Assembly: GCF_023238445.1 (NCBI RefSeq)
Contig: NZ_CP096658.1
Coordinates: forward strand, 2,852,001-2,916,000
Reading direction: 5' to 3'
DNA: 64,000 bases
Source of the DNA: Halorussus gelatinilyticus
GTDB lineage: Archaea > Halobacteriota > Halobacteria > Halobacteriales > Haladaptataceae
Shown here: in pieces, positions 1 to 64,000 of the stretch
Position numbering within the stretch: position 1 is the first letter of the stretch
Layout: each line of letters begins with the position of its first letter
The notes under the pieces: model-generated
Seen by the model: only the letters and a program-made list of their open reading frames with translations
Told to the model about the DNA's origin: nothing
Databases searched by the model: none
Made by a program: the position numbers and the translations under genes

Positions 1-1
1 G

Positions 2-526
2 TCGAGTCGCGGCGACGCCCGCCGGATGATGGGCGACATGCTCCGCGAGGCCGGACTCGAAGAGGAGCGCGAAGAGGAGGTTCTCGCGGCGCTGGACATC
101 GGGACGATGCCGGTCCGGAACATCATGGTGGACCGCGAGGACATCGTCCCGCTCTCGACTACGAACGCGCCCGAGGAGAACCTCCGACTCGTCCGCGAGC
201 GCCCTCACACCCGGTTCCCGCTGGTCGGCGAGGCGCTGGAGGACTTCCGCGGCATCGTCTACACGCCGCCGCTGATAGGCAGGGGCACCGACCTCGTGGA
301 GGGGTCGCTGACGTGGGAGGAGGTCGCGGCCGAACCGCTCACGGTGGACGCGGACATCGCGGTCAGCGAACTCGTGGACCGATTTCAGGAGGAGCGACAC
401 GAACTCGCGCTGGTCATCGACGACGGGGAGGTCGTCGGGATGGTCACCGCGACCGACGCCTTCGAGGCGATGATGGGCGAACTCGAAGACCCCTTCGACG
501 ACGAGACGGCCGACGCGACGGTCTGA
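2..526 (+). CDS. CBS-pair domain protein, C-terminal part (CorC/CNNM family), cut by window edge
   Basis: The frame is open to the left edge, so the N-terminus lies outside the window. The visible 174 residues match the cytoplasmic tail of CNNM/CorC-type proteins. The segment PVRNIMVDREDIVPL is the usual start of the first CBS motif, and a second CBS motif follows (ELALVIDDGEVVGMVTATD). The missing part would normally be a DUF21 membrane domain. Family members bind adenine nucleotides through the CBS pair and are linked to Mg2+ or Co2+ efflux and membrane integrity. The tail ends in acidic residues, as expected for a haloarchaeon. An ATG at 26 exists but cuts into the conserved linker, so it is unlikely to be the true start. 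Confidence 0.8.
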   Translation, partial: SSRGDARRMMGDMLREAGLEEEREEEVLAALDIGTMPVRNIMVDREDIVPLSTTNAPEENLRLVRERPHTRFPLVGEALEDFRGIVYTPPLIGRGTDLVEGSLTWEEVAAEPLTVDADIAVSELVDRFQEERHELALVIDDGEVVGMVTATDAFEAMMGELEDPFDDETADATV

Positions 527-563
527 GGGGGGATCCCTACGAGTCGCCGCGCTTCCGGCGCGG

Positions 564-1349
564 TCAGCCCTGCACCGTGCCGGTGGCGAGGTCCTTCAGC
601 TTTCCTTCGACCGTGTAACTTGGCGTCTCGACCTCGATGGTCGAGTCCGGGCCGACCTCGTGGAACTTGAGGTGGAGTTCGTAGCTCCCGGCGTCGGAGA
701 TGTCGGTCGATTCGACCTGTCCGCTCGGTCGGTGGCGCGCCCACGCGTTCTCGCCGGCGAGCGAGGTCGCGGTTTCGCCGCTGATGACCCAGCTCTTGGG
801 CTTGCTGGTCACGTTGTTTCCCCGCATCGGGTAACCCTTCTTGTGCCACTTCCAGAACCCCTCGTCGATGACGTAGACGTTCTTATAGCCCGCGTTGATG
901 AGTTGCGAGGCGCGAATCGACGAGAGGTGGTGAGGACAGCCACAGTAACAGACGATGCGGTCGTCCTTGGGCCAGTCCATTACCGGATCGGCGTCGGCGC
1001 GTCGCTTCTTGGAGGCCTGACTCAGGACCGCACCGTAGATGTGGGACTCCTTGTAGGACTTCTTCCCGCGGGCGTCCGCGAAGCGGGCCTCCCCACGCTT
1101 GTACCAGTAGTGGGCCACGTCGATGGGTGCCAGCGGCACCTCCACGCCGTTCTCCTTCACGGTGCCGAACGACGAGGTGTCGATGCTCCGCTCGGTCGGT
1201 TTGTCGTCGAACGCGGGCGGGTAGCCGTCCGTGTCACCGTCGGTCGGCGTCACCGACAGTTTCGCGCCGCTTCCGCCGCCGCCTCCGAGACACCCGGCAG
1301 TCACCGAGAGCGACGCCACGCTGCTCGCCAAGAACGTTCTTCGTTTCAT
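564..1349 (-). CDS. rhodanese-domain lipoprotein (Tat-exported)
   Basis: 261 aa. The N-terminus MKRRTFLASS carries twin arginines, a hydrophobic stretch and a lipobox ending in Cys20, so it is probably a Tat-exported lipoprotein facing the outside. A Gly-rich linker follows, then a rhodanese-like fold from about residue 70 to 180 (FADARGKKSYKESHIYGA; active loop VCYCGCPHHL near 134-141, with the catalytic Cys probably C136). The loop has three cysteines and two histidines, more than a standard sulfurtransferase loop, which might bind metal. The last 80 residues are a beta-rich extension of unknown role. Substrate unknown; sulfur transfer is inferred from the family only. Confidence 0.8.
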   Translation of the reverse strand: MKRRTFLASSVASLSVTAGCLGGGGGSGAKLSVTPTDGDTDGYPPAFDDKPTERSIDTSSFGTVKENGVEVPLAPIDVAHYWYKRGEARFADARGKKSYKESHIYGAVLSQASKKRRADADPVMDWPKDDRIVCYCGCPHHLSSIRASQLINAGYKNVYVIDEGFWKWHKKGYPMRGNNVTSKPKSWVISGETATSLAGENAWARHRPSGQVESTDISDAGSYELHLKFHEVGPDSTIEVETPSYTVEGKLKDLATGTVQG

Positions 1350-1478
1350 CTATGGGTACTATTAGCAAATGACGCGATATTAATTTTACCGTATTCAGAT
1401 ACTGAGTTAGCGCGCGGAAAATTAGCGCGGCGCGGGAGCGAACGCATCCCGACCGGAGCGCGGCGGTTCGCGCGCCGG

Positions 1479-2009
1479 CTACTCGACCGAAATCGACCGG
1501 TCGCAGACGTCCCGGAACCGGCCGAACGTCTCGTCGGTGACCGCCTCCCGGACGGTGCAGTAGGCACCGCAGGCTTCCTTCCGGCGGACGTTCGAGACCA
1601 TCGAGTCGAACAGTCGGAAGACCTGCTCTTCCCGACCGTACATCAACAGGACGTTCACGTTGTCCACGACGACCCAACCGCCGCGCATGACGTACTCCAT
1701 CGCCTTCGAGAGGCGGATGCTGATGCCGGTCAGGTCGCTGGGGTCCACCGGGTCGGTCGTCCAGAGCGGCCCGTCGTACTCGGTCGGCGACCCCGTGACC
1801 GGGACGACGCCGACCTTCTGGGGGTCGCCGCCGCGGCGTTCGACCAGCGACTCGACCTTGCCGGGCGCGGCGGTGGCCGAGACGACCAGCAGATTCTCGA
1901 ACGCGTCGTCCGGCAGGGCGTTCAGCGGCGACCCCATCGAGGGCACCGACACGAGCGCCTGCTCGCCGGGGTCGAGCGAGAACGCCGGGCCGTCAGTCGT
2001 CTCCGGCAC
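1479..2009 (-). CDS. RecA/KaiC-like haloarchaeal protein (DUF7504-type)
   Basis: 176 aa soluble protein. It has the look of a degenerate RecA-fold protein: strand FENLLVVSATAAPGK early, then a Walker-B-like strand WVVVDNVNVLLMY near residues 113-125, but no clear Walker A P-loop. Similar haloarchaeal proteins sit beside sensory or signalling genes. The ATG at 2009 overlaps the 3' end of the upstream gene by 17 bp, so the two are almost certainly co-transcribed. A second protein of the same type is encoded at 41957-42769. Function not known. Confidence 0.65.
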   Translation of the reverse strand: MPETTDGPAFSLDPGEQALVSVPSMGSPLNALPDDAFENLLVVSATAAPGKVESLVERRGGDPQKVGVVPVTGSPTEYDGPLWTTDPVDPSDLTGISIRLSKAMEYVMRGGWVVVDNVNVLLMYGREEQVFRLFDSMVSNVRRKEACGAYCTVREAVTDETFGRFRDVCDRSISVE

Positions 2010-2376
2010 TCTCGAACCCTCCAGTGACGTCGTCGCCGGCCGCGTCGCCTCCGGTCGCGTCGCCGCCGGTCGGCGTCTCCACGTCGCGACCGTCGAGGCG
2101 CACGAACGGGCGGGCGAACTGCCAGATTCCGGCGGCCGCGAAGACGGACGCTGCGAAGTCGAGCAGCGACGAGACCAGCGACATTCCGAGCGGTACCGAC
2201 GCGACGTACGAGAACGTCAGCGTGAGGAACCCGGCGGCCAGCAACAGCAGGCCCCGCGTGTGCGCGACGTTCCGGGCGTAGGCGACGACGGGATAGACGA
2301 GGAGAACGCTGGTGATGACCAGCATCGTCGTCTGAGCGATGAAGACGAACGAGGTGAGGTCGCTCATCGCGTTCAT
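1993..2376 (-). CDS. small integral membrane protein (DUF7521-like)
   Basis: 127 aa with three predicted hydrophobic segments (about residues 8-30, 40-60 and 63-85), then a Gly/Asp-rich acidic tail with a repeated TGGDA pattern. It is the middle gene of a three-gene minus-strand operon: its ATG overlaps the stop of the upstream gene by 4 bp and its 3' end overlaps the RecA-like gene by 17 bp. Tight coupling suggests the three products work together, perhaps as a membrane-tethered sensory module; this is inference. Confidence 0.65.
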   Translation of the reverse strand: MNAMSDLTSFVFIAQTTMLVITSVLLVYPVVAYARNVAHTRGLLLLAAGFLTLTFSYVASVPLGMSLVSSLLDFAASVFAAAGIWQFARPFVRLDGRDVETPTGGDATGGDAAGDDVTGGFESAGDD

Positions 2377-2657
2377 AACTTCCTCCGCTCGGTGAGCAGG
2401 ACGAGGACGTTCGCCGCCCCGACCAACGCGGCGACCGTCGCCACCGCCGACGCCACGAGGTCGTAGACGGGCGGGACGGACACCCCGAGGGCCACGTTCG
2501 CGTTCAGCGCGACGTACGCGAGCAGGATGACCGGGAGCGGACGCAACACCGACCCGAACGGCGCGCCGCGGAACCCGCGGGCCGCGACGACCGCCAGCGG
2601 AAACGTCCCCGCGAGGACGAGCATCGTCGCCAGCGCAAGTATTCGTTCGACTACCAT
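2373..2657 (-). CDS. small integral membrane protein, first gene of operon
   Basis: 94 aa, three hydrophobic segments (ILALATMLVLAGTFPLAVVAA; LPVILLAYVALNANVALG; LVASAVATVAALVGAANVLV), resembling its downstream neighbour in topology. The frame extends further upstream, but ATG 2657 is chosen because a TATA-like TTATTTA lies about 33 bp upstream (near 2691) and the residues before it are not membrane-protein-like. First gene of the 2657-1479 operon. Function unknown. Confidence 0.6.
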   Translation of the reverse strand: MVVERILALATMLVLAGTFPLAVVAARGFRGAPFGSVLRPLPVILLAYVALNANVALGVSVPPVYDLVASAVATVAALVGAANVLVLLTERRKL

Positions 2658-2777
2658 TCGCTCCCGGGTTTTCGCTCCCGAACTAAATAACCCGCCGGTG
2701 CCCGCGTCGCGGGCGAGTAAGACGTGTGATACGACGGACAGAAGAAACATAATCAGCGACTCCGAAGCCGCCGATAG

Positions 2778-3152
2778 ATGGATTCGGAAATCGAGCGATT
2801 GGTTGCGGCACTTCAGGATGCCGTCGGCGACGGCCTGCGCGGTGTCTTCTACGGCGAGTTCCGCGAACGAGACTACGCCGTCGCCTACGCCTCGGAGGCG
2901 GCGCTGGACGGCTACTCGGCCGACCAAATTGGCGACGTCGTAGACGACGTGGCGCTCGAAAAGCTACACAGCGACCGGAAAAGCGAACTCCACGAACCGC
3001 TCGGCGAGTACACCGCCTCGGTCGAAGTGTTCGAGGACGGCGTCAACGTCGTCGTTCTGGAGTACGACGTACCGACCGTCTTCGTCGAGATGGACGGCGA
3101 CGTGACGAACGTCTCGCCCGCGCTCGAAGCGGGTCGAGACGCGCTGGGGTAG
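2778..3152 (+). CDS. conserved haloarchaeal soluble protein
   Basis: 124 aa, acidic, no membrane segment. It starts MDSEIERLVAALQ and contains a segment reading LRGVFYGEFRERDYAVAYAS that suggests a small alpha/beta domain. It is divergent from the 2657-1479 operon across a 120 bp promoter region and ends one base before the convergent acetyltransferase gene. Divergent pairing hints at shared regulation with the RecA-like/membrane operon. Function unknown. Confidence 0.6.
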   Translation: MDSEIERLVAALQDAVGDGLRGVFYGEFRERDYAVAYASEAALDGYSADQIGDVVDDVALEKLHSDRKSELHEPLGEYTASVEVFEDGVNVVVLEYDVPTVFVEMDGDVTNVSPALEAGRDALG

Positions 3153-3153
3153 G

Positions 3154-3696
3154 TTACTCACCGAAGCCCTCGTCCCACTCCTCCTCCAGCACGCCGAAGT
3201 ACCGAATATCGACGTACTCGCCGTCGGTGAACGTCTCGTCACGGTGGAGGCCCTCCTCCTCGAAGCCCAACTTCTCCCAGATGCGCGCGGACGCCGGATT
3301 GGTGGCGAGGACGCGCGCCATCACGCGGTGCATCCGGAGTTCGCGGAACGCGAAGTCGGTCAACAGCCGCGACGCCTCGGTGCCGTACCCCTCGCCGTGG
3401 TACTCCGGGGCGAGCCACAGGCCGACTTCGCAGTGGCCCGCCCGCTGGTTCAGGTCGTGAAGTCCGATGACCCCGGTTATTTCGCCGTCGGCACAGACCG
3501 CGAGGTTCACGTCCTCTTGATTCGAAATCTGCTCCTCGAAGTACTCGCGTTCCTGTTCGGCGTTGATGGGGGAGGCGGTCGTCAGCCCCTCCCGGACCGC
3601 GGGGTCGTTGATGGTGTCGCGCATGAACTCGATGTCGTCCTCCTCGATGGTTCGGAGCGTGACGGACTCGCCCCGGAGGAACACTGCGCCGGGCAT
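3154..3696 (-). CDS. GNAT N-acetyltransferase (RimJ/RimL type)
   Basis: 180 aa. The acetyl-CoA-binding region is visible in GLWLAPEYHGEGYGTEA, followed by ARVLATNPASARIWEKLGF, both typical of RimJ/RimL/SpeG-like GNAT enzymes. It would transfer acetyl from acetyl-CoA to a protein N-terminus or a small amine; the substrate cannot be read. ATG 3696 is chosen because MPGAVFLRGESVTLRTIEEDD is the conserved N-terminus; the longer open frame upstream is low-complexity. Divergent from the alcohol dehydrogenase gene. Confidence 0.85.
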   Translation of the reverse strand: MPGAVFLRGESVTLRTIEEDDIEFMRDTINDPAVREGLTTASPINAEQEREYFEEQISNQEDVNLAVCADGEITGVIGLHDLNQRAGHCEVGLWLAPEYHGEGYGTEASRLLTDFAFRELRMHRVMARVLATNPASARIWEKLGFEEEGLHRDETFTDGEYVDIRYFGVLEEEWDEGFGE

Positions 3697-3817
3697 ACTC
3701 GACGGTATTCGAGGAGGGAGTATAATGGACGGGGGTAGTGTGGTAGATGTTGGCGCAGAAGGCAGATTCCGACTCGGCGCACGAATCGCTTTAGGCCTCC
3801 GCGACGAACGACGAGCC

Positions 3818-4873
3818 ATGCGCACGGCAGTCCTGAGCGAACCGGGAGAGCTCGCGGTCGAGGAGCGCCCGCGACCCGACCCGGCACCCGACGAGGTGCT
3901 GGTCGCGGTCGGCGAGGTCGGCATCTGCGGGTCGGACCTCCACTACTACCAGCACGGTCGAATCGGCGACTACGTGGTCGAAGACCCGCTGATATTGGGT
4001 CACGAGAGCGCGGGCGAGGTGGTCGCGGTCGGCGAGGCGGTCTCGGGCCTCGCGGCGGGCGACCGCGTGGCGCTCGAACCCGGCGTGCCCTGCCGCCGGT
4101 GTGCCCACTGCAAGCGCGGCGAGTACAACCTCTGCCCGGACGTGACGTTCATGGCGACGCCGCCGGACGACGGCGCGTTCGCCGAGTACGTCGCGTGGCC
4201 CGCAGACTTCGCCTACCGACTCCCCGAGTCGGTCTCGGTCCGGGAGGGCGCGCTCTGCGAACCGCTCAGCGTCGGTCTCCACGTCGCGCGCCGCGGGGAA
4301 ATCGGCGTCGGCGACTCCGTGCTGATCACCGGCGCGGGACCCATCGGCCTGCTGGCGATGGAGGCCGCGCGCGCCGCCGGAGCGACCGAAATCGTCGTCT
4401 CCGACGTGGTGGAGGGGAAACTCCGCCGGGCCGAGGAGCGCGGCGCGGACGCGACCATCGACCCGCGCGATGAGGACCTCGGCGAAGCGGTCGCCCGTCA
4501 CACCGCCGGAGAGGGGCGAGGCGGCGACGGCGATGCGGGCGTAGACGTGGTGGTCGAGGCCTCCGGCGCGGAGTCGGCCATCGCGGGGTCGCTCGACGCG
4601 GTGCGGCGCGGGGGCACGGTGGTCTTCGTCGGTCTCGCGGACGAGGCCGAGGTCCCGCTCGACGTGCTGGACGTCGTGGACAACGAACTCGACGTTCGCG
4701 GGTCGTTCCGCTACCGGAACACCTACCCGGCGGCCATCGACCTACTCGCGGACGGCGAGGTGGACGCGGCCGGAATCGTGGACTTCGCGGCCGACCTCGA
4801 CGACGTTGACGAGGCTTTCCGGCGCGCGATGGACCCCGAGACCGTGAAGGGGATGGTGACGATAGAGACGTAG
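3818..4873 (+). CDS. zinc-dependent alcohol/polyol dehydrogenase (sorbitol DH-like)
   Basis: 351 aa, the full length of the medium-chain dehydrogenase family. Catalytic zinc ligands are seen in VGICGSDLHYY and LGHESAGEV; the structural zinc site is a four-Cys cluster (PCRRCAHCKRGEYNLC). The Rossmann motif reads GAGPIGLLAMEAARA, followed by VVSDVVEGK; the Asp suggests NAD(H). Closest in pattern to sorbitol/xylitol/threonine dehydrogenases. Start is ATG 3818, with TTTAGG centred about 25 bp upstream, fitting a leaderless transcript. The substrate is not determined. Confidence 0.85.
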   Translation: MRTAVLSEPGELAVEERPRPDPAPDEVLVAVGEVGICGSDLHYYQHGRIGDYVVEDPLILGHESAGEVVAVGEAVSGLAAGDRVALEPGVPCRRCAHCKRGEYNLCPDVTFMATPPDDGAFAEYVAWPADFAYRLPESVSVREGALCEPLSVGLHVARRGEIGVGDSVLITGAGPIGLLAMEAARAAGATEIVVSDVVEGKLRRAEERGADATIDPRDEDLGEAVARHTAGEGRGGDGDAGVDVVVEASGAESAIAGSLDAVRRGGTVVFVGLADEAEVPLDVLDVVDNELDVRGSFRYRNTYPAAIDLLADGEVDAAGIVDFAADLDDVDEAFRRAMDPETVKGMVTIET

Positions 4874-4886
4874 CAGACCGGGCCGT

Positions 4887-6011
4887 CTACTCGGTACCGT
4901 CGCCGTCTTCGTCGGCCGATGCTTCGTCTCCTGTCGGCCCCGCGTCGCCGACGATGGCCTCCACGTCGGCGTGGTCGTGGAGCAGGTTCCGCATCGTCTC
5001 GACGGTCTCGGCGTCGCGCGTGCGACCGCTCCGCACGATGTCCTCGGCGCGCTCGACGGTCGTCAGCGTGTCCGACTGGACCAGCAGGACCGGCACGCCC
5101 TTCTCTTCCGCCTTGCCGACGACCGCACCCGGCGGCCGGTAGCCGCCGGTCAGGATGAGACACTTCACGCCCGGCGCTTCCAGCGCGACGCGCTGGAGGT
5201 CCGGCCGGTCGCCCCCGGTGATGAGCGCGGCGTCCTTCGTCCGGCGGAGGTGTCGGAGCGCCGAATCGCCCGACATCGCGCCGACGAGAAACCGCTCGAC
5301 GAAGGCGTCGCCGGGCGCGCTGTTCAACTGCTCGGCCGAGAGCTCCTCGGCGAGTCCGTCCACGGTCACGCCGGCCAGTTCCTGCTCGCGGGGGACCACC
5401 CCGAGGACGGGGATGCCCCGGCCTTCGAGGAAGGGGACGACCTCGGTTTCGAGACCGTCGAAGTTGCCCTCCTGCACGGCGTTGAACAGGACGCCGAGCA
5501 GTCGGTCCTCGTCGCCGGCCCGCACGTCCTCGGCCGCGGCCAGCACGTCGTCCACGTCGCCCGCCTGCGAGTACTTCGAGAGGAGCAGGACCTCGGCGTC
5601 GAGCAGGTCGGCGACGTCGGCGTCGGTCAGGCCGACGATGCCGCCGGTGGTGAGTTTCCCGCCGCCCTCGATTACCATCAGGTCCTTGCCCTCGGCCAGA
5701 CTGTCGAAGCTCTCGCGGACCTGCTCGCGGAGTTCGTCGGGGTCCTCGCGGCCCCGGATGGCCTGCTCGATAAACGTCGGCGAGTAGACCACGGGTTCGA
5801 GGTCGTGCATCTCGGCGTCCAAATCGAGGAGTTCGCGCGCGAGCATCGGGTCCTCGTCCAGCGTCTTGCCGACGTTGCTCTGGAGTCGGGTCCCCTTGGG
5901 TTTCATGTAGCCGACCGACAGGCCGCGCTCGGCGGCTATCTTGGCCAGCGCGAGCGCGACCGCGGTCTTGCCTGTGCTCTCTTCGGTCGCGGTGACGAGT
6001 ATCGTTTTCAT
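4887..6011 (-). CDS. BioD-like P-loop/DRTGG protein (phosphotransacetylase-associated family)
   Basis: 374 aa. N-terminal BioD-like GTPase/ATPase domain with P-loop TATEESTGKT (residues 7-16) and VIEGGGKLTTGG; C-terminal DRTGG-like domain from about 215 to 330. This matches the N-terminal regulatory half of long bacterial phosphotransacetylases, here without the catalytic PTA domain. Its ATG overlaps the stop of the ADP-forming acetyl-CoA synthetase gene by 4 bp, so the two form an operon. A regulatory or nucleotide-sensing role in acetyl-CoA/acetate metabolism is inferred from this linkage. The C-terminus is acidic. Confidence 0.8.
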   Translation of the reverse strand: MKTILVTATEESTGKTAVALALAKIAAERGLSVGYMKPKGTRLQSNVGKTLDEDPMLARELLDLDAEMHDLEPVVYSPTFIEQAIRGREDPDELREQVRESFDSLAEGKDLMVIEGGGKLTTGGIVGLTDADVADLLDAEVLLLSKYSQAGDVDDVLAAAEDVRAGDEDRLLGVLFNAVQEGNFDGLETEVVPFLEGRGIPVLGVVPREQELAGVTVDGLAEELSAEQLNSAPGDAFVERFLVGAMSGDSALRHLRRTKDAALITGGDRPDLQRVALEAPGVKCLILTGGYRPPGAVVGKAEEKGVPVLLVQSDTLTTVERAEDIVRSGRTRDAETVETMRNLLHDHADVEAIVGDAGPTGDEASADEDGDGTE

Positions 6012-8119
6012 AGTTTGTCGGTGTCCACGGTCAGTCGCACGTCCACGGCCTGCACGCCGTCGGGTCCCGCGACGAGGGGGTTCACGTCGAGTTCCAGAAT
6101 CGCGGGGAAGTCGGTCACGAGTTGCGAGAGCCGCTGGAGGCTCTCGACGATGGCCTCGCGGTCGGCGGGGTCCCGGCCGCGCGCGCCCCGGAGGAGCGGC
6201 GCGGACCGAATCCCCTCGACCATCTCGGTTGCCTCGCGCTCGCTCACTGGCGCGACGCGGGTCTCGGTGTCCTCCAGAATCTCCACGAAGATGCCCCCGA
6301 GTCCGAACAGCAGCAGGGGACCGAACTGCGGGTCGCGGTTCATCCCGATGATGGTCTCGGTGCCCGAGTCGAGGTCCACCATCTCCTGAACTTGGACGCC
6401 CAGAATCTCGGCGTCGGGCTGGTAGTTCCGGGCGCGGGTCACGAGGTCCTCGTAGGCGTCGTACACGTCTTCGGGTTCGACGCCGACCTTCACGCCGCCG
6501 ATGTCGGACTTGTGGAGGATGTCGGGGCTGACTATCTTCATCACGACGCTCCCCTCGATGTCTTGGGCGGCCGAAACCGCGTCCTCGGGGTCCTCGGCGA
6601 TGGTGCCCTCCGGCGTCGGGATGCCGTAGGCGTCGAGCAGGTCCATCGCTTCGACGCCGAGGCGGTTGTCACCGCGCTCGTCGGCGCGCTCCAGAATCTC
6701 TCGGGCGCGCTCGCGGTCCACGTCGAACTGCTCGGGGGCCTCGTAGTCGCGCTGGCTGATGGTCCGGTAGCGCGAGAGCGCGTCGAGGCTCCGGACCGCG
6801 CGCGCCGGGTCGAAGTAGTTCGGGATGCCGCCCTCGCGCAGTTTCACCTTGGCCGACTCGGTGCGCTCGCCGCCCATCAGCACCGAGGCGACCGGCTTGC
6901 CGTGTTCGGCCTGCAGGTCGGTGATGACCTCGGCGAGGTCGTCGAAGTCGATGACCGCGGTCGGGGCCGAGAGGACCACCGCACAGCCGACGTTCTCGTC
7001 GGCCAGCGCGATGTCCAGCGCCTCCTCGAACCGCTCGATGTCGGCGTCGCCGATGGCGTCGATGGGGTTGTAGATGTTCGCCTCCTCGGGCATCGCCTCC
7101 GAGAGTTCGGCCAGAGTCTCGTCGGTGAACGACGCCAGCGAGAGGTTCGAGTCGCCCACCGCGTCGGTGGTCATGACGCCGGGACCGCCGGCGTTCGTCA
7201 CGATGGCAACGTCGTCGGAGTCGGGGACGGGCTGGCCGGACAGAATCTGGGCGAAGTCGAACAGCTCTTGGACGTTCTCGACGCGCAGGACGCCGGCCTG
7301 CTCCAGTCCGGCCTCGTAGGCCTGCTCGCTCCCCGCGAGCGTGCCGGTGTGCGACGAGACCGCCTGCGCTCCGGCCTCGGTCCGACCCGACTTGACCATC
7401 ACGATGGGCGTGTCGTCGGTCGTCTCGCGCGCGGCGTCGATGAACTCCCCGCCGTTCTCGACGCCCTCCAAGTAGCCCAGAATGACGTCGGTGTCGGGGT
7501 CGTCGCCCCACGCGTCCACGAAGTCGGTCTCGTCCAACACGGCCTTGTTGCCGAGCGAGACCACGTCCTTGAAGCCGATGCCCTCGTCGTTGGCCCAGTC
7601 GAGGACCGCGGTGATGAACGCGCCCGACTGACTCATGAAGGAGATGGAGCCGGCGAGCGCGTTCTCGGGGCCGAACGTCGCGTTCAGGCCCGAGGGCGTA
7701 CTCATCACGCCGAGGCTGTTCGGACCGACGAGGTTCAGGTCGTACTGTCGAGCGACCTCGGTCAGTTCCTGCTCGCGGCTCGCGCCCTCGCTCCCGGTCT
7801 CGCCGAACCCGGCCGTGATGACCACCACGTTCCGGACGCCGGCCTCGCCGCACTGCCGGACCGCATCGACCGCGATTTTGGGCGGCACGACGACGATAGC
7901 GAGGTGCAGTTCGCCCGGTACGGAGTCCACGTCGGGGTAGCAGTCCAACCCCAGCACGTCGTCGTAGTTGGGGTTCACCGGAACCGTCTCGCCCGCGAAG
8001 TCGTCCTGCAAGTTCCGCGTAATCGCTCGACCGATGGACCCGTCGCTCTCGGTCGCGCCGATTACGGCGACTCGCTCGGGCGCGAACAGTCCCGACAACC
8101 CGCCTGTGTTCTCGTCCAC
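6008..8119 (-). CDS. acd: acetate--CoA ligase (ADP-forming), fused alpha-beta subunits
   Basis: 703 aa. Interconverts acetyl-CoA + ADP + Pi and acetate + CoA + ATP, the standard haloarchaeal route to acetate. Visible parts: CoA-binding domain (VAVIGATESDGSIGRAITRNL region), ligase-CoA domain with the phosphorylated His in VSSHTGTLAGSEQ, and a C-terminal ATP-grasp domain with a second His in DILHKSDIGGV. The GTG at 8119 is chosen because a TTTTAAGC box lies about 28 bp upstream, typical of leaderless haloarchaeal transcripts; longer in-frame starts would lie upstream of that box. Overlaps the DRTGG gene by 4 bp. Confidence 0.9.
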   Translation of the reverse strand: MDENTGGLSGLFAPERVAVIGATESDGSIGRAITRNLQDDFAGETVPVNPNYDDVLGLDCYPDVDSVPGELHLAIVVVPPKIAVDAVRQCGEAGVRNVVVITAGFGETGSEGASREQELTEVARQYDLNLVGPNSLGVMSTPSGLNATFGPENALAGSISFMSQSGAFITAVLDWANDEGIGFKDVVSLGNKAVLDETDFVDAWGDDPDTDVILGYLEGVENGGEFIDAARETTDDTPIVMVKSGRTEAGAQAVSSHTGTLAGSEQAYEAGLEQAGVLRVENVQELFDFAQILSGQPVPDSDDVAIVTNAGGPGVMTTDAVGDSNLSLASFTDETLAELSEAMPEEANIYNPIDAIGDADIERFEEALDIALADENVGCAVVLSAPTAVIDFDDLAEVITDLQAEHGKPVASVLMGGERTESAKVKLREGGIPNYFDPARAVRSLDALSRYRTISQRDYEAPEQFDVDRERAREILERADERGDNRLGVEAMDLLDAYGIPTPEGTIAEDPEDAVSAAQDIEGSVVMKIVSPDILHKSDIGGVKVGVEPEDVYDAYEDLVTRARNYQPDAEILGVQVQEMVDLDSGTETIIGMNRDPQFGPLLLFGLGGIFVEILEDTETRVAPVSEREATEMVEGIRSAPLLRGARGRDPADREAIVESLQRLSQLVTDFPAILELDVNPLVAGPDGVQAVDVRLTVDTDKL

Positions 8120-8141
8120 GCCCGAAACTTGGCCCGATTCG

Positions 8142-8150
8142 CGCTTAAAA
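8142..8150 (-). promoter_or_regulatory. TATA-like box for acd
   Basis: TTTTAAGCG on the minus strand, centred about 28 bp upstream of the GTG at 8119. The spacing fits a leaderless transcript and decides the start codon. Confidence 0.55.
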
Positions 8151-8302
8151 GTAGTGTCCGGTTTCGGAGCGCCGGGAATCGGGTCGCACAATCGCGTCCT
8201 ACGCTCGCACAATCGTCGCCATCCGACCGAAAAGCTCGATTATTTACTCGCATCCGAAATCAAAAATCCGGAGTACAGGCCCCGAGGGGCGCGTAAATGG
8301 TG

Positions 8303-8312
8303 CATAATTATA
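8303..8312 (+). promoter_or_regulatory. TATA-like box for pckA
   Basis: ATAATTATAC in a GC-rich context, centred about 30 bp upstream of the ATG at 8338. Fits a leaderless transcript. Confidence 0.6.
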
Positions 8313-8337
8313 CGTCCGGGTACGCTGTTTTCACTCG

Positions 8338-9900
8338 ATGTCAGAATCCGGGAAGACAGTTCGGTCGTTGGAGACAGCACTCCCCGACCCTGTCGAAGCG
8401 GGCAACGTCACCTACGATCCGTCGATGGACCGACTCCGCGAGTTCTCCGCACACCTCGAAACCACCACGGAGTTCGGTTCCCCGTCGTACGTCAGCGACG
8501 AGCGGTCGCGCAACGCCGACAGGACCGAGAACGCGGTCGACGACGAGTTCGGCCCGGCCGACTACGCGCACGTCGAGGACGCCGTGGAAGCCGCGAGCGA
8601 GCGTGAGATGGTCTGCGTGGACCGCCGGTTGGGTCGCCACCCCGGCCACTCGTACGTCTGTCGGCTCTTCGTCTCGAAGGAGTACGCTCGCATCGCGCTG
8701 GCGTGGTCGAAGCTCTTCGAACCGGTCGAGGCTGGCGAGGAGAGCGGCGCGGACGGTGCGGCCGCCGACGGCGCGGACGCCGCCCCGGACCCGGACTTCG
8801 TGACCGTGCAGGTGCCGGAGTGGGACGAGACCGCCATCCGCGTCCTGCCCGAGGAGGGCGTCACCGCGGTCCTCGGGAGCGACTACACCGGCGAGGCCAA
8901 GAAGTCGTTCCTCCGGCTGTTCATGTACTACGCCAAGCAACAGGGCGGCCTCGGACTCCACGCCGGGAGCAAGCGGGTCCGCCTGCGCGACGAGTCGGGC
9001 GACCTCCGGACGGTCGGTCAGGCGTTCCTCGGTCTCTCCGCGGCCGGCAAGTCCACGCTGACCGCCCACGGTCTCTGGCTCGACGAGGAGTCGGGCGAGG
9101 AGGCCACGATGCTTCAGGACGACGTGTGCGCGCTCCGCCCGGACGGAGCCATCGCCGGGAGCGAGGGCAGCGGGCTCTACGTCAAGACCATCGGACTCGA
9201 CGCCGACGAACAGCCCGCGATGTACGACGCCGTGACCGACGAGTCGGCCGTGCTGGAGAACGTGGACGTGGCCGACGACGGCGCGGTGGACTTCGACAGC
9301 GACCGCCACACCTCGAACGGGCGGGCGGTCATCGAGCGCGAGCAACTCTCCTCGGCCGGCGAGGACATAGACTTGGACGGCGTGGACCAGATTTTCTTCA
9401 TCACGCGCAACCCGGTCATGCCGCCGGTCGCCAAGTTGACGCCCGAGGAGGCCGCCGCGGCGTTCATGCTCGGCGAATCGGTCCAGACCAGTGCGGGCGA
9501 CCCCTCGAAGGCGGGCGAGTCCATCCGCGTGGTCGGCACGAATCCGTTCATCGTCGGGTCGAAGGGCGAGGAGGGCAACCGGTTCCGCGACCTCGTGGCC
9601 GACCTCGACGTGGACTGTTTCGTCCTCAACACCGGAAACCTCGGCGGGCGCGACGTGGGCGTCGAGGAGTCGGTGACGATTCTCCGGGAAATCGCCCGCG
9701 GCACGGTCGAGTGGACCGACGACGAGGCGACGGGCATGACGGTACCGAGCGAGGTGCCGGGCTTGAACATCTCGGACTACGACGTCGCCGCCAACGTCGA
9801 AAATCTGGACGAGAAACTGGCGAAACTCCGGACCGAGCGCCGGACCTACCTCCGGACGTTCGCGGACTTGGACGACGACATCGAGGACGCGGTGTACTGA
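8338..9900 (+). CDS. pckA: phosphoenolpyruvate carboxykinase (ATP)
   Basis: 520 aa. Converts oxaloacetate + ATP to PEP + CO2 + ADP, the first step of gluconeogenesis. The kinase P-loop reads FLGLSAAGKSTLTAHG from about residue 230, where bacterial enzymes have GLSGTGKTTLS. Downstream signature regions include QIFFITRNPVMPPVAKLTPEEAAAAF. An Asp/Ala-rich insertion near residues 132-150 (GADGAAADGADAAPD) looks like a haloarchaeal surface loop. It is divergent from acd across 218 bp; acetate activation and gluconeogenesis may therefore be co-regulated (inference). Confidence 0.9.
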   Translation: MSESGKTVRSLETALPDPVEAGNVTYDPSMDRLREFSAHLETTTEFGSPSYVSDERSRNADRTENAVDDEFGPADYAHVEDAVEAASEREMVCVDRRLGRHPGHSYVCRLFVSKEYARIALAWSKLFEPVEAGEESGADGAAADGADAAPDPDFVTVQVPEWDETAIRVLPEEGVTAVLGSDYTGEAKKSFLRLFMYYAKQQGGLGLHAGSKRVRLRDESGDLRTVGQAFLGLSAAGKSTLTAHGLWLDEESGEEATMLQDDVCALRPDGAIAGSEGSGLYVKTIGLDADEQPAMYDAVTDESAVLENVDVADDGAVDFDSDRHTSNGRAVIEREQLSSAGEDIDLDGVDQIFFITRNPVMPPVAKLTPEEAAAAFMLGESVQTSAGDPSKAGESIRVVGTNPFIVGSKGEEGNRFRDLVADLDVDCFVLNTGNLGGRDVGVEESVTILREIARGTVEWTDDEATGMTVPSEVPGLNISDYDVAANVENLDEKLAKLRTERRTYLRTFADLDDDIEDAVY

Positions 9901-9950
9901 CTCGCGGGGCGTACCGCCTACCGTCGGGCAAGTCGCTCGGAGGAGTACAT

Positions 9951-9957
9951 CTTTATG
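9951..9957 (+). promoter_or_regulatory. TATA-like box for histidine kinase gene
   Basis: CTTTATG centred 26 bp upstream of the ATG at 9980, consistent with a leaderless transcript. Confidence 0.5.
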
Positions 9958-9979
9958 TTCGACCGGCTTTCCGTATTGC

Positions 9980-11461
9980 ATGACCGACCGAGAGGGGTCG
10001 AACGACGCTCCGACCTCCGAGGTCTTCGCCCGAATCGGCGACGCGATTTTCGCGCTGGACGACGAGTGGCGATTCACCTATCTCAACGACGGGGCAGAGC
10101 GCGTCCTCGAACGAACCGAGTCGGACCTCCTCGGCGAAGTGATTTGGGACGAGTGCCCTGCAACGGTCGAGGAGGACTTCCGGACCGAGTGCGAGCGGGC
10201 GATAGACACCCAAGAGACGGTCTCTTTCGAGACGTTCTACGCACCGCTCCAGCGTTGGTTCGAGGTGCGCGCCTATCCGTCGGAATCGGGACTCTCGATG
10301 GTACTCCGCGACAGCACCGACCGGGTCCGACGGGAGCAGAAACTCCAGAAGCGCGAGCGGGCCCTCCAGCGCGCGTACGGGGTCATCACGGACCACGACC
10401 GGGAGTTCTCCGAACAGATCGACGCGCTCCTGAACGTCGTTCGAGAGGCCGTCGGGACCGACTACGCGACGCTTTCGCGCGTCCACGGTGACGAGTACGT
10501 CTTCGAGGCGGTCGCCGCTCCGAGGGACGCGGACCTCCGAGCGGGAGACTCGGTTCCGCTCGAGTTCACGAACTGCGAGCGCGTCGTCACCGACGAAGAG
10601 ACCCTCGTCCTGAACGACGTCGAAGTGGACGCACCCGAGTTAGCCGACCGCTCCGGGAACGCCGAGTGGGGTATCGCCTGCTATCTCGGTGTACCCGTGT
10701 CCGTCGAGGGCGAAGTTTACGGGACGTTCTGCTTCTACGACATGGAGGGGAAGACCCCGGAGTTCTCGGACTGGGATGTGACGTTCGTCAACCTCCTCAG
10801 CAAGTGGGTGAGCTACGAACTCGAACGCGAGCGTCGGAACGACCGACTCGAGTCGTTCGCCAGTATGGTCGCCCACGAACTCCGTAACCCGTTGCACATC
10901 GCGCAACTCTATCACCGCCGGGCCGCCGACGGCGACCCGGACGCCGCCGAAGAGGTGGCTACTGCCCTCGACCGCATCGAGCGACTCGTCGACGTGATAC
11001 TCGCCATCGCGCGAGGGTCGGATGCGGATACCGACCGTGAACGGGTCGAGTTGCGGGGCATCGTGGGCGAAGCGTGGTCGGCCGTGACGGGCGACGACGC
11101 CGAACTCGTCGTCGAGACCGACCGCGTGGTCGAGACCGATCCGCTTCACGTCCGCCACCTCCTCGAAAACCTGTTCGGGAACGCGGTCGAACACGGCGGG
11201 GAGGAGGTGACCGTTCGAGTCGGCGACCTCCCGTCGGGGTTGTACGTCGCGGACGACGGGTCGGGGATATCCGACGAGGGAACCGGTCGCGTCTTCGACG
11301 CGGGATACACCACCGACGACAACGGTATCGGACTCGGACTCGCTGTCGTCGAGCGATTGGCCGAGTCCAACGGGTGGGACTGCGCGGTGACGGAGAGCGA
11401 GGACGGCGGTGCCCGCTTCGAGATAACCGGCATGGAGTTCGCCAGCGAGAGCGACCCCTGA
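9980..11461 (+). CDS. PAS-GAF sensor histidine kinase
   Basis: 493 aa, no membrane segments, so a cytoplasmic sensor. PAS domain at about residues 15-115 (FALDDEWRFTYLNDGAERVL), short coiled linker, GAF domain at about 135-275, HisKA with H-box MVAHELRNPLHIAQ (phospho-His about residue 298), then a HATPase with N-box LLENLFGNAVEHGG, G1 YVADDGSGIS and G2 NGIGLGLAVVERL. No response regulator is adjacent; orphan kinases are usual in haloarchaea. The ligand is unknown. Confidence 0.9.
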   Translation: MTDREGSNDAPTSEVFARIGDAIFALDDEWRFTYLNDGAERVLERTESDLLGEVIWDECPATVEEDFRTECERAIDTQETVSFETFYAPLQRWFEVRAYPSESGLSMVLRDSTDRVRREQKLQKRERALQRAYGVITDHDREFSEQIDALLNVVREAVGTDYATLSRVHGDEYVFEAVAAPRDADLRAGDSVPLEFTNCERVVTDEETLVLNDVEVDAPELADRSGNAEWGIACYLGVPVSVEGEVYGTFCFYDMEGKTPEFSDWDVTFVNLLSKWVSYELERERRNDRLESFASMVAHELRNPLHIAQLYHRRAADGDPDAAEEVATALDRIERLVDVILAIARGSDADTDRERVELRGIVGEAWSAVTGDDAELVVETDRVVETDPLHVRHLLENLFGNAVEHGGEEVTVRVGDLPSGLYVADDGSGISDEGTGRVFDAGYTTDDNGIGLGLAVVERLAESNGWDCAVTESEDGGARFEITGMEFASESDP

Positions 11462-11486
11462 CTCCCGGCGGGTCGAACCGCCGTGG

Positions 11487-11702
11487 TCACCGCCGCGAGC
11501 AGGTGTCGATGCCCAACAGCGCGTTGACGCCGCAGAACCGCGTGGCGGCGTTGAACAGGAACCCCGCGCCAGCGACGAGCGCGAGGACGCCGATGCCGCC
11601 GTAACCGAGGAGGACGGCACCGCCCGCCAGCGCGAGCGATGCCACCCCGAGGACCGCGCGAGCGATTCTGTCGCGTCCGCCGACGTTCTTCGGGAGTGCC
11701 AT
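11487..11702 (-). CDS. DUF2892 (YgaP-like) small membrane protein
   Basis: 71 aa: MALPKNVGGRDRIARAVLG followed by two hydrophobic helices, and an end FCGVNALLGIDTC, which is the DUF2892 signature (N-terminal NVGxxDRxxR and a FCPxxxxLGxxT-like end). ATG 11702 gives the conserved start; the longer frame upstream is not conserved-looking. In bacteria this domain is often fused to rhodanese. Function unknown. Convergent with the histidine kinase gene. Confidence 0.75.
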   Translation of the reverse strand: MALPKNVGGRDRIARAVLGVASLALAGGAVLLGYGGIGVLALVAGAGFLFNAATRFCGVNALLGIDTCSRR

Positions 11703-11850
11703 GGCCGTCACTGCGAACCGGAGCCAGTTAACGGTACGCCGGAATCGGGCGGCGGAGTTCGTTTCGACGGTGGCCGAGTAGCCCCGTCCCGGCGAGGAGC
11801 TGTCAGCGATTCGGTAGACACACTTGTACCGCCCGTCCGAACGCCCGGAC

Positions 11851-12024
11851 ATGTCTGCTAAAGAGTGGCCCGTGTGGGTCGCGGTGCTGACCGCGGGCGT
11901 GGGTCTGTTCACCGCCGGGGTCCTGTATCTGGACGGAACCGGGACGATTCAGTACGCCGTCCCCGGCGCGGGCGTTGTCACGTGTTGGGTCGCGCTCAGT
12001 CGGTTGTGGACCCTTTCGGCGTGA
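11851..12024 (+). CDS. small two-helix membrane protein
   Basis: 57 aa from ATG 11851 (MSAKEWPVWVAVLTAGVG), with two hydrophobic segments. An in-frame upstream start at 11824 adds a non-conserved MYRPSERPD. Short and not assignable to a family; the membrane pattern and lack of an alternative frame support it moderately. Divergent from the DUF2892 gene. Confidence 0.45.
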   Translation: MSAKEWPVWVAVLTAGVGLFTAGVLYLDGTGTIQYAVPGAGVVTCWVALSRLWTLSA

Positions 12025-12046
12025 GTGCCGGCGGGGTCCCGCCGGT

Positions 12047-12937
12047 CTACCGCTCGTCGGCGGAGTCGGCACCGCCGGCCGCGGACTGCTCGACCCGGAG
12101 GTCCCCGCTCAGTTCGCGCTCGGACGCCGGACTGATAGTGATTCCGGCGGCCTCGAACCGCGACTTGACCGCGAGCGAGAACTCCGAGCGGACGCGCAGG
12201 ATGTCCTTGCGCGTCGGGTTCCGAATCCAGAACTGGACGTGGAGCACCAACTCGTCGTCGCCGAACTCCGAGAAGTAGACGCGCGGTTCGGGGTCGGACA
12301 TCACCGCGGCGTGAGAGGTCGCCGCCTCCGCGAGCAGCGACATGGCCTCCTCGACGTCGTCGTCGTACGCGATGCCGATCTCCTCCGAGACGCGGAACTC
12401 CGTGCGGCCGTACTGGCTCACGATGGTACTCGTCGTCAGTTCCGTGTTCGGCACCGTGACGGTCTCGTTGTTCTCGGTCCGGACGCGCGTCGTGCGGAAA
12501 CTGATGGCCTCGACGACGCCCTCCCGGTCGCCCCACGCTATCCAGTCGCCGACGTTGAAGTTCGGGTTGACGACCAGGAACAGGCCGCTGATGAGCGCCC
12601 CGATGACCTCCTGGCCCGCGACGCCGATGGCGAGCGTCGCCGCGGCGACGATGAGCGTCGAGTTCGTCAGCACCTGCCCGTACCCGCCCGCCGCCATCCC
12701 GAAGGCGACCCCGACGACGACCACCGCCAGTCGCAGGTAGCGACGGAAGGCGTCCAGAATCGTCGGGTTGTTCGGGTTCCGCTGTCGCACGATGCGGTTG
12801 GCGGCGGGTTCGACGATGAACCGACCGACGAGGTAGACGACGAGGAACGCGAGCGCGAACTTCCCGAACGGGAGCAGCACCTCGCGGTAGGCCTCCTCCG
12901 GCGTATCGACGGGGTCTTGGAGCGGGTCCAGTTGCAT
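12047..12937 (-). CDS. mscS: MscS-family mechanosensitive channel
   Basis: 296 aa. Three N-terminal helices (about 25-45, 70-88, 96-118), then the MscS pore and beta domain: LAIGVAGQEVIGALISGLF, NPNFNVGDWIAWGDREGVVE and VPNTELTTSTIVSQY. The C-terminal alpha/beta vestibule is acidic. Such channels open at high membrane tension on hypo-osmotic shock to release solutes, important for a halophile meeting dilute water. Ends with an Ala/Asp-rich disordered tail. Confidence 0.9.
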   Translation of the reverse strand: MQLDPLQDPVDTPEEAYREVLLPFGKFALAFLVVYLVGRFIVEPAANRIVRQRNPNNPTILDAFRRYLRLAVVVVGVAFGMAAGGYGQVLTNSTLIVAAATLAIGVAGQEVIGALISGLFLVVNPNFNVGDWIAWGDREGVVEAISFRTTRVRTENNETVTVPNTELTTSTIVSQYGRTEFRVSEEIGIAYDDDVEEAMSLLAEAATSHAAVMSDPEPRVYFSEFGDDELVLHVQFWIRNPTRKDILRVRSEFSLAVKSRFEAAGITISPASERELSGDLRVEQSAAGGADSADER

Positions 12938-13047
12938 CGGTCCGTCACCGCTGATATGTTCGCCCGAGGGATAATCGCCGGGGCGGATGCGGCCGTTCGG
13001 CGGACCGCGGCTCCGCTGGACGGACCGGGGCGTTCGTCCCGGATGGC

Positions 13048-13479
13048 CTACCGGTCGTCGGCGCCGGCGGCGTGTGCCCGACGGACCACCTGTTCCAACC
13101 TCTTGCGCTCCGGAGCGAACTTCAGGTGCGAGTCGCAGTCACAGTCTGACGCGCCGAGACCCGCGACCGACTCGGCCGCGTCGTCGGTCTCGATTCCCCG
13201 ACTGACCTCGCACTCCACGTCCGCGCCCGCGGTCGTCACCACCTCCGCGACCCGACTCGCCGGGTGGCCGAGCAGGTAATCGACGTGCCAGTGTCGGGCG
13301 TCGCGCTCTCCGCGGGCGAGTTCGCGGTGGCGCTCGACGCGGGCGAACCCGCCGGTCCCGAACGCGCTCCCGGTGTAGGCGTACCACCCGGCCGCGAGGT
13401 CGCGCTCGCCCGCCGCGCCGAACGCGACGGCGGCGTCGTCGGCGAGTTCTACGAGCAACGTGTAGGTTCCTTTCGGCAT
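13048..13479 (-). CDS. GIY-YIG nuclease family protein (DUF123)
   Basis: 143 aa. Begins MPKGTYTLLVELADDAAV and continues GWYAYTGSAFGTGGFARVERH, the DUF123 variant of the GIY-YIG fold (also fused to endonuclease III in some archaea). Conserved RHWHVDYLLGH follows, then a Cys-rich patch GASDCDCDSHLKF near the C-terminus. Predicted DNA repair-related nuclease; activity not shown. Starts 14 bp after the end of the upstream membrane-protein gene, so probably co-transcribed with it. Confidence 0.8.
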   Translation of the reverse strand: MPKGTYTLLVELADDAAVAFGAAGERDLAAGWYAYTGSAFGTGGFARVERHRELARGERDARHWHVDYLLGHPASRVAEVVTTAGADVECEVSRGIETDDAAESVAGLGASDCDCDSHLKFAPERKRLEQVVRRAHAAGADDR

Positions 13480-13493
13480 CGTATTTCGTTTCT

Positions 13494-13928
13494 TTAGAAA
13501 TATAGGGCCACTTGAAGGTGCGAGACGACCAGTCCGGCCGCGACGGCGAATATCGTCGCGCCGTTCAGCGCGACCGACTGCTTGTGGTACTTCGCGAACC
13601 CGTCGTCGCCAGCGCGGTCCATCTTCGGGATGAGGACCTGCCGCGCGTAGAGGTTGAGCGCCACGCCGACCAGCGGGAGCGCCGCCAGCAGGACGCCGTC
13701 GTAGGGGCCGACGCCGACGACCAGCGCCGCGGCGACCGCGACGAGGCCCAGAATCGCGCCGAACGAGTAGTACTTCGGGAAGATGGCGTTGACGACTCGC
13801 CCGGCGTCGTCGCCCAGCACGTCGAACGTCGTCGGCGCGCCGACGAGCGAGAAGAAGACGATGCTCCCGAGCCAGACGCCGAGACTGGCGTCCAGTAGGG
13901 TCGCGAGCGCGGTTTCGAGGAGGCTCAT
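13494..13928 (-). CDS. DUF4149-type membrane protein
   Basis: 144 aa with four hydrophobic helices. The N-terminus GVWLGSIVFFSLVGAPTTFDVL and the later VNAIFPKYYSFGAILG match the DUF4149 pattern (a small heme/copper-related or TMEM205-like family). ATG 13928 is used; the long upstream open frame is Arg-rich and non-coding-like. Function unknown. Confidence 0.75.
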   Translation of the reverse strand: MSLLETALATLLDASLGVWLGSIVFFSLVGAPTTFDVLGDDAGRVVNAIFPKYYSFGAILGLVAVAAALVVGVGPYDGVLLAALPLVGVALNLYARQVLIPKMDRAGDDGFAKYHKQSVALNGATIFAVAAGLVVSHLQVALYF

Positions 13929-13984
13929 GTCCGGCGCTTGGGACGCCCGGAAAATCAAGGGTTCGGACGCAGAGCCCGGGACGC

Positions 13985-14460
13985 TCACTCCGCCACGTCC
14001 GCGACCTCCGCGTCGGACAACTCCCGGAGCGTCTCGGGGTCGATGGGGAAGACCGCCTCCGGCGTGCCCGCGGCGGCCCACACCGTCTCGAACTCGGTCA
14101 GCGTCTCGTCCAAGTAGACCGGCACGTCGGCGTCGTGGCAGAACGGCGGCACGCCGCCGATTGACCACCCGAGTGCGGCCTTGATTTCGCCCGCGTCTGC
14201 CATCTCCACGTCGCCCTCCGCGAGTCCGAGGAGGTCGGCGAGTTTCGCCTCGCTGACCCGGTTCGCGCCCTGGTCACGACCACGACGAGTCGGTCGTCGG
14301 CCCGCATGGCGATGCTGCTCGCAATCTGGGCCACGTCGCAACCGACGGCGTCGGCGGCGTCCGCGGCGGTCTTGGTCCCTTCGGGGAACTCCTGCACGTC
14401 CACTTCGAATCCGTACTCGCGGCTGGCTCTGTCGGCGAACTCCTCGGCTCGGTCGTGCAT
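13985..14460 (-). pseudogene. YbaK/aminoacyl-tRNA deacylase-domain gene, interrupted by a 1-nt frameshift
   Basis: Two overlapping minus-strand frames together give one YbaK-type protein of about 158 aa. The first half runs from MHDRAEEFADRASREYG (start 14460) to RLVVVVT; the second half, in another frame, runs from GANRVSEAKLADLLGL through GWSIGGVPPFCH to the stop at 13985. The join lies near 14268-14272, where one base appears missing. Intact homologues hydrolyse mischarged aminoacyl-tRNAs (Cys- or Ala-tRNA) in trans. Either a recent pseudogene or a consensus error; the coding quality on both sides is otherwise intact. Confidence 0.75.
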
Positions 14461-14605
14461 GCCCGTGGGTTGTGATGCCACGGTTCAAATATCTCCGGGT
14501 CGGCGCAGGAACTGACTTCGCGCCGCTGGCGGTGCGGTCGGTAACGCCGGATTTCGGAGCGACGGCGGTGTCATAACAAAGTGGACCGGGGCCGTTTCGG
14601 TCTCC

Positions 14606-15616
14606 GTGATTCGCTCGAACCGACGGACGACCCTCCTGACTGCGGTTCTCGTCGCGGCGCTCGTCTGCGGACCGGTGGCCGGCGCGCAAATCGGACCGGC
14701 GGCCGACGCACCGAATCCGGCCCCGTCAGCGGCGCAGGAGACGACCGCGGCGCAGGAGACGACGACGGCCGAGAACGAGACGGCGACCGACCGCGGGACG
14801 ACCGTCGGGACTCCGACGCGACCGACGACTCCGGACCACGCGGTGTCGCCGCGACAGTTCCCGGAGCGACCCGACCCGCTGAACGCGAGCAACGCCGACC
14901 GGTATATCGCCGCGTACGAGGAGGTACGGAAGTACAACGAGATTCTGCGGGAGACGACCGACGTGAACATCACGAGCATCGACGTGCGATGTGGCTCGAC
15001 CTCGGTCGCCGAGCGCGACGGGCAATTCGTGGTCGAGGTGGCCTGCGGGTTCTCCTACGAGTTCGGACGGAACGGGACGCCGACCGGCATCGCCGACGGC
15101 GCGCCCTACTTCGCCCGGTACGTCGTCGATGACGGGTCCACCGAACTGCTCGGACTCCGGTCGGCGCTCCGCGTCGGCGGTGCCCTCCCGCGACCGCTCC
15201 CGGAGCGACCCGACCCGCTGAACGCGAGCAGCGTCCTGCGGTACGCCGCGGCCTACGAGGAGGTCCGCAAGCACAACGAGATTCTGGACGAGGTGAACGC
15301 GCCGAACGCGACCGTGACGGAGACGTTCGTCTCCTGTCTGCCCGAAGTGGTCGAGCAGACCGACGACGGCTTTCTCGTGGACGTCCCCTGTAACTTCGCC
15401 TACTTCGTCGACCGGGACGGCGACGTCGTGATGGTGGAGAGCCTGCTGGTGCCGTCGTACACCGCGCGCTACCGCATCAACGAGACGGCGACGGAACTCG
15501 TCGCCGTGCGGCAGGCCTCCGGTTCGAATCGGACGACGACGCCCGCGGGGACCGCGACCGCCGAAGACGAGGCAACGACCGCCGAAACCCGGACGACGAC
15601 CGCTACCGAGACCTGA
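14606..15616 (+). CDS. secreted protein with tandemly duplicated domain
   Basis: 336 aa from GTG 14606. Sec-type signal peptide (RRTTLLTAVLVAALVCGPVAGA), a Thr/Glu-rich linker, then two copies of a roughly 110-residue module: each starts FPERPDPLNAS or LPERPDPLNAS, continues YEEVRKYNEIL or YEEVRKHNEIL, and has two Cys (VRCGS...VACGF; VSCLP...VPCNF) that could form a disulfide. The C-terminus is a Thr-rich tail with no obvious membrane anchor. Probably extracellular and glycosylated (several N-x-T sites). Family not recognised. Confidence 0.75.
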   Translation: MIRSNRRTTLLTAVLVAALVCGPVAGAQIGPAADAPNPAPSAAQETTAAQETTTAENETATDRGTTVGTPTRPTTPDHAVSPRQFPERPDPLNASNADRYIAAYEEVRKYNEILRETTDVNITSIDVRCGSTSVAERDGQFVVEVACGFSYEFGRNGTPTGIADGAPYFARYVVDDGSTELLGLRSALRVGGALPRPLPERPDPLNASSVLRYAAAYEEVRKHNEILDEVNAPNATVTETFVSCLPEVVEQTDDGFLVDVPCNFAYFVDRDGDVVMVESLLVPSYTARYRINETATELVAVRQASGSNRTTTPAGTATAEDEATTAETRTTTATET

Positions 15617-15750
15617 CCCCGGCCCCGGCCTCGTCGGTGCCGGGCGTGGACTCGACGCCCGCAGTCGCGGGCTAATCGGTCGGTCGAGCGTTCGCACTGT
15701 CCCGGTCCACCGCTCCGATTCGGTTCGTGTCGATCCGCTCTCGACCCGCC

Positions 15751-17106
15751 TCAGTCCGTCCCGGACTCGCTTTCCGACGACTGCGCCGCGCTCGCGTCGG
15801 TTCCGGACCCCGAATCCCCCGGCGTCGAGAGGCCGCGGATCGCGACCACGACGGCCGCGCCGAGCGCGACCAGTCCGCCTGCGACGGCGAACGCGACGTG
15901 ATAGCCGAAGTCGGCGGTCCAGCCGCCCAGCAAGCCGCCGATGCCGCCCGAGGCGGCCACCAGCGCGGCGTGGACGCCCAGCGCCTCCCCGCGGACCGTC
16001 GCGGGCGCGAGGCGCGTCACCAGTCCGGTCCCCGTGACGGCGATGACAGCCCACGTCACCCCGAGGAGCGCGAAGACGCCGCCGTTCGCGGTCAGACCGG
16101 CGACGCCTGCGACGGTTCCGACGACCGCCACCGCGGGGAACGCGGCGGCCCTGACGCCGAGCGCGCCGCTCTGGAACAGCCGCGCGTCGAACCGGTCGCT
16201 CAGTTTCCCGACCGCGCCGTAGCACAGTGCCGAGGCGAGACTCGTGGCGAGGTAGAGGCCGAAGGTGGCGTCGCCCCCGTAGCCCGCGGTCGAGAGGTAC
16301 GCCGGGAGCGGTGCCCAGAACGCGGCGAACCCCGTCGAGAACAGCGCGACGGCGAGGAAGTACGCCGTCAGGCGCGGCGAGAACCGCGCCAGTAGTTGCC
16401 GGGGTCGAATCCCCCGCGTCGTCCAGTAGAGTCGGTTCGGCGTGAACGGGAACGTCGCCGTCTTGGCGTTCCGGTGACTCCGCGAGAGGAGTCGCCCGAT
16501 TCGCCGACGCTCGCCCTTCGGCAAGTCGGCGGCCGCCGCCGAGACCGTCGGTACCCACCTCGCGGCCGCCACCGCGGAGACCGCCGCGAGCGCACCACAG
16601 ACCGCGAACAGCCACCGGCGCGCCGAGAGCGGCGACGCGAACCGGGGCGCGAGGACGCCGAGCCAAACGGTGCCGAGGACGAGACCGCCCGCCCAGCCGT
16701 ACCCCTGATACGTGTTCAGCGCGGCGATGCGGCGCGACCACTCCGACTCGGGCGCGTCGGCCACGACCAGCAGGGTCAACACCGGCCCGCCCGCGGCGGA
16801 GACGAACCACAGCAGGGCGTTGAGCGCGAGGACCGCGGTGACCGACTCGACCACCGGAATCGCCGCGAGCGACGCCGCGACCCCGACCAGACTCCAGACG
16901 ACGACCGCCCGGCGGTTCGCGGTCCGGTCGGCGACCCGGCCCCAGAGGAGCGCGCCCGGCGTGCCCAGTAGCGCCGCGCTCGCCGCGAGCAGACCGAGCG
17001 CCACGGGGTCGCCGCCCAACGCGACGACGTACAGCGGAACGAGAAGCGAGGCCGCACCGAGCGCGACCGACCCGAGTCCCCACGCGTAGAGCCAGCGATG
17101 TTCCAT
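15751..17106 (-). CDS. major facilitator superfamily transporter
   Basis: 451 aa, about 12 hydrophobic helices. MFS signature between helices 2 and 3: LLWGRVADRTANRRAVV; a similar loop KLSDRFDARLF lies in the second half. A central cytoplasmic loop (residues about 205-245) is Arg/Lys-rich. The C-terminal tail is Ser/Glu-rich. Start set at MEHRWLYAWG (17106); an in-frame ATG lies five codons upstream. Substrate unknown; 51 bp separate it from the GT20 gene on the same strand. Confidence 0.85.
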   Translation of the reverse strand: MEHRWLYAWGLGSVALGAASLLVPLYVVALGGDPVALGLLAASAALLGTPGALLWGRVADRTANRRAVVVWSLVGVAASLAAIPVVESVTAVLALNALLWFVSAAGGPVLTLLVVADAPESEWSRRIAALNTYQGYGWAGGLVLGTVWLGVLAPRFASPLSARRWLFAVCGALAAVSAVAAARWVPTVSAAAADLPKGERRRIGRLLSRSHRNAKTATFPFTPNRLYWTTRGIRPRQLLARFSPRLTAYFLAVALFSTGFAAFWAPLPAYLSTAGYGGDATFGLYLATSLASALCYGAVGKLSDRFDARLFQSGALGVRAAAFPAVAVVGTVAGVAGLTANGGVFALLGVTWAVIAVTGTGLVTRLAPATVRGEALGVHAALVAASGGIGGLLGGWTADFGYHVAFAVAGGLVALGAAVVVAIRGLSTPGDSGSGTDASAAQSSESESGTD

Positions 17107-17157
17107 CGGCGCGGGAAACACACCGTCGGCACGTAAAAGCCGTGAATTCGGGCGGGG

Positions 17158-18699
17158 TCAGCCGACGTCGGCGCTCTCGCTCCGGAGTTCCGCCACGGTC
17201 TCGAAGATGTCGTCCATCCACGCGTCCAAGTCGTAGGCGGTCACGAGTTGGCGCATCTGGCGCATCCGGTTGCGCCGCTCGGTGGCCGAGTCCGTGATGG
17301 TCCGGCGGATGGTCTCGGCGAACGCCTCGGTGGCGTAGGGGTTGATGGTGTAGGCGTAGTCGCCAAGCGTCTCGTCCACGCCGGCGAAGTCCGAGAGGAC
17401 CAGCGCGCCCTCGTTGTCCAGTTGGGCCGCGACGTACTCCTCGGCGACGAGGTTCATCCCGTCGCGGACGGAACTCACCAGCGCGAGGTCGGCGTGGCGA
17501 TAGAGACCGTATAGCGCCTCCGCGGGGAGCATCTCGGTGACGCTAACGACGGGTTTCCAGTCGTCGGTGCCGAACCGCTCGTTGACGCGCTCGGCGACCG
17601 CCGAGACTTCCCGCTGTATCTCCTGATACGCCGGAATCTCGCTCCTGCTCTCGCTGGCCTTCTGGACGTAGACGAACTCGCCGCGGTACTCCGGATGCTC
17701 GTCGAGGAAGTACTCGATGGCTCGGATGCGCTCGGGGATGCCCTTCGTGTAGTCGAGGCGGTCCACGCCGACGGCGACGACGGCGTCGTCGGCGATGCCC
17801 CGCTCCTCGCGGAAGGAGTCCCAGAACTCGTCGGCCTGCTCGCTCCCCGCCAGTCGCTCGATGCGCTCGGCGTCCACGCCCATCGGGAAGGGTTTGACGA
17901 GCGTCGGCGAGTCGCCCCTGTGGACGACGCCCGAGTCCCAGTCCACCACGGCGTCGTCGAAGCACGCCTCGACGCCTTCGAGGAACTGTGCGCAGAACCG
18001 CCCGACGTGGAACCCGAGCAGGTCGTTCGCCAGCAGTCCATCCATCAGTTGCTCGCTCTGGGGACAGACCCGGAAGTCGTCCCACGTCGGCCACGGGATG
18101 TGCCAGAAGTGCGCCAGCGTCACGTCGTCGCCGAGGCGGTCCCGGACCATCTTCGGCGCGAGGCCGAAGTGGTAGTCCTGAAACCAGACCAGCGACCCCG
18201 GTCGCGCCTCCCGACTCGCGGCCTCGGCGAACCGCTCGTTGACCTCGCGGTAGCGGTGCCAGAATCGGGGTTCGTACGTCACTCGCCCCCGGTCGCTGTG
18301 ACAGAGCGGCCACAACACCTGATTGCTGTAGCCGTAGTAGTACTCCTCTATCTCGTCGTCGTCCAGCCAGATGCGCTTGAGGGTGTACGACGGGTCCTCG
18401 GGCGGGACGCGAATGCGGTCCTCGTCGTCCACGACCTCGCGGTCGGCGTCGCCGTCGCCCCACGCTATCCACGTCCCGGACGCGCGCTGCATCACGGGGT
18501 CCAGTCCCGCGGTGAGGCCGCCGACGGGTCGGTCCACGACGATTTCGTCGCCGTCGTAGGAGTGGCTGTAGGGTTCCCGGTTCGAGACGACGAGGAGACC
18601 CTCGGTCGGGGCCGACCCGTCTCCGTCCCCGCCGGTCGGGCGTCCGTCCGCCGATTCTCCGCCGGTCGCCCCTTCGGCAGGTGATTCGTCGCCCGTCAT
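17158..18699 (-). CDS. otsA: trehalose-6-phosphate synthase-type glycosyltransferase (GT20)
   Basis: 513 aa. After a 33-residue acidic, Gly-rich leader, the GT20 hallmarks appear: VVSNREPYSH and RPVGGLTAGL (donor-loop region), FWHIPWPTW, LLGFHVGRF, GVDRLDYTKGIPERI and EYVAAQLDNEGALVLSDFAG. It should join UDP- or ADP-glucose to glucose-6-phosphate. No trehalose-6-phosphatase gene is seen beside it; the upstream neighbour is a PfkB sugar kinase and the next a TIM-barrel isomerase. Trehalose as osmolyte is plausible but not shown. Confidence 0.9.
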   Translation of the reverse strand: MTGDESPAEGATGGESADGRPTGGDGDGSAPTEGLLVVSNREPYSHSYDGDEIVVDRPVGGLTAGLDPVMQRASGTWIAWGDGDADREVVDDEDRIRVPPEDPSYTLKRIWLDDDEIEEYYYGYSNQVLWPLCHSDRGRVTYEPRFWHRYREVNERFAEAASREARPGSLVWFQDYHFGLAPKMVRDRLGDDVTLAHFWHIPWPTWDDFRVCPQSEQLMDGLLANDLLGFHVGRFCAQFLEGVEACFDDAVVDWDSGVVHRGDSPTLVKPFPMGVDAERIERLAGSEQADEFWDSFREERGIADDAVVAVGVDRLDYTKGIPERIRAIEYFLDEHPEYRGEFVYVQKASESRSEIPAYQEIQREVSAVAERVNERFGTDDWKPVVSVTEMLPAEALYGLYRHADLALVSSVRDGMNLVAEEYVAAQLDNEGALVLSDFAGVDETLGDYAYTINPYATEAFAETIRRTITDSATERRNRMRQMRQLVTAYDLDAWMDDIFETVAELRSESADVG

Positions 18700-18895
18700 G
18701 TCGAGCGTCCGGAGGTCGAGCGTCGGGGGTTCGAGGTCGGTCGCGCCTCGGTCGATGAACGCATGGACAGCTACTGACGACGTACAGCGCCTTTTCGTTT
18801 TGGGTGCGAGACGCGAGACGTCGGTCGGTTTTCGCCGTCGATTCCGTACTTCTGAAACGGTCGAGCGTCCTCGCTCCCAGAACTGCCGAGCGTTC

Positions 18896-19876
18896 TCACT
18901 CCCGGAACCGCCGCACTTGCTCGCGCGTCGGCAGCGCCGTCATCGCGCCCGGCGCGGTGGTCGTGACCGCCGCAACCGCGTTGGCGAAGCTGAGGACGTC
19001 CGAGAGCGAGATTTCGGCGGGGTCGCCCGCGCCGCCGGCGAACGCGGCGAGCGCGCCCGCGGTGAAGGCGTCGCCCGCGCCGGTCGTGTCCTCGACGGAC
19101 TCGACCTCGTACCCGCCGTGAGAGGCCGCGCCCGCGCCCCACGGAGCCGCGTCTGTCGAGCGCGCGAACGCCCCCGACTCCCCGAGCGTCAGCAGGACGG
19201 TGTGCGGTCCCTCGCCGGTGACGCCCTCGGCGAGGGCCTCGGGCGACTCGCCGGCGAACCCGGCCGCGTCGAGGTCCTCGGGCGTCGCCTTCACCACGTC
19301 GGCGTGGGTCAGCATCTCGCGGACCTGCGCGGCGAATCGCTCGTCGGAGTCCCACAACTCCGGCCGGGCGTTCGGGTCGAAGACCACCGTGCAGTCGCGC
19401 TCGGTCGCGCGTTCCGCGAGGTCGAGCGTCGCGGTCCTGCCGGGGTCGGCCGCGAGCATCACGCCGCCGACGTAAACCCACGACGCCGCGTCCAGCGTCT
19501 CGTCGGGCACGCTTCCGGGTTCGACGCGCGTGTCGGCGGTCCCGTCGCGGTAGAAGGTGAAGGCGCGGTCGGCGTCGGCGTCGTGGCTGACGAACGCCAG
19601 CGCGGTCTCGGCGTCCGGGTCGCGCTCGACGAATCGGTCGGGGAGGCCGAACGACGAGAGGGTCGCCGCGAGGTGGTCGCCGAAGGGGTCCTCGCCGACG
19701 CGGGTCCAGAACCACGGCACGGCGTCGAGTCGCGCCAGCGCGACCGCGACGTTGGCGGGCGCGCCGCCCGCGCGCCGCGAGAAGTTCTCGACGGCCGAGA
19801 GCGGGCCGGGACCGTCGGGCAGGAAGTCGATGAGGGCTTCGCCGGCGACCAGAATCTCGGGGTCGGAGTCGGTCAT
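18896..19876 (-). CDS. PfkB-family sugar kinase (fructokinase/ribokinase-like)
   Basis: 326 aa. N-terminal PfkB motif in SRRAGGAPANVAVALARLDA and C-terminal anion-hole motif VEDTTGAGDAFTAGAL with the catalytic Asp. Pattern closest to fructokinases. ATG 19876 is preferred over ATG 19888, because MTDSDPEILVAGEALIDFLP is a natural kinase start. Lies between OtsA-like GT20 and a sugar isomerase gene on the same strand, pointing to carbohydrate metabolism. The exact sugar cannot be read. Confidence 0.85.
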   Translation of the reverse strand: MTDSDPEILVAGEALIDFLPDGPGPLSAVENFSRRAGGAPANVAVALARLDAVPWFWTRVGEDPFGDHLAATLSSFGLPDRFVERDPDAETALAFVSHDADADRAFTFYRDGTADTRVEPGSVPDETLDAASWVYVGGVMLAADPGRTATLDLAERATERDCTVVFDPNARPELWDSDERFAAQVREMLTHADVVKATPEDLDAAGFAGESPEALAEGVTGEGPHTVLLTLGESGAFARSTDAAPWGAGAASHGGYEVESVEDTTGAGDAFTAGALAAFAGGAGDPAEISLSDVLSFANAVAAVTTTAPGAMTALPTREQVRRFRE

Positions 19877-20025
19877 GCGTTCGACCATTCGGCGGCGCGC
19901 CCAAAAGGATTCGTCGGTGGCAAGCGTCGCCGCCCGGCGAACCGGGGGATTTCGAGGGACCTCGATTTCGCGCATCTTCACAGACCACGGGATGCGCCGC
20001 GTCTTCATCGAACACAGGACGCGCC

Positions 20026-20063
20026 GCGTCTGCACTCGCGCAGTTCTGCGCGAGTGCAGACGC
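20026..20063. repeat. perfect 18-bp inverted repeat (hairpin)
   Basis: Arms 20026-20043 and 20046-20063 are exact reverse complements with a 2-nt gap. It sits inside the 379-bp gap (19877-20255) between the isomerase stop and the PfkB start. A looser direct repeat, CGCCGCGTCT, occurs at about 20015 and 20023-20031. The stretch 20150-20250 holds two similar copies of a TTCACTTC-type segment. No gene is seen in this gap. Confidence 0.8.
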
Positions 20064-20255
20064 ACGCGGGGAGGTTCGGGGCGCGGTGCGGCGGCGGTTG
20101 CAGTTCCATGCGGTCGCAGTCGCGGTGCTGTGCAGTAAACTCCGATGCTCAAGCCTGTAGCCGGCTTCCTCGATTCCTTCACTTCGTCCGATTTAGCTCT
20201 CCACTTTTCCCGGCTCGACTGCTTCACTTCCTCCGACTCGGACCAATCCGCTTTC

Positions 20256-21038
20256 TCACCCCTCGACGCGCCCCAGAACGTCGTCCAGATACTCCTTGCT
20301 CACGCCGATGTAGCCGTACTCCAGCGTGAACACCTCCAGCGAGAGCGTCCCCGACCAGTCGTCGGGGAGCGCGCCCAGCACCGCCTCGAAGTCGATGGTG
20401 CCCGCGCCGAACGGCAGGTGTTCGTCCTGCGCGTTTCGCGTGTCGTTGAGGTGGACGTGCGAGATGCGGTCGGCGTAGCGGGCCGCGAACTCCGCCAACT
20501 CCGTCGAGTCCAAGCCGTCAACGCGGGCGTGGCCCGTGTCGAGGGTCATCGCGGCCTCGGTGTCGGCGAAGAGGTCCGGGAAGTTCCCGGTCGAGAGGGC
20601 TCCGTTCGGGACGTTCTCGAAACAGACCTCGAAGTCGTCGGGCGTCCCGGCGTCCAACTCGCGGACCGATTCGAGGACCGTCTCGCGGACGTCGGCGTCG
20701 TCCCACGCGGGACTCCACGCCTTCGAGGTGGCGTGAGCGACGCCCTTCTCCGCGCCCATCTCGGCCGCGGTCTCGCTGGCCGCGACGAGTTCCCGAATCG
20801 CCCCCTCGCGGACGTGTTCGTAGGCCGACCCCACGTCGAGCGCGAACGGGAGATGAACCAGCAGGTCGAGGTCGCGGTCTCCGGCGGCCTCGCGCACGGC
20901 CGCGGGGTCGAGTCGCCGGCGCTCGTGGTCGCCGTCCATCAGCAGTTCCACGAAGTCGAAGTCCAACTCCGCGGCCGCGTCGAAGGCCGTCTCGTAGTCC
21001 ATCCCGACTTGGGTGACGAAGCCGGTGCTGGCGTTCAC
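20256..21038 (-). CDS. sugar phosphate isomerase/epimerase (TIM barrel, AP-endonuclease-2 fold)
   Basis: 260 aa. Xylose-isomerase-like barrel: FDFVELLMDG, DLLVHLPFALDVGS, FEVCFENVPNG, MTLDTGHARVDG, ISHVHLNDTRN and LSLEVFTLEYG supply the usual His, Glu and Asp metal ligands. Usual length for the family. The reaction is unknown; context (PfkB kinase, GT20) suggests sugar interconversion. Part of a minus-strand sugar block. Confidence 0.8.
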   Translation of the reverse strand: MNASTGFVTQVGMDYETAFDAAAELDFDFVELLMDGDHERRRLDPAAVREAAGDRDLDLLVHLPFALDVGSAYEHVREGAIRELVAASETAAEMGAEKGVAHATSKAWSPAWDDADVRETVLESVRELDAGTPDDFEVCFENVPNGALSTGNFPDLFADTEAAMTLDTGHARVDGLDSTELAEFAARYADRISHVHLNDTRNAQDEHLPFGAGTIDFEAVLGALPDDWSGTLSLEVFTLEYGYIGVSKEYLDDVLGRVEG

Positions 21039-21143
21039 GGCGGAGGAACGGTTTCGAGGGAGTTAGTGGTTATCGACGCGGGACCGCTTCGACTTGATTT
21101 GACTGTGAACGTGAGCCGCAGAACTGGAGTGTTGATCTCTTCT

Positions 21144-21205
21144 GAAGCCCCCGCCCGGTCGAGGTCGCTGAGCGACTAAAGTGGACGCGACCGGGCGGGC
21201 CCTTC
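21144..21205. repeat. nested hairpin element
   Basis: Outer perfect 12-bp arms 21150-21161 and 21188-21199 (CCCGCCCGGTCG and its complement), extended outward by a GAAG/CTTC pairing after a small internal loop, plus an inner 5-bp stem GTCGC-TGA-GCGAC at 21164-21176. Lies in the 412-bp gap 21039-21450. The rest of the gap becomes AT-rich from 21291 (AACAAATAAATGTTTGATTT). Could be a structured RNA, a mobile-element end or a terminator. Confidence 0.6.
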
Positions 21206-21450
21206 CTCCCACCCGATAATTGTTCAGTCGAGCGCGTCCCGGCGGTTGGTCGGCCGAGCGCACTCCGGTAGTTGGCCGTCCCGTCGTTCGTCGATTAAGA
21301 ACAAATAAATGTTTGATTTCCTAAAATTATGAAATCGATTTTCGAGCGTTATTCTACAGTTATCTGCCTCGAAACTGACTGCGACGACCGAACGTGTCCA
21401 GTGGCCCGTGGACTCTTACGGATTCCCGGCGAAGACACGGGAAGAGGGAG

Positions 21451-22122
21451 ATGATGGGGGAATCTTCGACTGCCGAGAGCGAGCGGGCGGCGTCTGCCGA
21501 GAGCGAGATAGCCAGCGAAACCGAACCGACGAGCGAGGACGAGGAGGGCGTGACCCGCCGCGGGTTCGTCCGGCGGGCGGGCGGAGCGGCGGCCGCCGCC
21601 GGGACGGCCGGTATCGCCGCGAGCGATTCCGCCGCGGCCCAAGAGACCGAGACCTACCGGTTCGGCGGCGAGGTCACGGCGTGGCATCCTCGGTGGGAAG
21701 GGGCCGAGGACAACACGAACCCGACCATCGAGTTGCAGGCGGGCCAAGAGTACGAGTTCTGGTTCGAGAATATCGACGGCGCGCCCCACAACATGACGAT
21801 TCAGGACGCCGAAGGGAACACCATCGTCCAGAGCGAACTCATCACCGAAGAGGGCGCGACGGCGTCGGTAACGTTCACCGCGACGCCGCAAATGGCGGTG
21901 TACATCTGTACGATTCACCCGACCACGATGGTCGGCGAACTGAACGTCACCGGGCAACTCGAGGGCGGCGAGGGCGGTGGCGGGCTTCTGACCTCTCTGC
22001 CCTTCGGCGCGCTGGTGGTTCTCACCGCCATCGCGCTCGCGCTCCTCTCGCCGCTACTGTTCGCGCTGTTCCTCTTCTCGCGCGGCAACCGCGGCGAGGG
22101 AGAAACGACGACCAGAACGTAG
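21451..22122 (+). CDS. Tat-exported cupredoxin (halocyanin-like) with C-terminal membrane anchor
   Basis: 223 aa. Acidic leader, then the Tat signal VTRRGFVRRAGGAAAAAG. The cupredoxin domain (about 68-170) has type-1 copper ligands His113 (GAPHNMTI) and the C-x2-H-x3-M block Cys153, His156, Met160 (YICTIHPTTM). A Gly-rich hinge leads to one transmembrane helix (about 183-208) and an Arg-rich cytoplasmic end. It would carry electrons at the outer membrane face. GAGG-rich sequence just before ATG 21451 could act as a ribosome site. Neighbour of the surface-protein cluster. Confidence 0.85.
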   Translation: MMGESSTAESERAASAESEIASETEPTSEDEEGVTRRGFVRRAGGAAAAAGTAGIAASDSAAAQETETYRFGGEVTAWHPRWEGAEDNTNPTIELQAGQEYEFWFENIDGAPHNMTIQDAEGNTIVQSELITEEGATASVTFTATPQMAVYICTIHPTTMVGELNVTGQLEGGEGGGGLLTSLPFGALVVLTAIALALLSPLLFALFLFSRGNRGEGETTTRT

Positions 22123-22198
22123 TCAAGCGGTCGTTTCCGGGGTTCAAGCGGCCACGACCCCGCGTGGCGTTATTGTTCTCCGGCCCGGAGACGAGGGC

Positions 22199-24949
22199 AT
22201 GAGAACCACCGCCCTGCTGGTGGTCGGACTGGTGGTCGCGTCGGGCGCTCTCCCCGCAGTCGCTCCCGCCGAACCAGCGCACGCTCCCGCCGAGCCAGCG
22301 CACGCTCCCGCCGAGCCAGCGCACGCTCCCGCCGAACCGGCGCTCGCTCAAGAGGAGGGCACCGTCGTCGGTCGCCCGAACATCGAACTCTCGGCGACCG
22401 ACAACCGGTTCGGGCCGGGCGAGCAGGCCATCTTCGAGGTGTTCGTCTCGAACAACGGCGACCTCGACCGCGGCGGTCCCAGCGAGTTCGAACAGCGCGT
22501 CACGACCGCGCGGAACGTCCGACTCGACATCCGGGAGGACCGCCTCCCCGACGAACTCGCGGGCGAGTTGCAGGTCGAGACCGGCGAGGTGTTCGCCGGG
22601 AGCGTCCCGGAGGGCGTCTCGGGGCCGTTCGGCTTCAACGTCGAGATTTCCGAGTCGGTCGAACCGGGCACCTATCAGATTCCGGTCGAGGTGACCTACG
22701 ACTACACCAACTTCGTGCGGTACGGGCCGAACCGCGCGCCGGAGTACGGCGACAGTCAGCGAACCCAGACCGCCTACTTCGAAATCGTCGTCGAGGACCG
22801 GCCGCAGTTCGACGTCCGGGCGCAGGACCTGACGCCGATAACCGCGGGCGACACCACGACCTACCGACTCGAAGTCACGAACGAGGGGACCACGCCGGCG
22901 ACCGACGCGCGAGTCCAGTTGTCGGTCGCCAACACCTCGGTCTACTTCGGCGGAGCGGACGACCCTCAACAGCAGACCAGCGTCTTCTTCGAGCGCATCG
23001 CGCCCGGCGAGACGAAGACGTTCACGGTCTCGGTCGGCGCGAGCGGGAACACCGCGCCGGGGACCTACCTCGCCGACGCCTCGGTCGCGTACACCAACCC
23101 GCGGGGCGTCCGGGAGCGCTCCAGACCGCTCACGTTCGGGGTCTTGGTCGGGGGCGAGCAGACCTTCGCGGTCAGAGACGTCTTCAGCACCCTCCGAGTC
23201 GGCGAGACCGGGGTCGTCCGCGGCCGGCTCGTCAACACGGGCGAGACCAACGTCTCGAACGCCGTGGTCGTCGTCGGGGGCGAGAACACCAACTTCCGGC
23301 CGCGCGAGACCGAGTTCGCGGCGGGGAACCTCGCGCCGGGCGAGTCGGCCAACTTCTCGTTCCGCATCGACACCGCGAACGCGACCGACGCCGGACCGCG
23401 GCGCATCCCAGTCCGGGTCCAGTATCGGAACTCGGAGGGCGAGCAGCGCACCAGCGACCAACTCGACGTACAGGTCGCCGTCGCGCGCGAGCAGACCTTC
23501 GACGTGGGCGCGACCGCCACCGGACTCGTGGCGGGCGACAGGGGCACCGTCTCGGGGACCGTCCTCAACACGGGCGAGACCAACGTCTCGGACGCGGTGG
23601 TCGTCCTCCAGACGCAGGACGCGGGGCTTCGACCCATCGAGCGCGAGTTCGCGGTCGGTGACCTCGCGCCCAACGAGTCGGCGAACTTCGAGTTCGAGGT
23701 GGCGGTCCCCAACGAGTCGAACCCCGGCGTCAGGCCCGTCTCGTTCCGGATTCGGTACCGGAACGCCGACAACGAGATTCGATACTCCGAGTCGTTCGAC
23801 GCCGCGGTGTCGGTCGGGGGCGAGCGCACCTTCGCGGTCCGGAACGTGAGCGCCGACCTGCAGGTCGCCGACTCGGGGACGATTTCGGGGACCGTCGTCA
23901 ACACGGCCGACGTGCCCGTCTCGAACGCGGTGGTCGTCTACGGCGGGAGTTCCGGGCTGGTCCCCCGCGAGCAGGAGGTCGCGGTCGGCCGCCTCCAACC
24001 GGGCGAAGCCGCGGATTTCGAGTTCACCGTGGACGTGCCCAACGCCTCCGACCCCGGTTCCCGGCAGGCGACGTTCTTCGTGCGCTACCGGAACCGCAAC
24101 GGCGACCTGCGACTCAGCGAGGGCCTCGACGCCCGCGTCGCGGTCGGCGAGGAACAGACCTTCGGCGTCGGGAACGTCACCGGCACCCTGCGGGTCGGCG
24201 AGACCGGTAACGTCGCCGGGCAGGTCACGAACCGAGGGCAGCGCGCCGTCTCGAACGCGGTCCTCGTCCTGAACACGAACAACCCGAATCTGGACGCCCG
24301 CGAGTCCGAGTACGCGCTCGGCCGCCTCGGACCCAACGAGTCGGTCCCCTTCGAGTACACCATCGACGTGAACGGCGAGGCCGAACCCGGCCCGCGGCAG
24401 GTGTCGTTCCGCGTGAGCTACCGCAACCGCGACGGCGATTTGCGGGTCAGCGACGCGATAGACTCTCGGGTCGCGGTCGCGCCCGAGCGCGACGAGTTCC
24501 GGGTCGAACCCGTCAACGCGTCGGTTCCGGTCGGCGGCGCGGACGTCGTGGAGGTCCGGGTGACGAACACCGCGAACCAGACGCTCCGGGACGTGGAGGC
24601 GAAACTGTTCGCCAGCGACCCCCTCTCCAGCGACAACGACGAGGCGTTCGTCTCCCGACTCCAAGCCGGCGAGTCCACGACGATGCAGTTCCGGGTCGCC
24701 GCCGCGGGCGGGTCGATTCCGAAGGTCTACCCGGTCTCGGTCGATTTCACCTACGAGGACGCGCGCGGCGACACGGTGCTGTCGGACACCTACCGGGTGC
24801 CGATAGAAGTGACCGAGCGCCAGCGCCGCGGACTGGGCCTCCCGATAGGCGGCGTCTCGCCGGCGCTGGTCGGTCTCGGCGTGGCCGTGGTCCTGCTGGG
24901 CGCGCTGGTCTGGTGGAAGCACGAGGCCATCGCGGGACTGCTCCCGTGA
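22199..24949 (+). CDS. large repeat-containing surface protein (COG1361/CARDB-like), C-terminal membrane anchor
   Basis: 916 aa. Signal peptide (TTALLVVGLVVASGALPAVA), a tandem APAEPAH linker, then about seven immunoglobulin-like repeats of roughly 115 aa. Repeat hallmarks recur: EQTFAVRDV or ERTFAVRNV, VVNTGETNVSNAVVV, LAPGESANFSF and RRIPVRVQYRN. One C-terminal helix (VGLGVAVVLLGALVWW) anchors it in the membrane. Many N-x-S/T sites. Such CARDB/COG1361 proteins are cell-surface scaffolds. Starts 76 bp after the cupredoxin gene on the same strand. Confidence 0.85.
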   Translation: MRTTALLVVGLVVASGALPAVAPAEPAHAPAEPAHAPAEPAHAPAEPALAQEEGTVVGRPNIELSATDNRFGPGEQAIFEVFVSNNGDLDRGGPSEFEQRVTTARNVRLDIREDRLPDELAGELQVETGEVFAGSVPEGVSGPFGFNVEISESVEPGTYQIPVEVTYDYTNFVRYGPNRAPEYGDSQRTQTAYFEIVVEDRPQFDVRAQDLTPITAGDTTTYRLEVTNEGTTPATDARVQLSVANTSVYFGGADDPQQQTSVFFERIAPGETKTFTVSVGASGNTAPGTYLADASVAYTNPRGVRERSRPLTFGVLVGGEQTFAVRDVFSTLRVGETGVVRGRLVNTGETNVSNAVVVVGGENTNFRPRETEFAAGNLAPGESANFSFRIDTANATDAGPRRIPVRVQYRNSEGEQRTSDQLDVQVAVAREQTFDVGATATGLVAGDRGTVSGTVLNTGETNVSDAVVVLQTQDAGLRPIEREFAVGDLAPNESANFEFEVAVPNESNPGVRPVSFRIRYRNADNEIRYSESFDAAVSVGGERTFAVRNVSADLQVADSGTISGTVVNTADVPVSNAVVVYGGSSGLVPREQEVAVGRLQPGEAADFEFTVDVPNASDPGSRQATFFVRYRNRNGDLRLSEGLDARVAVGEEQTFGVGNVTGTLRVGETGNVAGQVTNRGQRAVSNAVLVLNTNNPNLDARESEYALGRLGPNESVPFEYTIDVNGEAEPGPRQVSFRVSYRNRDGDLRVSDAIDSRVAVAPERDEFRVEPVNASVPVGGADVVEVRVTNTANQTLRDVEAKLFASDPLSSDNDEAFVSRLQAGESTTMQFRVAAAGGSIPKVYPVSVDFTYEDARGDTVLSDTYRVPIEVTERQRRGLGLPIGGVSPALVGLGVAVVLLGALVWWKHEAIAGLLP
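22262..22345 (+). repeat. four tandem 21-bp coding repeats
   Basis: Four in-phase 21-bp units starting 22262, 22283, 22304 and 22325 encode APAEPAH, APAEPAH, APAEPAH and the variant APAEPAL, just after the signal peptide. Near-identical DNA indicates recent slippage-type expansion. Confidence 0.85.
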
Positions 24950-25035
24950 GAGAGTCGAAGCGGCGGCGAATCGACTCGGCGACGAATCGAGACCACCGCG
25001 AACTTCTTACGCGGGCGCGTCGATAGCCGAGTCGG

Positions 25036-26202
25036 ATGGCCGACCGGAACGGGCGACGCCGCGCGCGGGCCGCGCTCGCGGTCGGGGTCGCACTGCTCGC
25101 GGTACTCGCCCTGCCGTCGGGAGCGACTACCGAACCCGGCGGGCGAGTGACGGAGGGCCACCAGTCCGCGACGGTCGCCGACGGTCAGCGGACCACTACC
25201 GGAGCGAATACCACTGACAACCGGACCGCTCCGGCGTTCGACGCGACGGTCTTCCGGGACATCGCGGGGCAGGTCGCCGTCGAGGACGGGAGCGTCGCGG
25301 TCCGCGGAACCGCCGCGGGGACCGACGAGGTGCTGGTCGCGCTGTTCGACCGCCGGGGTCGAGTCGTCACCGAGACGGTCAGCGTGGACGACGACGGCAC
25401 CTTCGAGGAGGACGACCTCCCGCTCGTCACCGACGACGGGACGCCGCTGGCCGAGGGCCGGATCGTGGCGACGGTCCTCGCCGCCGGCCGGGACGAGCGG
25501 GTCGGCGACGGCGAGGTCGGGAACGCGACCGAGGCCGACCTCGGGGACTTCGAGGCGGCGTTCCGCGAGACGCTCACCCGGAGGTCTGGCGGCCGAGTCG
25601 TCTCGCGGACCCAACGGCAGGTGGTCGAACTCTACTACGACCAGACCGTCGAGGACTCGGGGAGCGACGACCTCCTGCTGGCCGAGGAGTTCGTCTACAC
25701 CGACGCGCGGACGAGCATCGAGCGCGTGTTCTCGCGGTCGGCCGCCGACGGGTCGGCGGCCGACCGCACGACATCGGGCAATGCCACAGCACCGGACAAC
25801 GACACGGCACCGAACAACAGCACGGCATCGGGCAACACCCCGACACCGGACAACGCCACGGGGCCGGCCGAGCCGATTCGGGTCGGCGACACGCTGGTCG
25901 TCCGGGGGCTGACGAACCGGAGGCCCGAGGACAACACCGTCTTCGTCGAGGTGGTCGCCGGGCCGAGCGCCGACGCCTTCGACCTCGCGGCGACCGACTC
26001 GTGGGGCACCGACGGCGTCTGGCAGGTCGAACTCGACACCGCGGGCGTGGAACCGGGCGTCTACACCATCGAGGCCGAGGACGGCGAATCGAGCGACAGC
26101 GTTCGCGTGCGAATCCTGCCGCGAGGCGCGAATCGGTCCCGGAACGCGACGGGCGGGCGTCACCGACGTCCCTCGGACTCCCCGGTCGGGCCGTTCGCAT
26201 AA
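25036..26202 (+). CDS. secreted BGTF-type surface-module protein, paralogue of the S-layer C-terminal half
   Basis: 388 aa. Signal peptide (ALAVGVALLAVLALPSGA). Residues about 71-360 align by eye with residues about 597-850 of the S-layer protein encoded next: shared blocks include VAVEDG, VTETVSVDD, LTNRRPEDNT (S-layer VTNRKPDDNT), VAGPSADAFD (S-layer INGPSAEEFD) and GVYTIE. An Asn/Thr-rich insertion (about 250-285, TASGNTPTPDNATG) looks glycosylated. No PGF-CTERM or membrane helix at the end, so its attachment is unclear. Could be an accessory S-layer subunit or a duplicated fragment. Confidence 0.75.
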   Translation: MADRNGRRRARAALAVGVALLAVLALPSGATTEPGGRVTEGHQSATVADGQRTTTGANTTDNRTAPAFDATVFRDIAGQVAVEDGSVAVRGTAAGTDEVLVALFDRRGRVVTETVSVDDDGTFEEDDLPLVTDDGTPLAEGRIVATVLAAGRDERVGDGEVGNATEADLGDFEAAFRETLTRRSGGRVVSRTQRQVVELYYDQTVEDSGSDDLLLAEEFVYTDARTSIERVFSRSAADGSAADRTTSGNATAPDNDTAPNNSTASGNTPTPDNATGPAEPIRVGDTLVVRGLTNRRPEDNTVFVEVVAGPSADAFDLAATDSWGTDGVWQVELDTAGVEPGVYTIEAEDGESSDSVRVRILPRGANRSRNATGGRHRRPSDSPVGPFA

Positions 26203-26848
26203 GCGCCTCCGCGCAGTAACGACGGTTTGTCAGCGTGCTATGGTCGATTACCGACGGTAGCCACCGACTGACTCGCGTCGGACCGTCACACCCGGTAACA
26301 ATCGGCGGATAACCGCATATAAGCGAACTCGTGTGACCTCCCGACGACGTCGAACGCCTCTTCTCGTGAAAACTCGACATTCCAGTTGAGTTACCCTAAC
26401 CTACCTCTCGGCTAACAATTTTTCTGGTGACAGCTCCGCCGAATTCACTCCCGGCGAAAAGCGGCGTAACACTGCGTTCTGTGACGTTGGTCGCCGCCGA
26501 ACCGCGCCGAGACCCCGAGACCGATTCTCAGCGGAGAGTGACCGAATTTCGATACTACTCTCGGCCTATCCCGGCCACCGCGGCGAGATGTTCTCTCCCT
26601 ATGTGAGTATCCGAGGTTTCGGGCGTTTAGTTAGGGCTGTCCTTTCGGTATTAGCCGATACTTATCCGGGACGGCGAAAAACGGTCTCCGCTCTTTATAC
26701 GCTCATCTGGCGTCCCCACTTTCCGAGGTGAAACCCGCGAGAATCAGGACGTGGTGACGACGGCCTGACGAACGACGACGACGGGGTAGGGGGAATCGGC
26801 AGTCGAACACTGATAGGGGAGTCCCGTATCAGCGACCAACATCAATAC
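26203..26848 (+). promoter_or_regulatory. S-layer gene upstream region with candidate promoter
   Basis: 646 bp without a convincing gene. The part 26320-26720 is richer in AT than surrounding DNA. A TATA-like CTCTTTATAC at 26691-26700 would start transcription near 26725, leaving a leader of roughly 120 nt before ATG 26849; long leaders are known for haloarchaeal S-layer genes. Other TATA-like stretches occur near 26318-26324 and 26650-26662. No clear Shine-Dalgarno sequence precedes the ATG. Confidence 0.5.
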
Positions 26849-29800
26849 ATGACACGCATACGGATAACGAGAAAGAAGGCGAGTGCGCTCGCACTCACGG
26901 CGATACTAGTACTTTCGACGGTAGCCATGTCGGGGGCGGTCCTCGGCGCAGACGTACAGCGGGGCGGACAGGACCCGACGTTCAATCCGGGCGTCGGCGG
27001 ACCGAACACGGTCGTCGCGTCGGAGGAGAAACCGGTCGTCTTCCAAGGTGAGGAAGACATCAACTTCGTACAGCCGAACGGCCGGCCGATAGACCCGGCG
27101 CAGCTCGTCGGAGTCTCGGGCGACGCCGAGGGCATTCCGCTCGAATCGCCCATCCCGGAGGACCAGGAACTCGGCCAGTACGCCGTCAACGGCCAGCGCA
27201 GTAACATCGGCGTCACCGTCCAGAAGCCGCGAGTGACCGACCTCGAGGTCTTCAACGAGCGCGGTATCGACGTCGAAGGCTCGACGGTTCAGGAGGACGA
27301 GACGCTCCTCGTCAAGGCCGACTGGAACTTCCAGAACGCCGAGGACCTCTCGCTCGAAGTCACCGACGAGAACGGGAACGAGATAACCGGCGACGTGCTG
27401 ACCAACGTCGAGTCGCTCTCGGACGCGCAACTGCAGGAACTCAACGGCGCGTACGCCCAGTACCCGGAGAAGATAGACAACCCCGGTCAGCGGGGCACCG
27501 GCACGGGCATCGAGTATCTGCAGGGCATCGGTCAGTTCAACAACACTCAACTCGAGACGGACAACACCAGCGTCCAGTCGGCGTACTGGGCCATCGACCT
27601 GAGCGACCAGAATTCGGGCGACTACACCATCACCGTCGAGGGATGGGACACCTTGAACCAGGAGTCGGCGACCCGTTCGACGGTCGTCTCGGTGACCGGC
27701 GAGACGAACGTCGCGCTCGACCTCGAAGGTGACGAGGCCACGCGCGGCCAGAACGTCCGCTACACCGTCCGCGGTTCGACGGCGGGCGCGTCCCACATCG
27801 TCACCATCGAAGACAACGACTTCCGGAACAACCAGGTCAACGAGAACGTGTTCCGCGACGTGGAGGACGTCATCGACCGCGGGACGCTCGACACGAACAA
27901 CGACGGCAGTTCCGACCTCGCGTGGGCGCAGGTCGAGGTCAACGAGGACACCGGTCTCGGCGTCGGTCAGATCGACACCTCGTACCTCGACGACACGAAC
28001 GTCGACGTGAACCTCTACCAGGAGGGCCAGAATCTCACCGACATCGCACAGGACGAAGGCGACACCGAGGACGACCGGACGCTCAACGTCGTGCAGGGCG
28101 GCCTGACCTTCGAGAGTCCGGCCGGGACCTACATCGCCGGACAGGAAGTCGACGCGCGCGGTACCGCCGCGCCCGGCGTCGACGAGGTCGCCATCTACGT
28201 CCGCGACCAGGGCGACTGGGAACTGGCAGACATCAACGAGGACGGCCAACTCAACCAGCAGGACCTCATCAACGTGGACTCCGACGGCGAGTGGGAGGAG
28301 CGCGACGTGACGCTCTCGCAGGCCAGCGACGTGCTGAGCATCCCCGGCCGGTACCGCATCGGCGTCGTCGAAGGCGACGACGTCGTCGGGCAGAACGGAA
28401 CCGTCCAGGAGCAGTTGTCCACGTCCGAGTTCAGCAGCGCCACCAGCGACCAGACGTCCATCATCGTCACCGAGCCGACGCTCGGCGGCATTAACAACAG
28501 TTCGATGGTCGCGTCGTTCGGTATCGGCGCGCCCGCGGCGATGCAGGACGGAAACAACACGACGCAGGACAACCAGACGGCGCAGGACGACCAGCGGATA
28601 CGGCAGGACACCCCGGTGACCAACGAGAACCCGACGTGGGTCTTCCGCACCTACAACGAGCAGATCGCCGTCGAGGACGGCACCGTCGAGGTCACGGGCG
28701 TCGCGCCCGGCCTCGAAGAGGTCCTCGTCGTGATGGTCGACTCGCGCGGACGCATCGTCACCGAGACGGTCAGCGTGGACGACAACGACGTATTCGAAGA
28801 GGACGACATCGAACTCATCAACGAGGAGGGACGCGAACTGAACGAGGGCCAGATTACGGGCATGGTCATCGGCCTGGGCCGCGACACCGTCGTCGGTGAC
28901 GGCGTCGTGCCAGGTCAGGACCAGTCCGACCTCGCAGCGCTCGAGAACTGGATCAAGAGCTTCAGCACCGGCCTGACGCAGGACCAGGTCGTCGCCCGCA
29001 TCATCGACGAGACGACCGGCGAAGCGGGTAGCGACGACCTGCGGCTTCGGCAGTCGTTCCGCTACGCCGACGCCGCGACCTCGGTCTCGGCTATCGTGCC
29101 GCAGGGCGAGGCGAACGTCAGCAGCCAACCCGGCCTCCAGTCGCGCATCGTCCCCATCGAGGCTGGTCAGACGATGGTGGTCGAGGGCGTGACGAACCGC
29201 AAGCCCGACGACAACACCATCACCGTGGAAGTCATCAACGGCCCGAGCGCCGAGGAGTTCGACTCGGCGGCGGTCGACCAGTGGGGCCGCAACGGCATCT
29301 GGTCGGTCAACCTGAGTACCGAGGGCATCCAGCCCGGTACCTACACGATGGAAATCGACGACGGCGACAACACCGACATCGTCCAGTTCCAAGTCGTCGA
29401 ACAGAGCCAGCAGGAGGGCCAACAGGACGGCCAGCAGAACGAGACGACCACCACGACAGTAGAGAATGAAACCGACGCAGGAGCAGACGAGACCACGACG
29501 ACCACGACAGAGGGAAATGAGACCACCGCGGCGGGCAACGAGACGACCGAAGTAGCTAACGAGACGGACGCCGCCGCGGGTAACCAGACTCAAGGAGAGG
29601 CACAGGCAGGAAACACGCTCGAAATCCGGAGTGAGGGGACGCCGCTGAACTACAGCGTCTCCTTTGCCGGAACGGTCGAAGCGGTCGGCAACCAGACCGA
29701 AGAGAGCGACTCGATTCAGGACTCGACCGCGACCGGACAGGTCGGTGACGGCGACGCGAGCGACGCCTACCAGTTCGTCGGTCGAGTCACCGACGTATCG

Positions 29801-29941
29801 GCCGAGGGCGACCTGAGCAACGCGACGTTCATCCTCAACGGCGAGGAGGTCTCGCCCGGCGACCTGCCGGACGCGACCGCGAACGGCTCTTCGATGGTCG
29901 CGCAGGCGGTCGTCCCGGTAATCGCCGACGGGTCGGCGTAA
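26849..29941 (+). CDS. csg: S-layer (cell-surface) glycoprotein
   Basis: 1030 aa. Signal peptide MTRIRITRKKASALALTAI... with cleavage probably after GAVLGA. Beta-rich acidic domains follow with many N-glycosylation sites (NNTQ, NTSV, NLTD, NNSS, NQTA). A BGTF-type module spans about 597-850, then a Thr/Glu/Asn-rich stalk (about 860-920) for O-glycosylation. Instead of a PGF-CTERM helix the protein ends in a roughly 95-aa beta domain (LEIRSEGTPLNYSVSFAGTV ... FILNGEEVSPGD) and VIADGSA. It should form the cell wall lattice. A T-run terminator follows. Confidence 0.85.
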   Translation: MTRIRITRKKASALALTAILVLSTVAMSGAVLGADVQRGGQDPTFNPGVGGPNTVVASEEKPVVFQGEEDINFVQPNGRPIDPAQLVGVSGDAEGIPLESPIPEDQELGQYAVNGQRSNIGVTVQKPRVTDLEVFNERGIDVEGSTVQEDETLLVKADWNFQNAEDLSLEVTDENGNEITGDVLTNVESLSDAQLQELNGAYAQYPEKIDNPGQRGTGTGIEYLQGIGQFNNTQLETDNTSVQSAYWAIDLSDQNSGDYTITVEGWDTLNQESATRSTVVSVTGETNVALDLEGDEATRGQNVRYTVRGSTAGASHIVTIEDNDFRNNQVNENVFRDVEDVIDRGTLDTNNDGSSDLAWAQVEVNEDTGLGVGQIDTSYLDDTNVDVNLYQEGQNLTDIAQDEGDTEDDRTLNVVQGGLTFESPAGTYIAGQEVDARGTAAPGVDEVAIYVRDQGDWELADINEDGQLNQQDLINVDSDGEWEERDVTLSQASDVLSIPGRYRIGVVEGDDVVGQNGTVQEQLSTSEFSSATSDQTSIIVTEPTLGGINNSSMVASFGIGAPAAMQDGNNTTQDNQTAQDDQRIRQDTPVTNENPTWVFRTYNEQIAVEDGTVEVTGVAPGLEEVLVVMVDSRGRIVTETVSVDDNDVFEEDDIELINEEGRELNEGQITGMVIGLGRDTVVGDGVVPGQDQSDLAALENWIKSFSTGLTQDQVVARIIDETTGEAGSDDLRLRQSFRYADAATSVSAIVPQGEANVSSQPGLQSRIVPIEAGQTMVVEGVTNRKPDDNTITVEVINGPSAEEFDSAAVDQWGRNGIWSVNLSTEGIQPGTYTMEIDDGDNTDIVQFQVVEQSQQEGQQDGQQNETTTTTVENETDAGADETTTTTTEGNETTAAGNETTEVANETDAAAGNQTQGEAQAGNTLEIRSEGTPLNYSVSFAGTVEAVGNQTEESDSIQDSTATGQVGDGDASDAYQFVGRVTDVSAEGDLSNATFILNGEEVSPGDLPDATANGSSMVAQAVVPVIADGSA

Positions 29942-29974
29942 CCCGCCGACCGCTCGACCGACTTTCGACGCACC

Positions 29975-29980
29975 TTTTTT
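29975..29980 (+). terminator. oligo-T terminator after S-layer gene
   Basis: Run of six T on the plus strand (29975-29980), 34 bp after the S-layer stop and just before the end of the convergent RND gene. Archaeal termination commonly occurs at such T-runs. Confidence 0.55.
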
Positions 29981-29982
29981 CG

Positions 29983-32568
29983 CTACTCGACTTCGCCGCG
30001 AGCGGTCGCTCCGTCGGACGCGTCTGAACCGGACGCGTCCGACTCGTCTCGCGTGCCGGCGCGCGACCCCGCGCCCGAGAGTCGCGCCCAGACGACCAGC
30101 ACCGAGGGCAGAATCAGTACCGAGGCGACGTAGGAGTAGACGACGCTCAGCGCGGTGAGGAGTCCGAACTGACCGATGGCGGGGAACACCGCCAGCACGA
30201 GGACGCCGATGCCGAAGACGGTCGTGAGCATGCTTCCGGTCAGCGCGCCGCCGGTTCCGGTGATGGTCCGTCCGAGTGCGGGGAGCGCGTCACCGTACGC
30301 TTCGGACTCGCCGCCTCGCCGTTCGTCGGTCCGGGGCGACTCCGCCGCCTCGCCGATTTCGTCCGTGAACCGATGGACGACGTGGACCGAGTAGTCGATG
30401 CCCAGCCCGATGGTGATGGCCAGCACGGTCGCGGTGAAGGCGTTGAGCGAGACGCCGACCAGTCGCATCGTGGCCGCGAGCGCCGCGACGGTGACGACGA
30501 TGGGCACGAGGTTGGCGACGCCGAGCGTCGGTCTGCCGACGAGAACCCAGTAAACCACCACGAGGAAGGCGGCGGTGCCGACGAGCGCGACCGCGAGGCT
30601 GACGATGGCCGACTCGAAGATGAGGTCCGAGATGGCCTGGAAGACGACGATGTTACCCGTCGCTGTCGCCTCGAAGCGGTAGCGGTCGGCGACCCGGCGG
30701 GCGTCCGCGGTGACTTCCGCGTCCGGGGCGTCGGCCTCGACGGAGTAGACGACGCGGGCGCTCCGACGGTCTTCGGTGAGGTACTGGCGCGCGAGGGCTT
30801 CGTACTGGGAGTCGAAGACCTCCTCGTAGATAGTGGCGAGGTCGTCGTCGGGAATCCCGTTGCCGTCGCGGTCGTTGCGCGCGACGAGGCGGGCGAACTC
30901 GGGGTCGGTGGCCGCGAGCGACCGAATGACCGTGACGATGGACCGCTCGCTGGCCCGGCCGTCCTCCGTGACGAAGGTGTCGGGCGGGTCCGCGCCGGCC
31001 CGGTAGATGCTTTCGAGCGCGGTGTCGCGGGTCATCGGCCCCTCGACGTAGACGACCACCTCCTCGTCCTGCCCGGTCTCGAAGTTGTCTTCGAGGAAGT
31101 TGATGTCCCGCGTGACGGTGTACTCGCTCGGCCGGAACGGTTCCGGCAGGGCGCGGAGGTAGTCGGGGGTCTCCTCGGGCGGGAGGAACTGCTCCTGGCT
31201 GAAGGAGGTGTCCACGCCGGTCGCGTACCCCGTCGCACCGGCGGTGAAGACGGCGGTCAGCAGGAGGAAGACGACGGGCGCGCGCCGGGCGATACCGACG
31301 CCGCCGGTCAGCGCGCGCCCGAGCGACGAGTCCTCGGAACCGAGGGGCGTCTGGCTGAACGTCGGGATGGGGTACGTCTCGCGCGAGTAGTCGAGCAGGA
31401 CCTTCGCGGCCGGGAGGAACACGCCGAAGATGAGCGCCGTGAAGACGATGCCGACGCTGGCGACCAGTCCGAAGTCCCGGATGGGGACGAGCGCGCTGGT
31501 GAAGTTCGACGCGAAGCCGATGACCGAGGTGGTCGTGACGACGAAGAAGGCCACGAGGAGCTGGTCGGTCGCGGTCCGCATCGAGTCGGCGACGCCGAAG
31601 CCCTGCACGCGCTCCTCGCGGTAGCGGTTGACCGCGTGGATGCCGAAGTCGATGCCGACCGCGAGCAACAGCGGCGGGACCGTGATGAGAATCTGGTTGA
31701 ACGGAATCGACGCCAAGCCCATGAAGCCGAACGTCCAGACGATTGCCATCAGGAGCGCGACGACGCCGAGCAGGAGGTCCGCGAGGTCCCGATAGGCGAC
31801 GACGAGGAAGAGAACGATGAGGAGCGCGGCGGCGGGCACGACGACGAGCAGGGTGTCGCCGATGACCGAACCGAACTCGGCGTCCACGATGCCCGCGCCG
31901 AAGACGCGCACGTCGCCGCCGACGGAGGCCGCGACCGACTGCATCTCCCGCTGGATGGGCGTGAGCGGGTTCGACCCGGCGGCCTGCTCGTCGTCGGCGA
32001 GTTCCGGGATGGCGTGTTCGACGACGGTGATGGAGGCCGACGCGCGGGCCGACTCGGGGTTGAAGTCCTCGCTGAGGAGGGTCCGGAACGAGGGGTTGTC
32101 GCGGGCGGCCCGCCGGACCGCGGCGTCGATGCGGGCGGGCGAGGCGCGCTCGACCGCTCGGCGTTGCTCCTCCGGCGTGGTCGCCTCGGGGTCGAGCGTC
32201 GTGGCGACGATGCCGGCGGGACCGGTCGTGCCGATTATCCGGAGGTCCTCGCGCTCGGCGAGGCGCTCCCGAATCGTGAGCATTCGGACGAGTCCGCGCT
32301 TCGAGAGGACGTTCTCGCCGGTGTGGATGAGTTGGGTCGTCGCGGTGCCCGCGCCGAAGGTGGGTTCGAACTCGCGGTTCACCGCGTCGAGGGCCACCTG
32401 CTCGGGCACGTCCTCGGCGAAGCTCTCGGTCCCGGCCTCGGTCGAGACCTGCGTCGCGCCGACCGCGAAGACGGCGGTCACGACGAGGAAGACGGCGACG
32501 ATGCGCCCCGGCCGGTTCACGATGCGGTCGTCCAGCCAGTCGATGACGCGCTGATAGTCGAGTGCCAC
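29983..32568 (-). CDS. RND-superfamily (MMPL-type) exporter
   Basis: 861 aa with the classic duplicated layout: one helix, a large outer domain, five helices, then the same again (helices near 23-42, 240-400, 455-475, 690-845). Typical segments: PPLLLAVGIDFGIHAVNRYREE in the first half and LAITIGLGIDYSVHVVHRF in the second, each with the Asp used in proton coupling. Transports lipids or hydrophobic compounds in related bacteria; here the substrate is unknown. The adjacency to the S-layer gene may be coincidental as they are convergent. Ser/Asp-rich C-terminal tail. Confidence 0.85.
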   Translation of the reverse strand: MALDYQRVIDWLDDRIVNRPGRIVAVFLVVTAVFAVGATQVSTEAGTESFAEDVPEQVALDAVNREFEPTFGAGTATTQLIHTGENVLSKRGLVRMLTIRERLAEREDLRIIGTTGPAGIVATTLDPEATTPEEQRRAVERASPARIDAAVRRAARDNPSFRTLLSEDFNPESARASASITVVEHAIPELADDEQAAGSNPLTPIQREMQSVAASVGGDVRVFGAGIVDAEFGSVIGDTLLVVVPAAALLIVLFLVVAYRDLADLLLGVVALLMAIVWTFGFMGLASIPFNQILITVPPLLLAVGIDFGIHAVNRYREERVQGFGVADSMRTATDQLLVAFFVVTTTSVIGFASNFTSALVPIRDFGLVASVGIVFTALIFGVFLPAAKVLLDYSRETYPIPTFSQTPLGSEDSSLGRALTGGVGIARRAPVVFLLLTAVFTAGATGYATGVDTSFSQEQFLPPEETPDYLRALPEPFRPSEYTVTRDINFLEDNFETGQDEEVVVYVEGPMTRDTALESIYRAGADPPDTFVTEDGRASERSIVTVIRSLAATDPEFARLVARNDRDGNGIPDDDLATIYEEVFDSQYEALARQYLTEDRRSARVVYSVEADAPDAEVTADARRVADRYRFEATATGNIVVFQAISDLIFESAIVSLAVALVGTAAFLVVVYWVLVGRPTLGVANLVPIVVTVAALAATMRLVGVSLNAFTATVLAITIGLGIDYSVHVVHRFTDEIGEAAESPRTDERRGGESEAYGDALPALGRTITGTGGALTGSMLTTVFGIGVLVLAVFPAIGQFGLLTALSVVYSYVASVLILPSVLVVWARLSGAGSRAGTRDESDASGSDASDGATARGEVE

Positions 32569-32980
32569 GGTTCTGTCTCCAGAGTCCCCCGGTTTCGCCC
32601 GTCTGCCGGATTCCGTTTGCGACGGCGAGCGCCGCGACTGCGGCGGAATACAGACAGAGTATCACGTCGAACAGGAAGTATCCGTGGGTCGGTCGGGGTG
32701 TGCGCGGAGGCGCGTGAAATCGTACTGTCGAGCGGCGATCGGACACGCGAGTGGTTCGTCCCGGCTTCGAGTATAAACCCTCGGCATTGCGAGAATCAGT
32801 AGTGCGGTCGGGCTAGCGTGACGACCGCGAGCGAGGAGCGAGAGCGCGGCGCGAAGCGCCGCGCGACGCGACGAGCGAGCGGACCAAGGGAGGACCAACG
32901 GGACGACCGCCGTGTTTTTCATGAAAGTTTTGCCAGCGAGGAAATTCGCCTCTGGCGAATTTCCGAGCGCAGCAAAAGTT
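32569..32980. other. intergenic region with two hairpins
   Basis: 412 bp between the RND start and the orc1 stop. It holds a TATA-like AGTATAAAC near 32769, a perfect 9-bp GC hairpin (32844-32864, loop GAA) in a purine-rich GAGCGAG tract, and a perfect 11-bp hairpin at 32940-32964. Short open frames here are Arg/Ser-rich and not convincing. No tRNA could be folded by eye. Confidence 0.5.
32940..32964. terminator. 11-bp inverted repeat after orc1/cdc6 (possible terminator)
   Basis: GGAAATTCGCC at 32940-32950 and its complement at 32954-32964 flank TCT. Further out, AAAGTTTTGC and GCAAAAGTTT pair with one mismatch, making a long imperfect stem just downstream of the orc1 stop (32981). In minus-strand orientation the distal arm contains T-runs. 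Terminator or dispersed hairpin element. Confidence 0.55.
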
Positions 32981-34195
32981 TCAGAGGTAGCCTTTCACGC
33001 TCGCGTGGACGCCCATCGACTCGAAGGTCTCTTCGAGCGCGTCCAGCACCACGGCGAGGTCCTGCTGGAGGTCGTACTCCCGGTACTTGCCGCCCGCCGA
33101 CCCCTCGTTGATTTCGGTGACGTTGAGGATGCCGAGCATGGCGAGGTCGTCCAGATGCTCGCGGAGCCAGCGCGCGGTCAGCGAGTCCTTGCCCGCGGCG
33201 TCGGCCAGCGACTTGTAGCGGGTGTAAATCTCGCGGGAGCGCGCCGGGGTGTCGTCCTCGGCTTCGAGCGTCGCCAGCGCGTAGACCACGAGGCGCTCGT
33301 GGTCGTTGAGGTCCGCGATGCCGCGGGCGACCTGCTCGCGTTCGAGGAGTTGGCGGCCGCGCCGGACGTGCTGTTCGGTGACTTCCTCGTCGTTCTGCTC
33401 GCGGGCGAGGTCGCCCGCCTTCAGGAGCAGGTCGAGGGCCTTGCGCGCGTCGCCGGACTCTTGGGCACCGAACGCGGCGCAGAGCGGCACCACGTCGTCG
33501 GTCAGCACGTCGTCCTTGAACGCGACGTTCTTGCGCTGTTCGAGGACCGCGCGGAGTTCGTTGGCGTCGTACGTCGAGAAGGAGATGGCGCGTTCGCACA
33601 GCGAGGAGCGGACTTTCGGCGAGAGCGAGTCCCGGAATGTGAGGTCGTTGCTGATGCCGATGAGACCGATGCGGGCCTCGGTCAGGTTCTCGTTCTCGCG
33701 GGCGCGAGAGAGTTGGTAGAGGATGGAGTCGTCCTTGAGGTGGTCGATCTCGTCCAGCACGATGAGGATGATGCCGCCCGCGTTGTCCAACTCTTCCCAC
33801 ATGATGTCGTAGACCTGCGACCGGGAGTAGCCCGTCTCGCTGATGTGGTTCGACGGCGGTCGCATCGTGTTGACGAGGTTGCTGGCGACGCGATAGGAGG
33901 AGTTGAGACCGTCGCAGTTGATGATTTCGGTGCGAACGTCCAAGTCCTCGTACTCCTCGGCGTTGTCCACCAGTTTGTTCAGGAGAAATCGGGTCGCGGC
34001 GGTCTTGCCCACGCCAGCCTTCCCGTAGAGAAAGATGTTGTCGGGTTGCTCGCCGTAGATCGCCGGTTGGAGCGCACCGTGGTACTCCTCCAGTTCGTCG
34101 TCGCGCCCGACCAGCGTGTCGGGCGTGTAGTCGTCCAACAGCGCCTCGCGGTTGGTGTACGGAGAGTACTCCCGGACGAAATCGAACGAACCCAT
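32981..34195 (-). CDS. orc1/cdc6: Orc1/Cdc6 replication initiator
   Basis: 404 aa. AAA+ domain with Walker A LYGKAGVGKTA (about 57-67), Walker B IILIVLDEIDHL, sensor-1 GLIGISNDLTFR and Arg finger region KVRSSLCERAISF, then a winged-helix domain from about 300 (ERLVVYALATLEAEDD, YKSLADAAGKDSLTARWLREHL). Binds origin repeats and loads MCM. ATG 34195 (MGSFDFVREYSPY) is chosen; the 16 residues before it are Ser-rich and not conserved. Faces away from the repeat-rich non-coding segment 34196-34672, as is usual for origin-linked copies. Confidence 0.9.
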   Translation of the reverse strand: MGSFDFVREYSPYTNREALLDDYTPDTLVGRDDELEEYHGALQPAIYGEQPDNIFLYGKAGVGKTAATRFLLNKLVDNAEEYEDLDVRTEIINCDGLNSSYRVASNLVNTMRPPSNHISETGYSRSQVYDIMWEELDNAGGIILIVLDEIDHLKDDSILYQLSRARENENLTEARIGLIGISNDLTFRDSLSPKVRSSLCERAISFSTYDANELRAVLEQRKNVAFKDDVLTDDVVPLCAAFGAQESGDARKALDLLLKAGDLAREQNDEEVTEQHVRRGRQLLEREQVARGIADLNDHERLVVYALATLEAEDDTPARSREIYTRYKSLADAAGKDSLTARWLREHLDDLAMLGILNVTEINEGSAGGKYREYDLQQDLAVVLDALEETFESMGVHASVKGYL

Positions 34196-34672
34196 GGTAC
34201 TCGTGCCGGAGTAGAGGGCCGGCCTTGAACTTGTCGAAACCACCCGTTCCGCTGATTCCGCTGATTCATCTGAGCGAGTTATTTAAGAAACACCCCCACC
34301 CCATCGTTCCGCTGAATCCCGTGCGAAGTGGGTGGGGTGGCCGTGGGGTGGCCTCTAGAGATGGCAAGGTTCTTGTCCTAGTCACGGAAACAGCATCCGC
34401 AAACTAGTTGAATTAGTCTATTTCGTCTACTCCGACTCGAAAAGAACGACTCGCCGCAAACTCCGCACTCGCCCGCCCTACTCTCCCGCGACAATTCAGA
34501 GGAACTCCGGGGTGGGGGGATTTATAAACCCTGCCGAACAGACGAAACAGCGGAAATGGTGGTTGAGAGTAACACGGTCCGTCGTGATGGGGCGTACTCC
34601 GGCGTCGCTCCACTTCGGAGGTGAGACAAGTGCGGAACTCCTCGACCGCTACCTGTCGCCTTACCCGATCGA
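34196..34672. other. candidate replication origin with ORB-like inverted repeats
   Basis: 477-bp gap upstream of orc1/cdc6. Two minus-strand copies of an ORB-like motif, CAGCGGAAC followed by a G-rich run, lie at 34239-34259 and 34291-34318; one plus-strand copy, CAGCGGAAATGGTGG, lies at 34544-34565. They therefore face each other across about 230 bp holding AT-rich stretches (GAGTTATTTAAGAAAC near 34275; AACTAGTTGAATTAGTC near 34401). Further G-runs: GTGGGTGGGGTGG near 34328 and GGGGTGGGGGG near 34509. The known archaeal ORB core (CAGTGGAAAC plus G-string) is similar. A TATA-like TTTATAAA lies at 34521-34528. Confidence 0.6.
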
Positions 34673-36091
34673 ATGCTTTTGCTTCCGGATTCGCTCTCGT
34701 TCTCCGTGGACGACGACGGAACACGAGAGCGAAACAGCGACGCTCAGCAAAACCGCGATGCTCGCCGGGACGATGCCATCCGCGGAGGTGGCATCCCCCA
34801 TCGAGACGACGTCACCCGTCGAGACGACACCCTCCGAGCGGTCCGCGGGGCGGTCTACCTCCCACAGAAGGACTGGAACGCCTACCAGATGTGGGCGAAC
34901 TACGAGAACGAGACCGTCGAACGAGAACTGGGCTACGCCGCCGAACTCCGCCTGAACAGCGTCCGCGTCTTCGCGTCCTACGAGTTCTGGCGCGAGGACG
35001 GCCCGACCTTCTTCGCGCACGTCGAACACTTCCTGACGACCTGCCGCGAGCGGGGCATCAGACCGGTCGTCGTCCTCTTCGAGGCCCCGCCGGAGTCACC
35101 GCCGACCGAGGAGAACCTCCACGCGACCGACCCCGAGAAGGCCTTCGGCGTCCACTCGCCCTCCCGGTCCGAAGTTCTCCAACCGCGCAACTGGAAGGGC
35201 TACGACCGCTCGCCCGTCCACTTCGCGCGGCGCTGGGCGCAGGAGTACGCCGGAGACGACCGACTGCTCGCCACCGAAATCATGAACGAACCCGGCGACG
35301 TGCAACCCCGCCGGGACTTCGTGACGGACGCGCTCGAAACCGTGCGAGACGCCGCGCCCGACGCCACGCTCACGATGGGCACCAAGGACGTGCGCTTCGC
35401 CCGCGTCTACGACCGCGACGACGCGCTCGACGCCTATCAGTTCCACATGAACCTCCCGAAGAACCGGGCGACTGCCCGCGAGTACGTCGGGAAACAGCGC
35501 GCGCTCGCCGACGAAATCGCCACCGAGGTCGCCGGAAGCGACGCGTCGAAACCGCTCTGGTGTACCGAGTGGCAGCGCACCCTCGACGAACCGCCCTCCA
35601 GATTCGCGCCGAACCTCGCCAGCCTCGCGCCCACCATCCGCGAGGTCCACGACGCCCAGACCCTCGACGGCGACTTCTTCTGGAGTCTGATGCTCCGCCC
35701 TGCGTACCTCCGGAAACCGCGCGAGAAGGGCCGGGTCAACGGTCTCTTCCACGACGACGGCGCGGTCTACTCCCTGCTCGACGCCGAAACCGTCGCCGGG
35801 CAGGGTCTGGACCTCCCGCGGCGCGACTCGTTCCCGACCGCGTGGCGCGCACACCGATTTCCGTATCCGCACGATGCGAGCGACGTCCACGCTCACGCTG
35901 ACGATTCCGCCCACCCTGACGACGCCGCCGACCGAGATTCGAAATCGGCGGGACTCGGAGCGAATGGAGGGTCCGACTCGAACGCCGACCGGTCGGCGTT
36001 CGAGTCGGACCTCCGGGACCTGCGAGACGCCCTGTCCGACCGCATCAGACGAGCGTTCGGTCTCGACTCCCGCGAGGACGACGACGAGTAG
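34673..36091 (+). CDS. glycoside hydrolase, GH5/clan GH-A-like
   Basis: 472 aa, no signal peptide, so intracellular unless the start lies elsewhere. TIM-barrel glycosidase marks: ATEIMNEPGD (acid/base Glu in NEP) and PLWCTEWQRTL (nucleophile Glu at strand 7), with LGYAAELRLNSVRVFASYEFW at the substrate end. The first 55 residues are charged and low-complexity, so the true start may be later. The C-terminal 90 residues (HADDSAHPDDAADRDSK...) are a His/Asp-rich disordered tail ending in DDDE. Substrate unknown; beta-glucan or mannan are usual for the clan. Confidence 0.7.
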   Translation: MLLLPDSLSFSVDDDGTRERNSDAQQNRDARRDDAIRGGGIPHRDDVTRRDDTLRAVRGAVYLPQKDWNAYQMWANYENETVERELGYAAELRLNSVRVFASYEFWREDGPTFFAHVEHFLTTCRERGIRPVVVLFEAPPESPPTEENLHATDPEKAFGVHSPSRSEVLQPRNWKGYDRSPVHFARRWAQEYAGDDRLLATEIMNEPGDVQPRRDFVTDALETVRDAAPDATLTMGTKDVRFARVYDRDDALDAYQFHMNLPKNRATAREYVGKQRALADEIATEVAGSDASKPLWCTEWQRTLDEPPSRFAPNLASLAPTIREVHDAQTLDGDFFWSLMLRPAYLRKPREKGRVNGLFHDDGAVYSLLDAETVAGQGLDLPRRDSFPTAWRAHRFPYPHDASDVHAHADDSAHPDDAADRDSKSAGLGANGGSDSNADRSAFESDLRDLRDALSDRIRRAFGLDSREDDDE

Positions 36092-36251
36092 CCGAGTAGG
36101 GTTCCGGTTGCTATCGGTGCGCCAGCACTCGTTGGCGTGCGCCAACGCCCCGCACTCCAGATAAGGGTCGGGTGTCGATATCTGAGATTTCGTTCTTCGC
36201 TTGACTGCATGGACACCAGTCCTTTACTGACGGCGCGAGACAGACCTGACA

Positions 36252-36908
36252 ATGGCCACCGAAGCAACGTTTACGGTTCCGTCCGACCAGTTTCCCCTCG
36301 GTACCGTGTTCGAACAATTGCCGGGCGTGACAGTTGAACTGGAGCGAATTATCCCGGCCCAAGACGTCGTAATCCCCTATTTCTGGGTTCGCGGGACTGA
36401 CGTTGACGACATCGAGGATGCGTTTCTCAACCATCCGGGCGTCGAGACCATCCAATCCGTCGATTCCGTCGAAGACGAGTATCTGTTGCGTGTCGAATGG
36501 ACATTGGAGTACGAGGGCGTGTTGAACACGCTGATGGAAACGCAGGTGCCCCTCATCGAGGCCGTCGGCACGAGCGAGCAGTGGACGTTCGATATTCGGG
36601 GTGACGACCGACGTGACATCGCGGCGTTTCAAGAACGCTGTCGGGAGTTAGACATCCCGATCACGCTCACCAAACTGCACGCGCTCACGCCCATCGAGTC
36701 GGAGACCGAAGCCGCACTCACCGACACCCAACAGGAGGCGCTGGTACTCGCCTACGAACGGGGCTATTTCAACACACCACGCGACGTGACGATGGCCGAG
36801 ATCGGCGACGAACTCGGCATCTCACAGCAGGCGGTCGCATCCCGACTCCGACGCGGGATCAGTTCAATCCTCGGCAGTACGCTGGCCGAACTCCGCCTAC
36901 CGGAGTGA
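36252..36908 (+). CDS. Bat-type HTH transcription regulator
   Basis: 218 aa. C-terminal HTH_10 (bacterio-opsin activator) domain: LTDTQQEALVLAYERGYFNTPRD, then MAEIGDELGISQQAVASRLRRG. The N-terminal 155 residues resemble the Bat input region (a GAF-like fold), without a recognisable PAS domain. Haloarchaeal regulators of this family respond to light, redox or unknown cues. It is the first of three small plus-strand genes with visibly lower GC than their surroundings. Upstream is a 160-bp gap with the 7-bp palindrome GTTGGCG-TG-CGCCAAC at 36131-36146. Confidence 0.85.
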   Translation: MATEATFTVPSDQFPLGTVFEQLPGVTVELERIIPAQDVVIPYFWVRGTDVDDIEDAFLNHPGVETIQSVDSVEDEYLLRVEWTLEYEGVLNTLMETQVPLIEAVGTSEQWTFDIRGDDRRDIAAFQERCRELDIPITLTKLHALTPIESETEAALTDTQQEALVLAYERGYFNTPRDVTMAEIGDELGISQQAVASRLRRGISSILGSTLAELRLPE

Positions 36909-36918
36909 ACACCACTTA

Positions 36919-36962
36919 AAAGCGGTTTGTGTATCCAAAAACAGCGGTGAACCGCTTTGGAT
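36919..36962 (+). promoter_or_regulatory. palindromic repeats before the DUF7344 gene
   Basis: AAAGCGGTT (36919-36927) pairs with AACCGCTTT (36950-36958) at a distance. A local AGCGGT-GA-ACCGCT stem (36943-36956) and an ATCCAA/TTGGAT pair (36933-36938 with 36957-36962) compete with it. The hairpins are therefore mutually exclusive. TATA-like CTTAAAAG overlaps the first half-site. Could be an operator for the neighbouring regulators or a leader switch. Confidence 0.5.
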
Positions 36963-36976
36963 GCTTATAGAATCGT

Positions 36977-37324
36977 ATGGTTGGGACACCCGAGCTGGAC
37001 ACGCTTCTCGACGTCTGTGAACACAAACATCGTCGCATCGTCCTCGCGGCACTCACAGATCAGCACCAGTCGCTCTCGATAAACGACCTTACAAACGCAA
37101 TCGTCAAACACAATCACCACACGCTACCGACAGAGGCTTCTGACGAGATAGTCACACAGATTCAGACCGACTTGCATCACGTCCATCTTCCAAAGTTATC
37201 CGAGGCCGGGCTCATCCACTACGATCCCGAGCGGAAAGTAGTGGAGCCAACAGCCCAACTCGATCAAGAAGGATCCCACCTGTCAGCGATTCTCGCTATC
37301 GATTCCAAGCTTCCAACCCCTTGA
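36977..37324 (+). CDS. DUF7344-type winged-helix protein
   Basis: 115 aa. The N-terminal LLDVCEHKHRRIVLAALTDQH and the later LHHVHLPKLSEAGLIHYDPERKVVEP form the winged-helix pattern of DUF7344-type haloarchaeal regulators. Unusually rich in His, Gln and Asn, and lower in GC than the metabolic genes nearby, suggesting acquisition. 68 bp after the Bat-type gene; the next gene starts 20 bp after its stop. Probably a small DNA-binding partner. Confidence 0.7.
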   Translation: MVGTPELDTLLDVCEHKHRRIVLAALTDQHQSLSINDLTNAIVKHNHHTLPTEASDEIVTQIQTDLHHVHLPKLSEAGLIHYDPERKVVEPTAQLDQEGSHLSAILAIDSKLPTP

Positions 37325-37344
37325 AGGACACGAACTACCACACG

Positions 37345-37503
37345 ATGACGACCAACGAATCCACACACGTCGATGGCACGCGCGTGACCGAACAGAACAG
37401 AGCGGTCGAAGCACTCACCAAGGCACTCGAAACCGAAGATCTGGACGAAAAAGACTACCAGATTCGAGAAGCACTCCAACTACTCGCATTGGAGAACGAA
37501 TAG
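37345..37503 (+). CDS. 52-aa acidic protein of the regulator cassette
   Basis: 52 aa from ATG 37345 (MTTNESTHVDGTRVTEQNRAV...); an in-frame TTG at 37321 is possible. Predicted mostly helical (VEALTKALETEDLDEKDYQIREALQLLALENE). Position directly behind the DUF7344 gene suggests a co-transcribed partner. No function known. Confidence 0.5.
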   Translation: MTTNESTHVDGTRVTEQNRAVEALTKALETEDLDEKDYQIREALQLLALENE

Positions 37504-37533
37504 CGTGGTATCGGTGAACACGACGTGCTGAGT

Positions 37534-37817
37534 TTAGTGCGTGAATCGAACAATCCAGATCACAAAGAGGCCAAGTGCCAGTCAGTGGAGCAATGACGAG
37601 AACAGCCGAAGTACGGTTAGACTCCGGCCGACGAGCCCAATCCCGTAGAAGAGGAGTCGCACCCGAACTGAGATGTCCGGGATGACCCCGGCCAGATACC
37701 CACGTCCCTCACCGGCATCTCTGAATTCGACTCGTCTCAACAGAACAGCGCAAACCAGTACAGAAACCGACTCCAGAAGACGAGAGCGCCGAGACCGCTT
37801 CGGCACCGGACCCCTGT
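37534..37817 (-). pseudogene. possible remnant of a small membrane protein gene
   Basis: The 314-bp gap 37504-37817 has no intact gene. On the minus strand a hydrophobic frame reads SVSVLVCAVLLRRVEF...VRLLFYGIGLVGRSLTVLRLFSSLLH, a TGA stop at 37582-37584, then in the same frame LALGLFVIWIVRFTH and a stop at 37534-37536. This could be an eroded two- or three-helix membrane protein. Weak case: no start codon with a promoter is obvious. Confidence 0.25.
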
Positions 37818-39248
37818 TCAGAGGACGATGCTCTTCTTGCGGACCATCTCCTCGATGGTCGTGTGCAGGCCCTGCCGACCGATGCCGGAGGCCTTGTTCC
37901 CGCCGAAGGGGATGTCGCCGAGACCGTGACTCGGCGCACCGTTGATGCGGACCGCGCCGGCGTCGAGTCGGTCGCTGAGGTCCATCGCGCGGTCGTAGTC
38001 GCTCGTGAACACGGAGGCGTCGAGCGCGAGGTCGCCCCGATTCGCTATCTCGACCGCCTGCTCTTCGTCCTCGAAGGTCGTGACGGCGGCGACCGGGCCG
38101 AACTGCTCCTCGTGGACGATGCGGGCGTCGTGGGGCACGTTCGCCAGCAGGGTCGGCTCGAAGTGGGCGCCGTCGCGCTCGCCGCCGCGAACGAGGTCCG
38201 CGCCCTTCTCGACGGCGTCCTCGACCAGTTCCTCGACCCACTCGGCCTGCCCCTCGTTGATGAGCGGCCCCATCGTGGTGTCCTCCTCGAAGAGGTCGCC
38301 GGGTTGCCAGCTATCCATCTCGGCCTCCAGCAGGTCCACGATTTCGTCGTGGACCTCCTCGTGGGCCAGCACTCTGCTCACGGCGGAACAGCGCTGTCCG
38401 GCGTACTTGAACGACCCCTTGGCGCACTGGCCCGCGACGTCCGCGAGGTCGGCGTCCGGGAAGACGACCGCGGGCGCGTTGCCGCCCAGTTCCATGTGGA
38501 GGTTGACCATGCCGCTCTCCTTGGCGACGTGCTTGCCCGCCGCGCTGGAACCGGTCATCGAGACGGCGTTCACGCGGTCGTCGCCCGAGAGGACGTCGCC
38601 GATGACGCTCCCGCGGCCGGGGACGAAGTTGAACGCGCCGTCCGGCAGGTCCAACTCCGAAATCACGTCGGCCAGAATCGCGGCGCTGACCGGCGTGTCG
38701 CTCGCGGGCTTGAGGACGACGGAGTTGCCCGCGGCCATCGCGGGCGCGACCGAGAGCGCGGTGGTCGAGACCGGGTAGTTGTACGGCGTAATCGCCAGCA
38801 CGGTGCCGATAGGCTCGTGCTTGACGATGGCTTCCCAGCCCTCGTGGCCGGCGGTCGTGCCCTCGCGGAACTCGCCCTTGAGCGAGCGGGCCTCCTCCTT
38901 CGCGCGGCGGAACCGCTCGGCCGCGCTCTCGACCTCGCCGCGCGCCGACGAGATGGGCTTGCCGGCCTCGCGGACGATGACCTCGGCGAGTTCCTCCTTG
39001 CGCTCCAGCAGGCCCTCCGCAATCGCGTCGAGCCATTCGACGCGCTGGGGGATGGTCGTCTCGCGCAGTTCCGACTGAGCGCGCTGTGCCGCCGCGAGCG
39101 CGTCATCGGCCTGCTCGGGGCTGGCGGCTGCGACCTGCGCGAACGACCCGCCGTCCGCGAGGTCGGTGACTTCGAGCACGTCGTCGGCCTCGTGCCATTC
39201 ACCGTCGATGTAGAGACGCTCCCGACGCTGGAGTGGTTGTTGGGACAT
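37818..39248 (-). CDS. NAD(P)-dependent aldehyde dehydrogenase (GAPN/succinate-semialdehyde-like)
   Basis: 476 aa. Cofactor-binding and catalytic motifs are all present: AITPYNYPVSTT (Asn), VLKPASDTP, MTGSSAAGKHVAK, MELGGNAPAVVF (general-base Glu) and KYAGQRCSA (catalytic Cys, near residue 285), plus EEQFGPVAAV. The pattern is closest to the branch of non-phosphorylating glyceraldehyde-3-P, lactaldehyde and succinate-semialdehyde dehydrogenases. ATG 39248 (MSQQPLQRRERLYIDGEW) is chosen over one two codons upstream. Substrate not resolvable. Confidence 0.85.
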   Translation of the reverse strand: MSQQPLQRRERLYIDGEWHEADDVLEVTDLADGGSFAQVAAASPEQADDALAAAQRAQSELRETTIPQRVEWLDAIAEGLLERKEELAEVIVREAGKPISSARGEVESAAERFRRAKEEARSLKGEFREGTTAGHEGWEAIVKHEPIGTVLAITPYNYPVSTTALSVAPAMAAGNSVVLKPASDTPVSAAILADVISELDLPDGAFNFVPGRGSVIGDVLSGDDRVNAVSMTGSSAAGKHVAKESGMVNLHMELGGNAPAVVFPDADLADVAGQCAKGSFKYAGQRCSAVSRVLAHEEVHDEIVDLLEAEMDSWQPGDLFEEDTTMGPLINEGQAEWVEELVEDAVEKGADLVRGGERDGAHFEPTLLANVPHDARIVHEEQFGPVAAVTTFEDEEQAVEIANRGDLALDASVFTSDYDRAMDLSDRLDAGAVRINGAPSHGLGDIPFGGNKASGIGRQGLHTTIEEMVRKKSIVL

Positions 39249-39442
39249 ACCCACCTCTTTGCGCTCCGCGGGTAAAATATTTACTCAACAGCGGATTAAT
39301 GACGTTTTCCGGCGTGCGCCGCGAATCCGAGCGCACACGGGGACTGCGACCGCGGCTCCATCGACCTGCCTCGCTCCGACACGTTTCCCCCTGCCTACCT
39401 CGCTCCGAACCGCTTTTCTCCCGTCGCTCCGAGTCGCCGGAC

Positions 39443-40276
39443 GTGACCGACGACTCGACGTTCACCGAGGAGACGCCGACCGTCGCGGCGTGCCAGATAG
39501 CGGTCACGGACCTCGACGTGGCCGCGAATCTCCACGCCGTCTGCGAGCGCGTGACCGACCTGCCGCCGGAGGTCGATGTCGCGCTCTTCCCCGAGTACGC
39601 GCTCACCGGATTCGTCGGCGACGAACGAGTCCGGGACGCCGCCATCGCGCGGGACGGCCCGGAATTCGGCCGACTGGCCGACCTCGCGGTCGCCACCGAC
39701 ACCGCACTCCTCGTCGGGTTCGCCGAGCGCGCAGGAGGAGACGCCGACACTGGCGAGACCTACTACAACGCGGTCGCCTATCTGGACCCACGTGCGGACG
39801 GCGACGCCGGGACCGGAGCGGTCGAGACCACGGTCTACCGTAAGCGCCACCTCTGGGGGAGCGAAGAGGAACTTCTCGAACCCGGCGACGAGCGCGTCAC
39901 GGTCGAGACGCCGGTCGGAACCGCGGGCCTGCTGACCTGCTACGACCTCAACTTCGTCGGCGAGAGCGCGGCGTTCGCCGCGCCGGAAATCGAGGCGCTG
40001 TTCGTCGTCGGCGCGTGGCCCGCGGCCCACAGCCAGAACTGGAAACTCCTCTTGCGAGCCCGCGCGCTCGACGGCGTTCGGTGGGTCGTCGGCGCGGGCC
40101 GGACCGGCCGGAAGACGGTCGGCGACCCGACCCAGTACGCCGCCAACTCGCGGGTCGTCCGCCCGGACGGGAGCGTGCAGGCGGGACTGAACTGCGGCGA
40201 GCGGGATTTGGTCGCCGACTTGGACCCCGCGGTGCTGGCGGAGTGCCGGGAGTTCGTTCCGGTGCTGGACGGCTGA
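39443..40276 (+). CDS. carbon-nitrogen hydrolase (nitrilase superfamily)
   Basis: 277 aa from GTG 39443. Nitrilase triad visible: Glu in LFPEYALTGFVGD, Lys in TVYRKRHLWG and Cys in GLLTCYDLNFVGE. Amidase-like (omega-amidase or N-carbamoyl type), cytosolic. The frame extends upstream to 39233 but that part is Arg/Ser-rich; VTDDSTFTEETPTVAACQIAV gives the proper N-terminus of the fold. Divergent from the aldehyde dehydrogenase gene across 194 bp. Confidence 0.85.
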   Translation: MTDDSTFTEETPTVAACQIAVTDLDVAANLHAVCERVTDLPPEVDVALFPEYALTGFVGDERVRDAAIARDGPEFGRLADLAVATDTALLVGFAERAGGDADTGETYYNAVAYLDPRADGDAGTGAVETTVYRKRHLWGSEEELLEPGDERVTVETPVGTAGLLTCYDLNFVGESAAFAAPEIEALFVVGAWPAAHSQNWKLLLRARALDGVRWVVGAGRTGRKTVGDPTQYAANSRVVRPDGSVQAGLNCGERDLVADLDPAVLAECREFVPVLDG

Positions 40277-40419
40277 TGGGCCGTCCGTCGTGGAGTCGGT
40301 TTTTCTCGGAGTGTCAGAGACGGGTAGAAGCCGGGGGGAAGCGAGCGACTGCCGACCGAGACCGACCCTGCGAGTACGCTTAAGCGCCCGCCGGTGGTAG
40401 CCGACCCGGAGACCAACCC

Positions 40420-40953
40420 ATGAGCCAACAGCGACAGGTACTCCAGCAGGCGGGCACCGTCGAGGAGAACGCCGTCCGATTCGACGTCGAGAAGGCCGAA
40501 CAGGTCGTCCAAGCCCTGAACCTCGACCTCGCGGCGAGCGTCGTCCTGTCCCACCAACTCCGCAAGCACCGATGGAGTGTCGCAGGGCCGCAGTCGCGCG
40601 AACTCGGCCATTTCCTCGGCGAGGCGGCCGCAGAAGCCGACCGGCACACCGACGCGCTGGCCCGGCGGATTCACGAAATCGGCGGCGTCCCGCTGAGCAG
40701 TCCCGCGGCGTTCGAGCGCCACAGTCCGGTCCCCTTCGAGGGCGAAGACGTCTACGACGTCCGGACCTCGCTGGAAAACGACCTCGAAGCCTACGGCGAC
40801 TGCATCGAGAGCGTCAGCAGTCACATCGAACTCGCCGAGAGTCTGGGCGACCACGCGACCGGCCACCTGCTCCGGGACCACCTCGCGGACCTCGAACGCC
40901 GCGCCAGCGCCATCGACGGACTCCTCGCGGGGGACTCGCTGACCGACCGGTGA
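40420..40953 (+). CDS. dpsA: Dps-family ferritin-like protein
   Basis: 177 aa, four-helix bundle. Ferroxidase-type residues are in SHQLRKHRWSVAGPQSRELGHFLGE (His, His, Glu) and AEADRHTDALARRIHEIGG. Matches haloarchaeal DpsA, which stores iron and protects DNA in oxidative stress and starvation. Start MSQQRQVLQQAGTVEEN is typical. TATA-like CGCTTAAGC near 40378-40386, about 38 bp upstream. Confidence 0.9.
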   Translation: MSQQRQVLQQAGTVEENAVRFDVEKAEQVVQALNLDLAASVVLSHQLRKHRWSVAGPQSRELGHFLGEAAAEADRHTDALARRIHEIGGVPLSSPAAFERHSPVPFEGEDVYDVRTSLENDLEAYGDCIESVSSHIELAESLGDHATGHLLRDHLADLERRASAIDGLLAGDSLTDR

Positions 40954-41056
40954 GTCGAGCGCGACTCTCGAGCCACGAGGCCCGTCTACCGATTCTCGCG
41001 GTTGATAACGCACGAGACGTTTATCAGACAGTAGGGATTCGTTCCGAGTAACGCCG

Positions 41057-41833
41057 ATGGTGTCGAAAGCGTTCTTCAGGGGGTCGAAGTACCTCGTCGA
41101 GGACAACGACGGCCGCCACGACTACCTGCGACTCAACGGCGAGCGATTTCTCCACGCGCTCGCAACCGCGGGCCAGGAGGTCGTCGCGCTCCCGGTCGAG
41201 GCCGACGACCAGAAGTCGGCCTACCTCAAGACGCTCGTAAAACTCAACGAGGGCTACTTCTCCGCCCGCGAGTTCGAGGCCGACGCCAAGGGCAAGTACC
41301 TGAAACACGACGAGCGCGCCGAGCGCCGCTTTAGAATCAAGACCGCGGAGCGACTCAGCGACCTCGTTGACGACCTCCACGCGGTGCTGTCGGCCCACGA
41401 CGCGCTCGTGGACGCCGCCGTCGAACACGTCGAGGCGACCGAATCGGGCGACGACTCCCGACGGAAACGCGAGGCAGTTCGGGCGAAGCTCCTCGACTGC
41501 ACCGACCGGGCGGTCAGCGGCGGCTGGTACGCCACGGTCGAATCCTACTACTACAGCCTCAGCCCCGGCGAACTCGTCGCGGAGGACCGCGAGCGCCGGA
41601 AACAGCGCATCGAGGGCACCGAGGAGTCCCGCGGCATCCGGGAACTGCTCGGCAAGCCTCACTTCCAGCGACTCGCCGAGCGCGACCTGCGCCGGATTCG
41701 GCACGTCAACCGGGAGTCGCCGGGTTCGGACTCCCGGATCTGGAAGCGACTCTTCGACGAGTATAACTGGTATCTCGGCCGCGAGCGCGACCCGTCGGTC
41801 GCCGCGGGCGAGGCGAGTAAATCGAAGGGGTAG
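41057..41833 (+). CDS. uncharacterised haloarchaeal protein
   Basis: 258 aa, soluble, highly charged, mainly helical. It begins MVSKAFFRGSKYLVEDNDGRH and has a middle helical region rich in Glu/Arg (KHDERAERRFRIKTAERLSD) and a C-terminal region FDEYNWYLGRERDPS. Not recognised. A TATA-like GTTTATC lies about 35 bp upstream of ATG 41057. No operon partner: Dps ends 103 bp upstream. Confidence 0.65.
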   Translation: MVSKAFFRGSKYLVEDNDGRHDYLRLNGERFLHALATAGQEVVALPVEADDQKSAYLKTLVKLNEGYFSAREFEADAKGKYLKHDERAERRFRIKTAERLSDLVDDLHAVLSAHDALVDAAVEHVEATESGDDSRRKREAVRAKLLDCTDRAVSGGWYATVESYYYSLSPGELVAEDRERRKQRIEGTEESRGIRELLGKPHFQRLAERDLRRIRHVNRESPGSDSRIWKRLFDEYNWYLGRERDPSVAAGEASKSKG

Positions 41834-41956
41834 GCCGAAGCGAGTCTCGGAGCGAGTCGGCGTAGCGCGAGCCAGTCGGTGTCGGAGCGAGGGTCGGCGT
41901 CAGCGTGAGAGTCGGGTCAGAGCGCGAGTCAGTCGGTGTCCGAGGGTGGGTCGACG

Positions 41957-42769
41957 TCAGAGCGCGAGCCAATCGGTCGTGACGTCGGGCTCTGCGAGGT
42001 GCCACCGCTGTTCGATTTCCTCCGGGCCGTACTGGACTTCCACCACCGCGTCGAACAGCGCCTCGACGGCATCGACCGTCTCCGAGTCGTACTCTGCCGG
42101 GAGGTGGTAGTGAGCCATCCCGTCGAACCGCTCGACGGTCTCGGTCACTCCGAGCAGGAACCGGCGTACCGTTCGCTCGTCGTAGTCGGCGACCAGCGGG
42201 ACGATAGAGTCGAAGCAGAGCCGTAGCTCCGCCGACGAGAGACCGCCGCTCTCCGCCTCGAGCGTCTCGGCGGTCTCCTCGATGGTGCGACCGAGGTCGC
42301 GGAGTTCGTCGCTCTCGACGGTCGTCCGGTAGAACGAGGCGTCCGAACCGTCTCGCACGCTCTCGCCGGGCGACTCCTCGACGAGCGACTCTCCGCCGGG
42401 CGACCTCTCACCGAGCGACCCGTCTCCGAACGACTCCTCGCCGAACGGCCCGCTTCCGGCCGGAGCGTTCTCGGTCGCGCTCCCGCCGCGAACGTCGGCC
42501 TCCCAGTTCACGACCGCGGCCGAATCGCTGTACGGTCCCGACTGGACCGACCGGAGTCTCGCGTAGGCGGTCGGCGGTCTCGAATCGGCGGTCACGAACA
42601 GCCGATAGCGCGGGCCGGCGCTCGACTCGCCGAGCAGTCGCTCGCAGGCCGCGTCCAGCGCGTCGGTACCGACGAGTAGAATGTTACATCCGTTCCGCTT
42701 GAGGTCTGCCAGCCGATGTCGAAATCGGGCCGTCGCTTTCTGGCTCCCCCTTCGTTCCTCCCCACACAT
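41957..42769 (-). CDS. RecA/KaiC-like haloarchaeal protein (DUF7504-type)
   Basis: 270 aa. N-terminal strand CNILLVGTDALDAACERLLGE and RYRLFVTADSRPP, later LRLCFDSIVPLVADYDERTVRRFL (Walker-B-like) and EVQYGPEEIEQRWHL, the layout of DUF7504-type proteins. A Ser/Gly/Glu linker at about 110-145 contains near-repeats (GEESFGDGSLGERSPGGESL). ATG 42769 is preferred, with a TATTAC box about 33 bp upstream; an in-frame ATG at 42829 precedes the box. Divergent from the old yellow enzyme gene. Confidence 0.65.
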   Translation of the reverse strand: MCGEERRGSQKATARFRHRLADLKRNGCNILLVGTDALDAACERLLGESSAGPRYRLFVTADSRPPTAYARLRSVQSGPYSDSAAVVNWEADVRGGSATENAPAGSGPFGEESFGDGSLGERSPGGESLVEESPGESVRDGSDASFYRTTVESDELRDLGRTIEETAETLEAESGGLSSAELRLCFDSIVPLVADYDERTVRRFLLGVTETVERFDGMAHYHLPAEYDSETVDAVEALFDAVVEVQYGPEEIEQRWHLAEPDVTTDWLAL

Positions 42770-42896
42770 TGATTCACCAATAACGGTAATGTTTGTAATA
42801 AGTGTTTCGGGGCGTCGAAAAGGAAACATCCGAGCCCTCGGCAAGAAACGTGGGTGAGCCGAGGCCTTTCGGGCGCGGAGTTCCGAGGGGAACGCG

Positions 42897-43994
42897 ATGA
42901 CCGACGACCTCTTCGCTCCGCTGTCGATTCGCGGCACGGAAATCCGAAATCGCGTGATGGTCTCGCCGATGTGCCAGTACTCCTGCGAGCGCGACGGTCT
43001 CGCCACCGACTGGCACGAGACTCACCTCGGGAGTCGCGCGACCGGCGGCGCGGGAATCGTGATGACCGAGGCCACCGCGGTCGAACCCCGCGGCCGCATC
43101 TCGCCGAACGACCTCGGTATCTGGAGCGACGACCACGCCGACGCGCTCGCGCCCGTCGCCGACTTCGTCTCCGAGCGAGGAGCGACCCCCGCGATTCAAC
43201 TCGCCCACGCGGGCCGGAAGGCCAGCAAGACTCCGCCGTGGGACGGGAGCGAACCGCTCCAACCCGACGAGGGCGGATGGGAGACGGTCGCGCCGAGCGC
43301 GGAGCCGTACCCCTACGCAGACGACGAGCCGCCTCGGACCGCACGAATGGACGAGGACGACATCGAGGCGGTCGTAGACGCCTTCGTCGCCGGGGCCGAG
43401 CGCGCGCTCGACGCCGGCTTCGAAATCGCGGAGGTCCACGCCGCTCACGGCTACCTGCTCCACGAGTTCCTCTCGCCCGTCACGAACCACCGCGACGACG
43501 AGTACGGCGGCGACTTCGAGAGTCGGACCCGACTCGTCCGCGAGATTACGGCCGCGGTCCGCGAGGTCTGGCCGGGCGACAAGCCGGTCTTCGTCCGGGT
43601 CTCGGCGACCGACTGGCTCCCCGACCGCGAGTCGTGGACCGTCGAGGACACCGCCGAACTCGCGCCGCTGCTCGCCGAGGCGGGCGCGGACCTCGTGGAC
43701 GTGAGTTCGGGCGGCATCCACCCCGACCAGCGGGTGCCCGACGCCGGCGCGAACTATCAGGTGCCCTACGCCGAGCGCGTCGGCGAGGCGACCGAGGCGC
43801 TGGTCGGTGCCGTCGGCGGCATCACCGAACCCAAGCAGGCCGACGCGCTGATTCGCAACGACCGCGCGGACCTCGCCATCGTCGGCCGGGAACACCTGCG
43901 GGACCCCTACTTCGCGCTCCACGCGGCCGAGGAGTTGGGTGCCGACGAGCGCGTCGAGTGGCCGATTCAGTACCGGCGCGCGGTCGGTAAGTAG
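42897..43994 (+). CDS. NADH:flavin oxidoreductase, YqjM-type old yellow enzyme
   Basis: 365 aa TIM barrel binding FMN. Marks of the YqjM class: MVSPMCQYSCERDG (regulatory Cys), AIQLAHAGRKAS, EVHAAHGYLLHEFLSPVTN (substrate-binding His pair) and RDDEYGGDFESRTRL. It reduces activated C=C bonds with NAD(P)H. Ends 4 bp before the stop of a convergent membrane-protein gene. Confidence 0.9.
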   Translation: MTDDLFAPLSIRGTEIRNRVMVSPMCQYSCERDGLATDWHETHLGSRATGGAGIVMTEATAVEPRGRISPNDLGIWSDDHADALAPVADFVSERGATPAIQLAHAGRKASKTPPWDGSEPLQPDEGGWETVAPSAEPYPYADDEPPRTARMDEDDIEAVVDAFVAGAERALDAGFEIAEVHAAHGYLLHEFLSPVTNHRDDEYGGDFESRTRLVREITAAVREVWPGDKPVFVRVSATDWLPDRESWTVEDTAELAPLLAEAGADLVDVSSGGIHPDQRVPDAGANYQVPYAERVGEATEALVGAVGGITEPKQADALIRNDRADLAIVGREHLRDPYFALHAAEELGADERVEWPIQYRRAVGK

Positions 43995-43998
43995 CGGT

Positions 43999-44229
43999 TC
44001 AGCTTTCGGCCAGCACCTTGTGTAGCACGGCGACGAGTCCGACGAGAACCGCGAGCAGGCCTCCGAGCGAGACGAGCGCTCCGACGAGACGCAGCAGGGA
44101 GTTCAGCGCGCTCCCCGCGATAGACGTTCCGACGAGCGTCGCGGCCCACCCACCGGCGAGGACGGCGTAGAGCTTCAGGAACTCGTCTCTGGAGGCGTAT
44201 TCGAGGGCGTCACGGGCGGCGATTGGCAT
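43999..44229 (-). CDS. small two-helix membrane protein
   Basis: 76 aa from ATG 44229 (MPIAARDALEYASRDEFLKLY), with two hydrophobic helices (AVLAGGWAATLVGTSIAGSA; LLRLVGALVSLGGLLAVLVG). Looks like a genuine conserved haloarchaeal membrane protein; function unknown. Divergent from the Eis-like gene. Confidence 0.55.
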   Translation of the reverse strand: MPIAARDALEYASRDEFLKLYAVLAGGWAATLVGTSIAGSALNSLLRLVGALVSLGGLLAVLVGLVAVLHKVLAES

Positions 44230-44337
44230 ACGCCGTGGTGTCACGAAAGCAACGAAAACGTTTCGCTCGGGCGTTCGTCCTGCGAATCCGTATCACACCG
44301 GAGCAAGCTATTTGGTCGCCCCGGACGCCCCTCCGGC

Positions 44338-45582
44338 ATGGAATATCGGCCACTTCCGGACGACCGGAAGACGCAGTTTCAGGACTACCTCCACTACGGC
44401 TTCAGTCTCGAAGACGGACCCCAAAGTGACCACGAGACGGACCCCGACGAGCGCGCCGGCGAGGAGCGGGCGCTGTTCGACGGCGACGAGATGCTGTGCG
44501 TCTGTCGGCACTACTGGTTCCGGACGCGCGTCCGGGGTCGCTGGTGCGAGATGCCCGGCCTGTCTGCGGTGGCCTCGCCGCCGGAACACCGCCGGGAGGG
44601 CAACGTCAGCCGACTGCTCGCCGAGTCGCTGGCGGAGTACCGCGAGCGCGGCGACTTCCTGACGGCGCTGTGGGCGTTCGAGCATCCCTTCTACGAGCGC
44701 CACGGCTGGGGGCTGGCGACCAAGTTCGTAGAGTACGAGTGCGACCCCGACGCGCTCGCGTTCACCAGAGAGTCGCCGCTCGCCGGCGGGACCTTCCGAA
44801 AACTGGAGGCGGACGACTACGACATCCTCGATTCGGTCCACGCGGCGGCCCACGAGGGCTACGACCTCGCCATCGACCGGACCGAGGAGTGGTGGCGCGA
44901 GAAGATATTCGACAACTGGCGGGGCGACCCCTACGTCTACGGGTGGGCGGACGACGCGGGCGAGGTCCGCGGATACGTCGTCTACCACGTCCGGGACGAC
45001 GACGAGGGCAAGCGACTACAGGCCAAGGAGTTGGTCGCCGCCGACCGCGAGGCGCGGACCAACCTCCTGCGCTTTCTCGCCAACCACGACTCGCAGGTAG
45101 AGCGCGTGTCGTTCTACGACCCGAACGAGACGACTCTCCTCGACGCGGCCCGCGACCCCGGCGACGTCGACTGCGAGGTCCATCCCGGCCCGATGGTCCG
45201 CGTCGTGGACGTGCCGACCGCTATCGAGGCGCTGGACTATCCGCTGGACCTCGACGCCGAGTTCACCGTCGCCGTCTCGGACCCGCTCGCCGACTGGAAC
45301 GACGGAACCTTCCGCGTCGCCGTCGCGGACGGTCGGGCGACCTGCGAACCGACGGACGGCCCGACCGACGGACCGGACGGGCCTGCCGCGACCGATGCGG
45401 CTGTCGCGACCGACTCGGACGTGACGACCGGTATCGGCGCGCTCTCGCAGGTCTTCGTCGGGTACCACTCGGTCGAAGACGCCGAGACGCTCGCGGACCT
45501 CGAAATCCGGACGCCCGACGCCCGCGACGCGCTCGCGGCGATGTTCCCCGAGCGCGACGTGTTCCTGCACGAGGGGTTCTGA
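44338..45582 (+). CDS. Eis-like GNAT acetyltransferase (tandem GNAT + SCP2 domain)
   Basis: 414 aa. N-terminal GNAT with MPGLSAVASPPEHRREGNVSRL (acetyl-CoA loop), HPFYERHGWGLATKF, a second degenerate GNAT (about 140-290) and a C-terminal SCP2-like sterol-carrier domain that ends in the C-terminal carboxylate typical of Eis. An Asp/Pro/Gly repeat insertion (about 340-360, TDGPTDGPDGP) interrupts the SCP2 domain. Eis homologues acetylate amines; the substrate here is unknown. Confidence 0.85.
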   Translation: MEYRPLPDDRKTQFQDYLHYGFSLEDGPQSDHETDPDERAGEERALFDGDEMLCVCRHYWFRTRVRGRWCEMPGLSAVASPPEHRREGNVSRLLAESLAEYRERGDFLTALWAFEHPFYERHGWGLATKFVEYECDPDALAFTRESPLAGGTFRKLEADDYDILDSVHAAAHEGYDLAIDRTEEWWREKIFDNWRGDPYVYGWADDAGEVRGYVVYHVRDDDEGKRLQAKELVAADREARTNLLRFLANHDSQVERVSFYDPNETTLLDAARDPGDVDCEVHPGPMVRVVDVPTAIEALDYPLDLDAEFTVAVSDPLADWNDGTFRVAVADGRATCEPTDGPTDGPDGPAATDAAVATDSDVTTGIGALSQVFVGYHSVEDAETLADLEIRTPDARDALAAMFPERDVFLHEGF

Positions 45583-45702
45583 GGCGACGGCCGCGAGGTG
45601 CGCGCAATCGACCCGACCGAATCGACGCTCTCGGTGAGCGAGGCCGATCTGTCTGCCCCCGAAGCGGCCAAACTCTTTACGACGCGACACGTAGGCCCGA
45701 CC

Positions 45703-46662
45703 ATGAGAGACGACCGCGACGACCGACGCGACGGCGACGACCGACGCGACGGCGAGGACCGGCGCGACGACCGGGAACCCGAGCGACTCGACGACCGCGT
45801 CGAGGACCTCGAAGCACGCGTCCGGGACCTCCGAACCGAGTTGGGCCGACCGCCGGAGGGACCGCTCGGCCTTCCCCGCCCGCCGACGCCCCGCGAGGTG
45901 CTGTCGTTCACCGGCGAGTACGCGATTCCGACCGCCATCGCCATGCTGGAGGCCAACGTCCGGGCGCTGAGGGCGCTCCAGCAGGTCATCCGCCTGCTCG
46001 ACCCCGAGCGGAGCGCCGTCGGCGAGGAGCGCGACCGACTTCAGGGCCGGGCGGCCGACGCGAGCAGACTCACGCTCGACCGCCTCGAATCGGCGCTCGA
46101 AGACGTGGAGACGACGATTCGCGAGAGCGACCTGCCGCGCGAGGACGCCGCGCGCGACATCCTCGACGACGCCCGGCGCATCAACCGCGAGATTCGGGAC
46201 CGCGTGGACCGCGAGCGAAGCGAAGTCGAGGAGTCCCGCCGGCGCGAGCGCGACATCGACCGCGAGCAGTGGCGCGACGGCGAGCGAGGGTCGGACGGCG
46301 CGCGCGACGACCGACAGGGGAACGACGGCCCCGACGCCGACTTGGAGGGCGGTACGACCATCGAACTCACCGACGAGAGCGAGGACCGACCCGACGCAGA
46401 GGATTCGGACGACGAACTCGGTGCGGAGGACGACGACGACCGCGCCGAGGTGGACGTCGAGGCCGAACTCGAGTCCATCAAAGACGAGATGGAGCGCCGG
46501 AAGAACCCCGACGGTGCGTCTCCGGCGTCCGCCGGAGAGGTGGCGGACGAGGACGAGAGAGCGAACCCCGACGACGCGAGCGACGCGGACGACGTCGGGG
46601 CGAGTGACGCCGACGACTCCCCGGGGGACGCCTCCGGGGGCGACGATTCCGACGGCGAATAG
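45703..46662 (+). CDS. acidic coiled-coil protein
   Basis: 319 aa. N-terminal Asp/Arg repeats (DDRDDRRDGDDRRDGEDRRD), a conserved core TPREVLSFTGEYAIPTAIAMLEANVRALRALQQVIRLLD (residues about 68-105; quoted in parts: TPREVLSFTGEYAIP, then AIAMLEANVRALRALQQ), a helical coiled coil to about 180, and a long Asp/Glu-rich disordered tail. TATA-like ACTCTTTAC lies about 28 bp upstream. Ends exactly where the convergent DUF457 gene ends. Unknown function; possibly a structural or nucleoid-associated scaffold, unproven. Confidence 0.55.
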   Translation: MRDDRDDRRDGDDRRDGEDRRDDREPERLDDRVEDLEARVRDLRTELGRPPEGPLGLPRPPTPREVLSFTGEYAIPTAIAMLEANVRALRALQQVIRLLDPERSAVGEERDRLQGRAADASRLTLDRLESALEDVETTIRESDLPREDAARDILDDARRINREIRDRVDRERSEVEESRRRERDIDREQWRDGERGSDGARDDRQGNDGPDADLEGGTTIELTDESEDRPDAEDSDDELGAEDDDDRAEVDVEAELESIKDEMERRKNPDGASPASAGEVADEDERANPDDASDADDVGASDADDSPGDASGGDDSDGE

Positions 46663-47217
46663 TTACTCGGACGCGCCCTTTCTCCGCCGGAGTCGGCGGT
46701 AGAGTCGCCCGACGAGCGACGCGTCGGTCTCGGGGGTGCGGGCCGCGACCCACGCGGCCGTCGCGCACCCGACGCCGAACGCGAGCATCGCGTAGTTAGC
46801 GGCGTCGTTGGTCGCGCGCACGAGGTCCAGCGAGTAGAGCGCGGGCGAGAGCGGGTAGACGGGCATCACGCCCCACGGGTTGAGCAGGTCCGCGAGCAGG
46901 TGGACCGCGACCGCGAAACTCCCGAGGAAGAACGCCCAGAGCGCCCCGCGGAGGGCGTCGCGCCGCGGCCGCGTCCGGAGCGACGACGCGACCGCCAGCG
47001 CACAGAGGACGCCGACCGCCGCGGCGAACCAGACGGTGTGGGTCACGCCGCGGTGGACCAGAAACTCGAACTGGCCGTCCAAGTCCGGGAACAGCGAATA
47101 GGAGAGGACGATACCGCCGCCCGAGAGCGCGTCCCGCGCGTAGCCGCGCCTGAGCAGGGCGTACCCGACCACCGAGTAGCACGCGAGCGCCAACCCGTAG
47201 TGGCCCAGCGGGAACAT
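46663..47217 (-). CDS. YdjM/DUF457-type membrane-bound metal-dependent hydrolase
   Basis: 184 aa, about four helices. Motifs FPLGHYGLALACYS, LFPDLDGQFEFLVHRGVTHTVWF (HRGxTH) and AVHLLADLLNPWGVMPVYPLSP are those of DUF457 proteins, which resemble LexA-regulated YdjM membrane phosphodiesterase-like proteins. ATG 47217 gives the conserved start. Confidence 0.8.
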   Translation of the reverse strand: MFPLGHYGLALACYSVVGYALLRRGYARDALSGGGIVLSYSLFPDLDGQFEFLVHRGVTHTVWFAAAVGVLCALAVASSLRTRPRRDALRGALWAFFLGSFAVAVHLLADLLNPWGVMPVYPLSPALYSLDLVRATNDAANYAMLAFGVGCATAAWVAARTPETDASLVGRLYRRLRRRKGASE

Positions 47218-47354
47218 ACTCCGAGACGGCCGCGGATTCAATGTGAAAGTACCGATTTTAGAGCTGTTGGGCGTCGGACAGGCGCTGCGGTCCGAGACGG
47301 CGCTCGCTCGAACACCGAGACGTTGATATCGACCCGGCGCGTAGACGATTCGGT

Positions 47355-47600
47355 ATGCTTCCGACACCCCTGTTCGGCCCCGTTCCGGGCGGGATGGAGA
47401 TGATGGTCATCCTGCTCATCGCCGTCCTGCTGTTCGGCGCGAACAAACTCCCGAAACTCGCGCGCTCGACCGGTCAGGCGATGGGCGAGTTCAAGAAGGG
47501 CCGCGAGGACATCGAGCGCGAACTCCGCGAGTCGGCCGAGGGCGTCGAGCGCGCAGGCGGCACCGACGACGCGCTCGACGACGAGACCGCGAACGTCTGA
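47355..47600 (+). CDS. tatA: Sec-independent translocase TatA
   Basis: 81 aa. One N-terminal helix (EMMVILLIAVLLFGANKLPKLA) followed by the amphipathic helix TGQAMGEFKKGREDIEREL and an acidic tail: standard TatA. It forms the protein-conducting pore for folded, twin-arginine substrates, the main export route in haloarchaea. The window itself encodes likely Tat cargo (cupredoxin, lipoproteins). No tatC is nearby. Confidence 0.9.
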   Translation: MLPTPLFGPVPGGMEMMVILLIAVLLFGANKLPKLARSTGQAMGEFKKGREDIERELRESAEGVERAGGTDDALDDETANV

Positions 47601-47631
47601 GCGCCGCAGTAACCGCTCCGCACCGAACAGA

Positions 47632-47656
47632 AAATCCGTCCTTTTAGAACGGATTT
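47632..47656 (+). terminator. terminator hairpin after tatA
   Basis: AAATCCGT (47632-47639) pairs with ACGGATTT (47649-47656), followed by CCTTTCTTTAC. Lies between tatA and the convergent MaoC gene; serves the plus-strand transcript at least. Confidence 0.6.
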
Positions 47657-47713
47657 CCTTTCTTTACAGATTAGGAACACGTCTCTGAGATAACTCTGTG
47701 TTTCCCAGACACG

Positions 47714-48094
47714 TCACTTCCAGACCAGACCCTCGACCGTGCCGGTCAGCACCGTCTCGCCCTCCTCGTTCTCGCAGGCGACGGCGGCCGAGAGGTCGTA
47801 GCGGTCGGACCGCTCGGCGACTTCCTCGACGGTCATCTCGCAGGTCACGGTCTCGCCGGTGTAGACCGGCTTCTGGAACGCGAAGTTCATCGTCCGCCCG
47901 AGGACTTCCATGTCCCCGCCGATTTTGGTCGGCATCGTCGCCGTGAGCAGGCCGTGGACCAGCAGGCGGCCGCGGTCGTCGGGTTCGAGGTGGCGCGGTT
48001 GCTCGTCGCCGGAGACTTCGGCGAACTGCCGCACGTCCTCTGGCGTGAATGTGCGCTCGAAGGTCCGTGTGTCGCCTTCGGAGGGTCGAGTCAT
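47714..48094 (-). CDS. MaoC-like dehydratase/hot-dog protein
   Basis: 127 aa. Hot-dog fold with a MaoC-type region: FTPEDVRQFAEVSGDEQPRHLEPDDRGRLLVHGLL, where the D-x4-H of classical enoyl-CoA hydratases appears as the GDEQPRH block followed by a helix ending in HGLL. Probable (R)-specific enoyl-CoA hydratase or acyl thioester-binding protein. ATG 48094 is taken. Downstream of a thiolase pair on the same strand, suggesting a shared acyl-CoA pathway. Confidence 0.75.
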   Translation of the reverse strand: MTRPSEGDTRTFERTFTPEDVRQFAEVSGDEQPRHLEPDDRGRLLVHGLLTATMPTKIGGDMEVLGRTMNFAFQKPVYTGETVTCEMTVEEVAERSDRYDLSAAVACENEEGETVLTGTVEGLVWK

Positions 48095-48257
48095 CCTCGG
48101 AACGTAGCGTCCGGGGCGGGATAAATCTCCGCAGTCCTTTCGACCGGGGCGCTCCCTCGTCACTCGCCGAATCAGCGAGCGCGGTCGGGTCGCGTCTCGT
48201 CGCTACGCGGACTCGGACCTCACGGATTCGAGACAGTTCACTCGCCTGTCGGCTCCC

Positions 48258-48623
48258 TCAAACTGTCTCGAACCGATACCCGTCCCACTCCTGACTCGCC
48301 TTCTCCCGGATACCGGCGTCGGGGTCGCGCAACTCCTCGGCGTACACCGGCCGCACTTCGTCGCCGATTTCGACTTCAGTGTCCTCGGTCAACTGGCCGA
48401 TGGCGCGCACCGACTCGCCCTCTACTTCGAACTCCACGATGGCCAGCGAGTTCGGTTGCCGGACGCCCGGCGGGGTCGCGGTACTCTCGGTCCACGTCAC
48501 GACCGTCCCCGTCTCGTCGCTCAGGTCGATTTCGTCGGTCTGTTCCTCGCCGCAGTCGGGACACAGTTCGTGGCCCGGATAAGTCACGTGCCCGTTCGGG
48601 CACCGGTAGGCGCTCAGGCTCAT
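48258..48623 (-). CDS. Zn-ribbon/OB-fold DUF35 subunit of thiolase
   Basis: 121 aa. Zinc ribbon YRCPNGH...HELCPDCGEE (three Cys plus one His or Asn as fourth ligand), then an OB fold (TGTVVTWTESTATPPGV). DUF35 proteins pair with SCP2-type thiolases. The stop of the thiolase gene and this ATG are separated by one base, so they are co-translated; this is likely the small (beta) subunit of a haloarchaeal-type beta-ketothiolase. Confidence 0.85.
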   Translation of the reverse strand: MSLSAYRCPNGHVTYPGHELCPDCGEEQTDEIDLSDETGTVVTWTESTATPPGVRQPNSLAIVEFEVEGESVRAIGQLTEDTEVEIGDEVRPVYAEELRDPDAGIREKASQEWDGYRFETV

Positions 48624-48624
48624 C

Positions 48625-49782
48625 TCAGGGTTCCTCCAGAATCGTGGTGGTCACGCAGTTACCGAACCCGCCGACGTTGCAGGCCAGTCCGACCTCGGCC
48701 TCGACCTGCCGCTCCCCGGCCTCATCGAGCAGCTGTTTGTGAATCTCGTAGGCCTGTGCGACGCCGCTCGCGCCGAGCGGGTGGCCCTTCGACTTGAGGC
48801 CGCCCGAGGTGTTGATGGGCAACTCGCCGTCGCGGTCGGTGACGCCCTCCTCGACGGCCTTCCAGCCCTCGCCCTGCTCGAAGAAGCCGACGGCCTCGCT
48901 CTGGAGGAACTCGAGGATGGTGAACATGTCGTGGAGTTCCGCCACGTCCACGTCGTCCGGGTCCCGGTCGGCCATCTCGTAGGCCGTGTCGGAACTCTCG
49001 ACGGCCGCGCCCATGACGGTCGGGTCGTCGCGCTCGTGGACGACGTGGGTGTCGGTCGCGCCGCCGATGCCCGAGACGACGGTGTACTCGTCCTCGGGGA
49101 CGTACTCCTCGGCGACCTCCTCGGGGCAGAACAGCAGACCCGCGCTCCCGTCGGTGATGGGACAGAAGTCGTAGAGCCGCAGGGGGTCGGCCACGATGGG
49201 CGACTCCATCACGGTCTCCAAATCGACCTCCTTCCGGAACTGGGCGTGGGGGTTGTCGAGTCCGTTCTTGTGGTTCTTCACCGCGACCTTCGCCAGACTC
49301 TCGCGGGGCGCGTCGTACTCGTGGAGGTACCGGCGCGCGGTGAGACCCGCGAAACTCGGGAGCGTGACGCCGTGCTTGTACTCGACGGGATGCGTGAGCG
49401 ACGCGATGACGTCCGTCGCCTCCGCGGTCGTGCGGTGGGTCATCTTCTCGCCCCCGACGAGCAAGGTCATCTCGCTCGCGCCCGAGGCGACCGACTGCCA
49501 CGCGGCGTAGATGCCCGCGCCGCCCGAGGCGCTGGTCTGGTCCACGCGCTGGGTGTAGGCCGGCATCGCCCCGAGGTCGTGGGCCAGCGCGTTCGGCACG
49601 CCGGTCTGGCCCTCGAACTCGCCGCTGGCCATGTTCGAGACGTACAGGTGGTCCACGTCGTCGGGAGCCACGTCCGCGTCGGCGAGGCACTCGCGGCCGG
49701 CCTGCGCCAGCAACTCGCGCAGCCACGCGTCGCGCTCCCCGAACTCGGTCATCGAGGCTCCGATGATTGCGACTCGGTCCAT
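48625..49782 (-). CDS. haloarchaeal-type thiolase, catalytic subunit (Ser active site)
   Basis: 385 aa, SCP2-thiolase fold. Where classical thiolases have Cys before ASG, this one has Ser84 (RVDQTSASGGAG). His residues are seen in VAELHDMFTILEF and SKGHPLGASGVAQ. A Ser-His-His set is a known trait of haloarchaeal beta-ketothiolases with a separate DUF35 subunit, which is the gene next to it. Condenses or cleaves 3-ketoacyl-CoA; role in fatty-acid/PHA or mevalonate supply is open. Confidence 0.85.
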   Translation of the reverse strand: MDRVAIIGASMTEFGERDAWLRELLAQAGRECLADADVAPDDVDHLYVSNMASGEFEGQTGVPNALAHDLGAMPAYTQRVDQTSASGGAGIYAAWQSVASGASEMTLLVGGEKMTHRTTAEATDVIASLTHPVEYKHGVTLPSFAGLTARRYLHEYDAPRESLAKVAVKNHKNGLDNPHAQFRKEVDLETVMESPIVADPLRLYDFCPITDGSAGLLFCPEEVAEEYVPEDEYTVVSGIGGATDTHVVHERDDPTVMGAAVESSDTAYEMADRDPDDVDVAELHDMFTILEFLQSEAVGFFEQGEGWKAVEEGVTDRDGELPINTSGGLKSKGHPLGASGVAQAYEIHKQLLDEAGERQVEAEVGLACNVGGFGNCVTTTILEEP

Positions 49783-49907
49783 GCCTGCGAGAAGGCGCAG
49801 GAAGTGCTTATAAGTCGGGGATGGCGCAAGAGAGCTTTCAGCGCGCCGATAACTGGTCGTTCGTCCGGCGGGGAAGGCTGAAAGGCCCGAGTCCCCTACG
49901 TCGAACC

Positions 49908-50213
49908 ATGGGGGAAGACAAAGACATCAGCGACGTCGCGGGGCTTCCGGACGAGTTGGGAATCGACGAGGACCTTGGACGTGCCGAACAGCGTCTCACG
50001 GTCCGGACCGAGGAGCGAACCTACGGCAAGGCGATGACTATCGTGGAGGGGTTCGACGACTCGTCGGTCGATTTGAGCGACCTCGCCTCGCAACTCAAGA
50101 GCCAACTCGCCACCGGCGGCACCGTGGACGACGGCCGCATCGAACTACAGGGGGACCACCGCGAGCGCGCGGCCGACCTGCTCAGCGACGAGGGCTTTCA
50201 GGTCGAAGGGTAG
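49908..50213 (+). CDS. SUI1-domain protein (aIF1-like)
   Basis: 101 aa. The SUI1 region runs from about residue 28: RLTVRTEERTYGKAMTIVEGF, DLASQLKSQLATGGTVDDGRIELQGDHRERAADLLSDEGF (quoted in parts). Related proteins (aIF1/YciH) monitor start-codon selection on the small ribosomal subunit. ATG 49908 gives the conserved length. Its last 69 bp overlap the convergent membrane-protein gene. Confidence 0.9.
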   Translation: MGEDKDISDVAGLPDELGIDEDLGRAEQRLTVRTEERTYGKAMTIVEGFDDSSVDLSDLASQLKSQLATGGTVDDGRIELQGDHRERAADLLSDEGFQVEG

Positions 50214-50681
50214 CCGGACCTCGGCGGGGAGGCGTACGCCCTCCGGCAGTCGGACCTCCTCGGGGACGTAGGGGTCCGAGACGTAGGGGTGGAGGTAGCG
50301 CGCCCACAGCGAGTCCAGCGGCGTCCACCACCCGAACGCGTGGCTCAGCGCGTCGTCCCACGCGACGAACAACCCGAGCAGAAGCGCGGTTTGCGGCACG
50401 ACGCCGTAGCGCCACCAGCGCGGACGCATCGCGGCGAACGTGGCGACTCCCAGCGACGCCAGCACGCCGGCCGCGCCGACTTCGGGGTAGTACGGCCACG
50501 TCAGCGCGAACCAGAACACCGACAGGAACGTCAGGCCCGCGATGCCCCACGGTCCCGTCTCGTCGTCGGCGTCGTGGAATATCCAGCAGACTAACAGTAT
50601 CAGCAGGACGCCGAGATAGAAGTGGTGCGGTCCGAACACGGCTCCGTCGGGTTCCGCTTCGGCGGGGAAGCCTCCGTACAC
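50145..50681 (-). CDS. membrane protein, convergently overlapping the SUI1 gene
   Basis: 178 aa, about four helices (HHFYLGVLLILLVCWIFHDA; GIAGLTFLSVFWFALTW; AAGVLASLGVATFAAM; VPQTALLLGLFVAWDDALS), then a proline-rich tail with three near-identical steps (VPEEVRLP, EGVRLP, AEVRLP) and an amphipathic end. GTG 50681 is chosen because TATTTATT lies about 26 bp upstream, fitting a leaderless start. Function unknown. Confidence 0.6.
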   Translation of the reverse strand: MYGGFPAEAEPDGAVFGPHHFYLGVLLILLVCWIFHDADDETGPWGIAGLTFLSVFWFALTWPYYPEVGAAGVLASLGVATFAAMRPRWWRYGVVPQTALLLGLFVAWDDALSHAFGWWTPLDSLWARYLHPYVSDPYVPEEVRLPEGVRLPAEVRLPFDLKALVAEQVGRALAVVPL

Positions 50682-50701
50682 AGGACACGTACGACGAGCT
50701 A

Positions 50702-50713
50702 GAATAAATAAAT
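50702..50713 (-). promoter_or_regulatory. TATA-like box for membrane protein gene
   Basis: AATTTATTTATT on the minus strand, centred about 26 bp before the GTG at 50681; it supports the leaderless GTG start. Confidence 0.5.
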
Positions 50714-50799
50714 TCCCTCGGGCATTTGAGGGATTTCGAGCGCGTGACAAGTCTCTCCCCGACCCGTACGCTCTTATCGCCGCGGACGCGAGTGGGGAT

Positions 50800-51810
50800 A
50801 TGATTCCGCAAGTTCACGTCGTCGCGACCGGCGGCACCATCGCAAGCACGCCCGACGAGGACGGGGCCGCGCCGAGCATGGACGGCGAGGAACTCCTCGT
50901 CTCGGTACCGGACCTCGCCTCCTACGCCGACTTGAGCGTCGAATCCGTCTCGCAGGTGCCGGGGTTCGACGTGGATTTCGAGATAATGGCCGAGGTCGCC
51001 GAGCGCGCCCGCGAGGCCGCCGCGGACGGTGCGGACGCCGTCGTCGTGACCCACGGCACCGACACGATGGCCGAGACCGCCTACTTCCTCGACCTGACCT
51101 GCTCGCTCTCGGTCCCGGTGGTCGTCACTGGCGCACAGCGCCGACTGGACGAGCCGAGTTCCGACGCGCCCGCGAACCTGCTCGCGGCCGCTCGCGGGGC
51201 CGCCCACTCGCGGGTCGGCGAGGGCGTCTTCCTCGCGTTCGACGACGAACTCCACGCCGCCCGCGACGTGCGGAAGGTACACAGCCACAAACTGGCCGCG
51301 TTCGCCTCGCCGAACGACGGTCCGGTCGCCACGCTGACCCGCGACGAGATTCGCTTCCACCGAGAACCGCAGAGCGAGTCGGTCTACCTTCCGGTGGCGA
51401 GAAGCGACGCGAACGTCACGGCCCCCGACACCCGCGTCGAGATGGTCGTCTCGGCGGCGGGCGTGGACGGCCGGCAAGTCGAGCACGCGGTCGAATCCGG
51501 CGCGGACGGTCTCGTCCTCGCGGGGACCGGTCTCGGCAACGCGACGAGCGACCTCGGCGAGGCCGTCGCGGACGCCATCGACGCGGGCGTCCCCGTCGTC
51601 CTCACGTCCCGAACCGGCGCGGGGACCACCGGCGCGGTCTACGGCACCGCGGGCGGCGGCCAGACGCTACAGGACCGCGGAGCGATTCCCGGCGGCGACC
51701 TCGCGCCGTGGAAGGCGCGGGTGAAGCTGGCGCTGGCGCTGGACGCGATCGAGAACCCGGAGGAAGCGGCGCAGTACTTCGCCGATTCGGCGACGTCCGT
51801 GCGAGACTAA
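50800..51810 (+). CDS. ansA: L-asparaginase
   Basis: 336 aa, type I/II-like single domain pair. Catalytic Thr13 in VVATGGTIAST and the second block VVVTHGTDTMAE (Thr87, Asp88), plus the substrate-binding SSDAPANLLAAARGA and KVHSHKLAAFAS with the Lys. Hydrolyses L-asparagine to aspartate and ammonia, cytosolic as no signal is present. Overlaps the convergent histidine kinase gene by 4 bp (CTAA). Confidence 0.9.
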   Translation: MIPQVHVVATGGTIASTPDEDGAAPSMDGEELLVSVPDLASYADLSVESVSQVPGFDVDFEIMAEVAERAREAAADGADAVVVTHGTDTMAETAYFLDLTCSLSVPVVVTGAQRRLDEPSSDAPANLLAAARGAAHSRVGEGVFLAFDDELHAARDVRKVHSHKLAAFASPNDGPVATLTRDEIRFHREPQSESVYLPVARSDANVTAPDTRVEMVVSAAGVDGRQVEHAVESGADGLVLAGTGLGNATSDLGEAVADAIDAGVPVVLTSRTGAGTTGAVYGTAGGGQTLQDRGAIPGGDLAPWKARVKLALALDAIENPEEAAQYFADSATSVRD

Positions 51811-53099
51811 CCCTCGGCCGTCGTTTCGCCGGGTTCGCCGGCCAGTTCGTCGGACTCGCCGCCTGATTCACCGGGGTCGTCGCCTGTTTCACTCGACTCT
51901 TCGACCGGCTCGTTCGATTCGCCGACTGTTTCACCCGAGTCGCCGACCGTCTCGTTCGCTTCCTCGACCGCCTCGCCTCGGTCCGCGGCCGGGAGCGTGA
52001 CCGTGAAGACGCTCCCTTCGGGACCGGTCTCGGTCAGTTCCACGCTCCCGTCGTAGCGCTCGGTCAGCGTCTGCACGATGTAGAGACCGAGACCGTGGGT
52101 CGCGCCGCTGTTCTCGCTCCGCTCGAAGAGCGCCGCGTGCTCGTCGGCCGGAATGCCGGGACCGTCGTCGGCGACCCGGACCGCGACCGTCTCGCCGGTT
52201 CGCTCGGCCGTCACTCGTATCAGCGGTCGGTCGCCGTCGTGGTGTTCGACGGCGTTCCTGAGCAGGTTCCCGAAGACCCGCGGGAGCAGGTCGTCCGCGG
52301 TCACGAGTAGCGACTCCGGAATCGCGGTCTCGATTTCGACGGCATCGTAGTTCTCCCCGATTGCTCGCAGTTCGTCGGCGAGTACGTCGCAGAGGTCCAC
52401 CGGTCGCAGGTCCGCGTCGTCGTGCGTCAGTTCTATCAGTATCTGCACGTCGCGGATGACCTTCGTCATGTCCCGACCCTGTCGGTGAATCCGTTCGAGG
52501 GCGGTCCGGGTGCTCTCGTCGAGGTCGTCATCTTCGAGGAGGAGCGACGCGTAGCCGACGATGACGTTCGTGGTGTTCAACACTTCGTGACGCAGGAGAC
52601 CGTTTAGATAGTCGAACCACTGGCGCTGGCTCTCGGCCTGTTCGGCGCGTATCGAGGCCCGTTGGGCTTCGAGTTCGCGCTGGATGGCTCGCGCCTCGAC
52701 GCAACCGACGAGCAGGCCGCCCGACGCCCCGACGTTCGCCGCCCAAAGTCCCCACGAGAACCGAAACGGCGTCGTACCGCCCGTCCACGACGCCATGATG
52801 GCGAGGTTGATAACGAGGAAAAACGAGAGACTCCCGAGTACCCACCCGCCGATTCGAGGGTAGCGCTTCGGCGAGAGGTCGCTCCTGCCGAGCCAGTAGC
52901 CGCCACCTATCAGCGCCGCGATGAAGAGTACGTAGAGCGAGAAACTGATCAGGAGTCCTTTCGAGAGACCGAACTGCCCCCGGTAGAAGACGTACTGCCC
53001 GGCCAGAAAGAGGACGAAGAACAGTCCCCCGAGACCGACCAGAAGCGGCGGTATCTGCTCGCCCGGCAGTAACCGACGAGCGTCGGAGTTCGACGACAT
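51807..53099 (-). CDS. membrane-bound histidine kinase
   Basis: 430 aa. Four N-terminal helices (about 18-38, 46-68, 84-104, 117-135), a coiled linker, H-box LLRHEVLNTTNVIVGYAS (phospho-His171), and HATPase with N-box NLLRNAVEHHDGD, G1 VADDGPGIP and G2 THGLGLYIV. The final 60 residues are a Glu/Ser/Thr/Gly tail of near-repeats (GETVGESNEPVEESSET). This is the common haloarchaeal membrane HK layout. No cognate regulator is adjacent. Confidence 0.9.
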   Translation of the reverse strand: MSSNSDARRLLPGEQIPPLLVGLGGLFFVLFLAGQYVFYRGQFGLSKGLLISFSLYVLFIAALIGGGYWLGRSDLSPKRYPRIGGWVLGSLSFFLVINLAIMASWTGGTTPFRFSWGLWAANVGASGGLLVGCVEARAIQRELEAQRASIRAEQAESQRQWFDYLNGLLRHEVLNTTNVIVGYASLLLEDDDLDESTRTALERIHRQGRDMTKVIRDVQILIELTHDDADLRPVDLCDVLADELRAIGENYDAVEIETAIPESLLVTADDLLPRVFGNLLRNAVEHHDGDRPLIRVTAERTGETVAVRVADDGPGIPADEHAALFERSENSGATHGLGLYIVQTLTERYDGSVELTETGPEGSVFTVTLPAADRGEAVEEANETVGDSGETVGESNEPVEESSETGDDPGESGGESDELAGEPGETTAEG

Positions 53100-53263
53100 A
53101 TCTCGGACGTTCGACTCGTCCGATATAATCCTTGGTGACTATTCTCATTAGCGAGAATCATTTCGGCGTCTCAGACGCTCTCGATGCTGTCAAACGCCGA
53201 ACCAGATTCGACGTCGGACGAGCGTTCGGCAGCCAGCGGAGGCCGCTTTCGCGGTTACCGGCT

Positions 53264-54904
53264 TCACTCTCCGAACTTCTCTCGTTCCTCCTCCCGAAGC
53301 TCTATCCGACGAATCTTCCCGCTGGAGGTCGTCGGCAGTTCGTCGACGTACTCGATTCTGCGCGGGTACTTGTACGGAGCGGTCTGTTCTTTCATGTAGT
53401 CCTGCAACTCGTCGGTCAAGTCGTCGTTCCCGTCGTAGCCGTCCGCGAGGACGACGTAGGCCTTGACGACGTTTCCGCGCTCGTCGTGGGGGCTGGCGAC
53501 CGCCGCGGCCTCCGCGACCGCCTCGTGGCCCACGAGCGCGTCCTCGACCTCGAAGGGACCGATGCGGTAGCCCGACGAGATGATGATGTCGTCGGCCCGC
53601 CCCTCGAAGAAGAAGTAACCGTCCTCGTCCTTTCGGGCGAGGTCGCCGGTCCGGTAGTAGTCGCCGTGGAAGGTCTTTTCGTCCAGTTGGGGCTTCTCGT
53701 AGTAGCCGTCGAAGATGGCCGGGCTCTCGACCGGCACCGCGATTTCGCCGGTCTCGCCCGGTTCGACCGCCTCCTCGTCCTGCGTGTCGAGCAAGGTCAC
53801 GTCGATGCCCGGCACGGGCTTGCCCATGCTGCCGGGCTTCACGTCGATGCCGGGGTAGTTCGTCACGAGCGCGACCGTCTCGGTCTGGCCGTAGCCGTCC
53901 CGCGGCGTCACGCCGAACGCGTCCTCGAACTCCTGAATCGGCTCGCGGTTGAGCGGTTCGCCCGCCGAGACCGCCTCGGTCAGTTCGAGGTCGTAGTCGG
54001 CCAATCTATCGACCTGCGTGAACATCCGGTACTGGGTCGGGACCGCGCAGAGTCGCGTCACGCCCTCCTCGTCCATCAGGTCGAGGAACGTCTCGGCGTC
54101 GAACTCCCCCTCGTAGACGAACTGGGGCGCGCCGGTCGTCAGCGCGACGCCGACGGGACTCCAGAACCACTTCGCCCACCCGGTCCCGGTCGTCGCCCAG
54201 AGCAGTTCGTCGGAGAAGTCGCTGTCCTGCGTGACGCCCCACCAGTAAGGCGCGTTTATCAACTCGAAACAGCGGAGCCAGCGGTGGCGGTGGAGGACGG
54301 GCTTCGGTTGCCCGGTCGTCCCGCTGGTGTAGTTGATGGACATCGGGTCGTCCGCGCCGAGGTCCGGCCCCTCGTGGTCGGCGTCCCGACCCGCCACCAA
54401 CTGCTCGAAGGAGTGCCAGTTCGGGTCCGCGAACTCGTCGCCCCCGGCGTCCAGCACGACGACGCGCGAGAGCGGCGTCTCGTCCAGAATCGGCTCGACC
54501 ATCTCCGTCAGGTCCTCGTGAACGACGACCGTCTCGGCCTCGCAGTCGTTCGCGCGGAACGCGAGGTCCTTGGGCTTGAGCATGGCCGAGCAGGGAACCA
54601 GCAGCGCCCCGCGGGCCAGCGCGCCGACCTGCACGGCGAACGCGTCGGGGTGGCGCGGGAACAGGTGCATCACGCGGTCGCCAGCGCCCACGCCGAGGTC
54701 GGCCAAGGCGTTCGCGAACCGGTTCGCGTCGTCGCGCACGTCGGCGTAGGTTCGCTCGGCCTCGCCGCCCTCCTCGTCGCGGAACCGGACCGCGAGTCGG
54801 TCGCCGAACGAGTCGGCGTGGTCCTCGACCACCGCGGGGATGTTGTACTCGTCGGGAATCGCCCACTCGAAGGTCTCGCGTTCGCGCTCGTAATCGAGAG
54901 ACAT
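53264..54904 (-). CDS. acyl-CoA synthetase (AMP-forming, MACS/acetyl-CoA synthetase-like)
   Basis: 546 aa. ANL-superfamily motifs: INYTSGTTGQPKPVLH (P-loop-like), DGYGQTETVALV, YYRTGDLARKDEDGYFFFEGRADDIIISSGYRIGP (quoted in parts; contains the A8 hinge) and the C-terminal Lys in PTTSSGKIRRIEL. Activates an acyl acid with ATP and CoA. The medium-chain/acetate branch seems closest, but the acid is not known. ATG 54904 is the natural start. Confidence 0.9.
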   Translation of the reverse strand: MSLDYERERETFEWAIPDEYNIPAVVEDHADSFGDRLAVRFRDEEGGEAERTYADVRDDANRFANALADLGVGAGDRVMHLFPRHPDAFAVQVGALARGALLVPCSAMLKPKDLAFRANDCEAETVVVHEDLTEMVEPILDETPLSRVVVLDAGGDEFADPNWHSFEQLVAGRDADHEGPDLGADDPMSINYTSGTTGQPKPVLHRHRWLRCFELINAPYWWGVTQDSDFSDELLWATTGTGWAKWFWSPVGVALTTGAPQFVYEGEFDAETFLDLMDEEGVTRLCAVPTQYRMFTQVDRLADYDLELTEAVSAGEPLNREPIQEFEDAFGVTPRDGYGQTETVALVTNYPGIDVKPGSMGKPVPGIDVTLLDTQDEEAVEPGETGEIAVPVESPAIFDGYYEKPQLDEKTFHGDYYRTGDLARKDEDGYFFFEGRADDIIISSGYRIGPFEVEDALVGHEAVAEAAAVASPHDERGNVVKAYVVLADGYDGNDDLTDELQDYMKEQTAPYKYPRRIEYVDELPTTSSGKIRRIELREEEREKFGE

Positions 54905-55003
54905 AATCGGAGCAATCGGCGGACGACCATTTGGATTTATCGCCGATTCGCTTCGCGCGGGACCCGTCGGAGGGTCGTCCGTCCGACTTCCGCGCCCGCT
55001 GGC

Positions 55004-55183
55004 TCAAACCGCCCGCCCGCGCCGCGAGAGACCGACGAGGAGCGCGCCCGCCGCCAGCAGGAGGACGGCCACGACGAGCAACAGCGAGGTGTATCGGAGC
55101 GCCAGCAGCGAGGGCGCGAACAGGATAATCCCGCCGAAGACGATGAGCGCGGCCCCGCCCCAGAGCTGGGTCTTGTCGTCCAT
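55004..55183 (-). CDS. small two-helix membrane protein (paralogue of 56479-56667)
   Basis: 59 aa: MDDKTQLWGGAALIVFGGII and a second helix LLLVVAVLLLAAGALLVGLS. Shares the QLWGGAALIVFGG pattern with the 56479-56667 protein (QFWAGVALLVVAG), so the two look like diverged copies flanking a lipoprotein gene. Function unknown. Confidence 0.6.
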   Translation of the reverse strand: MDDKTQLWGGAALIVFGGIILFAPSLLALRYTSLLLVVAVLLLAAGALLVGLSRRGRAV

Positions 55184-55208
55184 GCGCGTCGTGGCAACGC
55201 CGATGCAC

Positions 55209-56387
55209 TTAGCTTCGGGTGTCGGTCGCAGTCGTCTTGCCCCTCGTCGTCTCGATCGCCGTCGTCGCCGTCCTGGTCGCTCGCCGCCACTTCTCGGGGT
55301 CGGCCGACAGCGGAACAATTTCGGTCTCGACCGGGACGTTCGGTCGGGCCTCACGGTAGCGCCGGACGACCGCGGTTCCCCGGTCCGGGGGCGACGAGGC
55401 TCGAATTCGCGTCAGCGTGACCGAACTGTAGATCGGATTGATGCCAATCTGCGGGTCGTACTGCCGCACGTCGGCCACCACGCGACCGCCGTCCTGCACG
55501 ACCGACTGCGGCCAGAAGTAGTCGAGTGCGTCGAACGACGACCGGACCGCGAGCAGATACGACCGGTCGAAGTCGGTCGCCCGGACGAACTCCGAGAAGA
55601 CCGACTCCGCGCCGGCGAACGCGCTCGCGGCGTCCGGTTCCGTAATCAGCGCTCCGCCGGGGTCCGGAAGACCGACCGCCTCCTCGCGCAGGTCCCGGCC
55701 GCGGACTCGGACGGACTCGAACTGCGTGTCGTTCGGCGGCGCGAACGTCACGACCGGATGGCGCTCGCGGCCGTCGAACGCGAAATCCGACTCGACAACC
55801 GTGGTCTCCACCCGCGAGGCGTCGGCGGCCGGCACGCGCACGAGGAGCGTCGAGACGCCCGAACCGAACTCCGCCCTGTCTCGGTCCCGGAGGAAGGCGA
55901 CGACGCGAGGCGGCGACGACGCGCGATTCACGAACTCGAAGTCGAGACCGTGCGACGACGATTCGACTTCGGCCTGCACCGCGAGTATCGCGGTCGTCTC
56001 GAAGTCGGTATCGGCGACGAACCGCCGGACGGTTTCGGGGTCTTGCCCGGCGACGTCGCCGGGAACCGACGACGCGTCGAGTCCGTCGGCGTCGCCCTCG
56101 CCGTCGAGGACGTGACCGTAGTACCACGTTCCGGCATCGGCGACGCCCCACCCGAAGACGGGCGCTCGATGGACGAACTCGACCGCGGTGGCGTTCGCAG
56201 TCCGAGTCGCCTCGGTGGTCTCCCCAATGGTCGTCCGCGCGTCGGTCGAGTGACGGGTCGTCCGGGGGGTCGATTTCGTCGTCCGAGTCGTCTGCGTCGT
56301 GGTCTCCTCGCGTCCGGAACACCCGGCGAGCGCGCCGGCGACGCCGAGGAGACCCGTCCGGAGGAGGGCGCGGCGAGAGGGCGGCAT
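55209..56387 (-). CDS. haloarchaeal lipoprotein
   Basis: 392 aa from ATG 56387. Tat/lipobox signal: SRRALLRTGLLGVAGALAGC with Cys23 as the lipid site, then a Thr-rich linker (about 25-65) and a beta-rich soluble domain with no recognised motif. Late features: DFDRSYLLAVRSSFDALDYF and YREARPNVPVETEIVPL. Acts outside the membrane; no substrate can be inferred. It lies between two small paralogous membrane proteins. Confidence 0.7.
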   Translation of the reverse strand: MPPSRRALLRTGLLGVAGALAGCSGREETTTQTTRTTKSTPRTTRHSTDARTTIGETTEATRTANATAVEFVHRAPVFGWGVADAGTWYYGHVLDGEGDADGLDASSVPGDVAGQDPETVRRFVADTDFETTAILAVQAEVESSSHGLDFEFVNRASSPPRVVAFLRDRDRAEFGSGVSTLLVRVPAADASRVETTVVESDFAFDGRERHPVVTFAPPNDTQFESVRVRGRDLREEAVGLPDPGGALITEPDAASAFAGAESVFSEFVRATDFDRSYLLAVRSSFDALDYFWPQSVVQDGGRVVADVRQYDPQIGINPIYSSVTLTRIRASSPPDRGTAVVRRYREARPNVPVETEIVPLSADPEKWRRATRTATTAIETTRGKTTATDTRS

Positions 56388-56478
56388 GTTCGGCGCACTG
56401 TTCAGGAGCGTGAAATCTCTTGTCCTCTCCGTTCGCGTCGGGTTCAGTCGGGTCTGCCGGTCGGGTCGCCGGTTCCGT

Positions 56479-56667
56479 TCAGACGGGCCGCTCGTCGCCC
56501 GCGGTGCCGATGAGGACCGCGCTCCCCGCCAGTCCGAGGACCGCGACCGCACCCGACGCCTGCGAGAAGACGTCGAGACCGCCGACCGCGGTCGCTCCGA
56601 AGAGGAGTGCGCCCGCGACGACGAGTAGCGCCACGCCCGCCCAGAACTGTCGTTCGTTCGTTGCCAT
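56479..56667 (-). CDS. small two-helix membrane protein
   Basis: 62 aa from ATG 56667 (MATNERQFWAGVALLVVAGA). Two hydrophobic helices and the tail GTAGDERPV. Related by eye to the 55004-55183 protein. The frame continues upstream to 57402, but that part is not protein-like. Divergent from the Nudix gene. Confidence 0.6.
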   Translation of the reverse strand: MATNERQFWAGVALLVVAGALLFGATAVGGLDVFSQASGAVAVLGLAGSAVLIGTAGDERPV

Positions 56668-56838
56668 ACGCGCGATTTCGACGGCGTTCGGCTTGGGTCC
56701 ACTCGCGGACATGTTCGGCGCAACCGCGCGAACGCCGCTTAAATCTGCAACGAGGCGCGCCGGTCCCGAGACGGCGACGCCGCTCCGGAACTCACGAAAC
56801 CCAATCGAAAAGTCACCCTGTACCGAATCCACGCACGA

Positions 56839-57372
56839 ATGACGCTTCCCACCGACCTCCCGCGGAGCGAGGAGACCGTCCCGCTCGCGCCCGACGAGTT
56901 CGAGACCGTCCGAGAGAACGTGCGAACGGGCGCGAACCGCTGGGTCGGCGCGCTGGTCCGCGCCGGGAACGGCGGCGTCGTCTTCGTCCGGAATCGGTGG
57001 AGCGACGGCTGGGTCCTCCCCGGCGGTAACGTAGAAGACGGTGAGTCGCTCCGCGAAGCGGTCGTCCGCGAGGTTCGAGAGGAGACCGGTCTCGACGCGA
57101 GCGTCGAGCGAGCGCTGGAAGTGGTCGAGCAGACGTTCGTCGCCGACGAGTCGGTCGAGTCCGAGGAGTCTGCCGACTCGGCAGCGCTCGACGAGGCGAC
57201 TGCTACCCGTCCCACCGTTTCGGGCGAGTTCGTCGTCTTCGAGGCGCGGGCCGACGACCCCGAACTCGGCGACGACCTCGGGCGCGACGCCGACGAGATA
57301 GCCGACGCCGCGTGGTTCGACGCGGTGCCCGACGAGTGCGAACATCGGGCGCTCGTGGCACGACACCGGTGA
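56839..57372 (+). CDS. Nudix hydrolase
   Basis: 177 aa. Nudix box GGNVEDGESLREAVVREVREETGL (quoted in parts: GGNVEDGESLREA, then VVREVREETGL), which satisfies G-x5-E-x7-R-E-x2-E-E-x-G; the REVREETG stretch binds Mg2+. Hydrolyses nucleoside diphosphates linked to other moieties. An acidic insert (SVESEESADSAALDEA) precedes the last strands. Cytosolic. Confidence 0.85.
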   Translation: MTLPTDLPRSEETVPLAPDEFETVRENVRTGANRWVGALVRAGNGGVVFVRNRWSDGWVLPGGNVEDGESLREAVVREVREETGLDASVERALEVVEQTFVADESVESEESADSAALDEATATRPTVSGEFVVFEARADDPELGDDLGRDADEIADAAWFDAVPDECEHRALVARHR

Positions 57373-57423
57373 CGCCGTGCCCTGACCCGAAAGCAACGTC
57401 ACGCCGGAGGCGACGACACGTCT

Positions 57424-57624
57424 TCAGCGACCGTCGTCCAACTCCTCTGCCTGCTGCCGAACCTCGTCGAGCGCGCGCTCCTGCTGGTCGCGGCTGAACC
57501 CGCCGGACTCGGCGTGTCGGCCGCCGTACTGCCACGACGGAATCGCGTCCCAGACCGTCCCGTCCGTCGAACCGTCACCGGACGACCCGCGGGACCGGAG
57601 CCAGCCGAGCAGTCGTGCGAACAT
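57424..57624 (-). CDS. small charged protein
   Basis: 66 aa from ATG 57624 (MFARLLGWLRSRGSSGDGST...); a GTG eight codons upstream is an alternative. The C-terminal half is a charged helix RDQQERALDEVRQQAEELDD. No membrane segment. Conserved-looking but unassigned; convergent with the Nudix gene. Confidence 0.45.
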   Translation of the reverse strand: MFARLLGWLRSRGSSGDGSTDGTVWDAIPSWQYGGRHAESGGFSRDQQERALDEVRQQAEELDDGR

Positions 57625-57705
57625 GCGCTCACGTTCGGATTCCAACACGATAACCGTTCGTCTCGCTCGACCGCGGACTTCAGTTCGGCTCCCGCGACCG
57701 TGCGA

Positions 57706-58248
57706 TCACCGCTTCTCAGCGACGAATTCCGGCAGGCGTTCGTCGTATCCCGCTTCTCGGGCCCGCGCGACGAGCGACCGAATCGTCTCGTTCTTCGCGT
57801 CCGCGTACGCGCCGACGTCGTCGGGATGCTCGGCGACCGCCGCGCGCTTGGCGGCTTCGTACTCGGCGCGCGTCTCGTGGTCGTCTCGCAGGAATTCGCG
57901 GAAGATCAACTGCTCGCGCCACGTCTCGGCGCTCCGCGGTTGGAGGTGGACGACGACCGACTCCGCGCCGGAGTCGGTCCGCGAGCAGACTATCCAGTCG
58001 GGGTCGTCGCGCTGGAGGTCGTACTCCTCGGGACCAGCGCGTCCGCGACGCCGCGCGCCGCGTCGTAGTCCTCGAAGACCCCCAGCACGTCCACGACGGG
58101 CTTTGCCGGGAGCCCTTCGACCGCGGTGCTTCCGACGTGGAAGACGCCCAGCAACCCCGCTCCGGCGGCTTCCCGGATTCGGTCGCGTACATGCACGAAC
58201 CGCTACGCGCCACGCCGGGTCGTCGGCCACGAGGTGGAGTCCGGACAC
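57706..58248 (-). pseudogene. GrpB-family gene broken by two frameshifts
   Basis: Three pieces in two frames make one GrpB/UPF0157 protein. Piece 1 (from GTG 58248): VSGLHLVADDPAWRVA. Piece 2, other frame: FVHVRDRIREAAG...GVFHVGSTAVEGLPAKPVVDV...ADALV. Piece 3, back in the first frame: PEEYDLQRDDPDWIVC...YEAAKRAAVAEHPDD...EFVAEKR. The shifts are near 58197-58206 (one extra base) and 58029-58034 (one missing base). GrpB proteins are nucleotidyltransferase-fold proteins of unknown role. Coding quality is otherwise good. 58249-58430, up to the P450 stop, has nothing recognisable. Confidence 0.65.
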
Positions 58249-58430
58249 ATTACCTCTAGCCGAGACGCGCAGGAGAGTCTTGTCCCGCAGAAGTCGCCGA
58301 CCGCGATTCTCCTCGCCGAGCGGCGCGTACTCGAACCACTCCGCTCGGACCGTCTCCCCGCGCGACCTCGGAAGATGGCATCGACGTGTGCCAGGCCCCA
58401 ATTCGTATACAGTGAACAGACTGCCAGTAG

Positions 58431-59615
58431 CTAAGCGACTGTCACCGGCAGTGTGGAAGGGCCGGACAGGAGCATGCTCCCGGTCGGTTCGACGCGGTCG
58501 TCGTGCACGGTGACGTCCTCGAACCGGTCGAGGAACACGTCGAGCGCGGTTGTCGTGACGAGACGGGCGAGCGCCGCCCCGAGGCAGTAGTGGGTCCCGT
58601 GCCCGAACGCGACGTGGTGAGTCGGTCGCCGACCGAGGTCGAACCGGCCAGGAACGTCGAAGACTGCCGGGTCCCGGTTCGCCGCGGCGAACCAGACACA
58701 GAGCTTATCACCCTGTTCCACCGTCACGCCACCGACGTCCGCTTCGGCCACGGCGTATCGACTCGCTGCCTGCACGGGAGAGCGGTACCGGAGCGTCTCT
58801 TCGACAGCGGCCCCTACCGCGTCCGCGTCAGACCGGACCGCGTCGAAGACGTCCGCCTCGGCGATCGACCAGACGGCGTTGTCGATGAGATGCGTCGTCG
58901 AGAGCCCGCCGAGCAGAACGACGCTCAACAGGTTCCGTCGGTCGGCCAGTGAGAGACCGTCTGCGTTCGCGACGGCCGTCGGTAGACCAGCCCGAGAGCG
59001 TTCACCGTTATCGGTAATCATGGCTTCCAGATAGTCGAGAAGCGACGATCGCCGTGTCTCAGCGTCTTCCACGTCGAAAGAAGCAGTCATCGAGAACTTC
59101 GTCCATTCGAGAAGCGCGTCCCGATCCGACGACGGGATGTCGAGCAGTTCCGCCAGTGCCGCGACCGTCAGCGGATAAGAAAACGTCGGGACGAGGTCGA
59201 ACGTAGTATTTCCCCTGGCAGCGGCGCTCTCGAGGGCGTCGTCGAGCAATGCGTCGGCCCGACGCTCGACGAACGGGCGGAGTTCAGTGAGCTCGGAGGG
59301 TTTGAACCAGTCGTCGACGATGGACCGAAGTCGGTCGTGACGGGGCGGGTCCGCGTGGAGCATCGAGTCACGGAGGAGCGACCGGCCGTCCGGTTCGACG
59401 AAGTCGGGATTGCTGTCCGTCCGTGACGAGAATCGTTCGTGGTCGCTCGCGATCCGCCGCACGGCCTCGTATCCGAAGGCGTCCCAGCAGCCACGCGCGT
59501 CGTCCCATCGGACCGGCGCCTGCTCATGCATCCGGGCGTAGAAGTTCCCCGGCCGGATCTGGTCGTTCGGGTCCGACAGTTCCGGCGGGAACGCGTCTAA
59601 CGGCGTGGTAGCCAT
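58431..59615 (-). CDS. cytochrome P450
   Basis: 394 aa, bacterial-type soluble P450. Heme loop FGHGTHYCLGAALARL with the Cys ligand at about residue 344, ExxR in EETLRYRSP, I-helix LLGGLSTTHLIDN with the acid/alcohol pair shifted to STT, and the C-helix HADPPRHDRLRSIV. No ferredoxin or reductase is encoded nearby, so it depends on partners elsewhere. Substrate unknown. Flanked by a broken GrpB gene and a 679-bp gap. Confidence 0.9.
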   Translation of the reverse strand: MATTPLDAFPPELSDPNDQIRPGNFYARMHEQAPVRWDDARGCWDAFGYEAVRRIASDHERFSSRTDSNPDFVEPDGRSLLRDSMLHADPPRHDRLRSIVDDWFKPSELTELRPFVERRADALLDDALESAAARGNTTFDLVPTFSYPLTVAALAELLDIPSSDRDALLEWTKFSMTASFDVEDAETRRSSLLDYLEAMITDNGERSRAGLPTAVANADGLSLADRRNLLSVVLLGGLSTTHLIDNAVWSIAEADVFDAVRSDADAVGAAVEETLRYRSPVQAASRYAVAEADVGGVTVEQGDKLCVWFAAANRDPAVFDVPGRFDLGRRPTHHVAFGHGTHYCLGAALARLVTTTALDVFLDRFEDVTVHDDRVEPTGSMLLSGPSTLPVTVA

Positions 59616-60294
59616 TGCGGACGAATCACTATCTCACGTAGCAAAAGCCTTCGTATTCTATCATTTCGCCACGGTAAACTCGGCGTACAGTAGCCGGGAT
59701 CAACAACAGGACCGTGCCGACTGCATCCACTGGATGTAGCGATTCGGAACGGGACTGCAACGGTACTGGACTGCAATCAGATGATGTTACAGTAGATCGA
59801 CGATTGACACTCCGCTCCAGTATGTCGCGGCCCAATTCAGTATAGCGGAAAGCAGTTTATGAGTTGCGTCTGAGACGCCCTTAGTGTTATGATTTTTACT
59901 TATATTCTAACGTATGTATATTCGCTCCCCGAAGATCGACGGCTCAGCCTGTCGAACTCGGGACGCTCGGAGACCGTCCTCGTTCCTTCGGATGGCGATT
60001 TACGCTCACGCTGCTTCTCGGCCGGTTCGTTGAGCGCCCGTCGTCACGGGGAACGATGGGAGTCACGCTTGGAGGTCCCCGGCGACGTCCGACACGGTTC
60101 GTCAGCGGTACGTAGCCGAGTCGTACTTCCCTCTCAACCTGGCCGGTCGTCCGTGTCCTCGGGTGAGACGAACTTCGACGCCACATCGAGATACGGACGC
60201 GAGTCGGCCGTCGGTACCCGTCGTCGATGATTTAGCGAAGTTGCGCCTGAAAGCAGATTTACTACAGAAGCGTAACACTTCGTGCCAAGAAACG
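59616..60294. other. 679-bp gap with short repeats, no convincing gene
   Basis: Between the P450 start and the pilin gene. Lower GC than most of the window (59860-59920 especially). Seen: two GACTGCAA copies (59752-59761 and about 59770-59779), the palindrome CATCCA-C-TGGATG (59724-59736), and AT-rich stretches. A 113-aa open frame at 59889-60230 is Ser/Arg-rich and not protein-like after its first 13 residues. The pilin promoter may be AGATTTACTA near 60254. Confidence 0.45.
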
Positions 60295-61462
60295 ATGAAA
60301 CTCGGGAATCGATCTCTCAGTCCGGTGGTCGGGGTCGCACTGTTAGTCGTCGTGGTTGTCGCGCTCGCGGTGGTCCTGTTGGGGCGGTCAGCGGCGTCCG
60401 GTTGTCCGGGACCGCACCGCAAGCCGCGACGACCGTCGGGTTCGAGGCGACGTTCGACCAACAGACCGGGACGACCGACCAGTACATGCTCCTGCACCAC
60501 GAGGACGGCGAGACCCTCGACTCACAGAACCTGAAGGTCGTCGTCCGCGCCGGCGACGAGCGAGTCGTGAACCCCGAGGTCGAGACCAGTGGGGACCTCT
60601 CGGGCGGCGGCGCGACGAAGTTCAACCTCACCGACGCCGACCTCTGCTCGTCGAACGCCGACGAAGCGACCGTGGACGTCTACCACAAACCGACCGGGAA
60701 ACCCATCGCCGAGGAGACCGTCCGCATCGTGCGAAACGCCTCCTTCGACGTGGTAGACAACGCAGTCAAGTCCGACACTCCCTACGAGGCGACGGTGACG
60801 ATTCCGGGGAGCGGGTACGCGACGCTCGAAAGCCACACCGGGACCGACTACTACCTCTATCGGCCCATCGAGTCGCGCATCGTCGTCGCGGGACCCGACA
60901 CTGCACGCACCCTGACGCCGTTCCCCGACGGCGACCCCGACGACTCGCTCACCGACACCACCGCCGACGACGTGAACAACCCGGTCTACTCGTTCCCGAT
61001 AACCTACGAGACCGACCGCATCCCCAGGGGGCAAGCGTCACCGTCGAGATGAAGTCCTACGTCTTCGACGGCGACACCTCGAAGATTATCGGCGAAGGCT
61101 CGACGCGCTCGTACTCGGGTACTCGGTACGAGGAGGCCCACGTCCCCCTGGACAATCCCAAACGCGTCGTCGACAGTAGCGACCCGAGCGAGGAGAACGT
61201 CGAGATTCTCCGCGACGGCGACGCCGTTCCGACGTGGGGTCGGTCGAGTCCCCATCAGGACGACTTGCAGGCCCTCCTCCAGCACAGGATCGACGCGAAC
61301 GGAAACCTCGACCTCTCGGACAACGAGTTCGTCGCCGTCTACGAACTGAACGAGCAGTCCACCAGCGGCGATTTCAACGACGCGGTGGCAATCATCGAAC
61401 TCGACCCGATTCCGACCTACGAGGAGACCGACGAGGGACACACGCTCGCCTGCGGGAACTGA
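60295..61462 (+). pseudogene. archaeal type IV pilin-like gene with two 1-nt frameshifts
   Basis: About 390 aa if repaired. The start MKLGNRSLSPVVGVALLVVV is the archaeal pilin N-domain (DUF1628): class III signal followed by the hydrophobic helix, normally cut by PibD and assembled into surface pili. Frame 1 continues to LAVVLLG; frame 2 carries AVSGVRLSGTAPQAATTVGF to TDRIP; frame 3 carries GASVTVEMKSYVFDGD to the stop at 61462. The joins lie at the G4 run 60381-60384 and the C4 run 61022-61025, each fixed by one extra base. So sequencing indel or real inactivation. Confidence 0.7.
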
Positions 61463-61924
61463 GTTCGGCCACCGTCGTTTCGCCGGGAGCGTCGTGCCGA
61501 CTGAAATCGAGCGACCGCATCCCCCGACCAACGTGTCTGAATCCCGATTACTCTATCGACAACGCCAGGGAAACAGTGAGTGAACGGGCGACGAAATGAC
61601 AATTTTCCATCTTCACTGCAAGCCCGTCTTCGGGGCGCAACCCCAGAGGGGTCGCCGGCCGGAGAACGCCTTCGAAAAACGCGACTATTTTGTCACTGTT
61701 ATTCGCGGAAACGGAATCGAGATTCCGACTCGGAAACTGGTGAGAGAGGCGACGGGACACGCCTAATTAGAGATACGAGTGTGGTACTGCATCCCTGGCT
61801 TGACAGTCATAGATTCACAAATAACTTGGTTTCACCGCGATTAGAGCGGCCTATTTTCGTGAATAAGGTTGTTTATTCTGGAGTCTGGGTTACTTTGAAG
61901 ATGGTGGGGTGAGTCGCCCCGAAC
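61463..61924. other. gap with hairpins upstream of the DUF5805 gene
   Basis: 462 bp without a gene. Two small stems lie at about 61625-61655 (GCCC-GTCTTC-GGGGC; ACCCC-AGA-GGGGT). Further on, ATTCAC (about 61812) and GTGAAT (about 61860) are inverted around CCGC-GATTAGA-GCGG. TATA-like GTTTATTC at about 61871-61878 may drive the DUF5805 gene, about 50 bp downstream. Confidence 0.45.
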
Positions 61925-62404
61925 ATGGCCAGCGAGGAGAACGTCGATACGACTCGCAAATCCGTCAAGACGTTCGTGCCAGCGTATCAGAAAGACGAGT
62001 GGAAACGACACGCCGACGAACTCGACATGAGCCAGAGCGAGTTCGTCCGGACGATGGTGCAGGCGGGGCGGCGCGACTTCGAGATCGAGTCGGTCGAGGC
62101 GTCGTCCGTAGACACCGACCCCGAGAGCGCCGACGCCGACGACGCTCCCGACTCGACGGGTGAGAACGCTGCCGATTCACCCGACACCGCCGATTCGACC
62201 GGCGGCGACGACTTGGACGAACACGTCCTCTCGGTCCTCTCAACCTCGGACCACCTCTCGTGGGACGAGCTACTGGACGAACTCACCAACAGCATCGAGG
62301 ACAGACTGGAGGAGACGCTCCAGCGACTCCAGCGAGACAACTGCGTCCAGTACAGCGGTCGTCGCGGTGGCTACACGCTCGTCGCGGGGAACGATGGCGA
62401 CTGA
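61925..62404 (+). CDS. DUF5805-type DNA-binding partner of the recombinase
   Basis: 159 aa. N-terminal helical region KSVKTFVPAYQKDEWKRHAD followed by ELDMSQSEFVRTMVQAGRRDF, like a ribbon-helix-helix domain; a disordered Asp/Ser/Thr linker (about 60-100); and a C-terminal winged-helix-like part (LSTSDHLSWDELLDELTNSI ... YSGRRGGYTL). Its 3' end overlaps the integrase start by 11 bp. The pair is probably translated as a unit; the protein may aid or regulate recombination. Confidence 0.7.
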   Translation: MASEENVDTTRKSVKTFVPAYQKDEWKRHADELDMSQSEFVRTMVQAGRRDFEIESVEASSVDTDPESADADDAPDSTGENAADSPDTADSTGGDDLDEHVLSVLSTSDHLSWDELLDELTNSIEDRLEETLQRLQRDNCVQYSGRRGGYTLVAGNDGD

Positions 62405-63437
62405 GCAGAGCGCCCAAGACGGGCAAATCGCCGACCCGATAGCCTACTTCCTGCAGGACATGGTGTATCACGGGAAGACCGAGCGAACGCGCGACGCCTA
62501 CGAGCGCGTCCTCCGGGAGTTCGAGACGTTTCTGCAGACTCCCGACGAGAACCCGATGGGCGTCGAGAAGTCCGTCGCCGAGGCGACCCGCCGGGACTGC
62601 ATGGCGTGGATTCACGCGCTCCGCGGCCGGGCGGCCGAGAGTACGGTCGCCACGTACGCCTCCTATCTCCACCGGTTCTACGCCTACATGAATCAGGTCG
62701 GCGAGTTCGACGCGAACCCGATGGCGCTCGTGGTCGAGGAGATGGACGAGCGCATCGACACGAACCCGACGCGACGCGACATCTCGGTCGAAGCGATGCG
62801 GACCTTCGTCGCCGACGTGACCCACCCGCTCGACCGAGCCATCGTCGTCACGCTCCTGAAGACGGGGATGCGGGCGGGCGAACTCTGCAACCTCGACCTC
62901 CGGGACCTCTCGCTGTCGGGGCTCGACCACGCGACGCGCCCCCAACTCGACGGGAAACCGGACTCGATGTACGTCCCGCCGGAACCGACCGTCGGCGAGT
63001 CGTACAACGGCGAGGAGCGGTCGGCCTCGAACAAGCGCAAGCGCGAGACGGTCGTTCCCATCGACGACGAACTGGAGCGCACGCTGAAACGTTGGCTCGC
63101 CGTGCGGCCCGACCCGATATCGTCTGCCGGCCCGCTGTTCACGACGACGAGGGAGAACTGGGGTCGGCGGGTCACCCCGGCCATCGTCCACCACGTCGTC
63201 ACGAACCACGCCAGCGACCACGGCTGGCACCGACAGGGCGGGGACGCCGCGGAGAACGTGACGCCCCACTACTTCCGGCACTTCTTCACGACGCACTTGC
63301 GCGACAGAACCGGCGACCGGGGCATCGTGAAGTACCTTCGCGGAGACGTGGCCGAGGACATCATCGACACCTACACACACAACTGGGGAGACAGGGTTCG
63401 AGAGGTGTACGAAGCGAACATCTATAGATTCTTCTAA
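62394..63437 (+). CDS. tyrosine recombinase/integrase (XerC/D-like)
   Basis: 347 aa. N-terminal SAM-like core-binding domain (TERTRDAYERVLREFETFLQ), catalytic domain with Arg in LLKTGMRAGELCNL (about 159), His-x-x-Arg in TPHYFRHFFTTHLRD (about 290), and the nucleophilic Tyr in DIIDTYTHNWGDR (about 326). It cuts and rejoins DNA at specific sites. Its start at 62394 overlaps the DUF5805 gene. No att site or tRNA could be found by eye. It may be chromosomal Xer or belong to an integrated element. Confidence 0.85.
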   Translation: MATEQSAQDGQIADPIAYFLQDMVYHGKTERTRDAYERVLREFETFLQTPDENPMGVEKSVAEATRRDCMAWIHALRGRAAESTVATYASYLHRFYAYMNQVGEFDANPMALVVEEMDERIDTNPTRRDISVEAMRTFVADVTHPLDRAIVVTLLKTGMRAGELCNLDLRDLSLSGLDHATRPQLDGKPDSMYVPPEPTVGESYNGEERSASNKRKRETVVPIDDELERTLKRWLAVRPDPISSAGPLFTTTRENWGRRVTPAIVHHVVTNHASDHGWHRQGGDAAENVTPHYFRHFFTTHLRDRTGDRGIVKYLRGDVAEDIIDTYTHNWGDRVREVYEANIYRFF

Positions 63438-63730
63438 ACATGTATAATTTTTAATAAATTCTATACAGATATACTATTCGGGTCCTCGGAACTAGTTCTA
63501 CAGTTCAAACGATATCGAAGGTCTGAACGTTTCTATACCCAGTCAAGTTAGCACGGCCCGACTTGAACCAGAGAGAGTGAGCGTTGATTCTCTCACGAGG
63601 GATGATCTGCAAAGGACCGGCGCGATGCAGCACTGGAGTAGCTGGCTTCTGATTCGATTGAGATGTTGTTCGGACAATCACCGCCGAAAAAAGGAGGAAG
63701 ACGAGAGCGAACCTACACCGTGGCTCGTGT
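63438..63730. other. AT-rich gap after the integrase
   Basis: 293 bp, no gene. The start is strongly AT-rich (ATAATTTTTAATAAATTC near 63446), unlike the rest of the window, and includes a T-run likely to end the integrase transcript. No clear direct or inverted repeat pair could be assigned as an att site. Confidence 0.4.
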
Positions 63731-64000
63731 CTATCCGCGAGTGTTGAACGAGATCTCGAACGCCTCGCACGTACAGTTCGTCGGTGCTGTCGTTTTTCCG
63801 TCCGGATTCACGGAGTGTCCGCAGCCACCATTCGAGGCGTACCCCTTGTCGTAGTAGGTCGTCACCATCGGCGTCGTGTCCGCGTTGTAGTCGATTTCGC
63901 CCAGAGAGTGCTCGTTGTTGTCCGGCCCGAGCATACTCTTCACACTACTTATACTTGAATCGATAAACGGGTGGAACGTCTCCTGAATGGCAACGTTGCG
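63731..64000 (-). CDS. C-terminal part of an unknown protein, cut by window edge
   Basis: The frame runs to the right edge; the last 89 residues are visible (NVAIQETFHPFIDSS, SMLGPDNNEHSLGEIDYNAD, YASNGGCGHSVNPDG, APTNCTCEAFEISFNTRG). Three Cys, Asn/Gly-rich, relatively few acidic residues: an exported or phage-like protein is possible. Not recognised. Confidence 0.45.
   Translation of the reverse strand, partial: RNVAIQETFHPFIDSSISSVKSMLGPDNNEHSLGEIDYNADTTPMVTTYYDKGYASNGGCGHSVNPDGKTTAPTNCTCEAFEISFNTRG

Follow-up and report, generated by a model that had tools for sequence, protein, structure and literature searches.

Several described replication origins of haloarchaea resemble the locus analysed here. 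In oriC1, inverted origin recognition boxes (ORBs) with a G-string lie beside orc1/cdc6 and enclose an inner G-rich inverted repeat, for which an enhancer role is known only from H. hispanica oriC1 (PMC3936714). The plasmid origin oriP–cdc6K of pHH400 (Haloarcula hispanica), for which autonomous replication has been proven (PMC3528665), combines a long ORB and G-string with a TTTTATAA run and tandem short boxes ending in GGGGTGG, all beside cdc6. The ORB of 'Origin II' at Hlac_3512 and HQ2959A (TAACAGCGGAAACAGTGGGGTGGGGGGGT; PMC3528665) consists of a CAGCGGAA core followed by a G-string. Clusters of CTAG upstream of orc1/cdc6 in Haloarchaea, along with an orphan methyltransferase, were reported by Blow et al. 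2016 (PMC4752239); a role for CTAG in Haloferax volcanii was doubted by Ouellette et al. 2018 (PMC5867850).

The locus shares the oriC1 arrangement, including the spacing of a central element (CE) between the ORBs, and its inner G-rich inverted repeat resembles the one that acts as an enhancer in H. hispanica oriC1 (PMC3936714)—differences from oriC1 are the ORB core (TTCAGCGGAAC at the locus versus CCACCTGAAAC), a distinct initiator and extra tandem short boxes. All of the listed parts of pHH400 oriP–cdc6K recur at the locus, but the ORB core of oriP is TGCGGACA and no CE rises above background there. Origin II has the same core and type of G-string but occurs in other genera, with other initiators and a different sequence. 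Enrichment of CTAG is common to the locus and the reported clusters (PMC4752239); what is new relative to the earlier CTAG work is the placement between the ORBs, in register with the CE. The locus falls outside the oriC1 family, which is defined by the Orc1 common to all haloarchaea and CCACNNGAAAC-type ORBs. An H. hispanica-type oriC2 with an ORB-rich titration region downstream of cdc6 (oriC2D-like) was likewise rejected, as the genome contains no further long ORB at ≤2 mismatches.

The window (the whole stretch of 64,000 nucleotides that was analysed) comprises bases 2,852,001–2,916,000 of the closed 3,668,365-bp chromosome of Halorussus gelatinilyticus. The Orc1/Cdc6 encoded at the locus has the archaeal Cdc6 proteins 2qby_A and 2v1u as its nearest relatives of solved structure, and the named relatives of its gene with 91–97% identity are Halorussus species; initiators at least 86% identical to it were found only in Halorussus, Haladaptatus and Halomicrococcus. 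It scores 319.7 bits against NF001625, under the cut-off of 501, whereas the oriC1 Orc1 of the same chromosome passes at 660.5 bits, and the two proteins share ~43% identity over their best stretch. As in the origin criteria of Wu et al., the intergenic segment adjoins an orc1/cdc6 gene with AAA+ and winged-helix domains, carries at least two inverted ORB repeats with a G-string and contains an AT-rich region between the ORBs (34355–34450, including the conserved CE block), and its ORB sequence is tied to the initiator family (both present in 17 genomes, neither in 1).

Features of the initiator gene and the adjoining 477-bp segment (positions in the window)
Feature	Position	Strand	Description
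orc1/cdc6 initiator gene	32981–34195	minus	404 aa; AAA+ ATPase, Cdc6 lid, C-terminal winged helix (Pfam, NCBIfam)
Proximal tandem short box GAATCAGCGGAATCAGCGGAACGGGTGG	34240–34267	minus	two half-ORBs and short G-string; near-invariant in 17 Halorussus
Proximal TATA-like run TTCTTAAATA	34280–34289	minus	directly outside proximal long ORB; conserved
Proximal long ORB ATTCAGCGGAACGATGGGGTGGGGGTG	34291–34317	minus	G-string pointing outward
Inner G-rich repeat, proximal side	34326–34354	plus	G/C-rich blocks recur here in 17 orthologs
CTAG tetramers (three)	34355–34358, 34378–34381, 34404–34407		CE register +43, +20, −6
Central element (CE) TGCGGATGCTGTT-N14-AAGAACCTT	34365–34401	minus	48 bp to proximal ORB, 93 bp to distal ORB
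AT-rich flank beside CE	34410–34440		TAGTC..GACTA repeats; block conserved in 17 Halorussus
Inner G-rich half-repeat, distal side	34470–34490	minus	C-rich on plus strand
Distal long ORB ATTCAGAGGAACTCCGGGGTGGGGGG	34494–34519	plus	G-string bearing
Distal TATA-like run TTTATAAA	34521–34528	plus	mirrors proximal run
Distal tandem short box AACAGACGAAACAGCGGAAATGGTGGTT	34537–34564	plus	sequence conserved in orthologs

The segment is built of two mirror-image halves around ~34405, each consisting of a long ORB with its G-string, a TATA-like run and a tandem short box, and the inverted arms (34256–34317 versus 34494–34555) are 71% complementary. The inner G-rich pair forms a second inverted repeat inside the ORBs. 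The original prediction of a candidate origin had named three ORB-like boxes, two on the minus strand and one on the plus strand; these sites were confirmed (the proximal short box, the proximal long ORB and the distal short box), but the set was incomplete—there are four boxes, the long plus-strand ORB having been overlooked. Both AT-rich stretches that it placed near 34275 and 34401 are present, the latter being a conserved directional element (the CE) and not merely AT-rich. The long-ORB pattern (TTCAGMGGAACNNNGGGGTGGGG) has only these two matches at ≤2 mismatches in the 3.67-Mb genome, with one 3-mismatch match elsewhere and none for the reversed-pattern control; as the same pair is found across Halorussus, chance is excluded for the long ORBs.

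Of 18 Halorussus genomes, 17 contain an ortholog of the cdc6 gene at ≥91% identity, and in these 17 the long-ORB pattern lies beside it with one copy per strand, ~200 bp apart (a single copy in one incomplete genome). The sole exception (G004) lacks both this cdc6 and the long ORBs, which suggests that the whole origin was lost or replaced. Alignment of the 17 upstream regions revealed sharp conserved blocks (boxes, TATA-like runs and the central block) separated by diverged bases. The same layout occurs beside 86–88% orthologs on Haladaptatus and Halomicrococcus chromosomes, and, with another ORB, beside ~62% paralogs that are mostly plasmid-borne. Farther upstream of cdc6, the Haladaptatus orthologs (L018–L022) have extra ORB-like boxes and a duplication of the short-box block. 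A divergent cellulase-like (GH5) gene (34673–36091) adjoins the origin in some Halorussus species and is swapped for other genes in others; the origin stays.

GC skew changes sign at the centre of the locus. The left–right difference over 4 kb is 0.188, compared with a mean of 0.003 (s.d. 0.030, maximum 0.077) at 81 divergent gene pairs elsewhere in this genome, and the maximum of cumulative skew over ±48 kb falls 35–188 bp from the centre in four closed genomes and elsewhere in a fifth. The boxes kept beside orthologous orc1 genes across Halorussus and this inversion (<200 bp from the centre in those four genomes, and exceeding all 81 controls) both bear out the predicted origin. The switch is pronounced over no more than ~4 kb; at chromosome scale it is weak (on a 56% sampling of the chromosome). 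It had been proposed that this could be the chromosomal origin or the origin of an integrated replicon. As the chromosomal origin proper, the locus is ruled out by the universal oriC1, which maps to 1.297 Mb, where cumulative GC skew peaks genome-wide, and has a separate orc1 gene (1.298 Mb) and ORBs of the CCACCTGAAAC type. A chromosomal origin is nevertheless favoured over a recently integrated replicon, given the normal GC content of the locus, its presence in all but one of the 18 Halorussus genomes and also on the chromosomes of Haladaptatus and Halomicrococcus, and its stable distance from oriC1 in most closed genomes: by coordinates, this distance is 0.42–0.45 of the chromosome in five closed genomes, with H. 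aquaticus (~0.11) as an exception, so that the spacing is not strictly kept.

A genuine chromosomal origin best accounts for the local skew switch when the proven activity of origins with a similar build (PMC3528665) is also considered—segment 34240–34564 is very probably a bidirectional origin, second beside oriC1, which would be fired at present by the adjacent Orc1/Cdc6. In related species, some origins built this way are dormant (PMC3528665, PMC4595724), and a genuine origin that lies dormant in normal growth, or one left behind by an integrated plasmid and likewise unused, would fit the weak chromosome-scale skew and the plasmid-borne paralogs of the same layout, as well as the existence of dormant haloarchaeal origins (PMC4595724). 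We consider this unlikely in view of the retention of the ORBs and CE in 17 of 18 Halorussus genomes, the conserved local skew maximum and the normal GC content; in Haloferax, moreover, the dormant oriC4 is poorly conserved and the active origins are conserved (PMC4595724).

The CE pattern (TRCGGATANNGTT-N14-WTAAA) is directional, lies between the ORBs and is found again in oriC1 and in origins on plasmids, whose ORBs differ. In the genome of H. gelatinilyticus, the CE of the locus has one near match (2 mismatches), upstream of the oriC1 gene, where it again lies between the ORBs with a spacing of 94/43 bp (93/48 bp at the locus), despite the different ORBs and initiator. Using a spacer-free consensus learnt from window-type origins only, we detected the CE between the ORBs at ≤2 mismatches in 22 of 28 oriC1 regions outside Halorussus that have an inverted ORB pair (2.3 expected from mononucleotide shuffles), and at ≤1 mismatch in 10 (0.15 expected). 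In nearly all matching regions, the 3′ end of the CE lies 41–60 bp from one ORB. A 37-column profile with the same type of training but including the spacer reached p < 0.02 in 15 of 35 oriC1 regions, and our conclusions on the CE therefore rest on the spacer-free test and on pattern searches with a reversed control. With one mismatch allowed, these searches gave 38 places in 59 genomes (10 for the reversed control), and a Cdc6 gene was found within 1.5 kb at 25 of the 30 examined. The exact pattern occurs at 73 places in 60 of 213 haloarchaeal genomes (reversed control, 0), spanning several ORB and initiator families; all 30 places examined were origin-like, 27 with Cdc6 encoded no more than 1.5 kb away and the remaining three lying between inverted, G-string-bearing repeats. 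The two samples share genomes, these are related to one another, and the oriC1 sequences had already been seen when the pattern was refined, a bias against which the reversed control and the window-only consensus serve as guards. The CE is not universal, with no exact match in most of the 213 genomes, no clear copy at the Natronorubrum oriC1 regions (or, as noted, pHH400 oriP) and none above background at the other five cdc6 loci of the same genome.

Plain AT-richness is an unlikely account of the CE, given its fixed spacing and polarity, and so is a cdc6 promoter, given its survival away from cdc6. Indeed, the CE and ORBs persist with no cdc6 within 1.5 kb at four loci (L220, L284, L285 and L287), and at three others (L177, L181 and L182) the CE is reversed relative to cdc6, its short side still facing the nearer ORB. 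These observations bear on whether the boxes and CE are a mere regulatory region of cdc6 (promoter and operators) and no origin. The proximal ORB, the TTAAA run and the short box lie ~45–130 bp upstream of the cdc6 start codon, and autoregulation of cdc6 is plausible; yet the distal half mirrors the proximal one, with TTTATAAA kept even where the neighbouring gene differs, the CE can run opposite to cdc6 or stand without it, and a promoter would not be expected to produce a switch in skew, all of which makes a purely regulatory region very improbable. L220 (G050:C1:1885859) is a complete oriC1-type origin with inverted ORBs, CE and many CTAGs, its orc1 gene lying 160 kb away.

CTAG occurs at about one-tenth of the frequency expected from base composition (666 in 2.05 Mb). 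Only eight occur in the whole 64-kb window, three of them within or at the edges of the CE; two or three of these are retained in most Halorussus orthologs. Across 32 oriC1 regions, CTAG density was 9.7 per kb between the ORBs versus 0.51 per kb in the flanks, with concentrations at −6 and at +42 to +44 from the CE start.

On balance, with odds slightly better than even, we regard the CE as a third conserved cis element of haloarchaeal origins beside ORBs and G-strings, common to several ORB and initiator families, that would mark the site of duplex opening or of docking by MCM or another common factor, with CTAG methylation possibly serving to mark timing. Such a shared element would sit ~45 bp inside one ORB and usually 85–140 bp from the other, with CTAG ~6 bp before and 42–44 bp after its start. 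The ORB layout and CE spacing common to several origin families could also reflect ancestral sequence from one common origin ancestor, with no function of its own in the CE; this is quite unlikely, because sequence without a function should have been lost sooner than the ORBs, and it is the letters and exact spacing of the CE that survive while the adjoining ORBs and the N14 spacer bases have diverged. None of the papers covered mentions the CE, which is thus provisionally unreported; they call the inter-ORB region AT-rich or an unwinding element.

By analogy with established archaeal work, Orc1/Cdc6 most likely binds the outward-facing pair of long ORBs as well as the tandem short boxes, which would bend and under-wind the DNA, and MCM would be loaded onto the ~178-bp interval between the ORBs. 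The CE, off-centre and polar, is probably the duplex-opening site or a docking site for MCM or another factor, and together with the AT-rich flank it forms a candidate unwinding region. The proximal TATA-like run is possibly a cdc6 promoter element and/or a melting aid, judging from its sequence; the proximal boxes overlap the presumed promoter, and Orc1/Cdc6 may control its own gene. A conserved CTAG methyltransferase may mark newly replicated origins through the CTAGs in the CE. The genome encodes one PF01555 methyltransferase (2,158,081–2,158,815), which we infer to methylate CTAG.

The locus would offer a clean second chromosomal origin in Halorussus, with ORB and initiator paired one-to-one, and the CE an asymmetric landmark inside haloarchaeal origins that is independent of ORB type. 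Searching with the CE pattern also uncovers origins that no longer have a cdc6 gene beside them (for example, L220 and L285). If the CE is functional, the opening site of an archaeal origin becomes directly testable in Haloferax or Haloarcula, as do the reading of the origin centre by a factor besides Orc1/Cdc6 and the role of the widely conserved orphan CTAG methyltransferase.

Three of the other five cdc6 loci of the chromosome have other inverted repeats, possibly ORBs. The cdc6 gene at 2339955–2341145 (G000:C1; L006:3097–3615) is accompanied by several copies of a perfect inverted repeat (GAACACTTCGATAGAGGTGTGT), has no CE and lies at a local maximum of cumulative GC skew, making it a candidate third origin with a different ORB. 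Beside the cdc6 paralog at 255602–256696 (G000:C1; L003:3093–3344) are three ORB-like inverted repeats (GTTACAAACGCGACCATGGTGTGTCC), possibly a weak or dormant origin. An island of ~130 kb (G000:C1:3008007–3138055) with low GC content (0.55–0.57) and unusually strong skew is probably an integrated element.
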